This document shows, piece by piece, positions 1 to 64,000 of a DNA stretch of 64,000 nucleotides. Location: the NCBI RefSeq assembly GCF_000308835.1, contig NZ_BAGN01000078.1, forward strand, positions 1-64,000, given 5' to 3'. Position 1 is the stretch's first letter. Every line of letters starts with the position of its first letter. This stretch comes from Nocardia vinacea NBRC 16497 (GTDB lineage: Bacteria; Actinomycetota; Actinomycetes; Mycobacteriales; Mycobacteriaceae). Under the pieces are notes generated by a model. It did not search any database, was not told where the DNA came from, and saw nothing but the letters and a program-made list of their open reading frames with translations. The position numbers and the translations under genes were made by a program.

Positions 1-819
1 TTGATGATGGCGTTGGCCGGATTCATCGGGTTCGAGGCGACCGCCATCTTCCGAGACGAGGCGCGCGATCCGCACCGGACGATTCCGCGGGCCACCTATG
101 CGGCGGTGATCGCGATCGGGGTGTTTTACACCTTCGGGACCTGGGCGCTGGTCATGGCGTGGGGGCCGGCACAGGTGGTCGCGGTCGCTGCCGAGGATCC
201 GGCGGGCATGATCGTGCGGACCGCATCGGACTATCTCGGCTCGGTGGGCGCCGTCGCGATCAATGTGCTGTTGCTGACGAGCCTGTTCGCGTGTGTTCTT
301 TCGTTCCACAATGTCGTTGCGCGGTACCAGCATTCGATGGCGTCGACGGGTGTGCTGCCGGGTTCGCTGGCGGGCGTGCACAGCAAGCATCTGTCGCCGC
401 ACAACTCGTCGCTGGTGCAGACTGTCACCGCGACAACGCTGGTGGCCGTGTTCGCACTGTGCCGGCTGGATCCCGAACTCGAGGTCTTCACCTGGTTCTC
501 GGGAGTCGCGACGCTGGGCGTCGCGGTGCTCATGGCGACGACCTGCCTCGCCGTCATCATCTACTTCGCGCGCACCCGCGCGGATACCCGGGTGTGGCAG
601 ACACGTATCGCCCCGACGCTCGGCCTGATCGGGCTGCTGGTGGCCGCGGGCATCATCATCGCGAACTTTCCGACCTTGATCGGTGGTTCGACCACGCTCG
701 CCGTGATCCTGCTGCTCGTCACGGCGGTGTTTCCGCTGGCCGGGATCGCGCAAGCGTATGCCATGCGCCGTACGAACCGCACTGCCTACGACGGCATCGC
801 AGACGCGATCGCCGCCTGA
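1..819 (+). CDS. APC-family amino acid/amine permease (C-terminal part, 5' end outside window)
   Basis: This is the C-terminal 272 residues of an amino acid-polyamine-organocation (APC) family transporter, an inner-membrane permease. The 5' end lies left of the window. The visible part opens with the conserved FIGFEATAIFRDEARDP motif, where E and RDEARDP mark the TM6/loop region of APC amino acid permeases. Several hydrophobic helices follow, at roughly residues 33-55, 78-100, 135-150, 160-185, 200-222 and 228-252. It lies 20 bases upstream of a copper amine oxidase, so a role in importing an amine or amino acid that the oxidase attacks is a reasonable inference. The exact substrate cannot be read from the sequence. 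Confidence 0.85.
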   Translation: MMMALAGFIGFEATAIFRDEARDPHRTIPRATYAAVIAIGVFYTFGTWALVMAWGPAQVVAVAAEDPAGMIVRTASDYLGSVGAVAINVLLLTSLFACVLSFHNVVARYQHSMASTGVLPGSLAGVHSKHLSPHNSSLVQTVTATTLVAVFALCRLDPELEVFTWFSGVATLGVAVLMATTCLAVIIYFARTRADTRVWQTRIAPTLGLIGLLVAAGIIIANFPTLIGGSTTLAVILLLVTAVFPLAGIAQAYAMRRTNRTAYDGIADAIAA

Positions 820-839
820 CCCTCGGAGGAGACCTGCCC

Positions 840-2801
840 ATGTCCATCATCGAATTCGATACGCGCGCAACCGATGTGCGAGTGCTCGAAAGCCTCTCCG
901 CCGACGAGATCACCATGGTGCGTGACATCGTCGCCGATACGGGGTCGCTCACGGCGACCGGCCGATTCGTCTACGTCGGACTGGACGAACCAGATAAGGC
1001 GCAGGTGCTGGCCTACCAGGCCGGAACCGGGCCCGCGCCGGAACGGTTGGTGCGAGTGCTGCTGTTGGACCTCGCATCCGGCGCGGCTCGCGATGTCTCG
1101 GTGTCGTTGACCGCGGGCGTGATCCGCTCGGATAGGCCGATCGACGGTACGCGGGGCCAAGTACCGATCCTCGAGGAGGAGTTCGCGGCGGTCGGGACGG
1201 TGCTCGCCGATAACGAGCGCTGGTGCGCCGCTTTGCGGCAGCGGGGCGTCGATCCGGAGTCCGTCGTCTGTGTGCCGCTGTCCGCCGGACACTACGATAT
1301 TCCGAATGAGCAGGGGCGGCGCATAATTCGCGTATTCGCCTTCCGGCAGGATCATCCGCAGGATCACCCGTGGGCGCATCCGGTCGACGGCCTGTGCGCC
1401 TATGTCGACATCATCGCGCGCGAGTTGGTCGATCTGATCGATTTCCGGACCTTCGATGTGCCCGCGGAACCGGGCAACTTCCAGGACCCGGCGCAAGCCG
1501 GTCCGCCGCTGGAAGGGTTGCGTCCCATCGAAATCAGCCAGCCGCAGGGACCCAGCTTCACTGTCGATGGTGATCGGATCGAATGGGCCAACTGGCGACT
1601 GAGTATCGGATTCGATGCGCGCGAGGGATTGATCCTGCGGCAGTTGGCATTCCGGGATGCCGAGCAATATCGGCCCGTGCTCTACCGGGCTTCCATCGCG
1701 GAAATGGTGGTGCCCTATGCCGATCCGTCCCCGAATCGCTACTGGCAGAACTACTTCGACACCGGTGAATATCTATTCGGCCGATTCGCCAACTCGTTGC
1801 GCCTCGGCTGCGACTGTCTCGGCGAAATCCATTACTTCGACGCCACTCTCAGCGACGAGCTCGGCATGCCACGCACCATCGAGAACGCAATATGCATGCA
1901 CGAGGAGGATTATGGCACGCTCTGGAAGCACACCGATCTGTTCACCGGAGTCAGTGAGGTTCGGCGGCAGCGTCGCCTGGTCATCAGCTTCTTCACCACG
2001 GTCGGAAACTACGACTACGGGTTCTACTGGTACCTCTACCTGGACGGCACCATCGAATGCGAGGCCAAGCTGACCGGCGTCGCGTTCACTGCGGCCTACC
2101 CGCCCGAAGGTTCGCCCTACCAAAGCGAAGTCGCGCCCGGTCTCGGGCTGCCGTATCACCAGCACCTGTTCAGCGCGCGTTTGGACATGATGGTCGATGG
2201 TCTGGCCAATGCGGTGGACGAGGTGCAGGTGCAACGGGTGCCGGTCGGCGAGACGAACCCGTTCGGCAATGCGTTCACCGCGAAATCCACCCGTATCACC
2301 AGCGAATCCGAGGGGGCGCGCGACGCCGATGCCTCCGTCGGTCGGGTATGGCACATCGTCAATACCGAAAAGACCAACCGCATGGGTGCACCGACCGCCT
2401 ACGTCCTGTACCCGGAGCAAACACCCACGCTGCTCGCCGACGCGTCCTCCTCGATCGCGGCCCGCGCGGCCTATACAACCAAACAGCTCTGGGTGACCCG
2501 CTACGCCCCCGAGGAGCGTTACCCCGCTGGTGATCTCGTCAATCAGAATCCGGGCGGTGACGGCTTACCCGCTTACATGGCCGCGAACCGATCCCTCGAC
2601 GGCACCGACATCGTGGTCTGGCACACCTTCGGACTCACGCACTTTCCCCGCACCGAGGATTGGCCTGTCATGCCCACCGACTATTGTGGATTCACCCTGA
2701 AGCCCTACGGGTTCTTCGCCGCCAACCCGGTCATGAATGTCCCGGCGACAACCAGTGACCACTGTGGTCCCGCGCACGAATCCCATTGCCATGGCGACTG
2801 A
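840..2801 (+). CDS. Copper-containing primary amine oxidase
   Basis: A 653-residue copper/topaquinone amine oxidase, which converts primary amines plus O2 and water to aldehydes, ammonia and H2O2. The active-site motif NYDYGFYW is at about residues 389-396; the Tyr after Asn is the residue self-processed to topaquinone. Copper ligands are visible as the H-Q-H pair in LPYHQHLF and a third His in the C-terminal segment containing VVWHTFGLTHFPR. The length matches the family. The ATG at 840 follows a GGAGGAGA-type ribosome site by a normal spacing. No signal peptide is present, so it is probably cytoplasmic. The upstream permease gene (20-base gap) and the overlapping downstream membrane protein gene suggest one amine-utilisation operon. 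Confidence 0.93.
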   Translation: MSIIEFDTRATDVRVLESLSADEITMVRDIVADTGSLTATGRFVYVGLDEPDKAQVLAYQAGTGPAPERLVRVLLLDLASGAARDVSVSLTAGVIRSDRPIDGTRGQVPILEEEFAAVGTVLADNERWCAALRQRGVDPESVVCVPLSAGHYDIPNEQGRRIIRVFAFRQDHPQDHPWAHPVDGLCAYVDIIARELVDLIDFRTFDVPAEPGNFQDPAQAGPPLEGLRPIEISQPQGPSFTVDGDRIEWANWRLSIGFDAREGLILRQLAFRDAEQYRPVLYRASIAEMVVPYADPSPNRYWQNYFDTGEYLFGRFANSLRLGCDCLGEIHYFDATLSDELGMPRTIENAICMHEEDYGTLWKHTDLFTGVSEVRRQRRLVISFFTTVGNYDYGFYWYLYLDGTIECEAKLTGVAFTAAYPPEGSPYQSEVAPGLGLPYHQHLFSARLDMMVDGLANAVDEVQVQRVPVGETNPFGNAFTAKSTRITSESEGARDADASVGRVWHIVNTEKTNRMGAPTAYVLYPEQTPTLLADASSSIAARAAYTTKQLWVTRYAPEERYPAGDLVNQNPGGDGLPAYMAANRSLDGTDIVVWHTFGLTHFPRTEDWPVMPTDYCGFTLKPYGFFAANPVMNVPATTSDHCGPAHESHCHGD

Positions 2802-3228
2802 TTCACCCCGCAGGTGGTCCGGGACCAGCATCCTGGGCCGCCTGCTGGCCGTCTGCGGCATCGCCACCTCGGGTTTGCACGTCGCCGGTGTCGCCGGGAA
2901 CGGGTTGCTGCACGGCATGGTCGCGCTCATCATGGCGCTGGCCTGTCTGCGCTGTGTTCCGGCCCTCTGGATTCGCCCGTGCACCAAGGTTTTCGGTCTG
3001 ACGGCACTGCTGAACCTGGTGCTGGTCGCGGTGCATTTCTCCATGTCGACGTCGGTCGGGCACAGACATCACGGCGGTATCGCACCCTCGAACGGCCCAC
3101 TCGACCCGTTGCAAGCCGTTACGCTCGGCGCTGCCGTATTCGAAGCCCTCCTCGCCACCTCCATCGTCTTCGCCATGACGCATGGGTCGGTCATTCGCGA
3201 GGGTCACCGAATCGGAGCCACCGACTAA
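2791..3228 (+). CDS. Small hydrophobic membrane protein, unknown function
   Basis: A predicted 145-residue membrane protein. The chosen ATG at 2791 overlaps the last 11 bases of the amine oxidase gene, which suggests translational coupling; an upstream in-frame ATG at 2737 would add 18 residues and run deeper into the oxidase gene. Hydrophobic stretches lie near residues 15-35, 37-55, 60-80 and 100-125, giving about four helices. A His-rich loop (GHRHHGG) lies between the third and fourth and could bind a metal, but this is speculation. I do not recognise the family. Context suggests an accessory function to amine oxidation. Confidence 0.65.
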   Translation: MATDSPRRWSGTSILGRLLAVCGIATSGLHVAGVAGNGLLHGMVALIMALACLRCVPALWIRPCTKVFGLTALLNLVLVAVHFSMSTSVGHRHHGGIAPSNGPLDPLQAVTLGAAVFEALLATSIVFAMTHGSVIREGHRIGATD

Positions 3229-3638
3229 TCATCGCCGAGGCCGTGTATCGAATCGAGTGACATCGCCGACCACATTCGGATATTCGAGGTCCTTCAGCCG
3301 CGCCGGATCGCGATCGATGACGACGATCTGCTTGCCGAGTCCGACCAGGTACTGCACGCACGAGCGGCCGACGCGGCCCCAGCCACACACAATGACATGA
3401 CCGGACATCCGATCGATCCGGCGGTCCATCCGTCGCCTTGACCCGCACCGGTGAGCGAGTGGACCTCGCGAAAGCCGACGGTGGATATGGTCGTCACCGT
3501 CTGGTAGAGCACATCGAGCAACCCGAATCCGAGAATCAGGTAGCCGACGGTGCCGGCCAGCACTACCAGTAGGAATGCCAGCATCGCTCCGCTGATATGG
3601 CGAAACGGGCTCACGCGAGGATTGTCCACCCGCGGCAC
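3229..3638 (-). pseudogene. Decayed potassium channel gene (ion channel plus RCK/TrkA-N domain), deleted and frameshifted
   Basis: The 5' part (GTG at 3638) encodes a transmembrane segment and a pore region with the K+ selectivity-type sequence TTISTVGFREV. This frame then leaves channel homology after VHSLTGAGQ. From about 3445 downward another frame encodes RRRMDRRI, MSGHVIVCGWGRVGRS and IVVIDRDP, the start of an RCK (TrkA-N) nucleotide-binding domain. Known proteins of this family have a second pore helix and about 40 residues between these two parts, so both an internal deletion and a frame change are present. The RCK domain also stops after about 50 residues, near VVGDVT, instead of the usual 200 or so. 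No working channel can be made. The assignment rests on motifs recognised by eye. Confidence 0.75.
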
Positions 3639-3671
3639 CGGTCACATCCGGCAATTGCCGCGCAACGTGCG

Positions 3672-4442
3672 TTATGCGGTTGCCAGTTGCTCCTGGGGCG
3701 GTATCGGGGACACGGCACCGTCGATCGCGCCGACCGCCGCGCCGACGGCCGCGCCGGCTGCCGCGGCTGGTGCGGCGATCACCCCGTAGCCGATGGCCGC
3801 GCCGATGATGGGGACGACAATCAGTCCTGCGGGGAGGAAGGGGATTCCGGCGATCAGACCCGCTCCCGCGCCGACGATCGCACTGGTGGCGGCGAGTGGG
3901 GACGCTACAGTGCTGCCCACGCTCGCACCGATGATCGCGTCACCGATTATCACATCGGCCATGTGGTCGGAGCGAGCGCGGTCGACGCCCATCGACTGAA
4001 TGCCTTGGGACAGTGCGGCTCCGGTCCCCGCAGACGCGTCATTGATCTGGGCGGCCTGTTCGGGCGCCAGCCAGTCCGGGCGATCGACCTGGAGATTGCC
4101 GATGCGAATGCGATTGACCGGGGCGACGGACGGCTGTGCGCTCTGGTCGGGTTGTGGCGCGTCCACACTGTCGGTGGGGGCGGGCGCGGCGGAGTCGGGA
4201 TCGGCCACCAGTGCGGCGGCGCTCCGCAGCGCCAAGGGGGCGAATGCGATGTTGCCGTCGACCGGAGCCGATGGCTCGACGACGAATCCATAGGGAGTGG
4301 GATTGCCCAATGGTTGCGATTCAGCGGTCGCGGGTGCGGCGCTGATCAGGATGACCGACAGCGGAACCGCACTGGCCAAGGCGAGTGCGGCGGTTCGCCG
4401 ACAAATCGGGCGAGTCCGCGGTGTCGATTGATGTATGCCCAT
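3672..4442 (-). CDS. Secreted alanine/glycine-rich protein, unknown function
   Basis: A 256-residue protein with a clear N-terminal Sec signal: basic start (RTRPICRR), hydrophobic core, and a likely cleavage site after SAAPATA near residue 40. The middle is Pro/Ala/Asp-rich and probably disordered (residues 75-105). The last 100 residues are a Gly/Ala-rich hydrophobic tract with glycine-zipper-like spacing (GASVGSTVA, GAAVGAAVGA), suggesting membrane insertion or oligomerisation. The ATG at 4442 is preferred over 4454 because GAGGAG sits just ahead of it. No enzymatic motif is visible and I cannot name the family. An 8-bp inverted repeat lies just upstream. Confidence 0.7.
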   Translation of the reverse strand: MGIHQSTPRTRPICRRTAALALASAVPLSVILISAAPATAESQPLGNPTPYGFVVEPSAPVDGNIAFAPLALRSAAALVADPDSAAPAPTDSVDAPQPDQSAQPSVAPVNRIRIGNLQVDRPDWLAPEQAAQINDASAGTGAALSQGIQSMGVDRARSDHMADVIIGDAIIGASVGSTVASPLAATSAIVGAGAGLIAGIPFLPAGLIVVPIIGAAIGYGVIAAPAAAAGAAVGAAVGAIDGAVSPIPPQEQLATA

Positions 4443-4453
4443 AAGTCTCCTCA

Positions 4454-4530
4454 TTCCGAATATCGATGCTTACTTACCTACATTCGGAACAGCGGATCTT
4501 TCGGATGAATACGCGTTAGGGAAATTCGGA
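4454..4530. promoter_or_regulatory. Inverted repeat TTCCGAAT...ATTCGGAA upstream of secreted-protein gene
   Basis: TTCCGAAT (4454-4461) and ATTCGGAA (4482-4489) are perfect inverted copies with a 20-base loop, and a further ATTCGGA lies at 4524-4530. They sit immediately upstream of the start of the secreted protein gene, so they could be operator half-sites or a 5' leader hairpin. The regulator is unknown. From about 4531 to 4703 I see no credible gene; short antisense reading frames there are shadows or debris. Confidence 0.3.
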
Positions 4531-4703
4531 GTCCGCTGCTAGTGCGCCGCATCCGAACCCGCCGCTCCCAACACCACCGCCACACCTTCGGGCACATCAC
4601 GCGCTCACAGGTCGACCGGCTCGCCGCTGTCGACCCGCCAGGCACCGATCCCGATCGGCCGTTGCATCCCAGGCCAACCGCACTGCCATCCCGCGCCGGG
4701 GAC

Positions 4704-6383
4704 TCAGGCGACGGCGACCAACCGCGCGGCGTTGGCCGATTCGTCGTCGGAGGCCTGGTTCGCGGCCAACTCCGCCTCCACCCGCTCGCGGTATCGGGTG
4801 ATCTCACGATCCGTGGTGGCGGCATCCCAGCCGAGTCGCGTGCCCATGAGGAAGGCGATCGCGGGTGCGGCGGTCAGGCCGCGGTCTGCGGTCTCGATCG
4901 AGATGCGGGTGCGGCGGGTGAGGACATCGTCGAGATGCAGTGCGCCCTCATGGGTCACCGCGTAGACGACCTCGGCACCGATGTACTCACCGGCACCGGG
5001 CAGCGGCTCGGCCAACTCCGGTTCGGCCGCGATCAGATCGAACAGCTCGGATACGCCCGAACCATAGCGGCCGAGCAGGTGCTCGACAGTCGCGACGGGC
5101 AGACCGGCCCGCTGCGCGACGCTGTTCACATCGGCCGCCAACTCCTGGTAGCCGACGGCACCGAGCAGCGGCAGGTGTTCGGTCACCGAGGGTGCGACCG
5201 CGCGACCGAGCCCCTCGACGGCCGCGTCCACCACATCGGCCGCCATCACGCGGTAGGTGGTGTACTTACCGCCCGCGATCACGAACAGACCCGGAACCGG
5301 TTCCGCGACAGCGTGTTCCCGCGAGAGCGTCGCGGTATCGGCGGACGCGCCGGACAGCAGCGGGCGCAGACCCGCATAGGTGCCGACAATATCGTTGCGG
5401 GTCAGCGGCTCTCGCAGCACCGCGTTCATATGATCGAGGATGTACTGCACATCGGCATCGCTGGCCACCGGATGGTTCTTGTCCAGCGCCCAATCGGTAT
5501 CGGTGGTGCCGATGATCCAGTGCCGGGCCCACGGGATCACGAACAGCACACTCTTCTCGGTCCGCATGATCAGACCGGTATCCAGGTCGAGCCGCTCGCG
5601 CGGAACCAGGATGTGCACGCCCTTCGACATGCGCACGTGGAACGGGAATTCCACGCCGGTCATCTTGTTCATCTCGTCGGTCCAGACGCCGGTCGCGCTG
5701 ATCACCCGGCGGGCGCGCACGGTGTATTCGCGACCGGTCTCCACATCGGTGACATGCGCGCCGATCACCCGCTCGCCGTCGCGCAACAGTCCGGTAACCT
5801 TGGTACGGGTAAGTACCGTCGCGCCGTGTTGGGCGGCGGTGCGGGCGATGGTCATGGTGTGGCGCGCGTCGTCGACCTGTGCGTCGAAGTAGCGGATCGC
5901 GCCGATCATCGCGTCATCGCGCAGTGCGGGCGCCAATTCCATTGCGCGCGTGTGCGACAGGTGCCGGTGCATGGGCAGCGCCCTGGCTCCGCCGATGGTG
6001 TCGTACAGCGCGACGCCCGCGCCGATGTAGGCGCGCTCCCAGACCCGGTGCTGCAGCGGCAGCAGGAACGACACCGGCCGAACCAGATGCGGGGCGAGCC
6101 GGTGCAGCAGCAGGCCGCGCTCCTTCAAAGCCTCACGCACCAGCCAGAAGTCGAGCTGCTCCAGATAGCGCAGGCCGCCGTGGATGAGCTTGCTGGAACG
6201 GCTCGAGGTGCCGGCCGCGAAATCCCTCGCCTCGACCAGGGTTACGGTCAGGCCGCGGGCGGCGGCATCGAGGGCGGCGCCGGCGCCGACCACGCCGCCG
6301 CCGATAACCAGTACGTCGATTTCATTGTCGCCCAGTGTGTTCAATGCATGGGCGCGGTAGTTCGAGTCCAAACGTGCGGACAC
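4704..6383 (-). CDS. glpD: Glycerol-3-phosphate dehydrogenase (FAD-dependent, aerobic type)
   Basis: A 559-residue FAD enzyme that oxidises sn-glycerol 3-phosphate to dihydroxyacetone phosphate and passes electrons to the respiratory quinone pool at the membrane. The N-terminal Rossmann motif VLVIGGGVVGAGAALDAAARG binds FAD (about residues 18-38), followed by the family motif SSRSSKLIHGGLRYLEQ and by TDTDWALDKNHP. A C-terminal DAO-C domain with a TRRTRISIE segment closes the protein. Start: GTG at 6383 with AAGGAGA just upstream; longer readings to 6686 run into glpK. It lies 47 bases downstream of glpK in the same direction, so both probably form one glycerol operon under the IclR-family regulator encoded at 8114. 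Confidence 0.95.
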   Translation of the reverse strand: MSARLDSNYRAHALNTLGDNEIDVLVIGGGVVGAGAALDAAARGLTVTLVEARDFAAGTSSRSSKLIHGGLRYLEQLDFWLVREALKERGLLLHRLAPHLVRPVSFLLPLQHRVWERAYIGAGVALYDTIGGARALPMHRHLSHTRAMELAPALRDDAMIGAIRYFDAQVDDARHTMTIARTAAQHGATVLTRTKVTGLLRDGERVIGAHVTDVETGREYTVRARRVISATGVWTDEMNKMTGVEFPFHVRMSKGVHILVPRERLDLDTGLIMRTEKSVLFVIPWARHWIIGTTDTDWALDKNHPVASDADVQYILDHMNAVLREPLTRNDIVGTYAGLRPLLSGASADTATLSREHAVAEPVPGLFVIAGGKYTTYRVMAADVVDAAVEGLGRAVAPSVTEHLPLLGAVGYQELAADVNSVAQRAGLPVATVEHLLGRYGSGVSELFDLIAAEPELAEPLPGAGEYIGAEVVYAVTHEGALHLDDVLTRRTRISIETADRGLTAAPAIAFLMGTRLGWDAATTDREITRYRERVEAELAANQASDDESANAARLVAVA

Positions 6384-6430
6384 GGTACGTCTCCTTGTTT
6401 CGGTGCTGCTGCGTCTTCGAGATGGGTTGG

Positions 6431-7957
6431 TCAGTCGTCGACGTCGATCCAGTCGAGCGTGTGCGAGACCGCCTTTTTCCAACGGGCGTAACCGCGTTCG
6501 CGCTGCTCCGCGGTCCAGGTGGGTGTCCAGCGCTTGTCCTCGTGCCAGTTCTCCACGAGTTCGTCGGTGTCGCTCCAGAATCCGACTGCCAGCCCGGCCG
6601 CATAGGCCGCGCCGAGTGCGGTGGTCTCCGCGACCACCGGCCGCGAGACCGGCACATCGAGGAAGTCGGCCTGCAACTGCATGCACAGTTCGTTGGCCGT
6701 GACGCCACCGTCCACGCGCAAGGTGTCCAGGCGCACACCGGAATCGGCCTCCATGGCCTCGACGACATCACGGGTCTGATAGCAGATCGACTCCAGCGTG
6801 GCCCGTGCGAGATGGGCATTGGTGCTGTAGCGCGACAGCCCGACGATCACCCCGCGCGCGTCCGATCGCCAATACGGTGCGAACAGGCCGGAGAATGCGG
6901 GCACGAAGTACACCCCGCCGTTGTCCTCGGCCTGCCTGGCCAGCGATTCGCTTTGTGCCGCACCGGAAATGATGCCGAGCTGATCGCGCAACCACTGTAC
7001 GGCCGAGCCGGTGACCGCGATCGAACCCTCCAGTGCGTACACCGGCTTCTCGTCGCCGAACTGGTAGGCGACGGTGGTGAGCAGTCCGTGCTGGGATCGC
7101 ACGAGTTCGGTTCCGGTATTGAGCAGCAGGAAGTTTCCGGTGCCGTAGGTGTTCTTGGCCTCGCCGGGGCGGAAGCACACCTGACCGACGGTGGCCGCCT
7201 GCTGATCGCCGAGCACACCGGCCAGCGGCACCTCGCCGCCGAACGGTCCGTCGCGGCGGGTCCTGCCGAACAGTTCCGGATTCGACGAGGGCGCGATGGT
7301 GGGCAGCATGGCGCGCGGAATTCCGAAGAGGGACAACAATTCGTCGTCCCAGTCGCAGGTCTCCAGGTTCATCAGCATGGTGCGACTGGCATTGGTCGGA
7401 TCGGTGACGTGCACGCCGCCGTCGACGCCGCCGGTGAGATTCCACAGCAGCCAGGTGTCGGTGGTGCCGAAGACGGCCTCGCCCCTGTCCGCATCGGCGG
7501 CGATGCCGGGCACATTGTCCAGGATCCAGCGCAGCTTGCCGCCGGAGAAGTAGGTGGCGGGCGGCAAACCCGCTTTGCGGCGGATGATTTCGCCGTGGCC
7601 GGCGCGCTCCAACTCGGCCGCGATCTTGTCGGTGCGGGTGTCCTGCCAGACGATGGCATTGCAATACGGCCGCCCGGTCCGGCGATTCCACACCACGGTG
7701 GTTTCGCGCTGATTGGTCACACCGACCGCGGCCAGATCGGTCGCGACGAGATTCGCCTTGTTCAGGGTGGACACGATGACCGAACGGGTGCGCTCCCAGA
7801 TCTCGGTCGGGTTGTGCTCCACCCACCCCGCGCGCGGCAGGATCTGCTCGTGCTCGAGCTGGTGCCGGGCGATCTCGTTGCCGCCGTGGTCGAACACCAT
7901 GAAGCGGGTGCTCGTGGTGCCCTGATCGATGGCACCGACGTACGAGCCGAAGTTCAT
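6431..7957 (-). CDS. glpK: Glycerol kinase (first copy)
   Basis: A 508-residue FGGY-family kinase that phosphorylates glycerol with ATP to sn-glycerol 3-phosphate. The phosphate-binding motif [16 protein letters not shown] is at residues 8-23. Glycerol-binding family segments NQRETTVVW and WQDTRTDK, and the C-terminal FGGY signature region around [16 protein letters not shown], are visible. Start ATG at 7957 follows GGAGGCTCAACG. GlpD lies downstream (47-base gap), so the product of this enzyme is the substrate of the next. The promoter region is shared with a divergent IclR-type regulator and holds paired palindromes. A second glycerol kinase gene lies beyond the regulator. Confidence 0.95.
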
Positions 7958-8014
7958 CGTTGAGCCTCCGTCTGCCAAGACTGCCGCGGTTGCGGCCGTT
8001 GGGGCCGACGTTAC

Positions 8015-8091
8015 GACCGGATTGCCGAAACGGACATAGCGTGCGTTCGACAATGCCGAACGGTTGTGATGGCGTGTTCGACATTGTCGAA
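8015..8091. promoter_or_regulatory. Tandem palindromic operators in the divergent glpK / IclR-regulator promoter
   Basis: TTCGACATTGTCGAA at 8077-8091 is a perfect 7-bp inverted repeat around one base. TTCGACAATGCCGAA at 8046-8060 is the same element with one mismatch. A half-site TTGCCGAA at 8022-8029 falls in the same register, with TGCCGAA/TGTCGAA starting at 8023, 8054 and 8085. The 31-bp spacing is three helical turns, so a regulator would bind on one face of the DNA. The likely ligand protein is the adjacent IclR-family regulator, controlling glpKD and itself. Confidence 0.65.
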
Positions 8092-8113
8092 TCGCCGGGA
8101 TAGGTTTCGGCGT

Positions 8114-8878
8114 ATGCCCGGTCCGATCCAATCGATCGAACGAGCGGCCGCCGTCCTGCAGCTGCTCGCTCGGGGTTCCGGCCGCCTCGGGGTCGGCGAA
8201 ATCGCGGGTGCGCTCGGGTTGGCCAAGCCGACCGCGCACGGCATCCTGCGCACATTGCAGGGCGTGGGATTCGTCGAACAGGATCAGGCGAGTGGCAAGT
8301 ACCAGCTCGGCGCGGCGGTACTGCATCTCGGCACAAGTTATCTCGACAACAACGAACTGCGCTCGCGGGCGATCAACTGGGCCGATGCCCTGGCCGCGCG
8401 GACAGGGGAGTCGGTGCGAATCGGTGCCGCGGCGGACGAATGCGTGGTGGTCGTGCACCACGTCTTCCGGCCGGACAACACCGAACAGGCGCTCGAAGTC
8501 GGCGAACTGCTACCGGCGCACGCGACCGCGCTCGGCAAGGTGCTGCTCGCCTATGACGCCGAGCTGGCCGTCGCTGTTCGCGGTAGTGAATTGGCGCCGC
8601 TCACCCGGCGCACCATTGCCGATCGGGCGGCGCTCACCCGGGCGCTTACCGCGGTCCGACAGGCCGGATGGGCCGGGGAGACCGAGGAGTTCCGGTCCGG
8701 GGTGGCCGGTATAGCGGCGCCGATCCGGACACACGGTGGACTCGTGGTCGGTGCGATCGGGATCAGCGGTCCGGTCGACCGGCTCTGCGATCCGCAACTG
8801 CGGCACCGGCCGACGCTGGTCGAGCACGTCCGCGACGCCGCGCATGCGGTATCGCGTGATCTCGTTGCCGGACAATGA
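8114..8878 (+). CDS. IclR-family transcriptional regulator (GylR-like, glycerol regulon)
   Basis: A 254-residue regulator. Residues 4-60 form a winged helix-turn-helix ([12 protein letters not shown]...[21 protein letters not shown]) and residues 75-250 the IclR effector-binding domain ([55 protein letters not shown]). Start ATG at 8114 is chosen because the 16 upstream codons cover the operator at 8077. It lies between two glycerol kinase genes and diverges from glpK, the same arrangement as GylR of Streptomyces. It most likely represses the glycerol genes and is relieved by glycerol or glycerol 3-phosphate; this effector is inferred from the family. Confidence 0.88.
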
Positions 8879-8926
8879 GTTTCGTACATCATGTGGCATC
8901 AATTCTCGTCCGACAGGAAGTAGCCG

Positions 8927-10432
8927 ATGGCGCAACGCTATGTGCTGGCGATCGATCAGGGCACCACCTCCACCAGGTGCATCCTGTTCGATCAGCGCGC
9001 ACGCCTGGTCGGCGTCGCACAGCGTGAACATCAGCAGCACTATCCGCGGCCCGGCTGGGTCGAGCAGGATGCGCTGGAGATCTGGCGCAATGTCGAGCGG
9101 ATCGTGCCGCAGGCGCTGCGGGATTCCGGCATCGCGGCGGAACAGGTTGTGGCCCTTGGCATCGCGAACCAGCGCGAGACCACGGTGGTGTGGGATCGCC
9201 ATACCGGTGTGCCGATCCGGCGGGCGGTCGTCTGGCAGGACGTGCGCACCGATGAACTGGTGCGCGAATTCGAGAGCAGGCCTGGGGCGGAACGAATCCG
9301 CGAACTGTGCGGCCTGCCGCTGGCCGGTTATTTCGCCGCGCCGCGGCTGCGCTGGCTGCTGGATACCATTCCCGGACTGCGGGATCGGGCCGAGCGCGGG
9401 GAAGTGCTGTTCGGTACCATGGAGACCTGGCTGATCTGGAATCTCACCGGTGGACCGGACGGCGGTGTGCATCGCACCGATGTCACCAATGCCAGTCGCA
9501 CGCTGTTGATGAATATCGCCTCACTCGCCTGGGATCGAGAACTGTTGGAGTTCTTCGGGATTCCCGCCGCGATGCTGCCGAGCATTCAGCCGTCGACCGC
9601 ATCCTATGGGACGACCAGCCGAGTGGTGCCCGGCATCCGGATCGCTGCCGCGCTCGGCGACCAGCATGCCGCACTGTTCGGCCAAACCTGTTTCGCCCGT
9701 GGCGAAACCAAATGCACCTACGGCACCGGCGGCTTCCTGATGATGAATACGGGGCGCGAGCTGGTGCAGTCCTCGCACGGTCTGCTCACCACCATCGGCT
9801 ATCAGATCGAGCCCGAACCGGTGTACGCGCTGGAGGGGCCGATCGCGGTCACCGGCTCGCTGGTGCAGTGGGTGCGCGACAATATCGGCCTGGTGTCGAG
9901 TGCGCCTGAGATCGAAACCCTCGCTCGCACAGTCGAAGACAATGGTGGCTGCTATATCGTGCCTGCCTTCTCCGGCCTGTACGCGCCGCATTGGCGCAGT
10001 GACGCAAGGGGTCTCGTCATCGGTCTGACCTCATACATCAACAAGGGCCATCTCGCCCGCGCCGTCCTGGAGGCGACCGCATGGCAGACCCGCGAAGTCG
10101 TCGACGCCATGAACGCCGACTCCGGTCTCCAGGCCCGCACCCTGCGCGTCGACGGCGGTATGACCTCCGACAACCTGCTCATGCAGATCGTCGCCGACGT
10201 CCTCGACATCCCCGTCATGCGCCCCTTCGTCGCCGAAACCGTCTCTCTCGGAGCCGCTTACGCCGCCGGTCTGGCCGTCGGCTACTGGCCCGACCTCGAA
10301 GGCCTGCGCAGCAACTGGCGCCTGGCCGGACAATGGATCCCCCGAATGGACCCCACCCACCGCCAAGACGAATACGACAACTGGAAACGCGCCGTAGCCC
10401 TGACCTTCGGCTGGTCTCGGTCGAAGCGCTAG
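8927..10432 (+). CDS. Glycerol kinase (second copy)
   Basis: A 501-residue FGGY kinase closely related to the glpK at 6431-7957. It carries the ATP/phosphate motif [16 protein letters not shown] (residues 5-20), [19 protein letters not shown], the segment KCTYGTGGFLMMNTG and the C-terminal RVDGGMTSDNLLMQIVADVLD. ATG at 8927 has an AGGAAG ribosome site. It lies 48 bases after the IclR-type regulator in the same direction and may be co-transcribed with it. Both copies keep the family motifs, so both look functional. The second could prefer another polyol or triose; the sequence alone cannot decide. Confidence 0.9.
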   Translation: MAQRYVLAIDQGTTSTRCILFDQRARLVGVAQREHQQHYPRPGWVEQDALEIWRNVERIVPQALRDSGIAAEQVVALGIANQRETTVVWDRHTGVPIRRAVVWQDVRTDELVREFESRPGAERIRELCGLPLAGYFAAPRLRWLLDTIPGLRDRAERGEVLFGTMETWLIWNLTGGPDGGVHRTDVTNASRTLLMNIASLAWDRELLEFFGIPAAMLPSIQPSTASYGTTSRVVPGIRIAAALGDQHAALFGQTCFARGETKCTYGTGGFLMMNTGRELVQSSHGLLTTIGYQIEPEPVYALEGPIAVTGSLVQWVRDNIGLVSSAPEIETLARTVEDNGGCYIVPAFSGLYAPHWRSDARGLVIGLTSYINKGHLARAVLEATAWQTREVVDAMNADSGLQARTLRVDGGMTSDNLLMQIVADVLDIPVMRPFVAETVSLGAAYAAGLAVGYWPDLEGLRSNWRLAGQWIPRMDPTHRQDEYDNWKRAVALTFGWSRSKR

Positions 10433-10478
10433 GGTGTGGTGATCTTTGCGGGGCTCGTCCGGGATGGAGAGGATCCAG

Positions 10479-11153
10479 ATGATCGTGTCACGCGTTGTCG
10501 GTGTTGTAGTTGCCTTGCTCGTCGGTACCGTGTTGGTCGGGGGGCCTGCGGAGTCGGCGCCGAATGCCTGTGCGGTGGGAAATCCGTTGCAGCCCACCGC
10601 GGAACTGTTCGCGACCGATAACACGGCGACGATTACCGATCCGGATGACCAGCGGTTGCGGAATGGGTTGGCGGCGTTCGAACTTCAGGTCGACGGGATC
10701 GCGCTCGAGAATGTCGGGTTGCCGGTGGGGTCCACCTTGGTCAGTGGGGTGTTCTGGTCGGATGAGCGGCAGCAGGCGACCTATGAGCGTTCGCGCGAAT
10801 TCCATCTCGCCTGTGTCGATGCCGCCGATTTGCATCGCATCGGCGATCAGGTGCGGACTCGATTCGATCAGGAATCGGTGCTGACCTTCCGACACCTGCC
10901 GAATTCCGCGCCGGAGGTCGACGCTTTCACGGTCGAGGTCGCCGGTGTCGATGTGCGCCGGTTCCGTGACGCGCTCGTCGCCGATCGAGAGGCACGCGAG
11001 CATCTGGTCGGCGGGTCCGTCACCGAATCCGGCAGTCTCATCCTGGTCGCCGATCTCGCGGACTACGCTCTGACCCAGCGCTTCGTCACCGGCATCGGTG
11101 GCACCTGGAATCCGGATACCGTCCGCTACGGTGACCGCGAATTCGTGGGCTGA
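10479..11153 (+). CDS. Secreted protein, unknown function
   Basis: A 224-residue exported protein. Residues 1-25 form a signal peptide (MIVSRVVGVVVALLVGTVLVG, cleavage near AESAPN). Two Cys (in APNACAVG and LACVDAAD) could form a disulfide after export. The mature part is mixed alpha/beta with no recognisable catalytic motif. The ATG at 10479 is preferred because GAGAGG lies six bases upstream; an ATG at 10464 is the alternative. It is followed 46 bases later by another secreted protein gene. Confidence 0.65.
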   Translation: MIVSRVVGVVVALLVGTVLVGGPAESAPNACAVGNPLQPTAELFATDNTATITDPDDQRLRNGLAAFELQVDGIALENVGLPVGSTLVSGVFWSDERQQATYERSREFHLACVDAADLHRIGDQVRTRFDQESVLTFRHLPNSAPEVDAFTVEVAGVDVRRFRDALVADREAREHLVGGSVTESGSLILVADLADYALTQRFVTGIGGTWNPDTVRYGDREFVG

Positions 11154-11199
11154 CGTGTCACGTTCGGCGAAAACCTGAATCGCACTTTAGACTTCGGCG

Positions 11200-12093
11200 G
11201 TGCGAGCTTCCTTGCGAACGGCCGTCCTCGGGCTGATCACCGTGGTAATCGCGATGGCCGTCGGGCCGGCGCCGGTGGCCGTCGCGGAGCCGGCTGATCC
11301 GGCGTTCTGCGGAACGCCGCTGTCGGCGGACGAACTGGACACCATCGCGCGGCTGTCCGATATCAGCACACTGACCGGAGATCCGTTGCAGCGCTTGGAG
11401 ACCGCGGTAGCGCGCCACCATGAGATCACCGAAATCCTGGTCGCGCGCCGGGATCGGCGCGGGCTGTTTCCGCTCGGGCTCGACGGTGTGGAGCAGTCGG
11501 CGGTAATGCCGTTGCAGCGTGCTCCCGGCGCGTTCGTTGATCCGGAGTACGCGCATGCGATCAGCCTGGAATTGCTGCGGCGGTTCCTGGTCAATGTGCA
11601 CGCGGCCTTCACCGGCGCGCCGGTCGAGCCGCAGTGGGCGCGGTACTTCGAGCTCGCTCGCCGGTGTGAGGTATCGCCCGCCCGCGTCGCCATGGCGGGC
11701 TACAACGCGCATTTGAGCGTGGATCTCGCGTATTCCGTAGCGACGGTGGTGAGTAAGCCGGAGAACGCACCCGACTACTTCAAGATCGTCGACGCGATTG
11801 CGGCCTCCGGTCAGGTGATCATCGATCGGACCGAGGAGATCTACCACGGCGATCTCGGTCCGCTGTGGCGGTTCTATTTCGTCGGCGAGGGTCTGGACCT
11901 GCTGCTCGGTGCGGGCGTTGCGACCGGTCCGCTGCTGCGGGCCGCCGATCTCGGATACAACGTGGTGGTCTACGGCAATGGCCTGGCGCTACAGGATCCC
12001 GGACTGCACGACGCGACCGCGACGGAGATCCGGCTGCTCAGCGATTCCGTCGAAACAGCATTGGATGTATTGACACTGCTCAGGGGTCTGTGA
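11200..12093 (+). CDS. Secreted helical protein, possibly DUF5995-like
   Basis: A 297-residue exported protein with GTG start. Residues 1-30 are a signal peptide ending near VAVAEPADP. The mature part is largely helical. The segment RVAMAGYNAHLSVDLAYSVATV resembles the NAH-x-x-x-DL motif I associate with DUF5995 proteins, but this family call is from memory and uncertain. A Cys pair (AFCGTPL and ARRCEVS) may form a disulfide. No catalytic residues can be assigned. It may be co-transcribed with the preceding secreted protein and the following TerD-VWA gene (gaps of 46 and 45 bases). Confidence 0.55.
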   Translation: MRASLRTAVLGLITVVIAMAVGPAPVAVAEPADPAFCGTPLSADELDTIARLSDISTLTGDPLQRLETAVARHHEITEILVARRDRRGLFPLGLDGVEQSAVMPLQRAPGAFVDPEYAHAISLELLRRFLVNVHAAFTGAPVEPQWARYFELARRCEVSPARVAMAGYNAHLSVDLAYSVATVVSKPENAPDYFKIVDAIAASGQVIIDRTEEIYHGDLGPLWRFYFVGEGLDLLLGAGVATGPLLRAADLGYNVVVYGNGLALQDPGLHDATATEIRLLSDSVETALDVLTLLRGL

Positions 12094-12138
12094 GACGCCT
12101 AGTCTGTATGGTTCGGTCGGGTACGGCAAGGAGTCGCG

Positions 12139-13395
12139 GTGGGCATATCACTCGTCAAGGGACAGAACGGTCCGCTTGCGACTTCGAATGTCGTTGTCTC
12201 GGTGCGATCCACCGCCGCAGCCGATGTCTCGGCATTATTGGTGACCGAAGCGGGCCGCGTTCGTACCGACGCCGATTTCGTCTTCTTCAATCAGCCGCAG
12301 GCACCTGGTGTCGAGTTGCGGTCGGGAACACCTGCTGCGCTGGCCGTTTCCGCGGCCCACGTACCCGTCGATATCGCCCAAATACGGGTGGTCATTACTT
12401 TGGACGAGTCTGGGGCAACTTTCGGGCAATTCGCGCCGCCGATTGCGATCGTTGCCGACGGATCCGGAAATACGCTCTACGAGTATGTAATCGATGGACT
12501 CGACAGCGAGTCCGTCGTCATCGCACTGGAATTGTATCGGCGTAATTCCGAATGGAAGGTCCGCGCGGTCGGGCAGGGTTATGCGGGCGGATTCGCCGCG
12601 CTGGTCACCGATCACGGCGTAAGCGTTGACGACGAGCCCGCGCCGGTCACTCCTCCCGCCACTCCGCAGGTTCGCACCGTCCCCGGCGAAGCCGCACTAT
12701 CCTTCGAGAAGCGCGCCAAGCTCGACCTGCGCAAACGCGAAGTCGCCAAGGTCCTGATCAACAAGAACGCCTTCGGAATTCGCGCCCGCGTCATCCTGGT
12801 GATCGACAAAACCCTGAGCATGAGCAGGCAATACAGCAAACAGGTCGTGCATCGCGTTGTGCAGCGGATGATCCCGGTGGCGACCCAGCTCGACGAGGAC
12901 GGCACCCTGGAGGCCTACCTCTACGCGCTGTCCTTCGCGAAACTGCCCGATATCACCGTCGAGCACGGCGAGGCATGGGCCCAGACCTTCCTGCACCTCA
13001 CCGGCACTCACCAGGGCATCGACTACGCCAGGATCGGCGGCCGCAATGACGAACTGCCGATCATGCGCGACATCATCGCCTCGCTACGACCCGGCGATGC
13101 GCCGACTCTGGTGCTGTTCTTCACCGACGGCGGCTTCGCGAAGAAGCGCGAGATCGCGGCACTCATGCGCGAAGCGTCCCGACTGCCTGCCTTCTGGCAG
13201 TTCGTCGGCCTCGGCAGAGCCAACTACGGCCTGCTGCGCACCCTCGACGAGATGTCGGATCGGGTCGTGGACAACGCGGGCTTCTTCGCCCTCGATGACA
13301 TAGACCAGATGGACGACGCACAGCTGTATGCCCGGTTGCTGGGCGAATTCCCGGACTGGCTACGCGCGGCCGGCCAAGCGGGCATCCTGCGCTGA
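12139..13395 (+). CDS. TerD-domain / von Willebrand factor A domain protein
   Basis: A 418-residue cytoplasmic protein. Residues 1-165 are a TerD domain (start GISLVKGQN, VVSVRS, DADFVFFNQP, and ELYRRNSEWKVRAVGQGYAGG). Residues 165-215 are a linker. Residues 215-410 are a VWA-like fold (VILVIDKTLSMS, TLVLFFTDGGF, FWQFVGLG). TerD domains bind calcium in tellurium-resistance/chemical-stress systems. The metal-ion site is atypical: DKTLS replaces the usual DxSxS, so the first Ser is Thr. GTG start at 12139 has AAGGAG six bases upstream. The arrangement resembles TerF-type proteins of ter gene neighbourhoods, but no other ter genes adjoin. Function here is unknown; envelope stress or defence against invaders has been proposed for such proteins. 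Confidence 0.85.
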   Translation: MGISLVKGQNGPLATSNVVVSVRSTAAADVSALLVTEAGRVRTDADFVFFNQPQAPGVELRSGTPAALAVSAAHVPVDIAQIRVVITLDESGATFGQFAPPIAIVADGSGNTLYEYVIDGLDSESVVIALELYRRNSEWKVRAVGQGYAGGFAALVTDHGVSVDDEPAPVTPPATPQVRTVPGEAALSFEKRAKLDLRKREVAKVLINKNAFGIRARVILVIDKTLSMSRQYSKQVVHRVVQRMIPVATQLDEDGTLEAYLYALSFAKLPDITVEHGEAWAQTFLHLTGTHQGIDYARIGGRNDELPIMRDIIASLRPGDAPTLVLFFTDGGFAKKREIAALMREASRLPAFWQFVGLGRANYGLLRTLDEMSDRVVDNAGFFALDDIDQMDDAQLYARLLGEFPDWLRAAGQAGILR

Positions 13396-13426
13396 ATCGT
13401 GCCGGTCCGCAGTCGAAGTCGCGGAC

Positions 13427-13702
13427 TCAGCCGATGACGGCGTTCATGATGGTGCCCGCACTGGTGGCCACGACACCGCCGATCATGGCTCCGGCCACCA
13501 TCTTCGGGGATTCCAGACCGCCGCCGCTCCATTTCTCCCAGGCGAAGCGGCCACCTGCGTAGATGATGGCGACTATGCCGGCGAGCAGCACGAACCAGGT
13601 GAAGTAGCGGACCAGTTGAAGAATCTTGTCGGACACCGGAGGGGCCTCGGGAGTGGGATTGCCGATCTGTGCCCAAGTGTCGTAAACGGCGGCCAGGATC
13701 AT
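13427..13702 (-). CDS. VirB2-like small membrane protein (mirror paralogue A)
   Basis: A 91-residue protein from an ATG at 13702; in-frame starts at 13741 (GTG) and 13813 are alternatives, and the chosen start matches the paralogue. A proline-rich N-terminus (NPTPEAPPVSDK) is followed by two hydrophobic helices, about residues 34-52 and 68-90, separated by GGRFAWEKWSGG. The two-helix layout resembles VirB2/TrbC-type pilin-like proteins of conjugation systems, but no other conjugation gene is nearby. It diverges from a paralogue at 13860-14156 that shares most residues from NPTP to the C-terminus. The pair is a large inverted repeat in DNA. Confidence 0.65.
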   Translation of the reverse strand: MILAAVYDTWAQIGNPTPEAPPVSDKILQLVRYFTWFVLLAGIVAIIYAGGRFAWEKWSGGGLESPKMVAGAMIGGVVATSAGTIMNAVIG

Positions 13703-13859
13703 CTCGTATTGCTCATTCTGGATGCGGGACAGGGGGTTAACGCGCTCTCCGAGAGATGGTATCGGTTTCTCGGCGACCTTGCAGTCACGATGCCTGCGCG
13801 CTTGCGAGACCACTCGCTGTGCGGATCATGGAAAGGGCGTGATAGTCGAGGAGTAGACG

Positions 13860-14156
13860 ATGAACATCTATCTGATGTCGATCGGCGATGCCTCTGCGAC
13901 GTTGGCGCAGATCCAGAATCCGACGCCGCAAGCTCCGCCGCGATCGGACAAGCTGCTGCAGATGGTGCGCTATCTGACCTGGTTTGCCCTGCTGTCCGGA
14001 ATAATCAGCATCATCTATGCGGGCGGCCGGTTCGCCTGGGAGAAATGGAGCGGCGGTGCGATGCAATCGCCGAAGATGGTGGCGGGAGCCATGATAGGCG
14101 GTGTCGTCGCCACCAGTGCGGGCACGATTATGAATTCGATTCTCGGCACCGGCTGA
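13860..14156 (+). CDS. VirB2-like small membrane protein (mirror paralogue B)
   Basis: A 98-residue protein with a clear GAGGAG ribosome site before its ATG. Like its divergent paralogue at 13427 it has IQNPTPQAPPRSDK, then helix 1 (about residues 36-55), a GGRFAWEKWSGG loop, the motif SPKMVAGAMIGGVVATSAG and helix 2 to the C-terminus. Family resemblance to VirB2/TrbC-like two-helix proteins is by layout only. Divergent placement suggests a shared promoter in the 157-base gap. Function unknown: a small oligomeric membrane protein or holin-like pore is possible. Confidence 0.7.
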   Translation: MNIYLMSIGDASATLAQIQNPTPQAPPRSDKLLQMVRYLTWFALLSGIISIIYAGGRFAWEKWSGGAMQSPKMVAGAMIGGVVATSAGTIMNSILGTG

Positions 14157-14269
14157 CCCTGAAAACCCGGCCGCATCGCCGCTTGCCCGAATTACGGCAA
14201 ACATTTGGCTATACTCCGGCTGATCTCTCTCGAAGCTGTCCGACCTGATCGGGAAAGTAGGGAGAAGGT

Positions 14270-15670
14270 ATGAGTATGTCGCGGCGATCTGTGCTGCTGG
14301 CCGGTGCCGTTACGGGTGCGGGCCTGGTCGCGTGCGGCAAATCGACGGATTCCGATAACGTGGCGAGTTCCGGCAGTGTGCCGCCGAGCGATCCGCGTTC
14401 GGTCGCGACCGACGCCTATATCTATGGGTATCCGCTGGTGCTGATGGATGTCACGCTGCAGTCGAATACCGCCGCCGTACCCGCCAATCGGATCTGGGCC
14501 GTCAGTCCGGTGAATCCCGCGATGAATACGGTGGTCATGCCGAATATCGACACCCTTTATGCCACGGCCTGGCTCGACGTGGGTGCCGAACCGGTGGTGC
14601 TGCAGGTTCCGCCGATGGACGGCGACCGGTACTGGCTCATGCAGATCATGGATGCCTGGACCAATACCACCCACAATCCCAGCAGTGTCGCACCACGGGT
14701 GCGCGCCGGTCAGGACCCGCCGTACGGCTACGTGATCACCGGCCCGAACTGGTCTGGTGCGCTGCCGGATAACCTGACCAGATTGGCGATGCCCACCGCG
14801 ACCGCGTGGCTGATCGGTCGCATCGAGTTGCGCGGCGAGGGCGATCTCGCCGCCGCCGAGAGCGTGCAGCAGCAGGTGCTGCTCGCACCGCTGAGCGACT
14901 GGTTGCGCGGTGAACGGCCGAACCCGGTGATCAATCCCGTTATGGCCGCCCCGATCGCACCTCCACAGCAGGTTGCGCGGATGGACGGGCGCACCTTCTT
15001 CGACCGGCTCTGCACACTTATGCTCACCAACCCGCCCGCCCGCGACGATGCCCCCGCGCTGGAGCGGTTTTCGAAGATCGGCATTCGGCCGGGCGGCACG
15101 GTGGACGGTGCGCCGGTCGCCGACCTCAACGCCGCGGTGGCGGCGGGCCAGATGCGCATCCCGGACTACGCCAATCCCAAAGCCAGGCGTGAGAACGGCT
15201 GGGGTTTCGCGACGAACCTCGGCACCTACGGCACCGATTACTCACTGCGTGCCTCGACTGCGTGGACCGCACTCGGTGCGAATCTGCCGGAGGATACGGT
15301 CTATCCGGAGATCAGCGCGAATGCGGGGGAGCAAGGTGCGCCGCGCTCCTACCGGCTGCATTTCCCCCCGGGCCAGACGCCGCCCGCGCGGGCCTTCTGG
15401 TCGCTGACCGCCTATACCGCGGAGCGATTTCTGGTGCCGAACCCGGCGGGCATCTTCTCGGTCGGTCATCAGCGTCCCGTCGTACCGCTGCCGGACGGCT
15501 CGCTGGAACTCGCCATCCAGGCGGCGGACCCGGGAAGTGATGTGCCAGACGGCAATTGGTTGCCGATACCGGATACGGGCACCTTTCGGCTCGCGCTGCG
15601 CCTGTATGTGCCCGAGGAGCGGGCGCTCGATGGTCACTGGCGACCGCCGAGTCTGAACCGAGTCGGATGA
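14270..15670 (+). CDS. DUF1254/DUF1214 lipoprotein (tandem copy 1)
   Basis: A 466-residue exported lipoprotein. The N-terminus MSRRSVLLAGAVTGAGLVAC has an RR motif and a lipobox (LVAC, modified Cys near residue 23), so Tat export followed by lipid attachment is plausible. Residues 45-170 are a DUF1254 domain (AYIYGYPLVLMD, MPNIDTLYATAWLDV, MQIMDAWTNTTHNPSS). Residues 340-460 are DUF1214 (RLHFPPGQTPPARAFWSLTAY, NWLPIP). The biochemical role of these domains is not established. A -10-like TATACT lies at 14210. The next gene, nine bases on, is a paralogue. Confidence 0.85.
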   Translation: MSMSRRSVLLAGAVTGAGLVACGKSTDSDNVASSGSVPPSDPRSVATDAYIYGYPLVLMDVTLQSNTAAVPANRIWAVSPVNPAMNTVVMPNIDTLYATAWLDVGAEPVVLQVPPMDGDRYWLMQIMDAWTNTTHNPSSVAPRVRAGQDPPYGYVITGPNWSGALPDNLTRLAMPTATAWLIGRIELRGEGDLAAAESVQQQVLLAPLSDWLRGERPNPVINPVMAAPIAPPQQVARMDGRTFFDRLCTLMLTNPPARDDAPALERFSKIGIRPGGTVDGAPVADLNAAVAAGQMRIPDYANPKARRENGWGFATNLGTYGTDYSLRASTAWTALGANLPEDTVYPEISANAGEQGAPRSYRLHFPPGQTPPARAFWSLTAYTAERFLVPNPAGIFSVGHQRPVVPLPDGSLELAIQAADPGSDVPDGNWLPIPDTGTFRLALRLYVPEERALDGHWRPPSLNRVG

Positions 15671-15679
15671 AGGAGATGC

Positions 15680-17071
15680 ATGAACGTCTCGCGCAGAACC
15701 GCACTCGGGCTCGCCGTGACCGGCATCGGACTGGCCGCCTGCGGGAAATCCTCGGACAACACGCCGTCGAATTCGACCGTGGCTTCTGATGAGGCGCGCG
15801 ACATCGCCAAGGATGCCTACGTCTTCGGTTATCCGCTGGTGCTGATGGACCTCACCCGGGCCGCGGCCGAGGCGGTGACCCCGGTCAATACCTTCCAGCA
15901 CGCCGGGGCGCTGCCGACACCGGAGCGCCGCGATGTGGTGCGGTTGAATCTGGACACCCTGTATTCGGCCGCATGGCTCGATGTCTCGGCCGAGCCGGTC
16001 GTCTTGCAGGTACCCGCAATGGATCCGGGCCGCTTCTGGCTGATGCAGTTGCTCGATGCCTGGACGAATACCGTACACAATCCCAGTAGCGTTCGGCCAC
16101 AGGTGAATTTGGGTGGTCCGCCGTTCACCTATCTCGTCACCGGACCGAAGTGGTCGGGCACCGTGCCCGATGGCATGACCCAACTGTCGGTACCGACGCC
16201 GACGGTGTGGTTGCTCGGTCGCATCCAGGTCAACGGACCCGACGATATTCCGGACGTCACGGCGCTACAGGAGCAGCTGAAACTCGCACCGCTCGGCGCA
16301 TGGGCGGCGGGTCGACCGCCACCGTCGGCCCCGACACCGACGGGCACGGCCGCGGTGCCGCCGCCGAAGCAGGTGCTCGAGATGGATGCGGCGACCTTCT
16401 TCAAGCGGATGTGCGCGGTGCTGGCGGTGAATCCGCCGCTCCCCGAGGACGAACCGGCCATGAAACGCTTCGCCACCATCGGGATTCGTCCCGGCGGCAG
16501 CGTCCAGGGCATTTCCAACGACGATCTGACCGCCGCGGCCGATGAGGCGAAGAAGGAAATTCCGGCCTACGCCGACCCGAATATGGTGAACGAGAACGGC
16601 TGGCGCTTCAATCCCAAGGTCGGCACCTACGGCACCGACTATCCGTTGCGGGCCAATACCGCGTGGGTCGGCCTGGGCGCCAACCTGGCTGAGGATGCGA
16701 TCTACCCGACCATGTTCGGCAATGCCGACCTCGGCGGCGAATCCGCAAAGTTCCGCCTGCACTTCCCGCCCGGCCGCCTGCCACCGGTCGATGCCTTCTG
16801 GTCGCTGACCGCCTATGACGCGGACAGCTATCTGGTGCCGAATACCGCGAATATCTATGCGATCGGACATCAGGTGCCCGTGGTCGCCAATTCGGACGGT
16901 TCGGTCGAACTCGCTGTGCAGCACGAGGATCCGGGCGCGAGCGTGCCGGAGGGCAATTGGCTGCCGATCCCGGCGTCGGGGCAGTTCTCGCTGACCATGC
17001 GGCTGTACGCGCCGAAAGACGTTGCCATCGACGGGCTTTGGCAGCCGCCCATCCTGACCGTAGTGCGATAG
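15680..17071 (+). CDS. DUF1254/DUF1214 lipoprotein (tandem copy 2)
   Basis: A 463-residue paralogue of the preceding gene with the same order of parts: RR-containing signal with lipobox (GLAAC near residue 20), DUF1254 (AYVFGYPLVLMDLT, LNLDTLYSAAWLDV, MQLLDAWTNTVHNPSS) and DUF1214 (RLHFPPGRLPPVDAFWSLTAYD, NWLPIP). Sequence divergence is large enough that the duplication is not recent. Start ATG at 15680 has AAGGAGATGC just upstream. It is probably co-transcribed with copy 1 and with the beta-lactamase-fold gene 13 bases downstream. Confidence 0.85.
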   Translation: MNVSRRTALGLAVTGIGLAACGKSSDNTPSNSTVASDEARDIAKDAYVFGYPLVLMDLTRAAAEAVTPVNTFQHAGALPTPERRDVVRLNLDTLYSAAWLDVSAEPVVLQVPAMDPGRFWLMQLLDAWTNTVHNPSSVRPQVNLGGPPFTYLVTGPKWSGTVPDGMTQLSVPTPTVWLLGRIQVNGPDDIPDVTALQEQLKLAPLGAWAAGRPPPSAPTPTGTAAVPPPKQVLEMDAATFFKRMCAVLAVNPPLPEDEPAMKRFATIGIRPGGSVQGISNDDLTAAADEAKKEIPAYADPNMVNENGWRFNPKVGTYGTDYPLRANTAWVGLGANLAEDAIYPTMFGNADLGGESAKFRLHFPPGRLPPVDAFWSLTAYDADSYLVPNTANIYAIGHQVPVVANSDGSVELAVQHEDPGASVPEGNWLPIPASGQFSLTMRLYAPKDVAIDGLWQPPILTVVR

Positions 17072-17084
17072 GAAGCGAGAAACT

Positions 17085-17804
17085 ATGAGCCGCTTGACTT
17101 TCCCGATTGCGGTCGCCGCCGCCGTGGTGCTGGTATTCGCCGCGCCCGTCGCCGCCGCCGAGGTGGGTGATGAGGACGGTGTGCCGTCGCGAACCGCGTT
17201 CTCCTTCCGTTCGGTGCTGCCCGGCGTCCAGTGGGGCACCAGCAACGAACACGAGATGCGTACCGGATTGTCATTGGTCAAGCTCTATATGGTCGACTAC
17301 GCACTGCATCGAGGCGACGGGTCGGCGGCGGATATGGCGTTGGCGGAGCGGATGATCCGCTATTCCGACGACTCCGCGGCCGACGAACTCGGCGCGAAGT
17401 ATCCGCAGGCGATCGACGCGATTGCCGCGGAGTACGGCCTGACCGCTACCAAATCGGGCCCGGCCTGGGGCATGTCGTACACCAGCACCGCGGATGTGGC
17501 CACCTTCCTGGCGACCAAGAAGCGAACCGAACCCTGGTCGCCGATCTTCGGCTGGATGGCCGCGGCGGGCGACCAGGCGGCCGACGGCACCGCCCAGGAT
17601 TGGGGGACCGCGCGGCTGCCGGGCGTCGAGGGCACCAAGTGGGGCTGGTCCGACAGCGGGCCGCTGGAGGTGGCCTCGGCATCGTTCGGCCAGAGTTTCG
17701 CGGTCGCGGCGCATACCCGCGGCACACCCGAGGATCAGACGGCCGATGTCGGCGCCACCGTGCCGTTCTTGCTACTGGCCCTGGTCGCGCGCGTGACGGG
17801 ATAG
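17085..17804 (+). CDS. Exported serine hydrolase, class A beta-lactamase-like fold
   Basis: A 239-residue exported protein with a signal peptide (residues 1-24, ending VAAAEV). The mature part has the active-site serine motif SLVK (in GLSLVKLYMVDY), an SDD element (RYSDDSAADEL) in the place of SDN, and a KWGWS segment in the position of the KTG triad. These match class A beta-lactamase/penicillin-binding folds, but the Lys-Trp-Gly form and short length suggest a peptidase-like or inactive relative rather than a true antibiotic-hydrolysing enzyme. It ends the lipoprotein operon; the globin gene converges on it with an 7-base gap. Confidence 0.7.
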   Translation: MSRLTFPIAVAAAVVLVFAAPVAAAEVGDEDGVPSRTAFSFRSVLPGVQWGTSNEHEMRTGLSLVKLYMVDYALHRGDGSAADMALAERMIRYSDDSAADELGAKYPQAIDAIAAEYGLTATKSGPAWGMSYTSTADVATFLATKKRTEPWSPIFGWMAAAGDQAADGTAQDWGTARLPGVEGTKWGWSDSGPLEVASASFGQSFAVAAHTRGTPEDQTADVGATVPFLLLALVARVTG

Positions 17805-17811
17805 GCGGCGG

Positions 17812-18255
17812 TCAGTCCTCGCCGTCCCAGGTCCAGTGCGGCACCGCGCGGATCGGGTGCAGTTCGTCGTCGGACTTGGCATGCGAATTCTGTTGTGCCA
17901 CTTGGGCGCCGAATTCGGCATGTTCGCGCACCGCGGCACGGAAGGCGGGATCGTCGAATAGGCCCGCCTCGTCGAACGCCTCCAGATACAGCTGGGCGAA
18001 GCGCTCACGCTGTTCGTCGGTGATTTCGAGGCCACGATGTACGGCGATGATGTAGTCGAAGCCGAGGTTGTGGGTGAAACGGTCCGGGCCGCCGAAGGAT
18101 TCGGCGGTGAACCAGGTGAGATGGTCGACGTGCGTCGGGCGGCGTTCGGTGAATTGGGTTTTCAGCACCGGATCGGCGAGCACCTTGTCGTAGAAAGCTT
18201 CTTCGACGCGATGCAATGCTTCGTCGCCACCGGCGTGCTCGTACAGGCTGGGCAT
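17812..18255 (-). CDS. Truncated hemoglobin, group II (GlbO-like)
   Basis: A 147-residue 2-on-2 globin, a cytoplasmic heme protein that binds O2/NO. It begins SLYEHAGGDEALHRVEEAFYD, has the conserved segment HLTWFTAESFGGPDRFT, the proximal His region AVHRGLEITDEQRERF, and the actinobacterial group II tail DDELHPIRAVPHW. The conserved G8 Trp of many group II globins appears here as Phe (RERF), judged by eye. ATG at 18255 with GGAGGT-type site. It is a single gene convergent with the upstream operon; its promoter lies in the 308-base gap shared with the P450 gene. Confidence 0.85.
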   Translation of the reverse strand: MPSLYEHAGGDEALHRVEEAFYDKVLADPVLKTQFTERRPTHVDHLTWFTAESFGGPDRFTHNLGFDYIIAVHRGLEITDEQRERFAQLYLEAFDEAGLFDDPAFRAAVREHAEFGAQVAQQNSHAKSDDELHPIRAVPHWTWDGED

Positions 18256-18563
18256 GGGGGACCTCCGAACAGTGACCTGTTGCGTCCCATTACAGGCTGG
18301 TCCGCTCGGTCGCGTGCGCGGTTTCGCGATAAGCGATCAAGCTCACCATTTATAGCTGATAGCTATTGAATACGGGCGATCGAGTGGCTATCACCCCTGA
18401 AGTTAACGGGGTTTACTAAACACTATTCACAAAACCCTGGCTGTGTGGTTTCATCGGCTTCGGAACGTGTCTACACAGTTCTTACCCGCCCCGCCGGCAC
18501 CGCCGGCCGCCATCCCCAACGTCGTGAGGTCTGCAGCCCAAGTCAGACCGGTAGGAGATAGCC
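18256..18563. promoter_or_regulatory. Divergent promoter region between globin and P450 genes, with palindrome
   Basis: This 308-base gap has no gene. It contains the perfect palindrome ATAGCT-GAT-AGCTAT at 18352-18366 in an AT-rich patch (18340-18430) unlike the surrounding DNA, a likely promoter/operator area. The regulator is unknown. The P450 start at 18564 has TAGGAGATAGCC as its ribosome site. Confidence 0.45.
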
Positions 18564-19799
18564 GTGACCGTGACCACGCCGTCGATTCCCGCGGGATTCG
18601 ACTTCACCGACCCAGATCTGCTGTCCACCCGCCTGCCCATCCAGGAATTCGCCGAGCTGCGCCGGACCGCCCCGGTCTGGTGGTGCGCGCAGACCGGGCG
18701 GGCCAGCGGCTTCGATGACGGCGGCTACTGGGTCATCTCCAAGCTCGATCACATCAAGGAGATCTCGAAGAATCCGGAGGTGTTCTCCTCGCACGAGAAC
18801 ACCGCGATCATCCGGTTCAACGAGGAAACCACCCGCGAGCAGATCGACATGCTCGGCAATATGCTGATGCTCAATCAGGATCCGCCGCAGCACACCAAGA
18901 CCCGCCGCATCATCTCCAAGGGATTCACCCCGCGCGCGGTGGAGAGCTTACGTGCGGCGCTCACCGAGCGTGCGGCTCGAATTGTGCACGAGGCCAAGCA
19001 GACCGGTCGCGGCGACTTCGTCGAACAGGTCGCCTGCGAACTGCCGCTGCAGGCCATCGCCGAACTGCTCGGAGTGCCGCAGAACGACCGCAAGAAGCTG
19101 TTCGACTGGACCAACCAGATGATCTCCTATGACGATCCGGAGTTCGACGGCAATCACCACACCGCCACCGCCGAGGTCATGGGCTACGCCTGGAATATGG
19201 CCGAGGAGCGGCGCAAATGTCCGGCCGACGACATCGTCACCCAGCTGATCAATGCCGATATCAACGGCGAGAACCTGGGCTCGGACGAATTCGCGTTCTT
19301 CGTGATCCTGCTGTCGGTCGCGGGCAACGAGACCACTCGCAATTCGATCACTCACGGCATGAAGGCCTTCGTCGACAATCCGGAGCAATGGGAGCTCTAC
19401 AAGCAGCAGCGCCCGCGCACCGCGCCCGATGAGATCGTGCGCTGGGCCACGCCGGTGACGGCTTTCCAGCGCACCGCGACCCAGGACACCGAGGTCGGCG
19501 GGCAGGAGATCAAGAAGGGACAGCGCCTCGGGCTGTTCTACAGCTCGGCCAACTTCGACGAGGACGGATTCGAGGATCCGTTCACCTTCGATGTGCTGCG
19601 CAACCCCAATCCGCACGTCGGCTTCGGCGGCACCGGCACGCACTACTGCGTGGGCGCCAACCTGGCCCGGCTGCAGATCGATCTGATGTTCAATGCCATC
19701 GCCGATGTGATGCCGAACCTGCGTCAGGTCGCCGATCCGGTGCGGCTGCGCTCGGGTTGGTTGAACGGCATCAAGCGCTGGGAAGTCGAATACGCTTGA
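18564..19799 (+). CDS. Cytochrome P450, CYP125-like steroid C26 monooxygenase
   Basis: A 411-residue P450. The heme-binding loop FGGTGTHYCVGANLAR (Cys about residue 357), the I-helix oxygen-activation motif AGNETT (about 251-256) and the K-helix ExxR (EIVRW) are present. The opening IPAGFDFTDPDLLSTRLPIQEF and the segments DPPQHTKTRRIISKGF and SSANFDEDGFEDP are those of the CYP125/CYP142 group that hydroxylates the terminal carbon of the cholesterol side chain. GTG start at 18564. The TetR-type gene starts eight bases after its stop and is probably co-transcribed. A role in sterol side-chain breakdown is inferred from family; the rest of the sterol cluster is not here. Confidence 0.88.
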   Translation: MTVTTPSIPAGFDFTDPDLLSTRLPIQEFAELRRTAPVWWCAQTGRASGFDDGGYWVISKLDHIKEISKNPEVFSSHENTAIIRFNEETTREQIDMLGNMLMLNQDPPQHTKTRRIISKGFTPRAVESLRAALTERAARIVHEAKQTGRGDFVEQVACELPLQAIAELLGVPQNDRKKLFDWTNQMISYDDPEFDGNHHTATAEVMGYAWNMAEERRKCPADDIVTQLINADINGENLGSDEFAFFVILLSVAGNETTRNSITHGMKAFVDNPEQWELYKQQRPRTAPDEIVRWATPVTAFQRTATQDTEVGGQEIKKGQRLGLFYSSANFDEDGFEDPFTFDVLRNPNPHVGFGGTGTHYCVGANLARLQIDLMFNAIADVMPNLRQVADPVRLRSGWLNGIKRWEVEYA

Positions 19800-19807
19800 A
19801 TTCCACT

Positions 19808-20533
19808 ATGAACAGCGCCAAGCCGCGGGGGCGGGCACCGGTGGTTTCGGATGCGGATATCCGCCGGGTTGCCCGCGCACTGCTGGTCGAGCACGGTCCC
19901 GATGCGGTCACCCTGCGGGCGATCGCGCGCGAGCTCGGCATTACCGCGCCCGCGCTGTACCGGTATTACAACTCGCGCGAGGACCTGCTCGAGAGTCTGC
20001 GCCTGGAGTTCTGTGCGGACCTCGGCGCCGAGCTGTCCGAGCAGATCGCCACGCTGCCCGATGACGGCGCGGTGCAGTTCTTCGCCATCTGCAAGGGATT
20101 TCGACGCTGGGCGCTGGCGCACACCGGGGAATTCACCCTGGTGTTCGCCTCGCCGGGCGCGGGCCGCGCGCGCATGCTGCGCCGGTTCGACGAACCATTC
20201 GGCCGGATCTTCCTCGCCGCGGCCGGGCGACTGCTGGCCACCTATGATGTCGTGACTCCGCCGACCGATGTGATTCCGGCGGAGCTGCGCGAAGACCTCG
20301 TGCTGTTCCAAACCGAGCTGCTGGCAGCGCTTTCGGAGTCCGGACAGAAATTTCCGGCCGAGAAGCTCGACCTCGGCGTCACGTATCTGATGATCCAGAT
20401 CTGGGCCCGGCTCTACGGGCACGTCACGCTCGAGGTGTTCGGGAATTATCCGATCCCGCTGTCGAATCCGGAGATCCTGTTCGATGCGATGCTGGCCGAT
20501 CTGGGGCGAACGGCCGGGTTGATCAGCGAGTGA
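19808..20533 (+). CDS. TetR-family regulator with WHG-type C-terminal domain
   Basis: A 241-residue regulator. Residues 15-60 form the DNA-binding domain (ALLVEHG, VTLRAIARELGITAPALYRYYNSRED). The C-terminal part (FRRWALAHTGEFTLVFASPG) matches the WHG/TetR_C_33 ligand domain. The ATG at 19808 is chosen; longer readings run into the P450 gene. It follows the P450 gene directly and may regulate it. Its last 11 bases overlap the 3' end of the convergent oxidoreductase gene. Confidence 0.85.
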   Translation: MNSAKPRGRAPVVSDADIRRVARALLVEHGPDAVTLRAIARELGITAPALYRYYNSREDLLESLRLEFCADLGAELSEQIATLPDDGAVQFFAICKGFRRWALAHTGEFTLVFASPGAGRARMLRRFDEPFGRIFLAAAGRLLATYDVVTPPTDVIPAELREDLVLFQTELLAALSESGQKFPAEKLDLGVTYLMIQIWARLYGHVTLEVFGNYPIPLSNPEILFDAMLADLGRTAGLISE

Positions 20534-21287
20534 TTCGGCGGGACAGCCATTCGGCGTAGCCGATGCCGATTGCGTCGCCGTTTCCGTCCAGGCAGAGAGC
20601 GCCTGACCGTAGGGCACGTCCGGCGCGGCCCGGGATGGGTACCGGAAGCGGAAGCAGCTTGCGGCCGATGTGTTCGCGGTAGATATCGGCCAGTTCGGTG
20701 AGGGTGTGCACGGTCGGTCCGGCGATATCCGGGATGCGCCCGGCCGGACCATTGTCCACCGCGTCGGCGAGCCTTGTCGCGACGGCGTCGACGTCGATGG
20801 GCTGCATCTTCGCCGTCGAGCGCGGTGTGAGCCGCCAGCGCGCCGACAGGGCCAGGATTTCGGTGACGAGTTCGTAGAATTGGCTGGCGCGCAACAGTGT
20901 CCAGGGGATCTCGCCGGTGGTGACCACCTGTTCCTGGTCCACCTTCGCGTTGTAATAGCCGAAGGGGACGAGATCGCAACCGACGATGGAGATTTCGACA
21001 TGATGGCCGATACCCGCCTGCTTTTCGGCCGCCAGTAGTCGGCGCACGCCGTCCACCATGACCGATCGGGTCCGGCTGCGGGCGCTCACCGCGTCGACGA
21101 CGGTGTCGCAGCCGTCCAGTGCGGATTCCAGGCCGGAACCGGTGGCGAGATCCGCGGAGCGGTGCGCTACCGCTTGCTCTGCCGGGGCGGTACGGCTCAC
21201 CACCCGAACCTGATGTCCGCGTGCGCTCAGCTCTCGTACCACCGCGGCGCCCAGTAGCCCGGTCCCGCCGATTACCGCAACCTGCAT
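20523..21287 (-). CDS. NAD(P)-binding oxidoreductase, NmrA/atypical SDR type
   Basis: A 254-residue Rossmann-fold protein. The nucleotide motif IGGTGLLGAAVVRELSARGH is at residues 6-25, and VVSRT follows beta-2. It lacks a clear YxxxK catalytic pair, which is typical of NmrA-like and related atypical SDRs that act as redox sensors or quinone/flavin reductases. The middle (FGYYNAKVDQEQVVTTGEIPWTLLRASQFYE) is the shared segment of the group. ATG start at 21287. Its substrate is unknown. It converges on the TetR gene, with 3' ends overlapping 11 bases. Confidence 0.8.
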   Translation of the reverse strand: MQVAVIGGTGLLGAAVVRELSARGHQVRVVSRTAPAEQAVAHRSADLATGSGLESALDGCDTVVDAVSARSRTRSVMVDGVRRLLAAEKQAGIGHHVEISIVGCDLVPFGYYNAKVDQEQVVTTGEIPWTLLRASQFYELVTEILALSARWRLTPRSTAKMQPIDVDAVATRLADAVDNGPAGRIPDIAGPTVHTLTELADIYREHIGRKLLPLPVPIPGRAGRALRSGALCLDGNGDAIGIGYAEWLSRRITR

Positions 21288-21426
21288 GATCCCACTCCCT
21301 CCAAACGGCCCTGTTCGGTATGTCGCACGCTACGGCGGCGCGCCACGCGGCTCAACGTGCTTCATCACATATGCCTGGTTCGCCACATCGGTGTTCCGGT
21401 GCGCGCGACCGCGTGCGGTATCTGGA

Positions 21427-23388
21427 TCAGATCCGGGCACCCTTGGCGCGGTTGCAGGCGCGGCAGAGGATCTGCAGATTGGTCGCACTCGTCGCACCGC
21501 CGCGGCTGAGCGGGATGATGTGATCGAATTCCAGGTAGTGGCCGTCGCCGCATTCGACGCATTTACCGCCATCACGTTGCCACACCTCGGCCTTGACTTC
21601 CTGCGGGATGCTGCGCGTGTCGCGCTGGCCGGGCGTGAGCACCAGGCGTTTGGCGACCCGCAGCGCACCTTCCAGTGCGGCCGCGACGTAATCCGGATCG
21701 TCGACATCGAAGGTGGCGCCACCGCGCGACGAGGTCGCCGCGACGACCACCGAACGCTGCTCGATATGCACCGAAACCACCCGGTTCCACGGCAATTCGG
21801 TGCCGGTATCGGTACCGACGAACCGCAGCTTCTTATTGCTGGCGATCAGCCTGCCGTCGGTGAACTTCGGCCCTTTGGCGAGCCGGCGGACGTGCACGGC
21901 GGGCAGATCCACGTGCACCTTCTCCTCCGGATCCAGATGCAGGCCGGGCGTTCGCACCACCGGCAGATCCCCGCCGCGCAACCGCGACAGGGTGCGCCCG
22001 CGATACATCCGCCTGCGCAGATCCTCGACCAGCGGTCCGCTGAGCGCCAGCTCTTCGATCGCGTACTCGAACGCCTCGAACTCGGTCTGCTCGATCTCGC
22101 CATCCGCGAATGCGAAGGCGACCAGTCGCTCGACGTAGGTGAGCGCCACATCCCGCAGTGCCGCCCGGCCCAGGCCCTCATCGATTCGCTGATACCGCAA
22201 CGACGCCCACAGCGCATCCCACTCCGCGCCGCGCGGTCCGGCTGCGGTCAGCGCCCGCCAGGCCTGGGTATGCCAGTGCGTCAGGAATTCCCCGATTTCA
22301 CGCTCGCAACTCGGGCACGGCGCGAGACCGCCGAACAGCTTGCGGCGCCGGGGATTTCCGCACCGCTCACAGCTGCGTGGGCCGGGCTGCCGCCGTTGGT
22401 ATGTGGCGCTGGTCCATTCGGACCCATCCCACCAACGTAGCCGCGAGGGATGCTCGGGATCCGAATGCCAGTCCGCGCGTTCGGGATTCGGCGGTGGTGG
22501 TATCGGCGGTTCGACCTCGTGCCGCTGCCGCCGAAGGTCGACCGGCCTGCCTGGTCGCGGGCGGGCAGGCCGTTCGTCGGCCGAGTCGGCGCGATGGTCG
22601 GCTCGGTCCCGGGGCCCGGTGGCGGCGGTGTGGTGCCCAGCCTGATCTCCACGGTGTGCGCCGAGCGTCCATGGTCGGGCCGGTGCTTCATCGGGCCGAT
22701 CATGCTGTCCAGTCGGGTCGGTATGGGTTCGGCGGGCGTCGTCCTGGTCCGAGGGTGCGGTGTCGAGCTGCTGGGGACCGGGCGACCCGGCCGGCGCTGT
22801 GCCAGCCGAGACACGTTGCTGCATTGGGTAAGTGGGTATCCGAGCCGGGTGTGCCGCGTGCGGGCGATCAGGTGTCGGCTCGGCGGGGCCGTCGATGGTG
22901 ACGCCGAACTCGGTGACGAGACCGGGAAGCCCACTGGCCCAACCCTGGCCGATGGCGCGGAAGCGCCACTGGCCGTCGCGGCGGTAGAACTCGCCGAACA
23001 TCATCGCCGATACCGCATCGGGATCGGTGATCTCGAACCGGGCGATCGGCCCGTGGGCGGCCTCGATGGTGATGGTCAGATCCGCGATATCGCCGAAGGT
23101 GCCGTCGTCGATCGATCCGGCGACCACGATGCGCGCCACATCCGATTCGGTGCGCGGTAGCGACACGCTCAGGCGCGCCGTCCCCGGTGCGGGTTCCTGG
23201 TCGAGCGTCACCGCCTGCGACATATGTCGCGGTGCATTGAAGAACACCAGATCCCGGTCGGTGCGCACCGTCCCCGCCTCCGCCAGCAACAGCGCGTGCG
23301 CATCCACCGCATGCCCCGACCGCCATGAAACAACCACGGCAAGAAGGGAAGTCGGCACCGCCGCATTGGCCCCTTTACTGAGTTTCAT
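21427..23388 (-). CDS. TerD - DUF2510 - zinc ribbon - HNH endonuclease fusion protein
   Basis: A 653-residue multidomain protein. Residues 1-165: TerD domain (MKLSKGANAAVP, DLVFFNAPRH, GEFYRRDGQWRFRAIGQGWASG). Residues 165-290: disordered Pro/Arg/Asp-rich linker. About 295-325: DUF2510 (WHSDPEHPSRLRWWDGSEWT). About 330-370: Cys4 ribbon (CERCGNPRRRKLFGGLAPCPSC). About 370-470: helical domain with ADGEIEQTEFEAF, resembling TerB-type helices. Then a beta domain with HVDLPAVHVRR and SNKKLRFVG. The C-terminus, about 595-653, is an HNH nuclease (CVECG, LEFDHIIPLSRGG, NLQILCRACNRAKG). ATG at 23388 begins at the TerD domain; 59 more upstream codons are unlikely. A stress- or defence-linked DNA nuclease is inferred. 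Confidence 0.85.
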   Translation of the reverse strand: MKLSKGANAAVPTSLLAVVVSWRSGHAVDAHALLLAEAGTVRTDRDLVFFNAPRHMSQAVTLDQEPAPGTARLSVSLPRTESDVARIVVAGSIDDGTFGDIADLTITIEAAHGPIARFEITDPDAVSAMMFGEFYRRDGQWRFRAIGQGWASGLPGLVTEFGVTIDGPAEPTPDRPHAAHPARIPTYPMQQRVSAGTAPAGSPGPQQLDTAPSDQDDARRTHTDPTGQHDRPDEAPARPWTLGAHRGDQAGHHTAATGPRDRADHRADSADERPARPRPGRPVDLRRQRHEVEPPIPPPPNPERADWHSDPEHPSRLRWWDGSEWTSATYQRRQPGPRSCERCGNPRRRKLFGGLAPCPSCEREIGEFLTHWHTQAWRALTAAGPRGAEWDALWASLRYQRIDEGLGRAALRDVALTYVERLVAFAFADGEIEQTEFEAFEYAIEELALSGPLVEDLRRRMYRGRTLSRLRGGDLPVVRTPGLHLDPEEKVHVDLPAVHVRRLAKGPKFTDGRLIASNKKLRFVGTDTGTELPWNRVVSVHIEQRSVVVAATSSRGGATFDVDDPDYVAAALEGALRVAKRLVLTPGQRDTRSIPQEVKAEVWQRDGGKCVECGDGHYLEFDHIIPLSRGGATSATNLQILCRACNRAKGARI

Positions 23389-23536
23389 CGTGCTCGAACT
23401 ATGCCACGAACCACCGACACGCCGACTTCTGCGGTCCGTACCTTCGGCGGTGCGAGCGAGTGCGCACCGACGCGACACAAACCGGTCGGTCGGGGATATC
23501 CGGCCTCGAGTGCCATGGGTGCGGCAGAGTGAAGGG

Positions 23537-24025
23537 ATGACTACCCCGAAGGGAGCGGGCCGCAAGGGCGCGACTGCGAAGGCGCCGGGTGGGCGGGTGC
23601 CGAGTCCCGGCGATGTTCTGGCGGCCGCGCAATCGGCGGTGGAGGCGGCGCAGTCGGCGGCGAGTCAGGTATTGGATGCCGCACAACTTACGGCCGGTCA
23701 GGCCTTCGATGCGGCGGTGCGCCTGCCACCGGCCTCGGCTCAGCTGGCGGCTCAGCTCCCGGATCTGATCGAGAGCCTCTCGATCGCCATCGACCGGCTC
23801 AACTCCACCATCGATCGCCTGGACCGCACCCTGGCGCTGGCGGATCCGGCCTTCGCCGCCTACGACCGACTGCTGCCCCGCCTGGAGGCGATGATCGGCC
23901 TCGGCGAAGACCTCTTCGCGGCCCTCGCCAAACTCCCCGGCGTCTCCCTCCTCGGCCGCTTCACCGGCAAGCCCGCCGAACCGCCCGCGCCTCCCGAACC
24001 CCCAAAACGCGGCCGCCGCAAATAG
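23537..24025 (+). CDS. Alanine-rich helical protein, unknown function
   Basis: A 162-residue protein with a basic start (TTPKGAGRKGATAKAPGG), a long Ala/Gln-rich amphipathic region (residues 25-65), a likely coiled coil with Leu/Ile/Asp heptads (LIESLSIAIDRLNSTIDRLDRTL, residues 75-100) and a basic proline-rich tail (EPPAPPEPPKRGRRK). It resembles helical surface- or polymer-associated proteins of mycolic actinobacteria, but I cannot name it. ATG at 23537 has GAAGGG ahead. Divergent from the TerD-HNH gene; the 148-base gap shows no distinct element. Confidence 0.65.
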   Translation: MTTPKGAGRKGATAKAPGGRVPSPGDVLAAAQSAVEAAQSAASQVLDAAQLTAGQAFDAAVRLPPASAQLAAQLPDLIESLSIAIDRLNSTIDRLDRTLALADPAFAAYDRLLPRLEAMIGLGEDLFAALAKLPGVSLLGRFTGKPAEPPAPPEPPKRGRRK

Positions 24026-24030
24026 CAGGC

Positions 24031-26115
<2,085 letters not shown>

Positions 26116-26204
26116 CGTGCTCCGAACCCTACGCCGCGCCGGGCGAAGCGAACTGTTGTCATATGCCTTCAGTTAGGTTCGGCGCGTGGTGCACAATGTG
26201 GGAC

Positions 26205-27245
26205 ATGTCAGAGGTGGATCGCGAGATCGTCGACTTTGCCGTCGTCGGTAAATGGATGGACGAGCAGGGCCTGCCTGCCGGTGAGTTCGAGGATGTGACC
26301 GCCCTCGGCGGCGGAACCCAGAACATCATGCTGCGCTTCGCGCGCGGCGGTCGGGACTACGTGCTGCGCCGTGGCCCGAAACATTTGCGCGCCAAGAGCA
26401 ATGACGTCATCCGCCGCGAGGCCCGGCTCCTCGGCGCGCTCGACGGAACCGGCGTGCGCGCGCCGAAGGTGATCGCGGCCTGCCCGGACGAATCCGTCCT
26501 CGGTGCGGTGTTCTACCTGATGGAGCCCATTACCGGATTCAATCCGCAGAACGAATTGCCGCAGTTGCACGCGAGCGATCCGCAGATCCGGCGGCAGATG
26601 GGCCTGTCCGCGGTGGAGGCCATCGCCCGCCTCGGCTCGCTCGACCATCAGGCGCTCGGCCTGCAGGACTACGGCAAACCGGACGGCTTTCTGGAGCGTC
26701 AGGTGCCGCGCTGGCTCGGCGAACTCGAGTCCTATTCGGCCAATGCGGGGTATCCGGGCCCGGAGATTCCCGGTGTGCAGCAGGTCGGGGAATGGCTGGA
26801 TCGGAATCGGCCCGCGCGGTGGACGCCCGGCATCCTGCACGGCGACTGTCACCTGGCCAACATGATGTTCTCCTACGACGGCCCGGAGGTGGCCGCGATG
26901 GTGGACTGGGAGATGTCGACCATCGGCGACCCGCTGCTCGACCTCGGCTGGCAGATCGCGACCCGTCCGGAGCCGGGTGCCACGGGCGCGGCGCTGATCG
27001 GCAAGCTCGGCGCCGTCGGCGGTCTGCCGACGCCGGAGGAGATGGTCGAGCACTACGGCAAATTCTCCGACCGCGACCTGAGCAATGTCACCTGGTACAC
27101 GGTGCTCGCCTGCTTCAAGCTGGGAATTGTGCTGGAGGGCACGCATGCTCGCGCATTCGCGGGCAAGGCACCCGAGCAGGTCGGTGACTTCCTGCATGCC
27201 ATCACACTCGAGCTCTTCGAACGGGCGCATCGTCTGATGGAGTGA
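26205..27245 (+). CDS. Phosphotransferase (APH/choline kinase fold)
   Basis: A 346-residue kinase-fold protein of the aminoglycoside phosphotransferase superfamily, the subgroup often called acyl-CoA dehydrogenase-linked phosphotransferases (ACAD10 N-terminal-like). The catalytic loop is HGDCHLANMM (about residues 212-221) and the metal-binding DWE motif follows in AAMVDWEMSTIGDPLLDLGW. The nucleotide-binding Gly-rich loop is LGGGTQNI and the Lys/Arg segment YVLRRGP. Start ATG at 26205 is chosen over 26163 because it gives the normal family N-terminus. The substrate is unknown. Divergent from pabAB. Confidence 0.85.
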   Translation: MSEVDREIVDFAVVGKWMDEQGLPAGEFEDVTALGGGTQNIMLRFARGGRDYVLRRGPKHLRAKSNDVIRREARLLGALDGTGVRAPKVIAACPDESVLGAVFYLMEPITGFNPQNELPQLHASDPQIRRQMGLSAVEAIARLGSLDHQALGLQDYGKPDGFLERQVPRWLGELESYSANAGYPGPEIPGVQQVGEWLDRNRPARWTPGILHGDCHLANMMFSYDGPEVAAMVDWEMSTIGDPLLDLGWQIATRPEPGATGAALIGKLGAVGGLPTPEEMVEHYGKFSDRDLSNVTWYTVLACFKLGIVLEGTHARAFAGKAPEQVGDFLHAITLELFERAHRLME

Positions 27246-27272
27246 ACGGCTTGTCGGGATCTTGTCGCTAGC

Positions 27273-27306
27273 TGGCTGAATATGTATCGCTGAAGATATT
27301 CAGCCA
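27273..27306. promoter_or_regulatory. 11-bp perfect inverted repeat ahead of DinB-like gene
   Basis: TGGCTGAATAT (27273-27283) and ATATTCAGCCA (27296-27306) are perfect inverted copies with a 12-base spacer that itself contains GCTGAA. No T-run follows, so an operator is more likely than an intrinsic terminator. It ends 15 bases before the start of the DinB-like gene, where a bound repressor would block transcription or translation. Confidence 0.5.
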
Positions 27307-27321
27307 ATCTAGGGTAGGCGC

Positions 27322-27897
27322 ATGCCGATCGTTCCCGACGTCAAGAACTGGACCTGGGTCCTCGAACGTTCCTGTCACGAATGCGGATTCGACCCGGAGT
27401 CGATCACCTACGCGGCGGTGCCCGATCTGACTCGGGAATACGCGGGCCGTCTGTCGGCAACGCTCACGCGACATGACGCCACCGCTCGCCCGGACGACTC
27501 CACCTGGTCGGCGCTCGAATATGCCGCTCACGTTCGCGATGTCTGCCGAATCTTCACCTACCGCACGGCCGTCGCGGCCCGTATCGAGGCAGTGGATCCG
27601 AGGGTTCCCGGGTTCGAGGCCGAAGGCCTCGAGTCCGAGGACGGTATCCCGGTGTTCTCGAACTGGGATCAGGACGTCACCGCCATCGCCGATCAATACG
27701 ACAAGCAGGATCCGCGAAAGGTCGCCGCGGAGTTGACCGACGCAGCCGACGCTGTCGCGCGCGCCTTCGGATCGGTCCCCGCGGCCGCCCTCGGCAGCCG
27801 GGCGCGCCGCAGCGACGGCTCGGTCTTCACGGTCGAATCCCTGGCCGCCTACTTCCTGCACGACGTAATCCACCATGTGCACGACGTGAGTGGCTGA
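27322..27897 (+). CDS. DinB/mycothiol-maleylpyruvate-isomerase-fold protein
   Basis: A 191-residue four-helix-bundle protein of the DinB-like metal-binding superfamily. The likely metal His residues are in YAAHVRD (about residue 73) and in the C-terminal HDVIHHVHDVSG. Known relatives in actinobacteria use mycothiol as thiol substrate, but the thiol here is inferred. ATG at 27322 follows AGGGTAGG. The gene has its own inverted repeat upstream and may be induced by a small molecule. Substrate unknown. Confidence 0.75.
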   Translation: MPIVPDVKNWTWVLERSCHECGFDPESITYAAVPDLTREYAGRLSATLTRHDATARPDDSTWSALEYAAHVRDVCRIFTYRTAVAARIEAVDPRVPGFEAEGLESEDGIPVFSNWDQDVTAIADQYDKQDPRKVAAELTDAADAVARAFGSVPAAALGSRARRSDGSVFTVESLAAYFLHDVIHHVHDVSG

Positions 27898-27997
27898 AGT
27901 CGGGCAGTATCGCTCCGGGACGGGTTTGCGGTGGGATGGAACTGGAACTCGTTCGGGGGTTCTGTCAATCCGTGTCGACGAATTTTCGATCGAGTAC

Positions 27998-28011
27998 TAG
28001 AACGCGTTCCA
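27998..28011. promoter_or_regulatory. KstR-type operator upstream of NDMA-dependent alcohol dehydrogenase
   Basis: TAGAACGCGTTCCA fits the KstR consensus TnnAACnnGTTnnA exactly and lies 61 bases before the ADH start. KstR is the TetR-family repressor of cholesterol-catabolic genes in mycobacteria and rhodococci. The match is direct; control by KstR is inferred. Confidence 0.6.
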
Positions 28012-28071
28012 GTTTTCTCGTAGTGTGGGTGCAGTCACATAGAAGCCCGTGCATGCGAGAGGTCGACACGA

Positions 28072-29202
28072 ATGAAGACGAAAGGCGCGATCCTGTGGGG
28101 GACCGACCAGCAGTGGTCGGTCGAGGAGATCGAGGTCGGCGATCCGGTATCCGGTGAGGTGCAGATCCGGATGGAAACCGCCGGTATGTGCCACTCGGAC
28201 CACCACATCGTGACCGGCGCGACGCCGATGCCCGCATTCCCGGTCATGGGCGGCCACGAGGGCGCGGGCGTGATCACCAAGCTCGGGCCGAACTGCCCCG
28301 CCGATCTGCAGGTCGGCGACCACGTGATCCTGTCGTTCATCCCGGCCTGCGGTCGCTGTCCGGCGTGTGTGAGCGGCAATATGGCGCTGTGTGATCTGGG
28401 CGCGGGCCTGCTGATGGGTCAGGCCATCAGCGACGGCACCTACCGGATCCAGGCGCGCGGTGAGAATGTCATCCCGATGTGCCTGCTCGGCACCTTCGCG
28501 CCGTATATGACGGTGCACCACACCTCGGTGGTCAAGATCGATCCGAGCATTCCGTTCGAGGTCGCCTGCCTCGTCGGCTGCGGCGTCCCCACCGGCTTCG
28601 GTTCTTCCACCCACGTCGCCCAGGTCGCACCCGGCGAGACCGTGGTGATCGCGGGTATCGGCGGCGTCGGTATGAGCGCGCTGCAGGGCGCGGTGCTCTC
28701 CGGCGCGTCCAAAGTCGTTGCCATCGACCCGAACCCGTGGAAGCGCGAGCAGGCGCAGAAGTTCGGCGCGACGCATACCTACGAGAGCATGGCCGCCGCG
28801 ATCATGCCGCTGATGGAGGCCACCGAGGGCCGGATGGCGCAGAAGGTCATCCTGACCATGGGTGAGATGCACGGCGAATACATCGAAGAGGGCCTCATCC
28901 TCACCGCCAAGGCAGGCACCCTGGTCGTCACCTCCATGGGCCGCATGGACGAGAACGATGTCAAGCTGAACAGCTTCCTGCTGTCCATGCTGCAGAAGAC
29001 CGTCAAGGGCTGCATCTTCGGCGGTGGCAACGCCCGCCAGGACGCGCCGCACCTGCTGTCGCTGTACAAGTCGGGCCAACTGAACCTCGACGATATGGTG
29101 ACCCGCCAGTACTCCCTGGAGCAGATCAACGAGGGCTACCAGGACATGTTGGACGGCAAGAACATTCGCGGCATCATCAAGTACACCGAGGCCGACTGGT
29201 AA
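28072..29202 (+). CDS. NDMA-dependent (nicotinoprotein) alcohol dehydrogenase
   Basis: A 376-residue zinc medium-chain dehydrogenase of the nicotinoprotein group with tightly bound NAD, found in actinobacteria. Catalytic zinc ligands are C in AGMCHSD, H in GGHEGAG and the later C of LVGCGVPTG. The structural zinc Cys set is in PACGRCPACVSGNMALC. The nucleotide motif is AGIGGVGMSALQGAV. The opening MKTKGAILWG and tail GIIKYTEADW are typical of the group. It lies behind a KstR-like box, which suggests use during sterol or lipid degradation, for example oxidation of a side-chain alcohol. Single gene, ending at a likely bidirectional terminator. Confidence 0.92.
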   Translation: MKTKGAILWGTDQQWSVEEIEVGDPVSGEVQIRMETAGMCHSDHHIVTGATPMPAFPVMGGHEGAGVITKLGPNCPADLQVGDHVILSFIPACGRCPACVSGNMALCDLGAGLLMGQAISDGTYRIQARGENVIPMCLLGTFAPYMTVHHTSVVKIDPSIPFEVACLVGCGVPTGFGSSTHVAQVAPGETVVIAGIGGVGMSALQGAVLSGASKVVAIDPNPWKREQAQKFGATHTYESMAAAIMPLMEATEGRMAQKVILTMGEMHGEYIEEGLILTAKAGTLVVTSMGRMDENDVKLNSFLLSMLQKTVKGCIFGGGNARQDAPHLLSLYKSGQLNLDDMVTRQYSLEQINEGYQDMLDGKNIRGIIKYTEADW

Positions 29203-29214
29203 ACCGCCGGGTCA

Positions 29215-29257
29215 CCGCTCGGCGAGCTCGGTCGCGACGAACCGGCTTGCCGAGCGG
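29215..29257. terminator. Likely bidirectional terminator hairpin
   Basis: CCGCTCGGC (29215-29223) and GCCGAGCGG (29249-29257) form a perfect 9-bp stem with a 25-base loop, followed by AAATTT. It lies in the 64-base gap between two convergent genes, the ADH and a serine hydrolase. Confidence 0.5.
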
Positions 29258-29266
29258 AAATTTCGG

Positions 29267-30454
29267 CTATACGGGGCAGCGGAGCAGGGCATTGCGGAGG
29301 TTGCGGCTGCGGACATCGTCGAGGACGGCCAGGCCTAGGCGGTTCATCGAGTAGCCGAAGCCGAGACCGGTTGCCGGATCGGCGAATCCGAACGAGCCGC
29401 CGAGGCCCGTCGTGCCGTAGGCGCGTTTATCCGAGCCGAAGCGGAACGAGCCGCGGGATTTGCGGAAGCCCAGGTGATAGCGAGACTTGGTGTGCAACAC
29501 CAGATCATCGGCGGGCACATCATCCGCGGCCGCGGCGGTGAGCCGATCGAGCACCGTGTCCTCGATCGGCAGCGCACCGGTGCGACCCGCCGCAGCGCCG
29601 TAGGTCTTGGCCAGCGACCTGGCATTGCCGACGCCGTTGGAACCCGGCATCTCCAACTCGAGCAGTTCGCGTCGGCTTGCCCGCACCGGCGCGCCGATGC
29701 GCGGATTGGTCAGTGCCGCATGGGAAAGCCCGCGCTTGGCGAAGATCTCCGCACCGATGCGCACCGGAATATCGCGCTCGTAGCGCAGGATGTCCACGCC
29801 CTCGGTGGCGGCCAGGGTGGCGATCCGCTCCATACTCTGTTCGGCGGGCAGGCCGATGAAGAAGTCCAGGTCGAGCGGTTTCGCGATTTCCTCGGCGAAG
29901 ATCCGGCCGAGTGTGCGGTGTTCCGGATCGGCGCGGCGCACGAGTTCGCCTTGATACAGGCCCAGGGTGATGGCGTGATAGCCGTGTCGCGTGCCCGGCC
30001 GCCACGCGGGCCGCTGCGCCGCGAGAATCGTTGCGAGACCGTCGAGATCGGCGATCTGCCGCAGGCGTACCACGGTGTCCAGTCCGGACAGTCCGGCCTG
30101 ATGGTCGATCAGCTGACGCACCGTGACCGTGCTCTTGCCCTGCGCGGCGAACTCCGGCCAGTACTTCGCGACCGGCTCCTCGTAGTCCAGCAGTCCCTTC
30201 GACACCATCGTGGCGACCACGAACGCGGCCATACCCTTGGTCGAGGAGAAGACCGGCACGATCGTGTCGCGTTCCCACGGCAGGGTCCGGCGGCGGTCAC
30301 GATGCCCCGCCCACAGGTCGACCACCGGGCGATCGCCCGCGTAAACGGCCACGGCAGCGCCGATTTCGCCGTGCTGGGCGAAGTTGCGGCGGAAGGCGTC
30401 GGCAACGGGACCGAAACCGGCCGCCACATCGCCGTGGATGGTGGGTGCGCTCAT
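29267..30454 (-). CDS. Serine hydrolase, family VIII esterase / beta-lactamase-like
   Basis: A 395-residue cytoplasmic serine hydrolase. The nucleophile motif is SSTK (in VFSSTKGMAAF, about residues 72-75) and the Tyr motif is in RHGYHAITLGLYQGELVRR (about 160). These are hallmarks of EstB-like family VIII carboxylesterases, related to class C beta-lactamases. No signal peptide is present. ATG at 30454; longer readings run into the divergent gene. Substrate unknown; lipid or ester hydrolysis is inferred from family. It faces another beta-lactamase-fold gene across an 84-base gap. Confidence 0.88.
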   Translation of the reverse strand: MSAPTIHGDVAAGFGPVADAFRRNFAQHGEIGAAVAVYAGDRPVVDLWAGHRDRRRTLPWERDTIVPVFSSTKGMAAFVVATMVSKGLLDYEEPVAKYWPEFAAQGKSTVTVRQLIDHQAGLSGLDTVVRLRQIADLDGLATILAAQRPAWRPGTRHGYHAITLGLYQGELVRRADPEHRTLGRIFAEEIAKPLDLDFFIGLPAEQSMERIATLAATEGVDILRYERDIPVRIGAEIFAKRGLSHAALTNPRIGAPVRASRRELLELEMPGSNGVGNARSLAKTYGAAAGRTGALPIEDTVLDRLTAAAADDVPADDLVLHTKSRYHLGFRKSRGSFRFGSDKRAYGTTGLGGSFGFADPATGLGFGYSMNRLGLAVLDDVRSRNLRNALLRCPV

Positions 30455-30538
30455 GATCAGTTGATGGTACCGGCGGTACCGACTTCTCATGCAGACGGTG
30501 CGGACACGCCGGGAACGGGCGTCTCGTACGCTCATTTC

Positions 30539-31369
30539 GTGCGTGCATTCGAGCAGATCAAGAACTGGCCGGTTCGGCATGCGGCGGCGGGCGTCGTCAC
30601 CGGCGACGGTGCGCAGACGGCGGGTGATACCGAGCGCGTATTCCCGCTCGCCTCGGTGACCAAGCCGCTGGTCGCCTACGCGGTACTCGTCGCGGTGGAG
30701 GAGGGTGCGATCGAACTCGATCAGCCCGCCGGTCCACCGGGAGCTACCGTCCGGCATCTGCTCGCGCACACTTCCGGCATCGCCTTCGATACCACCGAGG
30801 TGATCGCCGCACCCGGCACGCGGCGCATCTACTCCAGCGCCGGATTCGAAATTCTCGCGGCCTTCGTCGCGGAGCAGACCGGGATCGCGTTCCCGGAGTA
30901 CCTGCGCGAGGCTGTATTCGAGCCACTCGGCATGACGGCCTCGGTGCTGGCCGGTCCGGCCGGACATGCGGGCCGGTCCACCGCGGCGGATCTGGTGCGC
31001 TTCGGTGCGGAACTGCTGGATCCCCAGCTGATTTCGGCACAGACCCACGCCGAGGCGACCACGGTCGAGTTTCCGGGACTCAACGGTGTGCTGCCGGGTT
31101 ACGGATCGCAGCGTCCCAACGACTGGGGACTCGGATTCGAGATTCGCGACGGGAAATCACCGCACTGGACCGGCGGATCGAATTCCGCAGGTACCTATGG
31201 CCATTTCGGGCAGTCCGGCACATTTCTGTGGGTCGATCCCGAATTAGGAGTGGCGAGTATCGCTTTGAGCGACGAGAATTTCGGCGACTGGGCACGGGAG
31301 GCATGGCCCGTCTTTTCCGATGCGGTGATCGCCGAGGTGATCCTCGCTCGGAACTCGGTTGCGAAGTAA
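30539..31369 (+). CDS. Serine hydrolase, beta-lactamase-like (small)
   Basis: A 276-residue protein of the beta-lactamase/transpeptidase-like superfamily. Motifs: SVTK (in PLASVTKPLVAYA, about residues 39-42), Y-S-S (RIYSSAGFE) and HFGQSGT in the KTG position (about 223). No signal peptide. Start GTG at 30539. It diverges from the larger serine hydrolase gene; both may share a promoter. Conserved in mycolic actinobacteria as an uncharacterised hydrolase, to my knowledge. Substrate not known. Confidence 0.85.
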   Translation: MRAFEQIKNWPVRHAAAGVVTGDGAQTAGDTERVFPLASVTKPLVAYAVLVAVEEGAIELDQPAGPPGATVRHLLAHTSGIAFDTTEVIAAPGTRRIYSSAGFEILAAFVAEQTGIAFPEYLREAVFEPLGMTASVLAGPAGHAGRSTAADLVRFGAELLDPQLISAQTHAEATTVEFPGLNGVLPGYGSQRPNDWGLGFEIRDGKSPHWTGGSNSAGTYGHFGQSGTFLWVDPELGVASIALSDENFGDWAREAWPVFSDAVIAEVILARNSVAK

Positions 31370-31489
31370 CAGGTCGGACACGCCTCCGAAGTAACATGTG
31401 TAACTCGGGGCACTCCAGTACACTCGGGCAACGCCAGTACGACGGATCGTTGGGGAAGACGTTTCTCGTCGAAGCTGGAGGTGTCAGTG

Positions 31490-32023
31490 GTGCGCGCATC
31501 GAGTCAGTTCGCGGACGCGACGGCGGGTGTGGTCTATATCCACTCATCGCCGGCTGCGCTGTGCCCACATATCGAATGGGCACTCACCTCGGCCCTCGGC
31601 TCACCCGCGAAATTGCGCTGGACCGCACAACCCGCCGACGGACAGTTGCGTGCGACCACCGACTGGATCGGTCCGGTCGGCACCGCATCCCGAATTGCCC
31701 AATCCTTGCGGTCCTGGCCGGTGCTGCGCTTCGAGGTCACCGAGGACCCCAGCGACGGCGTCGACGGTGAGCGCTACAGCTTCGTGCCCACCCTCGGCCT
31801 CTGGCACGGCTCCACCTCCGCCAACGGGGATGTCACCATCGGCGAAATGCGTCTGCGCGCCATGCTGCAGGCCAACCGTGAACTCGGCAACTACACCGGC
31901 TATGACCTGGCAACCGAACTCGACCGCGCCCTCGGTACCCCCTGGGACGAAGATCTCGAGATCTACCGCTACGGCACAGAATCCGGCGCCGAGGTGACCT
32001 GGCTGCGCCGCGACGTCGGCTGA
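31490..32023 (+). CDS. DUF3145 protein (actinobacteria-specific)
   Basis: A 177-residue cytoplasmic protein of the DUF3145 family, found only in actinobacteria. It opens RASSQFADATAGVVYIHSSPAALCPHIEWAL, the family's hallmark start, and has LGLWHGSTSANGDVTIGEMRLRAM and LEIYRYGTE. The GTG at 31490 gives this start and has GGAGG seven bases upstream; a GTG at 31481 is the alternative. The family is widely conserved; its function is unknown. It is a single gene. Confidence 0.9.
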   Translation: MRASSQFADATAGVVYIHSSPAALCPHIEWALTSALGSPAKLRWTAQPADGQLRATTDWIGPVGTASRIAQSLRSWPVLRFEVTEDPSDGVDGERYSFVPTLGLWHGSTSANGDVTIGEMRLRAMLQANRELGNYTGYDLATELDRALGTPWDEDLEIYRYGTESGAEVTWLRRDVG

Positions 32024-32043
32024 TCGGTCACTCTTTCAAGGTC

Positions 32044-33222
32044 TCAGCCGATCAGGTGCTCGAGTGCGAGTTGTTGCAGTCGGACGAAACCGAAGTCCCG
32101 TTCGGCGGCCTCGTCCGGGTCGAAACCGTCGTCGATGTGCAGGAATGCCTCGATCGATTCACCCTCGTCGAGGGTGGGTTGCGCCAGGTCGAGGACGCCG
32201 GAGTAGGCCATCGCCTCCTGGACGCGGGAATCGGCGCGGAACGCGCGCGCCTTGTCCGCCAGCATCAGATAGGTCGCCATACAGGCCTTGGCCGATTCCC
32301 ATACGCCGGTGAGGTGCTCGGTGCGTGAGGGCTTGTAGTCGAAGTGCCTTGGTCCGGTGTAGCGCGGGCCGTCCGGATAGCCGGGGAAACCGTTTTCGAG
32401 CAGGTCGACGGTGAAGAATGCGGAGACCAGATCGCCGTGTCCGAAGACCAGGTCTTGGTCGTATTTGAGACCGCGCTGGCCATTGAGATCGATGTGGAAC
32501 AGCTTGCCGCTCCACAATGCCTGGCCGAGGGCGTGCGTGTAGTTGAGGTTGGACATCTGTTCGTGGCCGGTTTCCGGGTTGAGGCCGATTATGTCGCCGT
32601 GCTCCAATTCGGCGATGAGGGCGAGTGCGTGCCCGACGGTGGGCAGGAAGATATCGCCGCGTGGCTCATTGGGCTTGGGCTCCAACGCGATTCGCAGGTC
32701 GTAACCCTGTGACTTGATATAACCGGCGACCGTATCCAAACCCTCTTTGTAGCGCTCGAACGCGGCGAAGATGTCCTTGGATCCGTCGTACTCGCTGCCC
32801 TCGCGGCCGCCCCACATCACGAAGGTGGTGGCGCCGACCTGCGCTGCCAGATCCACCGCGCGCAGGATCTTGCGCAGACCGAAGCGGCGGATCGAGCGGT
32901 CGTTGGCGGTCAGTCCGCCGTCCTTGAAGACCGGATGGGTGAAGGTGTTGGTGGTGACCATCTCGATGGTGAGACCGCAGCGAGCGGTCGCTTCTTCGAG
33001 TCGCGCGAGGTTGCGCTCCTTGGTGGCGTCGTCGGCATCGAAGGGGAATACATCGTTGTCGTGGAAGGTGATTCCCCAGACGCCGAGTTCGGCCAGGCGT
33101 TCGGCGTACTCCCACGGTGCGAGTGCCGGTCGGGTCGGCAGTCCGAACGGGTCGGTACCCGTCCAGCCGACCGTCCACAGGCCGAAGGAGAACTTGTCGT
33201 CGGTGGTGGGTTGACGGGTCAC
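32044..33222 (-). CDS. xylA: Xylose isomerase
   Basis: A 392-residue metal-dependent isomerase, converting D-xylose to D-xylulose (and D-glucose to fructose). Metal and substrate residues are in [45 protein letters not shown] and [15 protein letters not shown]. Length and opening [12 protein letters not shown] match actinobacterial enzymes. GTG start with GGAGG upstream. It lies 19 bases downstream of pobA on the same strand. No xylulokinase or sugar transporter accompanies it, which is unusual. Confidence 0.93.
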
Positions 33223-33241
33223 GCGATGCCTCCAGATGTGT

Positions 33242-34417
33242 TTACGGCGGGCCCCAGCTTCCGGTGTACCCCTCGGCGAAGTACGCCGCGCCGCGCCGGG
33301 ATTCGGTGAGCATCGCGAGTTCACCACGTTGGCGTTCGAGATCGAAGGGGGACGCGCCGTCGATCGAGTGCAGGAGGGTCGTCGCCCAGTAGGAGAAATG
33401 CTGAGCCTTCCACACTCGATCGAGCGTACGGTCGGTGTAGCGACGCAATGATTCGTCAGAGCCGCCGGCGAAGTATTCGTCGATAACCTCGTGCAGCACG
33501 CGCACATCCGCGAGCGCGAGATTCAAACCCTTCGCGCCGGTGGGCGGGACGGTGTGGGCGGCATCGCCTGCCAGCAGGAGTCTGTCGTGGCGCATCGGTG
33601 CGGTGACGAACGAGCGGAACGGCAGCACCGTCTTTCCGCTGATCGGCCCCTCTTGCAGTGTGAAACCGTTGCCGTTGACGCGTTTGCGCATTTCGGCCCA
33701 GATTCGTTCGTCGTCCCAGTCTTCGGGGCGCTCGGTGGGTGCGCACTGGAAATACATGCGCTGCATCGTCGACGTGCGCTGGCTGACCAGGGCGAAGCCG
33801 TGTTCGGAGCGCGCGTAGATCAGTTCCGGATGCGACGGCGGCGCCTCGGCGAGGAAGCCGAACCAGGCGAAGGGGTATTCGCGGAACCATTCGGTGCGCA
33901 CGCCATCCGGAAAGGCGTGACGGCAGATCGAACGTGAACCATCGGCCCCGACGATCAGATCGGCCGCCAGCCGGGCCGGGCGGCCGTCCGCCTCGGTGAA
34001 CGTCACCACCGGAGGATCGATGGAGACCGCGGTATCCCGGATGCCATAGCGGACATCGCCGCCATCGGTCTTGCGGCGGTCGGCGAGGTCGGTGAACACA
34101 TCGGTCTGCGGATACAGCCACACGGATTCACCGACCAGTTCCCGGAAATCGATCCGATGGTTGTCACCGTCGAAGCGCAGCACCACACCGTCGTGCCGGT
34201 CGCCTTCGGTGAGTACGCGATCGGAGACGCCGGAATCCACCAGCATGCGCACCGAACCCGCCTCCAGGATGCCCGCACGAATGGTGGTCGCGATGTCCTC
34301 GTGCGTGCGGATATCGATGACGACGGATTCGATTCCGGAGCGGTGCAACAGATGTGACAGCAGCAGACCCGCCGGACCCGCGCCGACGATGGCGACCTGT
34401 GTGCGCGTATTCCTCAT
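33242..34417 (-). CDS. pobA: 4-hydroxybenzoate 3-monooxygenase
   Basis: A 391-residue FAD monooxygenase that converts 4-hydroxybenzoate to protocatechuate with NAD(P)H and O2. FAD motifs are [17 protein letters not shown] (residues 8-24), [14 protein letters not shown] and [21 protein letters not shown]. The substrate-pocket segment [21 protein letters not shown] resembles the Ser/Arg/Tyr pocket of p-hydroxybenzoate hydroxylase. ATG at 34417 overlaps the stop of the transporter gene by four bases (ATGA). Its product is the substrate of the pcaGH dioxygenase encoded at 40138-41395. Confidence 0.93.
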
Positions 34418-35673
34418 AGGGCGAACCCCTTCGAAGTGTCGAGGGTGGTGGCCGGTTCCACCGGCCGAGTGCTGAACCGGGACACCGCCGTCATCGCGAG
34501 CATGCCGACGCCCGCCACCGCGGCGAAAAAGTAGAAGCCCCACGGGTATGCGGATCCGGCGACGATGAGCCAGCCGGTAATACTCGGACCGAATATCGCG
34601 CCGAGTCGACCCACACTCGAGGTGAGGCCGAGCGCGGTAGCCCGCACCTCGGCGGGATATACCTGCGTGACGTAGGCGTAGATGAGCGCCTGGGCCGAGA
34701 ACACGAAGATGCCGGTGACCAGTACCAGCGCATTGAGGAGCACGGTGCTGGAGACTTTGACGCTCAACATGGCCAGCAATACGGCGGCGGCCGCAAACCA
34801 AACGAGGACAGTCGGTTTCGTGCCGCGACGGTCCGCGAGCGGACCGGCGATCAGCAGCCCGACGATCGCACCGACATTCAGCACCAGCAGCAGTGTCAAC
34901 GACGTCGACATGTTGTACCCGGCGTCACGCATCAGCTTCGGCAACCAGGTGTTGAGTCCGTAGACCAGCAGCAGGCCCATGAACGAACCGACCCACACCC
35001 CGAGTGTCGTGCGCAGATAGCGTGGCGCGAGCAGCACGGTCGGCCGAACCCGTTCAGGAGCGGCCTTGGCGGCCAGGTACGCCTCGGATTCGGGCAGTTT
35101 GGCCCAGATCAGCGGCAGCAGTAGGAATCCCGCGATGCCGCCGAGAAGGAACAGCGGCTGCCAGTGCGGAACAAGCTGTAGCGCAAGGAGCGAGGTGATC
35201 ACCGCGCCGACGTGATAGCCGGTCATCGTGATGGTGCCGGCGAGGGCACGGCGGGTGGCGGGTACCTGCTCGGCCATGAAGGTCAGCGCCGTCGGCAGAC
35301 AGGCGCCGAGCCCGATCCCGGCCAGCAGGCGGAATACGCCGAAAACGGTGACGGATCCGGCCGCCGGGACGGCCGCGGTGAATGCCGAGAACAATGCGAT
35401 CGAGGCGAGTAGCACCTTGCGGCGGCCGTAGCGGTCGGCGATCGGCCCGACCAACGCGGCGCCGATGGCGACACCGACCAGCGAGATCGTCGCGGCGAAT
35501 GTCGCGCGCGCCGCGGTGAATCCGATGTGGTGCTGCTCGATGAGGGTGGGAATGACGGCGCCGAGCACGACCAGGTCGTAGCCCTCGAGCAGAACGATGA
35601 GCCAGCACAGCATGGCCGGCCACGACGACAGCTTGTTCATGATGATTCGTTTCTGCAGATTCGGGCCGGTCAT
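34414..35673 (-). CDS. MFS aromatic acid:proton symporter (PcaK-like)
   Basis: A 419-residue major facilitator transporter with 12 predicted helices. The family motif D-x-x-G-R-R is in GPIADRYGRRKVLLASI, the aromatic-acid-symporter motif LEGYDLVVLGAVIP in helix 1, and a second copy ADRRGTKPTVL in the middle loop. It probably imports 4-hydroxybenzoate or protocatechuate. Start ATG at 35673; an internal ATG at 35640 is the alternative. First gene of the operon with pobA and xylA; divergent from a LysR regulator. Confidence 0.9.
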   Translation of the reverse strand: MTGPNLQKRIIMNKLSSWPAMLCWLIVLLEGYDLVVLGAVIPTLIEQHHIGFTAARATFAATISLVGVAIGAALVGPIADRYGRRKVLLASIALFSAFTAAVPAAGSVTVFGVFRLLAGIGLGACLPTALTFMAEQVPATRRALAGTITMTGYHVGAVITSLLALQLVPHWQPLFLLGGIAGFLLLPLIWAKLPESEAYLAAKAAPERVRPTVLLAPRYLRTTLGVWVGSFMGLLLVYGLNTWLPKLMRDAGYNMSTSLTLLLVLNVGAIVGLLIAGPLADRRGTKPTVLVWFAAAAVLLAMLSVKVSSTVLLNALVLVTGIFVFSAQALIYAYVTQVYPAEVRATALGLTSSVGRLGAIFGPSITGWLIVAGSAYPWGFYFFAAVAGVGMLAMTAVSRFSTRPVEPATTLDTSKGFAL

Positions 35674-35764
35674 AGCGGGCCCTGATTGTGATGGCTCTCA
35701 CGCTAGAATGACCGGCAATCAGAAATCCAATTGATATTTTTCTCGATTCATATAGAGGAGATCT

Positions 35765-36685
35765 ATGGCAGCCGAGTTCGATCTGAACCTGGTGCGCACC
35801 TTTGTGCTGCTGTACGAAACCAGGAGTGTCACGGCCGCCGCCGACCTGCTCGGGGTCACCCAGCCGACGGTCAGCTATGGGCTCGGCAAGTTGCGGCGGC
35901 GGCTGCGCGATGAACTGTTCGTGCGCGGCCCGGGTGGTCTCGTACCGAGCGCGGAGGCCGAGCGGCTGTATCCGCCGCTGCGTGCGGCTATCGCGGGTGT
36001 CGACGAAACACTCAGCGCGGCAACCGAATTCGACCCAACCCGACCGGCCCGCTTCGCGCTCGGACTCTCCGACCTCGGCGAGGTGACGGTGCTGCCGCTG
36101 GTGCTCGCGGAACTGGCGGTCCGGGCACCGCAGGTGACCCTGCAGGTCGAGGCCTTCGATGTCGATACCGCGACCGACCGGCTGGCCCGCGGCGAGGTCG
36201 ACGCGATGGTGGCCAGTCCGATACTCGATTCACCTCGGCTGACTCGGACGCCGCTGTTCAGCGAGGGCTATGCCGGACTGGTCGCGGCGCGCCACCCTCG
36301 GCTGCGCGCTGCGACGCCCACGCAAGCCGAACTGGAGCGTGAGCGACATATCGTCGTCGAGGGCGTGACGGGCCACCCCGGCCCGCGCAAGGCGTTGCGC
36401 GAGCACCATCTCGAAGACCGCGTCGCTGTGCGCGTCACCCGATTCGCCACCCTGCCGTATGTGGTTCAGGACAGTGAGCTGGTCGCCATCGTTCCCGAAC
36501 GGGTGGCACACGCTTTGGCGCGCACCCATCCCGTGCGCGTATTCACCCTCCCGTGGCCGATCGAGCCGGTGGAGGTAGCGGCATATACCCGGCGCGCACC
36601 CGGTCGCGCCGCGGCTCAGGGGTGGTTCCTGGACGTGGTTCGGGCGGCGCTACAGAATCTGCCGTCGGTCAGCCCAGCCGCGTAA
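35765..36685 (+). CDS. LysR-family transcriptional regulator
   Basis: A 306-residue LysR-type regulator. Residues 5-65 carry the helix-turn-helix (FDLNLVRTFVLLYETRSVTAAADLLGVTQPTVSYGLGKLRRRL). Residues 90-300 are the effector-binding domain. ATG at 35765 has GAGGAGATCT. It diverges from the transporter-pobA-xylA operon, so 4-hydroxybenzoate or a related aromatic acid is the likely inducer, by analogy with PobR-type systems. The 91-base gap holds ATCA-N10-TGAT, a possible LysR site. Its 3' end overlaps the convergent pcaR gene by 17 bases. Confidence 0.88.
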   Translation: MAAEFDLNLVRTFVLLYETRSVTAAADLLGVTQPTVSYGLGKLRRRLRDELFVRGPGGLVPSAEAERLYPPLRAAIAGVDETLSAATEFDPTRPARFALGLSDLGEVTVLPLVLAELAVRAPQVTLQVEAFDVDTATDRLARGEVDAMVASPILDSPRLTRTPLFSEGYAGLVAARHPRLRAATPTQAELERERHIVVEGVTGHPGPRKALREHHLEDRVAVRVTRFATLPYVVQDSELVAIVPERVAHALARTHPVRVFTLPWPIEPVEVAAYTRRAPGRAAAQGWFLDVVRAALQNLPSVSPAA

Positions 36686-37478
36686 TCGGTTTCGCGGCGG
36701 TGAGATCCGCTTCGATTCGATGGGCGGCCGTCTGCAGGCGTGGAATCAGTTCGGCCTGAATGGATTCGATGCTGCGGCGGGAGGCGTGCGTCGAAATATT
36801 GATCGCGGCGATCACCCCGGACCGGTCGCGGATGGGGGCCGCGACCGACCGCAGACCCTCCTCCAATTCCTGGTCGACGATGGAATAGCCCTGTGCGCGA
36901 ACCGTTTCCAAGGCGGCGCGCAAAGCGACCTGATCGGTGATGGTGTTGGCGGTCAGCCGGGCCAGTGGCGTGCGCGTCAGATAGGCGTCGAGTTCGGCCG
37001 CTGGGAGTCCGGCCAGCAGGACATGGCCCATGGAGGTGGCGTAGGCCGGGAAACGCGTGCCGATATTGATGCTGACGGTCATGATCCGGGATGCGGCGAC
37101 CCGGGCGACGTACACGACATCCGGACCGTCGAGCACCGATACCGAGCTGGATTCGTGCACGTCGGCGGAGAGCTGTTCGAGGTGCGGCTGCGCCACCTCG
37201 GACAGGCTCATGCTGGACAGATACGAATAGCCCAGTTCCAGCACCTTGGCGGTGAGCGAGAAGCGTTTGCCGTCGGTGCGGACGTAGCCGAGATCGGTGA
37301 GGGTCAACAGGAACCGGCGCGCCGCCGCGCGGGTGAGTCCGGTCAGGCGCGCGACATCGGAGAGCGTCAGCTGCGGGTTCTCGGCGTCGAATGCCTTGAT
37401 GACCGCGAGGCCGCGTTCGAGCGACTGCACATAGTGGGTGCCGCGCTGGGCGTCGTCGTCGTTACCGCCGGTCGTCAT
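36669..37478 (-). CDS. pcaR: IclR-family regulator of protocatechuate catabolism
   Basis: A 269-residue IclR-type regulator. DNA-binding domain at residues 14-75 (SLERGLAVIKAFD, LTLSDVARLTGLTRAAARRFLLTL). Effector domain follows (SVLDGPDVVYVARVA, ATSMGHVLLAGLPAAELD, SVAAPIRDRSGVIAAINISTHASR). These are PcaR/PobR-type sequences. ATG at 37478 has AGGAGG upstream. It is the last gene of the pca operon, 22 bases after pcaC, so it is probably autoregulated. The GTTCGC/GCGAAC palindrome at 45361 is a candidate target. Confidence 0.9.
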   Translation of the reverse strand: MTTGGNDDDAQRGTHYVQSLERGLAVIKAFDAENPQLTLSDVARLTGLTRAAARRFLLTLTDLGYVRTDGKRFSLTAKVLELGYSYLSSMSLSEVAQPHLEQLSADVHESSSVSVLDGPDVVYVARVAASRIMTVSINIGTRFPAYATSMGHVLLAGLPAAELDAYLTRTPLARLTANTITDQVALRAALETVRAQGYSIVDQELEEGLRSVAAPIRDRSGVIAAINISTHASRRSIESIQAELIPRLQTAAHRIEADLTAAKPITRLG

Positions 37479-37500
37479 CGTCGTCCTCCTCGACAGGGTG

Positions 37501-37887
37501 CTACAGGGCGGTATCGTCCCCGAGTTCGGCCAATACCTGCTGCCCGATCGCGAAGGCCGCGTTGGCCGCCGGCACACCCGCGTAGGCGCCGGTGTGCAGC
37601 AATACTTCGGCGATCTCGGCGGCGGTGAGACCGTTGGTGATCGCGGCGCGGACATGCATCGCGATCTCCTCGTGCCGCCCGAGGGCGGTGAGCACCGCAA
37701 GGGTAACGCAGCTGCGGGTGCGCCGGTCCAGGCCCTCGCGGGTCCAGATCGAGCCCCACACCGATTCGGTGATGTATTCCTGGAACGGCCTGGTGAATTC
37801 GGTGGTCCTGGCGACGGCGCGATCGACGTGATCGTCGCCGAGCACTTCGCGCCGGACCGCCATGCCGCTATCGGCTCGTTCGTTCAC
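37501..37887 (-). CDS. pcaC: 4-carboxymuconolactone decarboxylase
   Basis: A 128-residue enzyme that decarboxylates 4-carboxymuconolactone to 3-oxoadipate enol-lactone. The AhpD-fold catalytic region RTRSCVTLAVLTALGRHEEIAMHVRAAITNG is conserved, with its Cys, Glu and His. Start GTG at 37887 overlaps the pcaD stop by four bases (GTGA), so the two are translationally coupled. In some actinobacteria pcaD and pcaC are fused as pcaL; here they are separate. Confidence 0.93.
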   Translation of the reverse strand: MNERADSGMAVRREVLGDDHVDRAVARTTEFTRPFQEYITESVWGSIWTREGLDRRTRSCVTLAVLTALGRHEEIAMHVRAAITNGLTAAEIAEVLLHTGAYAGVPAANAAFAIGQQVLAELGDDTAL

Positions 37888-38660
37888 GCGTCCTCCTTCA
37901 GATGAGCGAGAATCAGATCGTTGACCGCTTCCGACGCCTCGGCGCTGGCCAGATGTGCGCCGGGGCTGACGATTTCGAGGCGCGCGTTCGGGACCGTGCG
38001 CGCAATGCGCTGTCCGTGCTCAGGTGGGATGGCCGGATCCTGGGCGCCGGCGATCACGAGTGTGGGTGCGGTGATCGATGACAGCCGGGCTGCGATATTC
38101 ATCGTTTCGATTGCCGCGCAACAGGATGCGTAGCCGTCGGCGTCGGTGGCCGCGACCATTTCCGCGTAGTAATGGGTGCGCTCCGGATGGTCCGCGCGCC
38201 ATTGCGGGGTGAACCAGCGTTGCACCACAGCATTTGAAACTGCCTGTGTCCCTTCGGCTCTGACCAGCGCGGCGCGCTCGGCCCAACCGCTGGGCGGACC
38301 CAGTTCGGCGGAGGTGCAGCACAGGGTGAGCGTACGCAGCCGGTCCGGTGCGTGCTCGCCGAGCCACATGCCGACCATGCCGCCGAGTGAGAGTCCGACG
38401 AAATGCGCTCGTCGGGCCCCGAATCGGTCGAGCAGCCCGATCACATCGGAGCCCAGGTCCGTCAGCGTGTACGGGCCAGGGGGTACCGGGGATGCGCCAT
38501 GTCCGCGGTGGTCGTAGCGCAATACCCGATACCCGGCGGCGGTCAGGGCGGTGATCTGTGGATCCCACATCCGTAGGTCGCTGCCCAGTGATCCGCTCAG
38601 TACGACGGGTTCGCCGTCGTCGGGACCGGCCACGAGGCAGTTCACTTCGACGGCGCTCAC
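37884..38660 (-). CDS. pcaD: 3-oxoadipate enol-lactonase
   Basis: A 258-residue alpha/beta hydrolase that hydrolyses 3-oxoadipate enol-lactone to 3-oxoadipate. Catalytic residues: Ser in FVGLSLGGMVG (about residue 93), Asp in AGAQDPAIPPEHG (about 205) and His in SPGAHLASAEASE (about 233). Start GTG at 38660 overlaps the stop of the 25-codon micro-ORF by four bases (GTGA). Its N-terminus MSAVEV is similar to the micro-ORF start MSVVEM. Confidence 0.93.
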   Translation of the reverse strand: MSAVEVNCLVAGPDDGEPVVLSGSLGSDLRMWDPQITALTAAGYRVLRYDHRGHGASPVPPGPYTLTDLGSDVIGLLDRFGARRAHFVGLSLGGMVGMWLGEHAPDRLRTLTLCCTSAELGPPSGWAERAALVRAEGTQAVSNAVVQRWFTPQWRADHPERTHYYAEMVAATDADGYASCCAAIETMNIAARLSSITAPTLVIAGAQDPAIPPEHGQRIARTVPNARLEIVSPGAHLASAEASEAVNDLILAHLKEDA

Positions 38661-38734
38661 GACTCAGCCTGCCGAATCCGCAGGCTGCCACTGGGCGTCA
38701 GCGCGACCGGTTCGTACATCTCTACCACGCTCAT
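38657..38734 (-). CDS. Micro-ORF 2 in the pca operon (25 codons), unknown
   Basis: An ATG-initiated reading frame of 25 residues (MSVVEMYEPVALTPSGSLRI, then RQAES) exactly filling the space before pcaD. It has a strong ribosome site, GGGAGGCGGAGTC, overlaps micro-ORF 1 as ATGA and overlaps pcaD as GTGA. Its start resembles that of pcaD, so it may be the remnant of a duplicated pcaD 5' end or a coupling leader. No protein family is known to me. Whether it is translated cannot be settled from sequence. Confidence 0.4.
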   Translation of the reverse strand: MSVVEMYEPVALTPSGSLRIRQAES

Positions 38735-38796
38735 GACTCCGCCTCCCTGGCGCTTGGCTTTTGGGTGGCCCAGCTGACGACTGATCGGTCGCTCAT
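38731..38796 (-). CDS. Micro-ORF 1 in the pca operon (21 codons), unknown
   Basis: A 21-residue frame (MSDRSVVSWATQKPSAREAE plus S). Its ATG overlaps the pcaB stop as ATGA, and its stop overlaps the start of micro-ORF 2 as ATGA. A weak CAGGAC precedes it. Its tail AREAES resembles RQAES of micro-ORF 2. It could be a vestige or only a coupling device that keeps ribosomes moving from pcaB to pcaD. Confidence 0.35.
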   Translation of the reverse strand: MSDRSVVSWATQKPSAREAES

Positions 38797-40145
38797 GATC
38801 GGTCCTGCCAGTCGTTGAGTGCTCTGTCGATGAACTCGGGCGTCGACCCGAGGTACCGCGCCGGATCGAGCAGTCTTTCGATCTGTTCGCGTTCCAGATA
38901 CTTCCCGACCACCGGATCGGCGGCGAGCAGATCGGCGAGTGAGCCTGCACCGGCGAGGGCCGCTTGGCAGCACTGCGCGACGGCATCGCCCGCGGTATGC
39001 CTGCCGATCTCGCCGTTGGATGTCGAAACCAACTCGGTCACCACGTTTTCCGCGAGCACGAGGCCGCCGGTGAGGTCGAGGTTGGCACGCATGCGCTGTG
39101 GATCGACTCGAAGTCGCTCCAGGCTGATACGCAGCCAATGCACCGCGGAACCGGTGGTCCGCAGCAATTCGATATACGGCCGCCATTCCGCATGCCACGA
39201 GCCTGCCGCGCGCTGATGTTCGTGTGCGGCCGCACCGAGCAGTGCGGCGACCAATCCCGGTGCCTGCACGGCGGATCCGGCGGCAAGAACGGCGGCGACG
39301 GGATTGCGTTTGTGCGGCATGGTCGAGGAGCCGCCCGTACCCGCAGGGCCCTCCTCGTGGACTTCCGCGACCTCGGTCTGCGCCAGCAGCGTGATATCGC
39401 GGGCGATCTTGGCCACCGCCGCGCAGGTCTGACCGAGTGCCCCGGCGATCTCGGCGATGCGGCCGCGCTCGGTATGCCACGGCAGGGCCGGTTCGGCCAA
39501 TCCGAGCTGCCGCGCGAGCTCGCTCAGGACGGCAATCCCGTTGTCGCCCAGGGAAGCCAGCGTGCCGACCGCTCCGCCGAACTGCACCGCCAGGCGGTGC
39601 CGCCGGATGTCGTCGAGCCGGTCCCGCGCCGCGGCGAGACCACCGAGCCAGCCCGCCGCGGTGAGACCGAAGGTGACCGGCGGTCCCTGCTGGAGCAGGC
39701 TGCGCCCGGCCTGCACAGTGTCGGTGTGGATTTCGGCGAGGTGCGCCAGCTGGGCCGCGCATGCGCGCAAGTCGTCATCGAGCACTGCCAGCGCCCGATG
39801 TGTCACCAGCATGGCGGCGGTATCGCCCACGTCCTGGCTGGTCGCGCCGAGGTGCACATATCCGGCCGCATCACCCGCGACACGTGCGGTGAGCGCCCGC
39901 ACCAGCGGCCCGGCCGGATTGCCGATGCCGACCGCCTGCCCGCCGAGTTCGGTGATGTCGTAATCATCTGCGTCGCAACAGCTTTGGATTGCGGCGGCGG
40001 CCTCGGGTGGAACGACTCCGGCCGCGGCCGAGGCGGCCGCCAGCGCGCCCTCGAAGTCGAGCATGGCCTGCACCCATGCCCGGTCGCCGACCTGCGCCGC
40101 GACCGGACCGGCCGCGAGCACAGCGTCGAACAGACCGTCAGACAT
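38793..40145 (-). CDS. pcaB: 3-carboxy-cis,cis-muconate cycloisomerase
   Basis: A 450-residue member of the fumarase/aspartase superfamily that cyclises 3-carboxy-cis,cis-muconate to 4-carboxymuconolactone. The superfamily signature GSSTMPHKRNP is at about residues 280-290, and YVHLGATSQDVGDTA is the first conserved region. ATG at 40145 overlaps the pcaG end by eight bases. Length matches bacterial PcaB. Confidence 0.94.
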   Translation of the reverse strand: MSDGLFDAVLAAGPVAAQVGDRAWVQAMLDFEGALAAASAAAGVVPPEAAAAIQSCCDADDYDITELGGQAVGIGNPAGPLVRALTARVAGDAAGYVHLGATSQDVGDTAAMLVTHRALAVLDDDLRACAAQLAHLAEIHTDTVQAGRSLLQQGPPVTFGLTAAGWLGGLAAARDRLDDIRRHRLAVQFGGAVGTLASLGDNGIAVLSELARQLGLAEPALPWHTERGRIAEIAGALGQTCAAVAKIARDITLLAQTEVAEVHEEGPAGTGGSSTMPHKRNPVAAVLAAGSAVQAPGLVAALLGAAAHEHQRAAGSWHAEWRPYIELLRTTGSAVHWLRISLERLRVDPQRMRANLDLTGGLVLAENVVTELVSTSNGEIGRHTAGDAVAQCCQAALAGAGSLADLLAADPVVGKYLEREQIERLLDPARYLGSTPEFIDRALNDWQDRS

Positions 40146-40680
40146 CGAAGAACACCGTCTCGCGCTCACCCTGGAGGTACACGTCGAAAACATAGCCATC
40201 GGAACCGTTCCCGGCGACCAAGGTGCCGCGCCGCTCCGGCGGCACCGTGGCCAACACCGGATCACTCGCGTGCTGATCGGCGTGCTCGGGGAAGTAGATG
40301 CGGGTGACCACTCGATGCAGCAGACCACGGGCGAATACCGAGACATCGATATGCGGGGCCTGCCCATCGCCGAGCGCGCCGGGAACGACGGTGTAGACCG
40401 CGAATTCGCCCGCTCGGGTGTCGCTGCGTGCGAATCCGCGGAAATATTCGCGGACACCGCGACCGTCGTCGGGATGCGCGATATGCCCGTCCGGGTCGGC
40501 CTGCCAGATCTCGATCATGGCGTCATCGATCGGCTCGCCGACGGCGTCGAGCACCCGGCCGCGAATCCACACGGCCCCTGGTGTCCCCAGCGGCACAGCG
40601 TACGGGCCGTCGTCCCAGGTCAGTCCGATGTGCAGATAGGGGCCGACAGTCTGCGAAGGCGTGGTGGGCAGATTAGTCAT
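40138..40680 (-). CDS. pcaG: Protocatechuate 3,4-dioxygenase alpha subunit
   Basis: A 180-residue alpha subunit that, with PcaH, cleaves protocatechuate between the hydroxyls to 3-carboxy-cis,cis-muconate. It begins TPSQTVGPYLHIGL, has IEIWQADPDGH and the C-terminal DVYLQGERETVFFDV. As in other alpha subunits the full iron ligand set is absent; iron is held by the beta subunit. ATG at 40680 overlaps the pcaH end by eight bases. Confidence 0.94.
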   Translation of the reverse strand: MTNLPTTPSQTVGPYLHIGLTWDDGPYAVPLGTPGAVWIRGRVLDAVGEPIDDAMIEIWQADPDGHIAHPDDGRGVREYFRGFARSDTRAGEFAVYTVVPGALGDGQAPHIDVSVFARGLLHRVVTRIYFPEHADQHASDPVLATVPPERRGTLVAGNGSDGYVFDVYLQGERETVFFDV

Positions 40681-41395
40681 CGTCCTCGTCGTCCTCGAAA
40701 GGCGTGGCGTCCCGGCCACGCAATACGATGTCGAACTCGAAGGCCAGCGCCCGCTCGGGTTCGCTGCGGTCGAGATCGAAGCGGCTGATCAGCAGTGGGC
40801 GAGCGGCCTCGGGCACCGAGTTGAAGATGGGGTCCTGGGCGAACAACGGATCGTCCGGAAAATACATCTGGGTGACCAGTCGCTGGGTGAAGGCGCGCCC
40901 GAACAGCGAGAAGTGGATGTGCGCGGGTCGCCAGGCATTGTGGTGGTTGCGCCATGGATAGGCGCCGGGCTTGATCGTGGTGAACTCGTAGCGGCCCGCG
41001 CCATCGGTGAGCGTGCGCCCGGCGCCATCGAAGTTGGGATCGAGCGGGCAGTCCCACGCGCCCCGGTCATGGCGGTACCGGCCACCGGCATTGGCCTGCC
41101 AGATCTCGATCAGCGAGTTCGGGATCGGCTTGCCGTCACCGTCGAGTAGCCGGCCGTGCACGATGATGCGCTGTCCGAGCGGTTCCGCGCGGTGCTGCGC
41201 GGTCAGGTCGTTATCGGTCTCGGCGAGCCGGTCCGCGCCGAGCACCGGAGCGGTGAGTTCGGTCAGCCGTTGCGGCAGCAGGACCAGCGGCTCTTTCGGA
41301 TGCCGAAGGGCGGTGGACTTGTACTCCGGGGAGTCCAGCGGCGGGTGGGTGCCCGCCGGATCTCTTCGATAGCCTTGCAGCGCACGGGTTTTCAT
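40673..41395 (-). CDS. pcaH: Protocatechuate 3,4-dioxygenase beta subunit
   Basis: A 240-residue catalytic subunit with non-heme Fe(III). Iron ligands: Tyr in GGRYRHD, Tyr in KPGAYPWRN and the two His of AHIHF, in the conserved order. The conserved IEIWQANAGGRY is present. ATG at 41395 overlaps the pcaF stop (ATGA). The C-terminus ends in an acidic DDEDDD run. Forms a complex with PcaG. Confidence 0.95.
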   Translation of the reverse strand: MKTRALQGYRRDPAGTHPPLDSPEYKSTALRHPKEPLVLLPQRLTELTAPVLGADRLAETDNDLTAQHRAEPLGQRIIVHGRLLDGDGKPIPNSLIEIWQANAGGRYRHDRGAWDCPLDPNFDGAGRTLTDGAGRYEFTTIKPGAYPWRNHHNAWRPAHIHFSLFGRAFTQRLVTQMYFPDDPLFAQDPIFNSVPEAARPLLISRFDLDRSEPERALAFEFDIVLRGRDATPFEDDEDDD

Positions 41396-42573
41396 GATGT
41401 CGCCTCCAGAACAACGGCCAGCCCCTGGCCGACTCCGATACACAGTGCGGCCAGTCCCCACCGGCTGCCGCTACGCCGCATTTCGCGGGCGAGTTGGTTG
41501 ATGACGCGTCCTCCGGACGCGCCGAGCGGGTGGCCGATCGCGATCGCGCCGCCGTTGACATTGACGATGTCCGGATTCAACTCCGGCCAATCCGCGAGGC
41601 AGGCGAGCGATTGCGCGGCGAATGCTTCGTTCAATTCGACCACGCCGAGATCGCCCCAGTCGATTCCCGCGCGCCGCAGGGCGACGCGCGCCGCTTCGAC
41701 CGGACCGATACCGAAGACATCCGGATCGACGCCCGCCGCACCGCGTCCCGCGATCCGCGCCAGGGGTGTCCGGCCGAGCCGATCGGCCAGGGCTTCGTCT
41801 CCGAGCAGCAGGGCGGAGGCGCCGTCGTTCAGCGGTGAGGCATTTCCGGCGGTGACGGTGCCATCAGGCCGGAACGACGGTTTCAATCCCGCCAACCGCT
41901 CGACGGTCGTTTCCGCCCGCAGCGACTCGTCGCGAGCCAGTTCGGTGCCGGGCACGGCGACGACATGATCGTCGTAGAAGCCGTTGTCCCAGGCCTTCGC
42001 GGCGAGCTGATGGCTGCGTGCGGCGAATTCGTCCTGCGCCGCACGCTCGATTCCGTAACGGCCCGCGAGGATTTCGGTGCTCTCACCCAAGGACACCGTC
42101 CACCGCCCGGGCATTGCCGGATTCACCAGCCGCCAGCCCAATGTCGTGGAGTGCAGTGTTTCGTTGCCGACGGGAAATCCCTTGGCGGGCTTGGGCATAA
42201 CCATGGGCGCGCGGCTCATCGATTCGACGCCGCCGACGACAACCGTTGCCGCATCATCGGTTTCGATCATACGGGCGGCCTGCATCGCGGCGTCCATACT
42301 CGACCCGCACAGCCGGTTCACGGTCGTGCCGGGCACCGAGGTCGGCCAATCCGCGAGCAGCGCTGCCATGCGTGCCACATTGCGATTATCCTCGCCCGCC
42401 TGGTTGGCCGCTCCGAAGACGATCTCGTCCACCGTCGCGGGGTCCAGATCGTTGCGGTCCGCGAGCGACCGCAGCACGGTGGCGGCGAGGTCATCGGGCC
42501 GGATGCCGCTCAGCGCACCGCCGTACCTGCCGAACGGGGTGCGAATACCGTCGTAGAGAAATGCGCTGGTCAT
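41392..42573 (-). CDS. pcaF: 3-oxoadipyl-CoA thiolase
   Basis: A 393-residue thiolase that splits 3-oxoadipyl-CoA into succinyl-CoA and acetyl-CoA. The nucleophile Cys is in NRLCGSSMDA (about residue 90), His in GHPLGASGGR and the second Cys in LCIGVGQG near the C-terminus. It opens SAFLYDGIRTPFGRYGG. ATG at 42573 overlaps the pcaJ stop (ATGA). Confidence 0.94.
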   Translation of the reverse strand: MTSAFLYDGIRTPFGRYGGALSGIRPDDLAATVLRSLADRNDLDPATVDEIVFGAANQAGEDNRNVARMAALLADWPTSVPGTTVNRLCGSSMDAAMQAARMIETDDAATVVVGGVESMSRAPMVMPKPAKGFPVGNETLHSTTLGWRLVNPAMPGRWTVSLGESTEILAGRYGIERAAQDEFAARSHQLAAKAWDNGFYDDHVVAVPGTELARDESLRAETTVERLAGLKPSFRPDGTVTAGNASPLNDGASALLLGDEALADRLGRTPLARIAGRGAAGVDPDVFGIGPVEAARVALRRAGIDWGDLGVVELNEAFAAQSLACLADWPELNPDIVNVNGGAIAIGHPLGASGGRVINQLAREMRRSGSRWGLAALCIGVGQGLAVVLEATS

Positions 42574-43352
42574 GAGGCGGCCTTCAGCGCTCGCAGGGTC
42601 TCGAGTTCGATGGCAGTCGGCGGCTCGCCGATTTCGAGATCCGGCGCGACCCGCAGCTGCCAGCCGGTGGCAGCGCGGACCTGCTCGACGGTCACGCCCG
42701 GATGCACCGCGACGAGGATCAACTCGCCGGTGTCGTCGGGCCGCATCACCCCGAGGTCGGTGATCACCAGGGTCGGGCCCGCGCCGCGCAGGCCGAGTTT
42801 CGCGCGCTCGCCGGTACCGCGACCGTGCCCGAAAGAGGTGATGAAGTCGACTTTGTCGACGAAGGAGCGGCGCGACTGACGCACAACGACGAACACCTCG
42901 CCACAGGAGGCGGCAATCTCGGGCGCGCCACCGGCTCCTGGCAAGCGGACCTCGGGATGGGTGTAGTCACCGCCGATGACGGTGGTGTTGATATTGCCGT
43001 ACTTGTCGAGCTGCGCGGCCCCGAGGAACCCGATATCGATGCGACCCGGCTGCAGCCAATAGTTGAAAATCTCCGGCACGCCGATCACTGCGTCGGCGGT
43101 CTCGGCGAGCACACCGTCACCGATGGAAGCGGGCAGCCGATCCGGCTTCGAACCCAATGTTCCGGATTCGTAGATGAGGACCAGATCGGGCGCGTGGGTG
43201 TTGCGTGCGAGATTGGCGGCCGTCGACGGCAGTCCGATCCCGACGAAGCACCGTTTGCCCGCGCCGAGTGCCCTGGCGGCGGCGATCGTCATCATCTCGT
43301 CGGCGGTGTATGTCGTTTCCATTGTGGCGGTGCGGGTTTCGGCGATGGTCAT
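42570..43352 (-). CDS. pcaJ: 3-oxoadipate CoA-transferase, beta subunit
   Basis: A 260-residue family I CoA-transferase subunit. The catalytic Glu is in LIYESGTLG (about residue 62) and the CoA-binding segment is CFVGIGLPSTAANLA. With PcaI it transfers CoA from succinyl-CoA to 3-oxoadipate. ATG at 43352 overlaps the pcaI stop (ATGA); a second Met at codon 11 is possible. Confidence 0.92.
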   Translation of the reverse strand: MTIAETRTATMETTYTADEMMTIAAARALGAGKRCFVGIGLPSTAANLARNTHAPDLVLIYESGTLGSKPDRLPASIGDGVLAETADAVIGVPEIFNYWLQPGRIDIGFLGAAQLDKYGNINTTVIGGDYTHPEVRLPGAGGAPEIAASCGEVFVVVRQSRRSFVDKVDFITSFGHGRGTGERAKLGLRGAGPTLVITDLGVMRPDDTGELILVAVHPGVTVEQVRAATGWQLRVAPDLEIGEPPTAIELETLRALKAAS

Positions 43353-44170
43353 ACTGTCTCCGTGGTGGCGGTGTACACGTTTTCGTCGAGCCAGCGGGTG
43401 AAGTGGTCACGGTCTCGGCTGATCGCGTCCCAGGTCTTGTAGTAGTCGTTGTCGCGTTCGGAATAGCCCTGTGCGTAGGACGGATGCGCGCCGCCGGGCA
43501 CCTCCGCGACGGCGGTCACCGCCCACGCGGGCAGCACGATCGCGCCGGGCACCGGAGTCAGCTCGTCGACGATTTCCTCGACCGTGACCAGGCTGCGACG
43601 CGCGGCCAGGACCGCCTCCTTCTGCACTCCGAGCAGTCCCCACAGCTGCACATTTCCGGACCGATCGGCGCGCTGGGCGTGGATGACCGTGACATCGGGA
43701 TTGATCGCGGGAACCGCGGTCAGCTGTTCCCCGGTGAACGGGCAGGTGATCGGTTTGATGGTGTCGGTGACCGTCGGCAGATCGGTGCCGACGTATCCGC
43801 GCAGCACGGCGAACGGCAATCCGGACGCTCCCGCGACATAGCGATTCGCCATACCGGCGTGGCTGTGCTCCTCGATATCCAACGCCGCGGGCCAGGCATG
43901 CTGTACCGCGTCGCGGAACCGGTGCAGTGAGCCGACGCCGGGATTGCCGCCCCAGGAAAAGATCAGCTTGCGTGCACAACCGGCCCCGATCAGCTGGTCG
44001 TAGACGATGTCCGGCGTCATCCGCACCAGCGTCAGATCCCGCTTGCGCTGGCGGATGATCTCTTGCCCGGCGGCCACCGGGATCAGATGCGTGAACCCCT
44101 CCAGCGCGACCGTATCGCCGTCGCGGACGAGTTCGTCGACCGCAGCTGCCAAGGAGGTAATCCTGGCCAT
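43349..44170 (-). CDS. pcaI: 3-oxoadipate CoA-transferase, alpha subunit
   Basis: A 273-residue partner of PcaJ, with VALEGFTHLIPVAAGQEIIRQ (CoA-transferase family I alpha start), RKLIFSWGGNPGVGSLHRFRDAV and PFTGEQLTAVPAINPDV. ATG at 44170 follows GAGGAG; a GTG-frame Met four codons upstream is less likely. It lies one base downstream of the adh stop codon, so it belongs to the same transcript. Confidence 0.92.
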   Translation of the reverse strand: MARITSLAAAVDELVRDGDTVALEGFTHLIPVAAGQEIIRQRKRDLTLVRMTPDIVYDQLIGAGCARKLIFSWGGNPGVGSLHRFRDAVQHAWPAALDIEEHSHAGMANRYVAGASGLPFAVLRGYVGTDLPTVTDTIKPITCPFTGEQLTAVPAINPDVTVIHAQRADRSGNVQLWGLLGVQKEAVLAARRSLVTVEEIVDELTPVPGAIVLPAWAVTAVAEVPGGAHPSYAQGYSERDNDYYKTWDAISRDRDHFTRWLDENVYTATTETV

Positions 44171-44171
44171 A

Positions 44172-45170
44172 TCACTCCTCATTCGAAATCGTGGAAACGC
44201 GGCCGAGCCGAATCCAGCACTTGCCCGGGGTGGATCGCACCGCGGTGAAGGCCCGATCGGCGTCGTCGAGTGCGAACTCGGCCTGCAGCACCCGGCTCGG
44301 CGCGATCGCGCCGGAATCGAGCAGGACCGTGGTGTCGGCGAAATCGCTCGGGTGGTCGTAGATCAGCGAGCCGATCAGCCGCAGCTGCCGATAGACGAGA
44401 TCGAAGCTCGACAGCGCCAGCGGTTCGGCATTGATCCCGATGAGCACCGCGGTGCCGCCGGCGACGAGCCGATCCAATGCCGGGGGAAGTGCGGCGGGCA
44501 CACCGGATGTCTCGAAGAGATAGTCGAAACCGGATGCCGATTCGTCGGCCGCTACCGCGCCGAGCGATTCGGCGAGCGCGCGTCGGCCCTCATGCGGCTC
44601 GATGACTGCGGGTTTGATCCCCGCCGCGACCAGCAGTTCGCACAGGAACAGACCCTGTGAACCCGTGCCGACCACCAGGCAGCTATCGCCCACCGTGATT
44701 CCCGAGCGACGAATGGCCGCGCGCGCGACGGTCAGCGGCTCGGTGCACACCAGATCCTCCAGCGGCACGGCGGGCGCGACCGGAAAGGTGAATTCGGCTG
44801 GTACCGCTACCAATTCGGCGATGACGCCGGGCGTATTGATACCGAGGATGATCCGGTTCGGGCAGGCCGAGGTGAAGCCGGAACGGCAGGCCGCGCATGC
44901 CATACAGCAATAGTTCGGCTCGATCGCGACCCGCTGGCCGATCCGTCCCGCGTCGACATCGGTGCCGACGGCCACGATCTCGCCGACCCCTTCGTGGCCG
45001 ACGATCCACGGCAGCTCTGGAACCGGCCGATGGCCGTGGTAGACGGACAGATCCGAACCGCACAGGCCGACGCCGAGCATCCGCACCAGGACATCACCCG
45101 GCCCGCAAACCGGATCCGGCAGCTCCGCGACCGCGATCCGCTCGGGCGCAACCAAGGTAGCCGCCTTCAT
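44172..45170 (-). CDS. Zinc-dependent medium-chain dehydrogenase (first gene of pca operon)
   Basis: A 332-residue zinc MDR-family dehydrogenase. Catalytic zinc region: C-G-S-D in GLCGSDLSVYHGHR and GHEGVGEIV. Structural zinc Cys: CCMACAACRSGFTSAC. NAD motif: VVGTGSQGLFLCELL. It opens the pca operon, with AAGGAGAATC before its ATG. A function in producing a pathway precursor, for example oxidising a quinate- or shikimate-like alcohol or an aromatic alcohol, is inferred from position only; the family is broad. Confidence 0.85.
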   Translation of the reverse strand: MKAATLVAPERIAVAELPDPVCGPGDVLVRMLGVGLCGSDLSVYHGHRPVPELPWIVGHEGVGEIVAVGTDVDAGRIGQRVAIEPNYCCMACAACRSGFTSACPNRIILGINTPGVIAELVAVPAEFTFPVAPAVPLEDLVCTEPLTVARAAIRRSGITVGDSCLVVGTGSQGLFLCELLVAAGIKPAVIEPHEGRRALAESLGAVAADESASGFDYLFETSGVPAALPPALDRLVAGGTAVLIGINAEPLALSSFDLVYRQLRLIGSLIYDHPSDFADTTVLLDSGAIAPSRVLQAEFALDDADRAFTAVRSTPGKCWIRLGRVSTISNEE

Positions 45171-45400
45171 GATTCTCCTTGTGCGCAATCCGTACAACTG
45201 GTTGATATGCGAACATCGTAGGTCCAATCCGATGGTGACTCAAGTCCCATATATCGATCGATGGCATGGTGGAACCGCTTCGAACTGGCATTTCCCCAGC
45301 AAGGGCGACTTGTTGGCAGTGACTCGGATCACCTCTACCCTCAATTCACATTACGCACAGATGTTCGCGATGCGAACATGATCGAAATTTAGGAACCACC
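45171..45400. promoter_or_regulatory. Divergent pca operon promoter with IclR-type palindrome
   Basis: This 230-base gap separates the pca operon from the dehydratase gene. At 45361-45379 lies ATGTTCGCGATGCGAACAT, a perfect 8-bp inverted repeat around three bases, 21 bases before the dehydratase start. A half-site GCGAACAT lies at 45209-45216, 39 bases before the adh start. GTTCG-type sites are typical of IclR/PcaR regulators, so PcaR (36669) is the likely binder; this is inferred. The rest is relatively AT-rich. Confidence 0.6.
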
Positions 45401-47261
45401 GTGCCCGCTTCGACGCGATATCCGAGGACCGCCCGGCGATCCATCGCCACCGTGTGCCTGTCCGGAACCCTCGAGGACAAACTCGGCGCGGCCGCCGCCG
45501 CGGGCTTCGACGGCATCGAACTGTTCGAAAACGATCTGATTGCCAGTCAGCTCAGCCCGGAGCAGGTGCGGGAGCGCTGTGCCGAGCTCGGTCTGTCGAT
45601 CGACCTCTATCAGCCCTTCCGCGACTTCGAGGGCGCACCGCCGGAGGTGTTCGAGGCGAATCTGCGGCGGGCGGAACACAAATTCGACGTGATGGCGGCG
45701 CTCGGCGTCGACACCGTGCTGGTGTGCTCCTCGGTCGCGCCCGGCACCATCGATGACGATGATCTCGCCGCCGATCAGCTGCGCGTGCTTGCCGAGCATG
45801 CGAGCGAACGCGGTTTCCGCATCGCCTACGAAGCCCTGGCCTGGGGTGCGCACGTGAACACCTGGGACCACTCGTGGCGCATCGTGCAGAAGGCGGGCCA
45901 TCCAGCGCTGGGGTTGTGCCTGGACAGCTTCCACATCCTTTCGCGCGCGAGCGATCCCGCGGGCATCGCCGATGTGCCGGGGGAGAAGCTGTTCTTCCTG
46001 CAGCTCGCCGACGCACCGCACCTGACCATGGATGTGCTGCAGTGGAGCCGCCACTACCGGCTGTTTCCCGGCCAAGGGGCCTTCGATCTGCCCGCATTCC
46101 TCGGCTATGTCCTCGATGCCGGATACACCGGGCCGCTGTCGCTCGAAGTGTTCAATGATGTTTTCCGCCAAGCCGATCCGGCGCGCACCGCCCGTGACGC
46201 GATGCGTTCGCTGCTGTGGCTGCAGGAGCAATACGGTGCGACCGCGGCCGATACCGCCGCGCCCCCGCTGCACGGCCACGCCTTCACCGAGCTCAGCGTC
46301 GGCAGTGCGGCCGCGGCGCGCATCGGGGAGACGTTGTCCGCCATGGGTTTCAGCCGCACCGGACAGCATCGGAGCAAACCGGTTCAGCTGTGGCAGCAGG
46401 GCCGCGCGCGAGTTCTGTTGAACAGCACCGTCACCGCACACCACCAGGCGGATCTGGCCGAGATCAGCGCATTCGCCGTGGAGAGCAGTGACCCGGCTCG
46501 CTCAGCCGCGCGCGCCGAGGCGATGCTGGCCCCGGTCCTGCCGCGCGAACACGGTCCGGCGGAGGCCGATCTCGCCGCCGTCGCCGCGCCCGATGGGTCC
46601 TCGGTCTTCTTCTGCCGCACGACATCCGACGGCTGGCTCGGTGATTTCGACCCCACCGCTGCGGAATCGGTGACGGTAGACGTGGCATCGACCGCCATAA
46701 CCGGGATCGACCACATCGCCCTGGCACAGCCGTTCGACTACTTCGACGAGGCGTCGCTGTTCTACCGTGCCGCTCTCGGTCTGCACGCACATCACGACAC
46801 CGAATTCGCCGCACCCTACGGACTGGTCCGCGACCGCGCCGTCGGCAATGACGACGACACGGTGCGCATCGTGCTCAGCACCACCCTGCTGCGCCGCGGA
46901 AGCTGGGCGCCGGGCGTCTCGGACCCCCAGCACGTCGCCTTCGGTACCGACGACATCTTTGCCACCGCCGAAAGAACTGCGCCGCCGCGGCGCCCCGGTA
47001 CTGACCATCCCGGCCAACTACTACGCCGACCTCGACGCCCGGATCGCGGTTCCGGCCACCCGCCTCGACCGCATGCGGCGGCTCGGCATCATGTACGACC
47101 GCGACGAGCGCGGTGAGTTCTACCACCTCTACACCGAAATCCTGGGCAGCCGAGTGTTTTTCGAGGTGGTTCAGCGCGTGCGCGGATACGCCGGTTTCGG
47201 CGCGGTCAACGCACCGGTCCGCATGAGCGCGCATCGCGCGCGCCGCCTGGCGCACCACTGA
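45401..47261 (+). pseudogene. quiC: 3-dehydroshikimate dehydratase (TIM barrel plus HPPD-like domain), frameshifted near 46970
   Basis: The N-terminal part (residues 15-285) is a TIM-barrel sugar-isomerase-like domain as in AsbF/QuiC dehydroshikimate dehydratases (FDGIELFENDL, AYEALAWGAHVNTWD, CLDSFHILSRASDP, SLEVFNDVF), which make protocatechuate from 3-dehydroshikimate. The C-terminal part is an HPPD-like vicinal-oxygen-chelate domain (GIDHIALAQ, PQHVAFGTDDIF). At 46970 one extra base shifts the frame: after FATA the homologous continuation KELRRRGAPVLTIPANYY is in the next frame and runs to 47261, including the third metal ligand Glu in VFFEVVQR. In the original frame the protein ends at 47116. 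The barrel could still work; the C-terminal domain cannot. A sequencing error is possible. GTG start at 45401. Confidence 0.8.
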
Positions 47262-47320
47262 CGTCCCCTGAATCCGAGAAAAGAATTGCGGCGCCGATGC
47301 CGTGTCGAAGGAGAAGTAAC

Positions 47321-48274
47321 ATGATCGTCGAGCACGCCCCGTTCGGGCGCCGCGGATTCTTCGCCAGCTTCGCGCTGCAAGGTGTGCAGGCCGGTCAAAT
47401 CCTTGCCGCCGCAGCGTTTTTGCCGATGTCGGCACTGTTGCCCGATGATGCGTTCCAATCCTGGGGTTGGCGAATTCCGTTCCTGCTCAGCGTCGTTGTG
47501 CTGTTCGCCGGTTATCTGATCCGCCGTCGGGCGGACGAAACTCCCGCATTCCAGGCCGAGCAGGCGCAGCAGGAGGTCGTCGCCTCGCCGATCGTGCAGG
47601 TCGTGCGGGAGAACGGGTCGAATATGCTGCGCGTGATCTGCATGGCGTTGATGAACGCCATCCCGACGGCCACCACCATCTTCGGCGCCACCTACGCCAC
47701 CAATCACAGCTACGGAATCGGCATCAGCAAGACGACGTTCCTGTGGATCTCCGTGCTCGGCAATGTCGTCGCGGTCCTGCTGATTCCGTTCGTCGGCAGC
47801 CTCAGCGACCGCATCGGCCGCCGACCCTGCATCATCGTCGGCTCACTAGGTTCCGGCGTCCTGTCGTTCGCCTACCTGGCCGCCATCTCGCACGGCAGCG
47901 TCGCCCTGACATTCGTACTCGCCATCCTGATGTGGGGCATCGTCTACCAGGGCTACAACGCCGTCTTCCCGGTGTTCTATCAGGAAATGTTCCCCACCCG
48001 CACCCGCGTCACCGGCTTCGCGGTCTCGCAGAACATCGGCACCGCCATCACCGCCTTCCTGCCGACCGTCTACGCGGTCGTCGCGCCGCCCGAATCGAAC
48101 GTTCCGCTCATTGTCGGCGCCTTCACCTTCGGCTGCGCTGTGATAGCCGCGGGCGCCGCATTCTCCGCGCGCGAGACATTCCGCATCCCGCTCGAAGACC
48201 TCGGCGAACCGGATGCGGCCCCGCTGTCACGCGAGGACTACTCGCGCCTGCGCGCCGAGGCGATCGCGGCGTAG
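47321..48274 (+). pseudogene. MFS transporter missing its N-terminal helices (ShiA-like)
   Basis: The reading frame begins MIVEHAPFGRRGFFASFALQ, which in full-length metabolite:H+ symporters lies about 130-150 residues from the start, after helix 4. Seven to eight helices follow, with the central-loop motif GSLSDRIGRRPCIIVG and the tail FRIPLEDLGEPD. The start ATG still has a good AAGGAG site, as if a deletion had joined the original start directly to codon 130 or so. About 317 of the usual 430-450 residues remain. Relatives import shikimate or dehydroshikimate, which fits the adjacent dehydratase gene. It is unlikely to work as a transporter. Confidence 0.75.
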
Positions 48275-48294
48275 AGATGCGCGGTGCGGGCGGA

Positions 48295-48789
48295 TCAGGC
48301 GGCGAAGAGGCCGACCAGGGTTCCGCTCGCGACGACGTGGTCCGTGATGGCAGATCGGACCACGTCGGCCGTGGTTTCCTTGGTGAATCCCGGCTTTTGG
48401 TCCAGGGCGTAGAGGCGGAAGAAATACCGGTGCGGCTGGTCGCCGACCGGCGGTCGCGGACCGCTCCAGCCGATTTCACCGAAGTCATTGGGACCCGCGA
48501 CGGCCATCGGCGGTGGCGCGTCCGGCCGGATACTTGTCGCGTTCGGCGCGATGCCGGTCATCAGCCAGTGGGTGAACGGCCTGCCCGGTGCGTCCTCGTC
48601 CTCGCAAAGCAGGACGAGCTCTACGGCGTCGTCGGGTATACCACTCCACTCGAGCGGCGGGGCAACGTTTCCGCCGTCGTAGGAGTAGCGGTCCGGAATC
48701 GTCGCGTGGTCGGTGAACGCGGCACTGTGCAGGTCCGCGCGTGCCGGCGTCCGTCGCACGTCAGATCGCTGGCTGGTGGGATTCGCCAT
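48295..48789 (-). CDS. YbhB/YbcL-family (PEBP/Raf kinase inhibitor-like) protein
   Basis: A 164-residue phosphatidylethanolamine-binding-protein fold. The anion-binding motifs are visible: IPDRYSYDGGNVAPPLEWSG, LLCEDEDAPGRPFTHWLMTGI, and HRYFFRLYALD. The bacterial members are small cytoplasmic or periplasmic proteins with unclear function. ATG at 48789 with GGAGG-type site. The 3' end converges on the truncated transporter (20-base gap). The upstream gap to the DUF2267 gene is 122 bases and shows no distinct element. Confidence 0.9.
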   Translation of the reverse strand: MANPTSQRSDVRRTPARADLHSAAFTDHATIPDRYSYDGGNVAPPLEWSGIPDDAVELVLLCEDEDAPGRPFTHWLMTGIAPNATSIRPDAPPPMAVAGPNDFGEIGWSGPRPPVGDQPHRYFFRLYALDQKPGFTKETTADVVRSAITDHVVASGTLVGLFAA

Positions 48790-48911
48790 AGTTTCCTCCG
48801 GTCGATCGATGGTTCGAAGCTGCCTCGGAATCGGAGAGGTTCGCGCTGATCTCGTACTCGCCGAGCAGCGTCAATGTGCGGGTTACCGCTGGACTACCTG
48901 TTAAACCGTGG

Positions 48912-49490
48912 CTAATAGACGGTCTCGTATTTACCGGTCTGATCCGATGGCATACCGGCCAGCCGCTGATCGATGCGCGCGAGCGTATCCGAGAGTGACT
49001 CGACCGACCGTTCCAGTCGATCCAACCGGTCGGCCGTGCCGTACCTGGCTGTCTTGGGTGGTGCCGTTTCGGCGGACAACAAGAGCTCGCGCAGTGTGGG
49101 TGGCAGTTGTTCGAGGGCGTGCTCCAGCGTGCCGGGGGAGAACCGGTCCCGCAGCGCAGCGCTCAAACAGGTCACCGTAAACGGCACATCGCCGTCGGAG
49201 ATCGTGGCCTCCGCGGCGAAGAGCTGGACGAATTCGGTTTGGTCGTAGCGTTTCGGGACGTCGCTCGGACGCCAGCCTTCGTAGTAAATGCCGCGCAACA
49301 GCTCCGGGAGCTGCGCGCCGAGATGCGCTGCCGCATCCACCGTCAGACGGTCACGCACCGTATGCAACCACGCGCGGAGCACGCGGTATGCGTAGCGGCG
49401 ATCACTGGTCCCCAGGCACTCCATTACGGTGTCGAGCCAGATTCGCGCTGTCTGTTCGGTGTGGGCGAATGGGTCACCTCCGCGGTTCAT
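48912..49490 (-). CDS. DUF2267 protein
   Basis: A 192-residue protein with a DUF2267 domain at about residues 10-125 (TARIWLDTVMECLGTSDRRYAYRVLRAWLHTVRDRLTV, HLGAQLPELLRGIYYEGW, FSPGTLEHALEQLPPTLRELL). A C-terminal coiled coil follows (LDRLERSVESLSDTLARIDQRLAG). DUF2267 proteins are often found near stress and polyhydroxyalkanoate genes; their function is unknown. The ATG at 49490 is preferred over 49559 because GGGAAGG precedes it and the family starts nearby. Next to a WS/DGAT gene on the same strand. Confidence 0.85.
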   Translation of the reverse strand: MNRGGDPFAHTEQTARIWLDTVMECLGTSDRRYAYRVLRAWLHTVRDRLTVDAAAHLGAQLPELLRGIYYEGWRPSDVPKRYDQTEFVQLFAAEATISDGDVPFTVTCLSAALRDRFSPGTLEHALEQLPPTLRELLLSAETAPPKTARYGTADRLDRLERSVESLSDTLARIDQRLAGMPSDQTGKYETVY

Positions 49491-49574
49491 TTCGCCTTCC
49501 CTTCGGTCTCGTGAATCCACTACCCAGGGTAGGCCGATCGAACCCGTCATATGTGTCATAACCGCAGCTCACGC

Positions 49575-50972
49575 CTATCCGGCCGTCCCCAGCGCCAGAT
49601 CGGGCAGCTCCGTGGCGTAGTGGCCTTCGAGTTCGTCGAAGGCGGCACCGAGGTAGCGGGTGAGGCGGGCGACATCGGGGAGGGCGGTGCGGCATGTGGT
49701 GAAGCCGAAGTGCAGCCGACCGTCGTAGGACACCGCGGTGATATTGAGTGCTTCTCCCTTGAACAGCAGCGACAGGGGATACATCTCGACCATCCGCGCT
49801 CCGGCGAGATAGAGCGGCCGGTCGGGCCCCGGCACGTTCGACACGATCAGGTTGAACGTCGGCCGCATGTGGGTCACGGCGCCGGGTACGAGTTGACGCA
49901 GTGTGTGCGGCGCCATGGCGACAATCGCGTAGCCGACCAGTGCCGCATGCGGCAAGGCCGACTGATGTTGCTTCGCCGCCCGCGTCGAGGCGGAGATCCG
50001 CGACAGCCGAGTCCCGGCGTCGGGTTCGTCCGTGGCCGTGTCGACGAACATGATGCCGATCGAGCTGGCGGTCGCGGATCCCTCGGGTGCGATGGAGACC
50101 GGGCAGCCGAGCACCAACGGCTTGTCGGGTAGATCGGCGATCTCGATCATGTACCGGCGCAGCGCTGTGGCACAGGCGGTGAGCACGATGTCGTTGACGG
50201 TGGTATCGCTGCGCTTCGACAACCGCTTGATGCGGTCCAATTCGATTGCGGCCGTGCCGATCCGGCGATGCGGTCCGACCTCGTCGACGTTGACCGGCGA
50301 TCGCGGTGCCGCGAACGGTCCGACCAGAGGCGAGTCCGTGCATCCGGCACGCCACAGGGTTCTGGTGGCACGCGCAATGGCGGTCAGCAATTCGACTCGA
50401 CTCGGTCGACGTCGGCCTGCAGTGGCTTTGGTCGGTGATCGGCGAACGGTCGCCCACACCGGGGCGGTGATCGGGGCGTCGGCTTCGGTGGCGAGGGATC
50501 GGCCGAAGAGGCGTACCGCGTCGACACCGTTGATCAAAGCGTGATGTGCCTTCAGATAGATGGCGAACCGATTGTCATCGAGTCCATCGATGACGTGCAC
50601 CTCCCACATCGGTCGCCGAGCATCGAGTCGACTCGAGTGCATGCGTGAAATGAGTTGTGCCAGTTTGTGTTCACCACCAGGTGCGGACAAGACGTGGTGT
50701 CGCAGGTGGTAGTCGATATCGATGTGGCCGGTCGCCTCGAGTCGGGTACGGCGCGGGAAGCGGCGATTGCGGAGCAACGACCGGAATCGCGGATCGACAT
50801 CGCGGTGACACCGGAATGCGGTCACGATTCGCTCGACGACCGCGGTGGCCGGTTCGTCCTGCGCTGCGAAGATCGCCAGGGCCGCGACCTGCATGGGAGT
50901 TTCGGGCGATTCGAGCCACATCCAGAACGAATCATCGAAGGTGAGGTGCTTGCGTCGTTTCGGGCGACTCAC
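49575..50972 (-). CDS. Wax ester synthase / diacylglycerol acyltransferase (WS/DGAT) family
   Basis: A 465-residue acyltransferase that esterifies diacylglycerol or fatty alcohols with acyl-CoA to make storage lipid. The active-site motif here is HHALING (about residues 143-149): the usual HHxxxDG has Asp replaced by Asn. Other conserved segments: PMWEVHVIDGL, NDIVLTACATALRRYM, and NLIVSNVPGPDRPLYLAGARM. GTG at 50972 has GAAGGGGGAA. The changed Asp may lower or alter activity. Mycolic actinobacteria carry many such paralogues, some inactive. Confidence 0.88.
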   Translation of the reverse strand: MSRPKRRKHLTFDDSFWMWLESPETPMQVAALAIFAAQDEPATAVVERIVTAFRCHRDVDPRFRSLLRNRRFPRRTRLEATGHIDIDYHLRHHVLSAPGGEHKLAQLISRMHSSRLDARRPMWEVHVIDGLDDNRFAIYLKAHHALINGVDAVRLFGRSLATEADAPITAPVWATVRRSPTKATAGRRRPSRVELLTAIARATRTLWRAGCTDSPLVGPFAAPRSPVNVDEVGPHRRIGTAAIELDRIKRLSKRSDTTVNDIVLTACATALRRYMIEIADLPDKPLVLGCPVSIAPEGSATASSIGIMFVDTATDEPDAGTRLSRISASTRAAKQHQSALPHAALVGYAIVAMAPHTLRQLVPGAVTHMRPTFNLIVSNVPGPDRPLYLAGARMVEMYPLSLLFKGEALNITAVSYDGRLHFGFTTCRTALPDVARLTRYLGAAFDELEGHYATELPDLALGTAG

Positions 50973-51096
50973 GGTATTCCCCCTTCGTGCGCCGGGGCGC
51001 TCGATAAAGAATTTCGGCGCGACATCGACGGCGCATGATCGGGGTCGTAGGCCCTCGTGATCCGGCTGCATCCGGAGCCGAGGCTGCTCAATCTGA

Positions 51097-51207
51097 TGAT
51101 GATTTCATCATCTCTGAGAGTGCTCGTCAAATCTGGACATGCGTCATTATGATGTTTTCATCATTTACTCTTGACAGAGACCGCGATCGTGACTGATGAT
51201 TTCATCA
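51097..51207. promoter_or_regulatory. Three-copy palindromic operator TGATGATTTCATCA at meta-cleavage promoter
   Basis: Perfect TGATGA-TT-TCATCA copies lie at 51097-51110 and 51194-51207; a one-mismatch copy (TGATGT at the left arm) lies at 51150-51163. A -35-like TTGACA at 51171-51176 with GATGAT at 51195-51200 (18-base spacer) places the third copy on the -10 region, so binding there would block transcription. The divergent WS/DGAT gene could share control. Regulator not identified; the gene at 58845 is a candidate only by location. Confidence 0.65.
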
Positions 51208-51227
51208 ATAACGTCGTGGAGGTAGCT

Positions 51228-52091
51228 GTGACAAGCATCGACAAGGGGGTCGGCGCCGGACGGACGGTCCGGGTCGACCAGCGTGAGGTCTTCTTCGGCG
51301 AGGCCGGATCCGGTCCCGCGGTGGTGCTGCTGCACGGTGGCGGGCCGGGTGCGAACGGACTGTCGAACTATTCGCGCAATATCGAGGCGCTGGCACAGCG
51401 ATTTCGCGTGATCGTGCCGGATATGCCGGGCTACGGCCGCTCCTCGAAGGTTGTCGATCAGTCCGACCCGTTCGGCGACCTCGCGCGGGCGATCGGAGGT
51501 CTGCTGGACGAACTCGGCCTGGACTCGGCGCACCTGGTCGGCAACTCCTACGGCGGTGCCGCGGCGCTGCGGTTGGCGATGGATCGGCCGGAAAAGGTGG
51601 GCCGGATGATCCTGATGGGGCCCGGCGGTATCGGTTCCACGCGCGCACTGCCGACCAAGGGCCTGCAGGAGTTGCTCGCCTACTATCCGGGCGGCGGACC
51701 GAGCCGGGAGAAGATCACCCGGTTCATCCGCGAGTACCTGGTATTCGACGGCGCCGCTGTGCCCGACGAGCTCATCGAGCTGCGATTCCAGGCCAGCATC
51801 GATCCCGAGGTGATCGCGAATCCGCCGCTGCGCCGTCCCTCCGGACCGCTGGCCCTGCGGACGCTGTGGCGGATGGATTTCACCCGGGACTCCCGGCTGC
51901 GCGAGGTGGCCCATCCGACCCTGGTCATCTGGGGCGCCGATGACAAGGTCAACCGTCCCGCGGGCGGCCGGATGCTGGCCGATGCGATGCCGAACTGCGA
52001 CCTGTACCTGGCGGCCGATACCGGTCACTGGGTGCAGTGGGAACGCGCCGAGTTGTTCAACGCACTGGCCACCGCATACCTGGAGGCTTAG
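51228..52091 (+). CDS. Meta-cleavage product hydrolase (alpha/beta hydrolase, BphD/HsaD/MhpC-like)
   Basis: A 287-residue C-C bond hydrolase that splits 2-hydroxy-6-oxo-dienoate ring-cleavage products. Oxyanion loop HGGGPGANG, nucleophile Ser in LVGNSYGGAAA, Asp in IWGADDKVNRP and His in ADTGHWVQWE are all present. GTG at 51228 is chosen because GGAGG lies five bases upstream; TTG at 51171 is part of the promoter. First gene of an operon in which it would act after the extradiol dioxygenase that follows two bases later. Confidence 0.92.
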   Translation: MTSIDKGVGAGRTVRVDQREVFFGEAGSGPAVVLLHGGGPGANGLSNYSRNIEALAQRFRVIVPDMPGYGRSSKVVDQSDPFGDLARAIGGLLDELGLDSAHLVGNSYGGAAALRLAMDRPEKVGRMILMGPGGIGSTRALPTKGLQELLAYYPGGGPSREKITRFIREYLVFDGAAVPDELIELRFQASIDPEVIANPPLRRPSGPLALRTLWRMDFTRDSRLREVAHPTLVIWGADDKVNRPAGGRMLADAMPNCDLYLAADTGHWVQWERAELFNALATAYLEA

Positions 52092-52093
52092 CG

Positions 52094-53122
52094 ATGAACG
52101 GTTTTCTGCGCCCCGATGCCGATGCCTCGGTGTTCGGCTCAGTGCACATGGGATACGTTGCGGTGCAATCGGATCGGCTGCCGGACTGGCGTCGCTTCGG
52201 TGCCGAGGCGATCGGCATGCACGTGGACGAGGTCGATCGCAATGCGCTGCGCATGCGGCTGGACGAGCACACGTGCCGATTCCTCATCGAGCGTGGGCCG
52301 GCCGAGGATGTCACCGCACTGGGCTGGCACATCGACGACCACGAGACCTTCGACCGCATCATCGCCCGGGTTACCGATCGCGGTGTCCCGGTCGTCGAGG
52401 GCACCTCGGAAGAAGCCGCGCTGCGTGGGGTCGAGCGACTGTGGCGCTTTCCGGGCCCGAAAGGTATTGCGCAGGAGATCTTTACGGCCCCGATCACCAC
52501 ACCCGAACCACTGTGCATGCTCAGCTCCGGATGGGTGACGGGGGAGGCCGGAATGGGGCATGTCGCGATCGTTTCGCGTGAACCGGAAGCGATGCGCGGT
52601 TACTACCAAACGGTTTTCGACTCCCGGCTGAGCGACTACATCGATGAGAACGTCTCCGGGTTGAAGATGAAGATCCGATTCCTGCGGGTCAACGAGCGCC
52701 ACCATTCGATCGCCATCGCCAATATTCGCGGTGTGAAGATCGATCCGATTCGAACTCGGGTGCAGCACATCAATATTCAGTCTGCGACGCTCGACGATAT
52801 GCTCGCCGCATTCGGGCGGGTCACCGAGCTCGGCTTCCGCATGGCGTGGTCGGTCGGTCAGCACACCAATGACCGCGAATTGTCCTTCTACTGCGTGACC
52901 CCGTCCGGCTTCGAACTGGAGGTCGGCTGGAACCCGGTCGTGATCGGACCGGAACTCGAATCCACCTGGGAGCCGACGACTTACCAGGGCATCAGCGTTT
53001 GGGGTCACACCACCGTCGGGGAGACGGTGCTGGACAAATTCGCCCAGTTCCGCCAGGCGCTGCGGACCTCGACAACACCGGAGATCACCGTTCCGCAACT
53101 GGCAGGAGGACATTCACGATGA
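52094..53122 (+). CDS. Type I extradiol (vicinal oxygen chelate) dioxygenase
   Basis: A 342-residue two-domain VOC dioxygenase of the BphC/HsaC class that cleaves catechols next to a hydroxyl. Fe(II) ligands: His in MGHVAIVS (about residue 157), His in VQHINIQS (about 224) and Glu in FELEVGW (about 275); conserved His in GQHTND (acid-base). The N-terminal domain (GSVHMGYVAVQS) is the inactive structural copy. ATG at 52094. Works with the hydrolase upstream and the flavin hydroxylase downstream. Confidence 0.92.
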   Translation: MNGFLRPDADASVFGSVHMGYVAVQSDRLPDWRRFGAEAIGMHVDEVDRNALRMRLDEHTCRFLIERGPAEDVTALGWHIDDHETFDRIIARVTDRGVPVVEGTSEEAALRGVERLWRFPGPKGIAQEIFTAPITTPEPLCMLSSGWVTGEAGMGHVAIVSREPEAMRGYYQTVFDSRLSDYIDENVSGLKMKIRFLRVNERHHSIAIANIRGVKIDPIRTRVQHINIQSATLDDMLAAFGRVTELGFRMAWSVGQHTNDRELSFYCVTPSGFELEVGWNPVVIGPELESTWEPTTYQGISVWGHTTVGETVLDKFAQFRQALRTSTTPEITVPQLAGGHSR

Positions 53123-54852
53123 GTACCACCGACTACGACGTGGTGGTCGTCGGCCTCGGCCCGACCGGCCTGACGCTGGCCAACCTGTTGGGGCGGCGCG
53201 GCGTGCGCGTGCTCGTCCTGGAACGGGAACCGGAGTACTACGGACTCGCGCGGGCGGTCTACACCGACGACGAAGGTATGCGCATCTTCCAAACCGCCGG
53301 TGCGGCAGACGAACTCGCGACCGATATGAATGTGGACTCCACCGTGCAGTGGGTGCGCGCGGATGGCCGGGTGCTGGTGCAATTCCATCAGACAGACCGT
53401 CCGCTGGGGTGGCCGGTGGTCAATTTCCTGTACCAGCCCTACCTGGAGAACACCCTCGAAAGTGCGCTCGGGCGTTATCCGCATGTCACCGTCCGCCGCG
53501 GACGTGAGGTCGTCGATTTCGACCAGGACGAATCCGGGGTGAGCGTCGAACATGGCGAGTGCCGGGGCACCGGATACGGCAACCGCGCACCGGATACCAA
53601 TCCGAGGACCGCCGAGCGAGTGCGCGCGAAATTCCTGGTCGGCTGCGACGGCGGCCGCAGTGTGGTTCGCACCGAGCTCGGTATTGATATGAGCGGGACC
53701 AGCTTTCCCGAGCGTTGGCTCGTGGTGGACCTGAAGGCCAAGGACGGTATCGACGCATTCCGGCATCTGCCGTATTTCAACTTCGTCTGCGATCCGGCAA
53801 TGCCGGTCGTGTCCTGCCCACAACCGGGTGGGCATCACCGCTTCGAGTTCATGCTGACCGAATCGCAGACCAAAGAGGAGATGGAAGATCCGGACAACGT
53901 CCGTCGCCACATTGCTCGCTATGTCGATCCGGATGAGGTCGAGGTGTTGCGCAAGCTGGTCTACACCTTCAACGCCGTGGTCGCCGACCGGTGGCGGGAT
54001 GGGCGGATCCTCATCGCCGGTGACGCCGCGCATATGACGCCGCAGTTCGTCGGGCAGGGCATGAACTCCGGGGTGCGCGATGCGGACAACCTGTCGTGGA
54101 AGCTCACCGCAATCCTCGAACAGGGTGCGGACCTGCGGATTCTGGACAGCTACGAGTCCGAGCGGCGGCCGCACGCCAAGGCGATGATCGATTTCTCGGT
54201 CCTGAACAAGAACATCGTCTCCTTCGACAACAAACTGGTCGCGGCGGCCCGGGATATCGCACTCACCACCGCGCTACGAGTGCCCGGGCTGGGTGGCTGG
54301 ATTCGCGCCGCGAAGATGAAACCGGCACCGCGCTTCCGTCGCGGCGCCTACCTGGGCCTACCTCGGCGCGGGCTGCGTGGAGTCGAGGGCACGATCGCCC
54401 CACAACCGGATGTACGAACCTACGACGGACGGCATCGGCGGCTCGACGATGTGCTCGGCCTCGGGTTCGCGGTGGTCGGTAATGGGGTCGACCCGCGCGC
54501 CGTGCTCGGTGCCGACGACCTGGCGAGGTTGCGGGTCTTGGGCGCTCGTTTCGTCACCGTGTATCCGCTCGGCGGGCGACCACAGGGGGTACCCGGTGAC
54601 GGCCGCGCCGCCGGCGACGACTATGCCGATATCGAAGACCACACCGGCGCTTTGACTTGCTGGTTCGCCAAGGCGAGCGTCCGGACCGGCGGCGTGGTGC
54701 TGCTGCGGCCGGACAAGTTCGTCTTCGGCACCGCCGGTGCCGGGCGCGGCGCGTCCTTGATCGCCGAACTCTTCCGACAGCTCACCGGGTCGCTTCCGGC
54801 ACCGCCGCAATCGGATTCGGTCCCGACCCGCCACCTCGAGGAGGCTCGATGA
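53119..54852 (+). CDS. FAD-dependent aromatic hydroxylase (MhpA-like)
   Basis: A 577-residue flavin monooxygenase that hydroxylates a phenolic acid to the catechol used by the dioxygenase. FAD motifs: VVVVGLGPTGLTLANLLG (residues 8-25), FLVGCDGGRSVVR and ILIAGDAAHMTPQFVGQGMNSGVRDADNLSWKL. The C-terminal thioredoxin-like domain is present (residues 430-560). Closest in type to 3-(3-hydroxyphenyl)propionate hydroxylase. ATG at 53119 overlaps the previous stop (ATGA). The true substrate is not certain: hydroxyphenylpropionate, or a hydroxycinnamate or another phenol. Confidence 0.9.
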   Translation: MSTTDYDVVVVGLGPTGLTLANLLGRRGVRVLVLEREPEYYGLARAVYTDDEGMRIFQTAGAADELATDMNVDSTVQWVRADGRVLVQFHQTDRPLGWPVVNFLYQPYLENTLESALGRYPHVTVRRGREVVDFDQDESGVSVEHGECRGTGYGNRAPDTNPRTAERVRAKFLVGCDGGRSVVRTELGIDMSGTSFPERWLVVDLKAKDGIDAFRHLPYFNFVCDPAMPVVSCPQPGGHHRFEFMLTESQTKEEMEDPDNVRRHIARYVDPDEVEVLRKLVYTFNAVVADRWRDGRILIAGDAAHMTPQFVGQGMNSGVRDADNLSWKLTAILEQGADLRILDSYESERRPHAKAMIDFSVLNKNIVSFDNKLVAAARDIALTTALRVPGLGGWIRAAKMKPAPRFRRGAYLGLPRRGLRGVEGTIAPQPDVRTYDGRHRRLDDVLGLGFAVVGNGVDPRAVLGADDLARLRVLGARFVTVYPLGGRPQGVPGDGRAAGDDYADIEDHTGALTCWFAKASVRTGGVVLLRPDKFVFGTAGAGRGASLIAELFRQLTGSLPAPPQSDSVPTRHLEEAR

Positions 54853-55715
54853 ACACGACAGCATCGCGAAGCGATTCGATGAGGGGTGGTGGCCGGGCGA
54901 CGGGCGGCCCTGTGACCGATTCCCCGGCAGTGCGTGCCGCGGCCGAACGTCTGGCCGGCGCCACGACGACCGGAGCGCCGATCGCGCCGGTCCGGGACCT
55001 CATCGGCCCCGACGATGTCGAACTGGCATATGCGGTGCAGCGCATCGGTGTCCAGCACCGGGTGGCCGCCGGTGCCGAGCTCGTCGGACGCAAGATCGGA
55101 CTCACCTCTCCGGCGGTCCAGCAGCAGCTCGGGGTGGATCAGCCCGACTTCGGCGTGCTGTTCGACGATATGAATGTCACCGAGACGCCTGCGGCACAAC
55201 GGCCGCCGCTACTGCAACCGAAGATCGAGGCCGAACTCGCCTTTGTCCTGTGCGCCGACCTCGATGACGAGCAGTTGGACGCGATCAGCGTCCGCGGGGC
55301 GGTGGACTACGCGGTCGCCGCATTGGAGATCGTCGACAGCCGCATCGCCGACTGGGATATCAGCTTCGCCGATACCGTCGCCGACAACGCGTCCAGCGGC
55401 TGGTTCGTTCTCGGCACCGAGCGGCTGTCACTGGCCGAGTTCGAACCGCGTGAGATCGCGATGAATATGGCGATCGACGGTGAAATCGTCTCCACCGGAA
55501 CAGGTTCCGCGTGCCTCGGCGATCCGCTCAACGCACTGGTCTGGCTGGCCCGCATCGCCCGTGACTTCGGCGACCCACTGCGCGCCGGCGAGATCGTCCT
55601 GTCCGGTGCGCTCGGCCCGATGGCCCCGTTGCATCCGGGTGCCCGGGTCCGGTCCGAATTATTCAGTGGCACACAGACACTCGGTTCCGTCGACTTCATG
55701 CTGGAGGAAATATGA
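54849..55715 (+). CDS. 2-keto-4-pentenoate hydratase (MhpD-like)
   Basis: A 288-residue hydratase adding water to 2-hydroxypenta-2,4-dienoate to give 4-hydroxy-2-oxovalerate. Conserved: [52 protein letters not shown], and [13 protein letters not shown]. It has an extra N-terminal tail of about 20 residues ([20 protein letters not shown]). ATG at 54849 overlaps the hydroxylase stop (ATGA); later starts are possible, e.g. the GTG for VTDSPAV. Confidence 0.92.
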
Positions 55716-56659
55716 GCCGCACCAAAGTTGCCGTCATCGGCTCGGGCAATATCGGCACCGACCTGATGTTCAAGGTGCTACGGCTATCGGAAACCCTCGA
55801 GGTGGCCGCTATGGTCGGCATCGACCCGGACTCCGACGGACTGGCCCGTGCCGACCGGCTCGGCGTACCGACCACCGCGAGCGGTGTCGACGGACTCATC
55901 GCCATGCCGCATTTCGACGAGATCGACATCGTTTTCGACGCCACCTCCGCCGGCGCGCACCGCGCCAATGCCGCCGCGCTGGAGCCGCACGGGAAACGCC
56001 TGATCGACCTGACCCCGGCCGCGATCGGCCCCTTTGTCGTGCCTGCGGTCAACCTGGACCAGCACCTCGCCGCCCCCAACGTGAATATGGTGACCTGTGG
56101 CGGCCAGGCCACCATCCCGATCGTCGCGGCGATCTCCCGGGTCACCGAGGTGCCCTACGCCGAGATCGTCGCCTCGATCGCATCGAAATCCGCTGGACCC
56201 GGCACCCGCGCCAATATCGACGAATTCACCGAGACGACCGCGCAGGCGATCGAAGTGGTCGGCGGCGCTACCCGCGGCCGGGCGATCATCATCCTCAATC
56301 CGGCCGAGCCGCCGCTGATCATGCGCGACACCGTACTCGCGCTGATCAGCGATCCGAGTCCGGAAACCCATGCGGCCGTGCGGGAATCGATCGAGTCGAT
56401 GATCGCCGAGGTCGCCGCCTATGTGCCCGGCTACCGGCTCAAGCAGGACATCCAGATCACTCCGGCCACGCAGTCGGAGACTCTTGTCGGCGATACCGTT
56501 GTCACCCATCAGGTCTCGGTATTCCTCGAAGTCGAAGGCGCGGCGCACTACCTGCCGTCCTACGCCGGAAATCTCGACATCATGACCTCGGCCGCGTTGC
56601 GCGTCGCCGAACGCCTTGCCGCAGCACCCGTTTCGGTGCCAATCCGGGAGAGTGTGTAA
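55712..56659 (+). CDS. Acetaldehyde dehydrogenase (acylating), MhpF/HsaG type
   Basis: A 315-residue enzyme converting acetaldehyde or propanal, NAD and CoA to acyl-CoA. Rossmann motif [16 protein letters not shown] (residues 5-20), catalytic Cys in [14 protein letters not shown] (about residue 127) and [21 protein letters not shown] at 55712 overlaps the preceding stop (ATGA). Forms a channelled complex with the aldolase encoded next. Confidence 0.94.
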
Positions 56660-57669
56660 TGACAGAAGTATTCTTGCAGGACGTGACGCTGCGCGACGGC
56701 ATGCATGCGCTGCGCCACCGAATCACCCCGAAAAACGTTGCCGCAGTTGCCGCGGCGCTCGATGCCGCGGGCGTCGACGCGGTGGAGGTCGCGCACGGCG
56801 ACGGTCTGCACGGCGGCAGCCTCACCTACGGGCCGGGCAGCCACACCGATTGGGAGTGGATCGAAGCCGCCGCGGGCGCATTGCGCCACGCTCGGCTGAC
56901 CACGTTGCTGCTCCCCGGCATCGGCACCATCGACGATCTGCGTCGCGCCTACGACCTCGGCGTGCGCTCGGTGCGGGTGGCCACGCACTGCACCGAGGCC
57001 GATATCGCCGCTCAGCACATCGCCTTCGCCCGCGAAATCGGCATGGACGTCTCCGGCTTCCTGATGATGAGCCATATGAACACCCCCGCCGGGCTCGCCG
57101 CACAGGCCAAGCTCATGGAAGCCTATGGCGCACACTGTGTTTACGTCACCGACTCCGGTGGACGGCTCACCATGGGCGGTGTCCGCAAACGTGTGCGCGC
57201 CTACCGGGCCGTGCTGGACGCGGACACCGAGATCGGCATCCACGCGCATCAGAATTTGTCGCTGTCGGTCGCCAATAGTGTTGTCGCCGTCGAGGAAGGC
57301 GTGACGCGCGTGGACGCCTCGCTGGCCGGGCTCGGCGCGGGTGCGGGCAATACGCCGCTCGAGGCATTCGTCGCGGTCGCCGACCTGCAAGGCTGGAAGC
57401 ACGGTGCGGACCTGAACCGGCTCACCGATGCCGCCGACGATCTGATCCGACCGCTGATGGAGCGACCGGTGCAGGTGGACCGGGAAACGCTGACCCTCGG
57501 CTACGCGGGTGTGTACTCGAGCTTCCTGCGCCACGCCGAAAAGGCCTCCGCCACATATGGAATCGACGTGCGGACGCTGTTGACCGAGGCTGGACGCCGC
57601 GGTCTGGTCGGTGGGCAGGAAGACATGATCGTCGATATCGCACTCGATCTGACCGCTGTGGCGAGATGA
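56659..57669 (+). CDS. 4-hydroxy-2-oxovalerate aldolase, MhpE/HsaF type
   Basis: A 336-residue class II aldolase that splits 4-hydroxy-2-oxovalerate into pyruvate and acetaldehyde. Metal and active-site residues: Asp in [13 protein letters not shown], His pair in [16 protein letters not shown] and TDSGG. Partner of the dehydrogenase at 55712, whose stop overlaps its ATG by one base. DmpG-like communication domain at the C-terminus ([18 protein letters not shown]). Confidence 0.94.
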
Positions 57670-58844
57670 CGAGGGACTGCTGGCATGAACATGAAAGGCG
57701 AAGTTCTGTGAACGATCCTCGTGCCGAGGCCCCGCGGGCGGTCAGTCGTCGACGCGCACTCGGTAGCGTTGTTGCCGGCACGTTCGGTGCGGCTGCGGTG
57801 GCGTCGATGCCGAATGCCCAGGCGGCCCCGGCCCGTGCCCAGCAGCCCCCGCCGTCGGGCACCTACCGCATCGACCTGCACGCGCACTTCCTGCCGCCGG
57901 ATTACCATGCCGCCCTGCTGGAGCACGGTCACCTCACCATCGGCGGCTATCCGACACCGCAGTGGTCGCCGGAGGCGGCGGTGGCCTTCATGGACTATTA
58001 CGGCATCCAAGCCCAAGCGCTGTCGGTATCGGATCCGGGGGTGTCGTTCCTGGCTGGTAAAGAAGCCAGCGATATGGCCCGCTACTGCAATACCTATGCC
58101 GCCGGGCTGTTCCGATCCAATCCCACGCGGTTCGGCGCGTTCGCCGTGTTGCCGATGCCCGATATCGCGGCCTCGATCACCGAGGCGATCTACGCACTGG
58201 ATGAACTGCACCTCGACGGTGTGATCCTGCTGTCGGCCTATGACGGTGTCTACCTGGGTGATCCGCGCTTCGAACCGCTGATGATCGCGTTGAACCAGCG
58301 CAATGCCTACGTCTTCGTGCATCCGGCCGCCATTCCCGAGACCGCGAAGCCGAAGCTGCCGCTGCCGGACTTCCTGGAGGAGTTCACCTTCGACACCACG
58401 CGCGCGGCGACCATGATGATGGTCACCGGAATGACCCAGCGCTATCCCAACATTCGCTTCCAACTCGCCCACGCGGGTGGTGTGCTGCCGTTCTTGTCCC
58501 ACCGTGTCAGCGTCGCCTCGCAGACGGTGCTCGGCGAGCTGTGGCCGCAGGATCTGCCGAAACCGTCGGTGCTGGATATGAAGAACCAGATCTCGCGGTT
58601 CTACTACGACACCGCGCTCAGTGGTTCGGCCGCCGCCATGGCCGGCACACTCGCCGTGACAAACCGTGACCATATCGTCTTCGGTTCCGATTGGCCCTTC
58701 AGCGCGCTCACGCTCCCGCAGAGCGGTTCGCACGATCCCGCGCCCGGACTCAGCGAGATCTTCGATGCCGATCAGCGCATGGAGGTCGAACACCACAATC
58801 CACTGCGGCAACTGCCGCGACTGGCCGCAGCGGTCAACGGCTGA
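57666..58844 (+). CDS. Tat-signal amidohydrolase (ACMSD/Amidohydrolase_2 family)
   Basis: A 392-residue metal-dependent hydrolase/decarboxylase-fold protein. It starts with a twin-arginine signal ([19 protein letters not shown], cleavage after NAQAAPA) and the metal motif H-x-H in [14 protein letters not shown]; further conserved are [18 protein letters not shown] and FGSDWPF. A GTG at 57708 would start the signal more typically; ATG at 57666 overlaps the aldolase stop (ATGA). Decarboxylation of an aromatic acid or hydrolysis of a ring is typical of the family; its job outside the cell in this operon is unclear. Confidence 0.85.
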
Positions 58845-59477
58845 TCACAGCTGGGGCTGCGGCGGTAATTCGCTGGATACCAGTTTCTGCGCCGAGCGCT
58901 TGTTCATACCGAACATCCGCAGCACATGCAGGGTCATCTCGTCGGTGAGCGCCCCGGCGTCGGCCTCGGGCCGGGCGTCCAATAGTTGCAGCAGTCCCAG
59001 CAGCGCCCCGCCCGCGGCCATCAGCGCCATATCCGGGTCCATCGGCTCGAACCGGCCCGCCTCCTGGGCGGCCGTGATGTCGCGGCGTGCCCGCGGGCCC
59101 AGGCCCTCGTCGCGCAGCAGCACCGATGTACCGGAATTCAGGATCACCCGCACGCCCTCCGGGATCTGGCGCTGCAACCGCCCGGTCATCCGGAAGCTCA
59201 CCGCGAATACCTCGGCCGGATCGTCGTACATGGCGACGATCTCGTCGCGCATCTCGCTGTAGATCTGCAGTACCGACCGCACGGCCTCGTCGAACAACTG
59301 CTCCTTGGACTGGAAATGGTTGTAGAACGAGCCGAATCCGACATCGGCGGCATCGGTGATCTCCTGGATGCTGACCGCGGATCGTCCCTCCGACAGGAAC
59401 TTCCGCGCCGCCCCGATCAGCGCATTGCGCGTCCGCTCGCGCCGCCTGTCGATGCGGTTGCCCACCACACCCGTCAC
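58845..59477 (-). CDS. TetR-family transcriptional regulator
   Basis: A 210-residue TetR-type regulator. DNA-binding domain residues 10-60 (RRRERTRNALIGAARKFLSEG, SIQEITDAADVGFGSFYNHFQSKEQL). C-terminal ligand domain without a recognisable subfamily motif. GTG at 59477 with AGAGGACACG. Its stop abuts the amidohydrolase stop, so it is convergent with the meta-cleavage operon. Palindromes upstream suggest autoregulation and control of metY, which starts divergently at 59624. Confidence 0.88.
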   Translation of the reverse strand: MTGVVGNRIDRRRERTRNALIGAARKFLSEGRSAVSIQEITDAADVGFGSFYNHFQSKEQLFDEAVRSVLQIYSEMRDEIVAMYDDPAEVFAVSFRMTGRLQRQIPEGVRVILNSGTSVLLRDEGLGPRARRDITAAQEAGRFEPMDPDMALMAAGGALLGLLQLLDARPEADAGALTDEMTLHVLRMFGMNKRSAQKLVSSELPPQPQL

Positions 59478-59494
59478 CGTGTCCTCTTTCCCTC

Positions 59495-59533
59495 GATTCC
59501 GTTATCGGAATCGTATCTGATAAAAGGATCAGA
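59495..59533. promoter_or_regulatory. Twin palindromes upstream of TetR gene and metY
   Basis: GATTCCGTTATCGGAATC at 59495-59512 is a perfect 7-bp inverted repeat around four bases. TCTGAT (59516-59521) and ATCAGA (59528-59533) form a second repeat with six bases between. Both lie in the 146-base divergent gap 18-56 bases from the TetR start, a normal place for its own operator. Confidence 0.55.
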
Positions 59534-59623
59534 GTCGATTGCGAACCTGGTTTCCGGTGCTGATCGGGCCCGGATTCGGTTCCGGCTGAATGTAACTCTC
59601 GACGCCGTGCCGGGTGCTTCCTA

Positions 59624-60946
59624 GTGTCCGTTGATGTGACCACCAGCGACCAGACCCAGGCCGACCCGAGCGCCGACTGGAGCTTCGAGACCAAGCAGAT
59701 CCATGTCGGACAGGCGCCGGACGGCACGACCAATGCCCGCGCCCTGCCGATCTACCAGACCACCTCCTACACCTTCCGGGATACCGCGCACGCTGCGGCG
59801 CTGTTCGGTCTCGCCGAGCCGGGCAATATCTACACCCGCATCATGAACCCGACCCAGGATGCCGTGGAGCAGCGCATCGCGGCGTTGGAGGGCGGTGTCG
59901 CGGCGCTGCTGCTGGCCTCCGGACAGGCCGCGGAGACCTTCGCGATCCTCAATATCGCCGGTGCGGGCGATCACATCGTGTCCAGCCCGCGGCTGTACGG
60001 CGGCACCTATAACCTGTTTCGCTACTCGCTGCCCAAACTGGGCATCGAGGTCAGCTTCGTCGACGATCCAGATGATCTGGACCAGTGGCGCGCGGCGATC
60101 CGGCCGAATACCAAGGCGCTGTACGGCGAAACGATCTCCAACCCGCAGAACCACATCTTCGACATTCCCGGCATCGCTGAAATCGCCCATGCCGCAGGCG
60201 TTCCGCTGATCCTCGACAACACCGTCGCGACGCCGTATCTGATCCAGCCGCTCGCCCACGGCGCCGATATCGTGGTGCATTCGGCGACAAAGTATCTGGG
60301 CGGCCACGGTGCGGCCATCGCGGGCGTGATCGTCGACGGCGGCACCTTCGATTGGACCGGCGGCCGCTTTCCTGGCTTCACCACGCCGGACCCGAGCTAC
60401 CACGGTGTGGTGTACGCCGATCTCGGTGCTCCCGCCTATGCCCTCAAGGCCAGGGTGCAACTGCTGCGCGATCTCGGCTCGGCCGTCTCGCCGTTCAATG
60501 CCTTCCTGATCAGCCAGGGTCTGGAGACGCTGAGTCTGCGGATCGAACGGCATGTGCAGAATGCCAAGGCAGTGGCGGACTTCCTCGCGGCCCGTCCGGA
60601 GGTGACCTCGGTGTCCTACGCCGGGCTGCAGTCCTCCCCGTGGTACGAACGCGGGCGCACCCTCGCGCCCAAGGGCGTCGGCGCGGTGATCGGCTTCGAA
60701 TTGGCCGGTGGGGTCGATGCGGGTAAGCGTTTCGTCGAGGCGCTCACGCTGCACAGCCACGTCGCCAATATCGGCGATGTGCGTTCGCTGGTAATCCATC
60801 CGGCCTCGACCACCCATTCCCAGCTGACTCCGGAAGAGCAATTGGCGGCCGGTGTCACCCCGGGCCTGGTCCGTCTCGCGGTCGGCATCGAGGGGATCGA
60901 CGATATCCTCGCCGATCTCCGCACCGGATTCACTGCCGCGCAGTAG
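59624..60946 (+). CDS. metY: O-acetylhomoserine aminocarboxypropyltransferase (sulfhydrylase)
   Basis: A 440-residue PLP enzyme of the Cys/Met metabolism class that makes homocysteine from O-acetylhomoserine and sulfide. PLP-Lys is in VVHSATKYLGGHG (about residue 223). YTRIMNPTQDAVEQRIAALEGG, SGQAAETFAIL, and the C-terminal HPASTTHSQLT and VRLAVGIEG are typical. GTG at 59624; GTG at 59636 is an alternative, with no strong ribosome site at either. First gene of an operon with a sulfonate transporter, five bases upstream of the ATPase gene. Confidence 0.92.
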   Translation: MSVDVTTSDQTQADPSADWSFETKQIHVGQAPDGTTNARALPIYQTTSYTFRDTAHAAALFGLAEPGNIYTRIMNPTQDAVEQRIAALEGGVAALLLASGQAAETFAILNIAGAGDHIVSSPRLYGGTYNLFRYSLPKLGIEVSFVDDPDDLDQWRAAIRPNTKALYGETISNPQNHIFDIPGIAEIAHAAGVPLILDNTVATPYLIQPLAHGADIVVHSATKYLGGHGAAIAGVIVDGGTFDWTGGRFPGFTTPDPSYHGVVYADLGAPAYALKARVQLLRDLGSAVSPFNAFLISQGLETLSLRIERHVQNAKAVADFLAARPEVTSVSYAGLQSSPWYERGRTLAPKGVGAVIGFELAGGVDAGKRFVEALTLHSHVANIGDVRSLVIHPASTTHSQLTPEEQLAAGVTPGLVRLAVGIEGIDDILADLRTGFTAAQ

Positions 60947-60951
60947 TCGAC

Positions 60952-61743
60952 GTGTCACCCACTGCCAGTCGTGCCGCCGGGGTCGCATTGCGCGGCCTCG
61001 GCCGCAGTTTCGGCGCCCATACCGTCCTGCGCGATATCGACTTGCAGATCGCGCCGGGTGAGGTGATCGCGCTGGTCGGTCCGTCCGGCAGTGGGAAATC
61101 GACACTGCTGCGGGTCATCGCCGGGTTGGACGAGCCGACCGAGGGCGAGGTCGTGCTGGACGGTCGGCCGATGCGCGGCATCGACCCGCGCTGCGCGGTG
61201 GTTTTCCAGGAGCCGCGGTTGCTGCCGTGGCGCAACCTCGCGGGCAACGTCGCATTGGGTCTGCCACCGACCATCTCGCGGGCCGAAGGCGAGGCCGAGG
61301 TGCGGCGCGGGCTCGAGATCGTCGGCCTGGCCGGATTCGAGGGACATCGGCCGCGACAGGTGTCCGGGGGGATGGCGCAGCGAACGGCATTGGCCCGTGC
61401 GCTGGTTCGGCATCCGGGTGTGCTGCTGCTCGACGAGCCGTTCGCGGCGCTGGATGCGCTGACCAGGCTGCGAATGCAGGACCTGCTCGACGAGGTGCAG
61501 CGCGCCGCGGGCATCACGGTTGTACTCGTCACCCATGATGTGGACGAGGCGTTGCGCCTGGCCGACCGTGTTGTCGTACTCGAAACCATCAGTGGTGAAA
61601 CGGGTTTCACAATCGGCGCGGCGCTGGAGGTATCCGCCGATCGGCCTCGTGACGATACCGACCCACAGTTGGCCGCACTGCGGCTCGACCTACTCGAACG
61701 ACTCGGCGTTGCACGCCGCGCCCCCGTCAAGGAGACACTCTGA
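60952..61743 (+). CDS. ABC transporter ATP-binding protein, aliphatic sulfonate type (SsuB/TauB)
   Basis: A 263-residue ATPase. Walker A GPSGSGKSTLLRVIAG (about residues 42-57), Q-loop VVFQEPRLLPWRNL, signature VSGGMAQRTALARAL, Walker B LLLDEPFAALD and H-loop VTHDVDEAL. The LLPW Q-loop is characteristic of nitrate/sulfonate/taurine importers. GTG start at 60952. Operon with metY, the lipoprotein and the permease. Confidence 0.92.
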   Translation: MSPTASRAAGVALRGLGRSFGAHTVLRDIDLQIAPGEVIALVGPSGSGKSTLLRVIAGLDEPTEGEVVLDGRPMRGIDPRCAVVFQEPRLLPWRNLAGNVALGLPPTISRAEGEAEVRRGLEIVGLAGFEGHRPRQVSGGMAQRTALARALVRHPGVLLLDEPFAALDALTRLRMQDLLDEVQRAAGITVVLVTHDVDEALRLADRVVVLETISGETGFTIGAALEVSADRPRDDTDPQLAALRLDLLERLGVARRAPVKETL

Positions 61744-62720
61744 TGCGACGACCGATCATCGTCCTGGCAGCAGTCGCGGCGACTGTGGTGACGCTGCTTT
61801 CGGGTTGCGCGGAGGGCGAAAAGTCCGGCGCGGCCGGGGCGGATGAGGTGCGGCTGGACTACGCCTACTACAACCCGCTGAGCCTGGTCATCCGGGACCA
61901 GCATCTGCTGGAGAAGTCCGGTGCCAAGGTGACCTGGGTGTTCTCCGCGGGCAGCAATAAGGCCAATGAAAGCCTGCGCGCCAATGCGATCGATGTGAAT
62001 TCGACCGCAGGTTCGGCCGCGCTGCAGGCGAAGGCCAATGGCACACCGCTGCAAAGCATTTCGGTCTACAGCAAGCCGGAGTGGACCGCACTGGTCGTCG
62101 CGAAGGATTCGCCCATCACCTCGGTGGCCGAGCTGAAGGGGAAGAAGATCGCGGCGACGAAGGGCACCGACGCTTATTTCACACTGCTGCAAGCACTTCA
62201 GACGGCCGGTCTCACCGCCAAGGATGTGGAAGTGACCAACCTGCAGCACGCCGACGGCAAGACCGCACTCGAACGCGGTGATGTCGACGCATGGGCGGGT
62301 TTGGATCCCTATATGGCGCAGACCCGTCAGGAGCAGGGTTCGCGATTGCTGTACCGCAACGCCAACTTCCAGACCTACGGCGTACTCAATGCCCGCGCGG
62401 ATTTCATCGCACAGCATCCTGATCGGGTCCAGGCCGTGGTCAATGCCTACGAGCAGGCGAGGGTTTGGGCGCTGGATCATCCGAACGAACTCGCGCAGCT
62501 GCTGGCGACGGAGTCGAAGACCTCCCTCGATGTCGCCAAGGAGACGCTCGAGCGCACCGTGCTGAAGGTCGATCCGGTGCCGGGCGAGGCCCAGCGTGCG
62601 GTGCTCACCCCGATCGTGCCGATTATCGTGGCCGACGGTGACGTGCGATCGAAGGAAGCCGCCGAGACCGCACTCGGCGCACTCTTCGAGCCGAAATTCG
62701 CACAGCAGGCCCTTCGGTGA
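61743..62720 (+). CDS. ABC transporter substrate-binding lipoprotein, sulfonate type (SsuA)
   Basis: A 325-residue lipoprotein, signal and lipobox LLSGC (Cys about residue 22). The mature part is a periplasmic-binding-protein fold of the NMT1/SsuA group (IRDQHLLEKSGAKVTWVFSAGSNKANESLRANAIDVNSTAGSAAL, VAELKGKKIAATKGTDAY, ALERGDVDAWAGLDPYM). Ligand probably an aliphatic sulfonate, given the neighbours. ATG at 61743 overlaps the ATPase stop by one base. Confidence 0.92.
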   Translation: MRRPIIVLAAVAATVVTLLSGCAEGEKSGAAGADEVRLDYAYYNPLSLVIRDQHLLEKSGAKVTWVFSAGSNKANESLRANAIDVNSTAGSAALQAKANGTPLQSISVYSKPEWTALVVAKDSPITSVAELKGKKIAATKGTDAYFTLLQALQTAGLTAKDVEVTNLQHADGKTALERGDVDAWAGLDPYMAQTRQEQGSRLLYRNANFQTYGVLNARADFIAQHPDRVQAVVNAYEQARVWALDHPNELAQLLATESKTSLDVAKETLERTVLKVDPVPGEAQRAVLTPIVPIIVADGDVRSKEAAETALGALFEPKFAQQALR

Positions 62721-63508
62721 CGGTGACCCCGACCGCGCCGCCGCGTGCTGTGCGCCGGATTCGTTGGGACCGAGTGGCGCTCGGACTGGTCGTGCCCGTG
62801 CTGCTGCTATTGCTGTGGCAAGGGGTGACCTCGGCCGGACTGTATTCGTCGAGTCAGCTCGCGCCGCCCGCGGATGTGCTTGCCGCACTGCGGGAATTGC
62901 TACAGCGCGACGAACTGTGGAGCCATCTGGCGATCAGCATCCAGCGGGTACTGCTCGGATTCGCCAGTGGGGCACTCATCGCACTGGTGCTCGGCGCGGT
63001 GGTCGGACTGTTCGATATCGCCCGCGTGCTGCTGGCGCCGACCGTCGGATTGTTTCGCACGGTGCCGTCGCTGGCGTGGGTACCGCTGCTGCTGTTGTGG
63101 CTCGGCATCGGCGAGGAGCCGAAGATCGTGCTGGTGGCCATCGGTGCGTTCTTCCCGATCTGTACGACGACGGCTTCGGCTCTGGCACAGGTCGATCCGC
63201 ACCTGACCGAACTCGGCCGGGCGTATGGACTTCGCCGGGCCGCGCTGTTGTTCTCGATCCAATTGCCCGCGGTGGCACCGGCGGTCGTCAACGGTCTGCG
63301 CCTCGGCCTGGCGAACGGCTGGCTGTTCCTGGTAGCGGCCGAGCTGATCGCCTCGTCGAAGGGACTCGGATTCCTGCTGATCGACAGCCAGAACAGCGGC
63401 CGCACCGACATCATGCTGCTGGCCATCGTGCTGCTGGCCTTGCTCGGCAAGATCAGCGACACCGTATTCGCCATCGCGGAAACGAAATTGATCGACAGCC
63501 GGTTCTGA
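62717..63508 (+). CDS. ABC transporter permease, sulfonate type (SsuC)
   Basis: A 263-residue integral membrane permease with about six helices. The coupling-loop EAA motif is in LTELGRAYGLRRAALLFSIQLPAVAPAVVNGLRLGLANGWLFLVAAE, and FRTVPSLAWVPLLLLWLGIGEEPKI is the conserved inner segment. GTG at 62717 overlaps the end of the lipoprotein gene (GTGA). Completes the uptake system. Confidence 0.92.
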   Translation: MTVTPTAPPRAVRRIRWDRVALGLVVPVLLLLLWQGVTSAGLYSSSQLAPPADVLAALRELLQRDELWSHLAISIQRVLLGFASGALIALVLGAVVGLFDIARVLLAPTVGLFRTVPSLAWVPLLLLWLGIGEEPKIVLVAIGAFFPICTTTASALAQVDPHLTELGRAYGLRRAALLFSIQLPAVAPAVVNGLRLGLANGWLFLVAAELIASSKGLGFLLIDSQNSGRTDIMLLAIVLLALLGKISDTVFAIAETKLIDSRF

Positions 63509-63511
63509 AAG

Positions 63512-64000
63512 TCAGGCGTGCGCGCCGCGGATGCGGTCGACGATGGGAAGCGGGTCGGTCGGGGCGGCGTTGCCGCGCCACGCGACGTGTTGGTCGGGCC
63601 TGATCAGCACGAGGTCGCGCTCGTAGAGCGCACGGGCGTGGTCGTCGCGGATATCGACCACGTCGAGGGGAAACGCCGCGCGCAGCTGCGGCGTCCACGA
63701 GTCCGGTGACATCGTGTTCGGCGAAGCGCAGCAGGGTGAAGCCGTGGCCCAGCAGGTCGAAGATCGCGCGGTCGTCCGCGAGGTACACACTCGGTGGTCT
63801 GGTGCCGGGCCAAGTGCTCGGTACGTATTCGTCCATCCGCTGCGGCGGCGCGTGCCCCTCGGGATCCCGGCAGACGATGGGGGAGTCTTCGTAGCGGTAG
63901 TCGAGTTCGATGCCGAGGGCTTCGTTCTCCAGGTTGCCCAGGTCGCTGATCTCGCGGCCGAGTTCGCGCCGGGTGCGTTCGCCGAACCAGCGTTCGCTGT
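63512..64000 (-). pseudogene. FAD-dependent aromatic monooxygenase, C-terminal part, frameshifted (5' part outside window)
   Basis: The minus strand from the window edge encodes the C-terminal domain of a PheA/TfdB-type FAD hydroxylase: WFGERTRRELGREI, GIELDYRYEDSPIV, DEYVPSTWPGTRPPSVYL and LLGHGFTLLRFAEHD. Near 63671-63673 one extra T in GTTTCCCC (coding strand) shifts the frame. The true continuation PLDVVDIRDD, ALYERDLVLIRPDQHVAWRG follows in the next frame to a stop at 63512. Removing one base rebuilds RGVPLDVVDI. The original frame ends within the next 220 bases. A base-calling error in a homopolymer is possible. The 5' two thirds lie to the right. Confidence 0.75.

Follow-up and report, generated by a model that had tools for sequence, protein, structure and literature searches.

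What is the function of a single protein in which a TerD domain is joined to an HNH nuclease, and under which conditions would such a protein be made and allowed to cut? The ter genes have been linked to resistance to tellurite, colicin, phage and UV. The protein discussed here is encoded in a stretch of 64,000 nucleotides from Nocardia vinacea NBRC 16497 (contig NZ_BAGN01000078.1), which is referred to as the window. A preliminary description of this gene recognized the fusion and suggested a DNA-damaging effector or a restriction-like defence protein that is triggered by stress or metal signals. We will discuss the domain structure of the protein, the constraint acting on it, the promoter of its gene, and its relatives and their surroundings. 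The explanation that we prefer, whose chance of being right we put a little short of even, is that the fusion is a DNA damage-induced HNH DNA nuclease under the control of Ter-type sensor domains.

The coordinates of the gene are exact according to an open reading frame check, with the ATG at 23388 and the stop at 21427-21429. The frame, Pfam and the alignment of homologues agree on one chain that runs from TerD through a linker, DUF2510, a Cys4 motif and a TerB-like region to the HNH domain (Table 1). The preliminary description had named these domains correctly but had overlooked a PH-like domain in front of the HNH. The TerD family (PF02342) was matched with 105.9 bits against a curated cut-off of 25.3 and was also matched in 15/15 homologues; DUF2510 was matched in 13 of the 15, with an alignment gap at this place in the two Deinococcus proteins. 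Disorder in the linker is predicted from a pLDDT below 50 at residues 147-293. The AlphaFold2 model of residues 303-653 (mean pLDDT 79), for which the window protein and three loci served as input, consists of five helices, a barrel of seven strands closed off by a C-terminal helix, and the HNH. Comparison of the PH-like domain of this model using VIA-align gave MTMR2 (1lw3; Z 13.3, rmsd 2.1, 97 residues) tied with Lam6 (5yqr; Z 13.2, rmsd 2.0, 94 residues). The Foldseek and VIA matches fall mainly on the PH-like part, and the lack of TerB among them carries no weight. Pfam TerB (PF05099) matched 3/15 homologues with a best E of 1.4e-4, and the window protein itself had no match, so that the label TerB-like is moderately supported. 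The model of the full-length protein is poor (pLDDT 60) and contacts between the domains are therefore not claimed.

Table 1. Predicted features of the fusion gene and its upstream region, in positions of the window
Feature	Position	Strand	Extent or evidence
TerD-DUF2510-Cys4-TerB-like-PH-HNH gene	21427..23388	(-)	653 aa, one frame
TerD domain, residues 2-161	22906..23385	(-)	Pfam, E 2.3e-30; acidic GEGxGDD loop absent
Linker, residues 162-302, disordered and fast-evolving	22483..22905	(-)	Predicted disorder and divergence
DUF2510, residues 307-337	22378..22470	(-)	Pfam, E 8.5e-6
Cys4 knuckle/zinc ribbon, C340, C343, C358, C361	22306..22371	(-)	Invariant in 15/15
TerB-like five-helix bundle, residues 359-471	21976..22314	(-)	AlphaFold2; Pfam TerB in 3/15 homologues
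PH-like (GRAM/PH superfold) domain, residues ~480-584	21637..21951	(-)	AlphaFold2 model and structure comparison
HNH nuclease domain, residues 592-653; H623, N637, N646; Cys4 610/613/642/645	21430..21615	(-)	Pfam and alignment
Predicted PafBC/RecA-NDp-type DNA-damage promoter, TGTCGGTG-N8-CATAGT	23398..23419	(-)	9 nt before ATG

The metal trigger, and in particular the dependence on Ca2+, that had been proposed for this protein was not borne out. The GEGxGDD loop of canonical TerD carries Ca2+ ligands. This acidic loop is lacking in the TerD domain of the fusion and present in four of the 14 TerD domains of the genome, and the reading of the protein as a Ca2+-triggered nuclease was therefore dropped.

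The HNH family (PF01844) was matched at residues 610-652 with an E of 9.8e-13 and 48.5 bits against a curated cut-off of 21.4. The final HNH position is an Asn, which we take to be catalytic and of the H-N-N type; H-N-N sites are common among active HNH enzymes. It had been asked whether the motif might be degenerate in all homologues. In an alignment of 15 sequences (13 same-genus proteins and two Deinococcus proteins) all motifs are intact, and H623, N637 and N646, the HNH cysteines C610, C613, C642 and C645, and C340, C343, C358 and C361 of the knuckle are invariant in 15/15. Among the 12 orthologues the mean identity falls from 0.86 in the HNH to 0.69 in the PH-like domain, 0.61 in TerD, 0.59 in the helical part and 0.37 in the linker, and the identity to the Deinococcus proteins averages 0.69 for the HNH and 0.18-0.33 for the other parts. 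A crude pN/pS, averaged over five orthologues, comes to 0.05 in the HNH, 0.26 in TerD and 0.73 in the linker, making the HNH the most constrained domain of the protein. Because pN/pS differs by domain, the gene is a maintained one and not a product of chance. This pattern is that of a predicted active nuclease on a working scaffold.

A LexA-independent DNA-damage promoter has been described with the consensus tTGTCRgtg-8nt-TannnT (PMC5656591) and was subsequently tied to PafBC (PMC6789036). Upstream of the fusion gene, TGTCGGTG and the 8-nt spacer fit this consensus and there are two deviations, a G instead of t before TGTC and a C instead of T as the first -10 base. The sequence is thus a close fit to the mycobacterial PafBC promoter, and induction by this route is predicted. 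The -10 region is preceded directly by TGG, which may serve as an extended -10. As the predicted promoter lies so close to the ATG, the mRNA would be leaderless or nearly leaderless.

The motif is kept across orthologues. TGTCG-N11-CATAGT was found with constant spacing 8-9 nt before the start codon in 12 of the 13 same-genus proteins, the exception being a paralogue, and the motif columns were identical in 12/12 of the first 12 orthologues versus a mean of 5.9/12 in the 38 preceding columns. A larger genus sample, which partly overlaps the first 13 genomes, was drawn from 46 listed matches, 30 of which were made into loci; one of these has no start in the available stretch and another is the paralogue. 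In all 28 orthologues whose start could be read, TGTCG-N11-CAnnnT precedes it by 9-10 nt; CATAGT is present in 23 of them and a variant in the other five. Of ten relaxed matches to the motif within the window, two precede an ATG or GTG by 4-11 nt, and only the one at the fusion gene contains TGTCGGTG. Among the 14 TerD loci of the genome, the motif was likewise seen only at the fusion gene in the stretches examined, some of which end at contig ends. Inspection by eye of the upstream stretches of the paralogue, of a copy on an IMG/VR contig (L115) and of both Deinococcus genes did not reveal a PafBC-type motif. The damage box of Deinococcus is the RDRM, and none was seen by eye upstream of the two Deinococcus genes.

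Does the window genome have a regulon to which such a promoter could belong? The pattern TGTCRGTG-N8-YAnnnT has 68 matches in the 10.15-Mb genome versus 8 for the reversed pattern. Apart from the fusion gene there are 67 sites, and at 27 of them a frame of 80 aa or longer begins 5-9 nt downstream; in 17 of these the distance is 7 nt, which is the spacing expected for a leaderless start. Thirteen of the 27 near-start genes matched repair, replication or recombination families (NCBIfam, E at most 1e-10), several of them below the model cut-off in partial frames. They are Rpn, PcrA/UvrD, Fpg, RmuC, SbcD, deoxyribonuclease IV, LigA, an AddB/Cas4-like nuclease (for AddB a weak assignment), PolA, DNA polymerase IV (dinB), HolA, RecQ and DnaX. 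The remaining 14 have no family or an unrelated one. Additionally, five genes were picked by eye from the other 40 sites, and NCBIfam identified those downstream of the motif as RecA, UvrB, UvrA, RadC and a PhoH-like protein. Next to a Pup-ligase-family gene, the genome also encodes PafB- and PafC-like WYL proteins, of which one has the PafC helix-turn-helix. The fusion resembles the PafBC regulon in carrying TGTCGGTG-N8-nAnnnT, as do recA, uvrA and uvrB, and differs in the first -10 position; its membership is predicted. No TerD member of the regulon was seen in the literature on PafBC, within the limited part covered. As for the stress trigger of the preliminary description, the link to stress has held up, but the sequence points more narrowly to DNA damage.

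The distribution of the protein had been named as a point to check. Of 13 same-genus genomes (own genome counted), 12 had matches to the nuclease core in a search using the whole protein, and TerD and the core are in one frame in all 13 proteins read from this sample; a further copy in one of the genomes is frame-broken. The Cys4-to-HNH core was found in 39/40 same-genus genomes, in 4/200 genomes of the order and in 3/396 genomes of the phylum. The own genome is counted in the last two samples, where the matches are of the own genus except for one in the order (G210). The G210 protein is a standalone core of 333 aa with the same sequence as a protein of Mycobacterium sp. 852002-51163. One scan of genome contigs gave just three loci, none from Deinococcus, and the rarity outside the genus therefore rests on the sampled genomes. 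The core is genus-wide, rare in the order and phylum samples, and has relatives in Deinococcus.

A gene resembling aminodeoxychorismate synthase (pabB-like), a relative of window 24031-26115, lies within ~1.2 kb of the fusion in 6/6 extended orthologue loci. In locus L135 the fusion is inverted and an additional frame is found between the two genes. The copies in L130, L131 and L115 have no pabB-like neighbour, and there is a second subfamily of the fusion at other genomic places. From the genus-wide core and the kept place near the pabB-like gene it follows that the fusion is an old chromosomal resident. For the same reasons a mobile restriction gene at this locus is disfavoured, and the restriction-like defence role that had been suggested is the less likely one for the window gene. 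For the module elsewhere a defence role may still hold, as related copies lie close to an integrase in one case (L115) and to a type I restriction-modification system in another (L075).

The five neighbours scanned within ~2.9 kb on each side of the window gene are unrelated to Ter operon genes, and no modification or partner gene is among them. A TerD-vWA gene lies 8 kb from the fusion gene. The StiP of this genome, which is over the Pfam cut-off, is on a different contig, and linkage of the fusion gene to a Ter operon (terC/terD/StiP/PRTase/ATP-grasp) was not found in the window genome. Around StiP lie frames that, judged by eye, encode HAD, PRTase, TerC-like and TerD proteins. StiP is absent from three of the 12 nuclease-bearing same-genus genomes, so a Ter metabolite is not strictly required. 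The sole genome of the 13 that has no nuclease also has no StiP.

Outside the genus, 17 records of a plasmid collection had matches to the core, and in two of these, from D. radiodurans and D. radiophilus, the match spans 80% or more of it. The proteins WP_162177623.1 of Deinococcus radiodurans and WP_126352148.1 of D. radiophilus, annotated as 'TerD family protein', have TerD, Cys4, TerB-like, PH-like and HNH parts in the same order by alignment; unlike the window protein they have no DUF2510, a short linker and no PafBC-type motif. The D. radiophilus fusion heads a ter run (TerD, TerD-vWA, TerD, TerD, DUF475), and this run is divergent from genes for StiP-PELOTA, HAD, PRTase_2-TRSP and ATPgrasp_Ter. 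The D. radiodurans gene has unrelated neighbours and is not in a ter cluster. No study of these Deinococcus fusions was found in the literature on TerD and HNH and on Deinococcus and DNA damage, of which coverage was limited.

Several relatives lie near integrase, phage-like or restriction genes, which were labelled by eye. A Mycobacterium locus (L074) has a standalone core without TerD near an integrase and phage-like genes. An Aldersonia locus (L075) has another, with a frame-broken HNH, directly downstream of hsdM-hsdS-hsdR-like genes. As these standalone cores show, some uses of the module do without TerD. The copy on the IMG/VR contig L115 is a full fusion ~3.7 kb from a tyrosine integrase, and the two genes in between have weak PADLOC matches to BnzB (1.4e-7) and PDC-M09A (3.9e-8). 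Scans of IMG/VR using the fusion protein or the core gave this copy and an HNH-only match (L116) and nothing else, and no phage record covered 80% of the query. Gene 29 of the Mycobacterium prophage prophiGD13-2, a tblastn candidate for a PH-HNH relative, was rejected when its translation was seen by eye to be a different, membrane-anchored HNH protein.

How might these parts work together? In the explanation we prefer, PafBC activated by single-stranded DNA would, together with RNA polymerase, start transcription at the predicted promoter. The transcript would be made alongside those of recA, uvrA, uvrB and other repair genes. TerD, and perhaps the TerB-like bundle, would sense a Ter signal (proposed to be a nucleoside-like metabolite) or another Ter protein, and this sensing would release or position the nuclease. 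The linker may give TerD enough reach to meet its partner. Contacts with proteins, membranes or nucleic acids may be made by DUF2510, the Cys4 knuckle and the PH-like domain. The HNH, given its intact H-N-N site, would cut DNA, most likely DNA that is aberrant, damaged or foreign. The fusion nuclease would then be a DNA-processing arm of the Ter stress response. What the sequences show is the architecture, the constraint and a conserved promoter sequence; that damage induces the gene via PafBC, that the HNH cleaves DNA and that TerD and TerB control it are steps that we infer.

According to a comparison of jumbo phages, Ter systems produce a signal by means of their PRTase and HAD enzymes, which TerB and TerD 'might sense' (PMC7824862), and elsewhere TerD is described as a protein that may bind specialised nucleotide derivatives (PMC7159879). 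Experiments in other organisms have linked ter genes to DNA damage. A minimal ter operon increased the UVC survival of E. coli ~5-fold, for which the authors favour a role in oxidative stress over direct repair (PMC8123226). In D. radiodurans, TerB, TerD and TerZ were reported to increase after irradiation (PMC5731708). Several observations run counter to the preferred explanation. The fusion lies outside a ter cluster here and its neighbours in D. radiodurans are unrelated, StiP is absent from three nuclease-bearing genomes, the promoter deviates from the consensus at two bases, no such motif was seen by eye at the paralogue, the L115 copy or the two Deinococcus genes, some cores stand alone without TerD, and the E. 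coli study argues for oxidative stress.

A more specific and more doubtful version is a nuclease with two keys. PafBC would make the protein upon damage, and the nucleoside-like Ter signal, acting via TerD and the TerB-like bundle, would gate the cutting; such a protein might be a genome guardian throughout the genus and a defence module elsewhere.

The alternative that survives best, although we regard it as somewhat unlikely, is a nuclease of repair or replication stress without ligand gating. Its HNH would trim damaged or stalled DNA, and TerD, DUF2510, the PH-like domain and the Cys4 would only place or assemble the protein. The evidence from the promoter applies equally to this alternative, as do the genus-wide core, its kept place and the dispensability of StiP. 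Among nucleases of solved structure, the best sequence match is ZRANB3 (5mkw, E 0.001), which is called a DNA annealing helicase and endonuclease. An ungated enzyme sits less well with the copy of D. radiophilus, which is in a ter operon beside biosynthetic genes, with the long variable linker, which may resemble the tether between a regulator and an effector, and with the view of TerD and TerB as signal sensors (PMC7824862).

Less probable again is an anti-phage or anti-plasmid nuclease, of the McrA-like type IV restriction kind or acting by abortive infection, that is induced by the single-stranded DNA of replicating phages or plasmids. The surroundings of L074, L075 and L115 argue for it. 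The domains listed for the Shango and Bunzi defence systems include TerB (PMC10952713), and there is a mention of an anti-phage system that depends on TerD and has an McrBC-like restriction-modification part (PMC3710099). The type IV restriction model of PADLOC (E 1.2e-4) and McrA in the PDB (E 0.007) were matched, in both cases by the HNH region only; five PADLOC models were matched in total, all confined to residues 588-652 and none better than the type IV model. Against this role are the presence of the core in nearly every genus genome sampled, the constant pabB-like neighbour, the lack of a modification or partner gene among the scanned neighbours, and the scarcity of matches in IMG/VR and phage records. 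The protein could also be a scaffold without nuclease activity whose HNH serves only to bind DNA or zinc. This reading could draw on the Asn at the final position and on an activity that is predicted, but it is highly improbable given the invariant catalytic and cysteine residues, the strong constraint on the HNH and the frequency of H-N-N sites in active enzymes.

The fusion shares TerD and a putative TerB-like bundle with Ter stress-response systems and differs from them in having the sensor and the nuclease in one chain, a promoter of the DNA-damage type and a place outside a ter cluster. Effectors linked to CARF and SAVED domains are signal-gated nucleases; the fusion is like these in that a putative small-molecule sensor is joined to a nuclease, but here the sensor is TerD, and the ligand and the gating are putative. 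The likeness to the HNH nucleases McrA and ZRANB3, as seen in the PDB matches, does not extend beyond the HNH of the window protein. The preliminary description knew of no studied example, and no study of a TerD-HNH fusion was found in the literature on TerD and HNH, Deinococcus and DNA damage, and PafBC, within limited coverage. The paper of Anantharaman, Iyer and Aravind from 2012 on Ter stress-response systems reportedly names DNA-processing in its title and may mention such a fusion. What appears to be new is a predicted sensor-nuclease protein of the Ter network that is placed in a DNA-damage regulon.

With TerD joined to a nuclease, its output could be measured as DNA cleavage in the presence and absence of candidate ligands, and the promoter points to a defined regulator, PafBC. 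If the explanation is correct, the response of ter genes to DNA damage in Deinococcus would be easier to understand, and the signal-gated nucleases of bacterial immunity would gain a new type of sensor. The explanation would also join two stress pathways, Ter and DNA damage, that are usually studied separately.

The TerD-HNH gene and a second gene, encoding a TerD domain joined to a TerF-like vWA domain, are a loosely syntenic pair, because TerD matches or a relative of the vWA gene also lie near the fusion in four genomes of the same genus. In G005, G007, and G009 a TerD match is found ~7-8 kb away from the TerD-HNH fusion and in G008 a relative of the TerD-vWA gene is located at 6.8 kb. The reading frame is broken in four relatives (L147, L160, L037, and L075), which reflects either true decay or assembly error. 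The break falls between TerD and the Cys4-to-HNH core in L147 and L160 and inside the HNH domain in the Aldersonia locus L075, while L037 (G009:C375) is an additional, pseudogene-like copy in G009.

Features in the window and at related loci
Feature	Location	Strand	Remark
TerD + TerF-like vWA fusion gene	window 12139-13395	+	second TerD gene, 8 kb from TerD-HNH gene
Two genes between tyrosine integrase and TerD-HNH fusion	L115 1514-4194		IMG/VR contig
Paralogue without damage promoter	L130 9193-10992	-	G001

The two L115 genes gave weak PADLOC matches (BnzB and PDC-M09A) and a Pfam scan named no family for either; they are possibly a TerB-linked defence pair. The G001 paralogue faces a gene read by eye as endonuclease V, beside ispG-, rseP-, and dxr-like genes.

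In the N. vinacea genome, the pattern TGTCRGTG-N8-YAnnnT (loci L040-L069 and L077-L113) outlines a predicted, mostly leaderless DNA-damage regulon. The top score of the recA lying 3' of the L040 site was to an intein-containing RecA model (295 residues of the protein covered). A repair-type family name is absent for 14 of the 27 genes starting 5-9 nt downstream of a site (e.g. L043, L082, L098, L107, L109, and L110), and these could be new damage-response genes.
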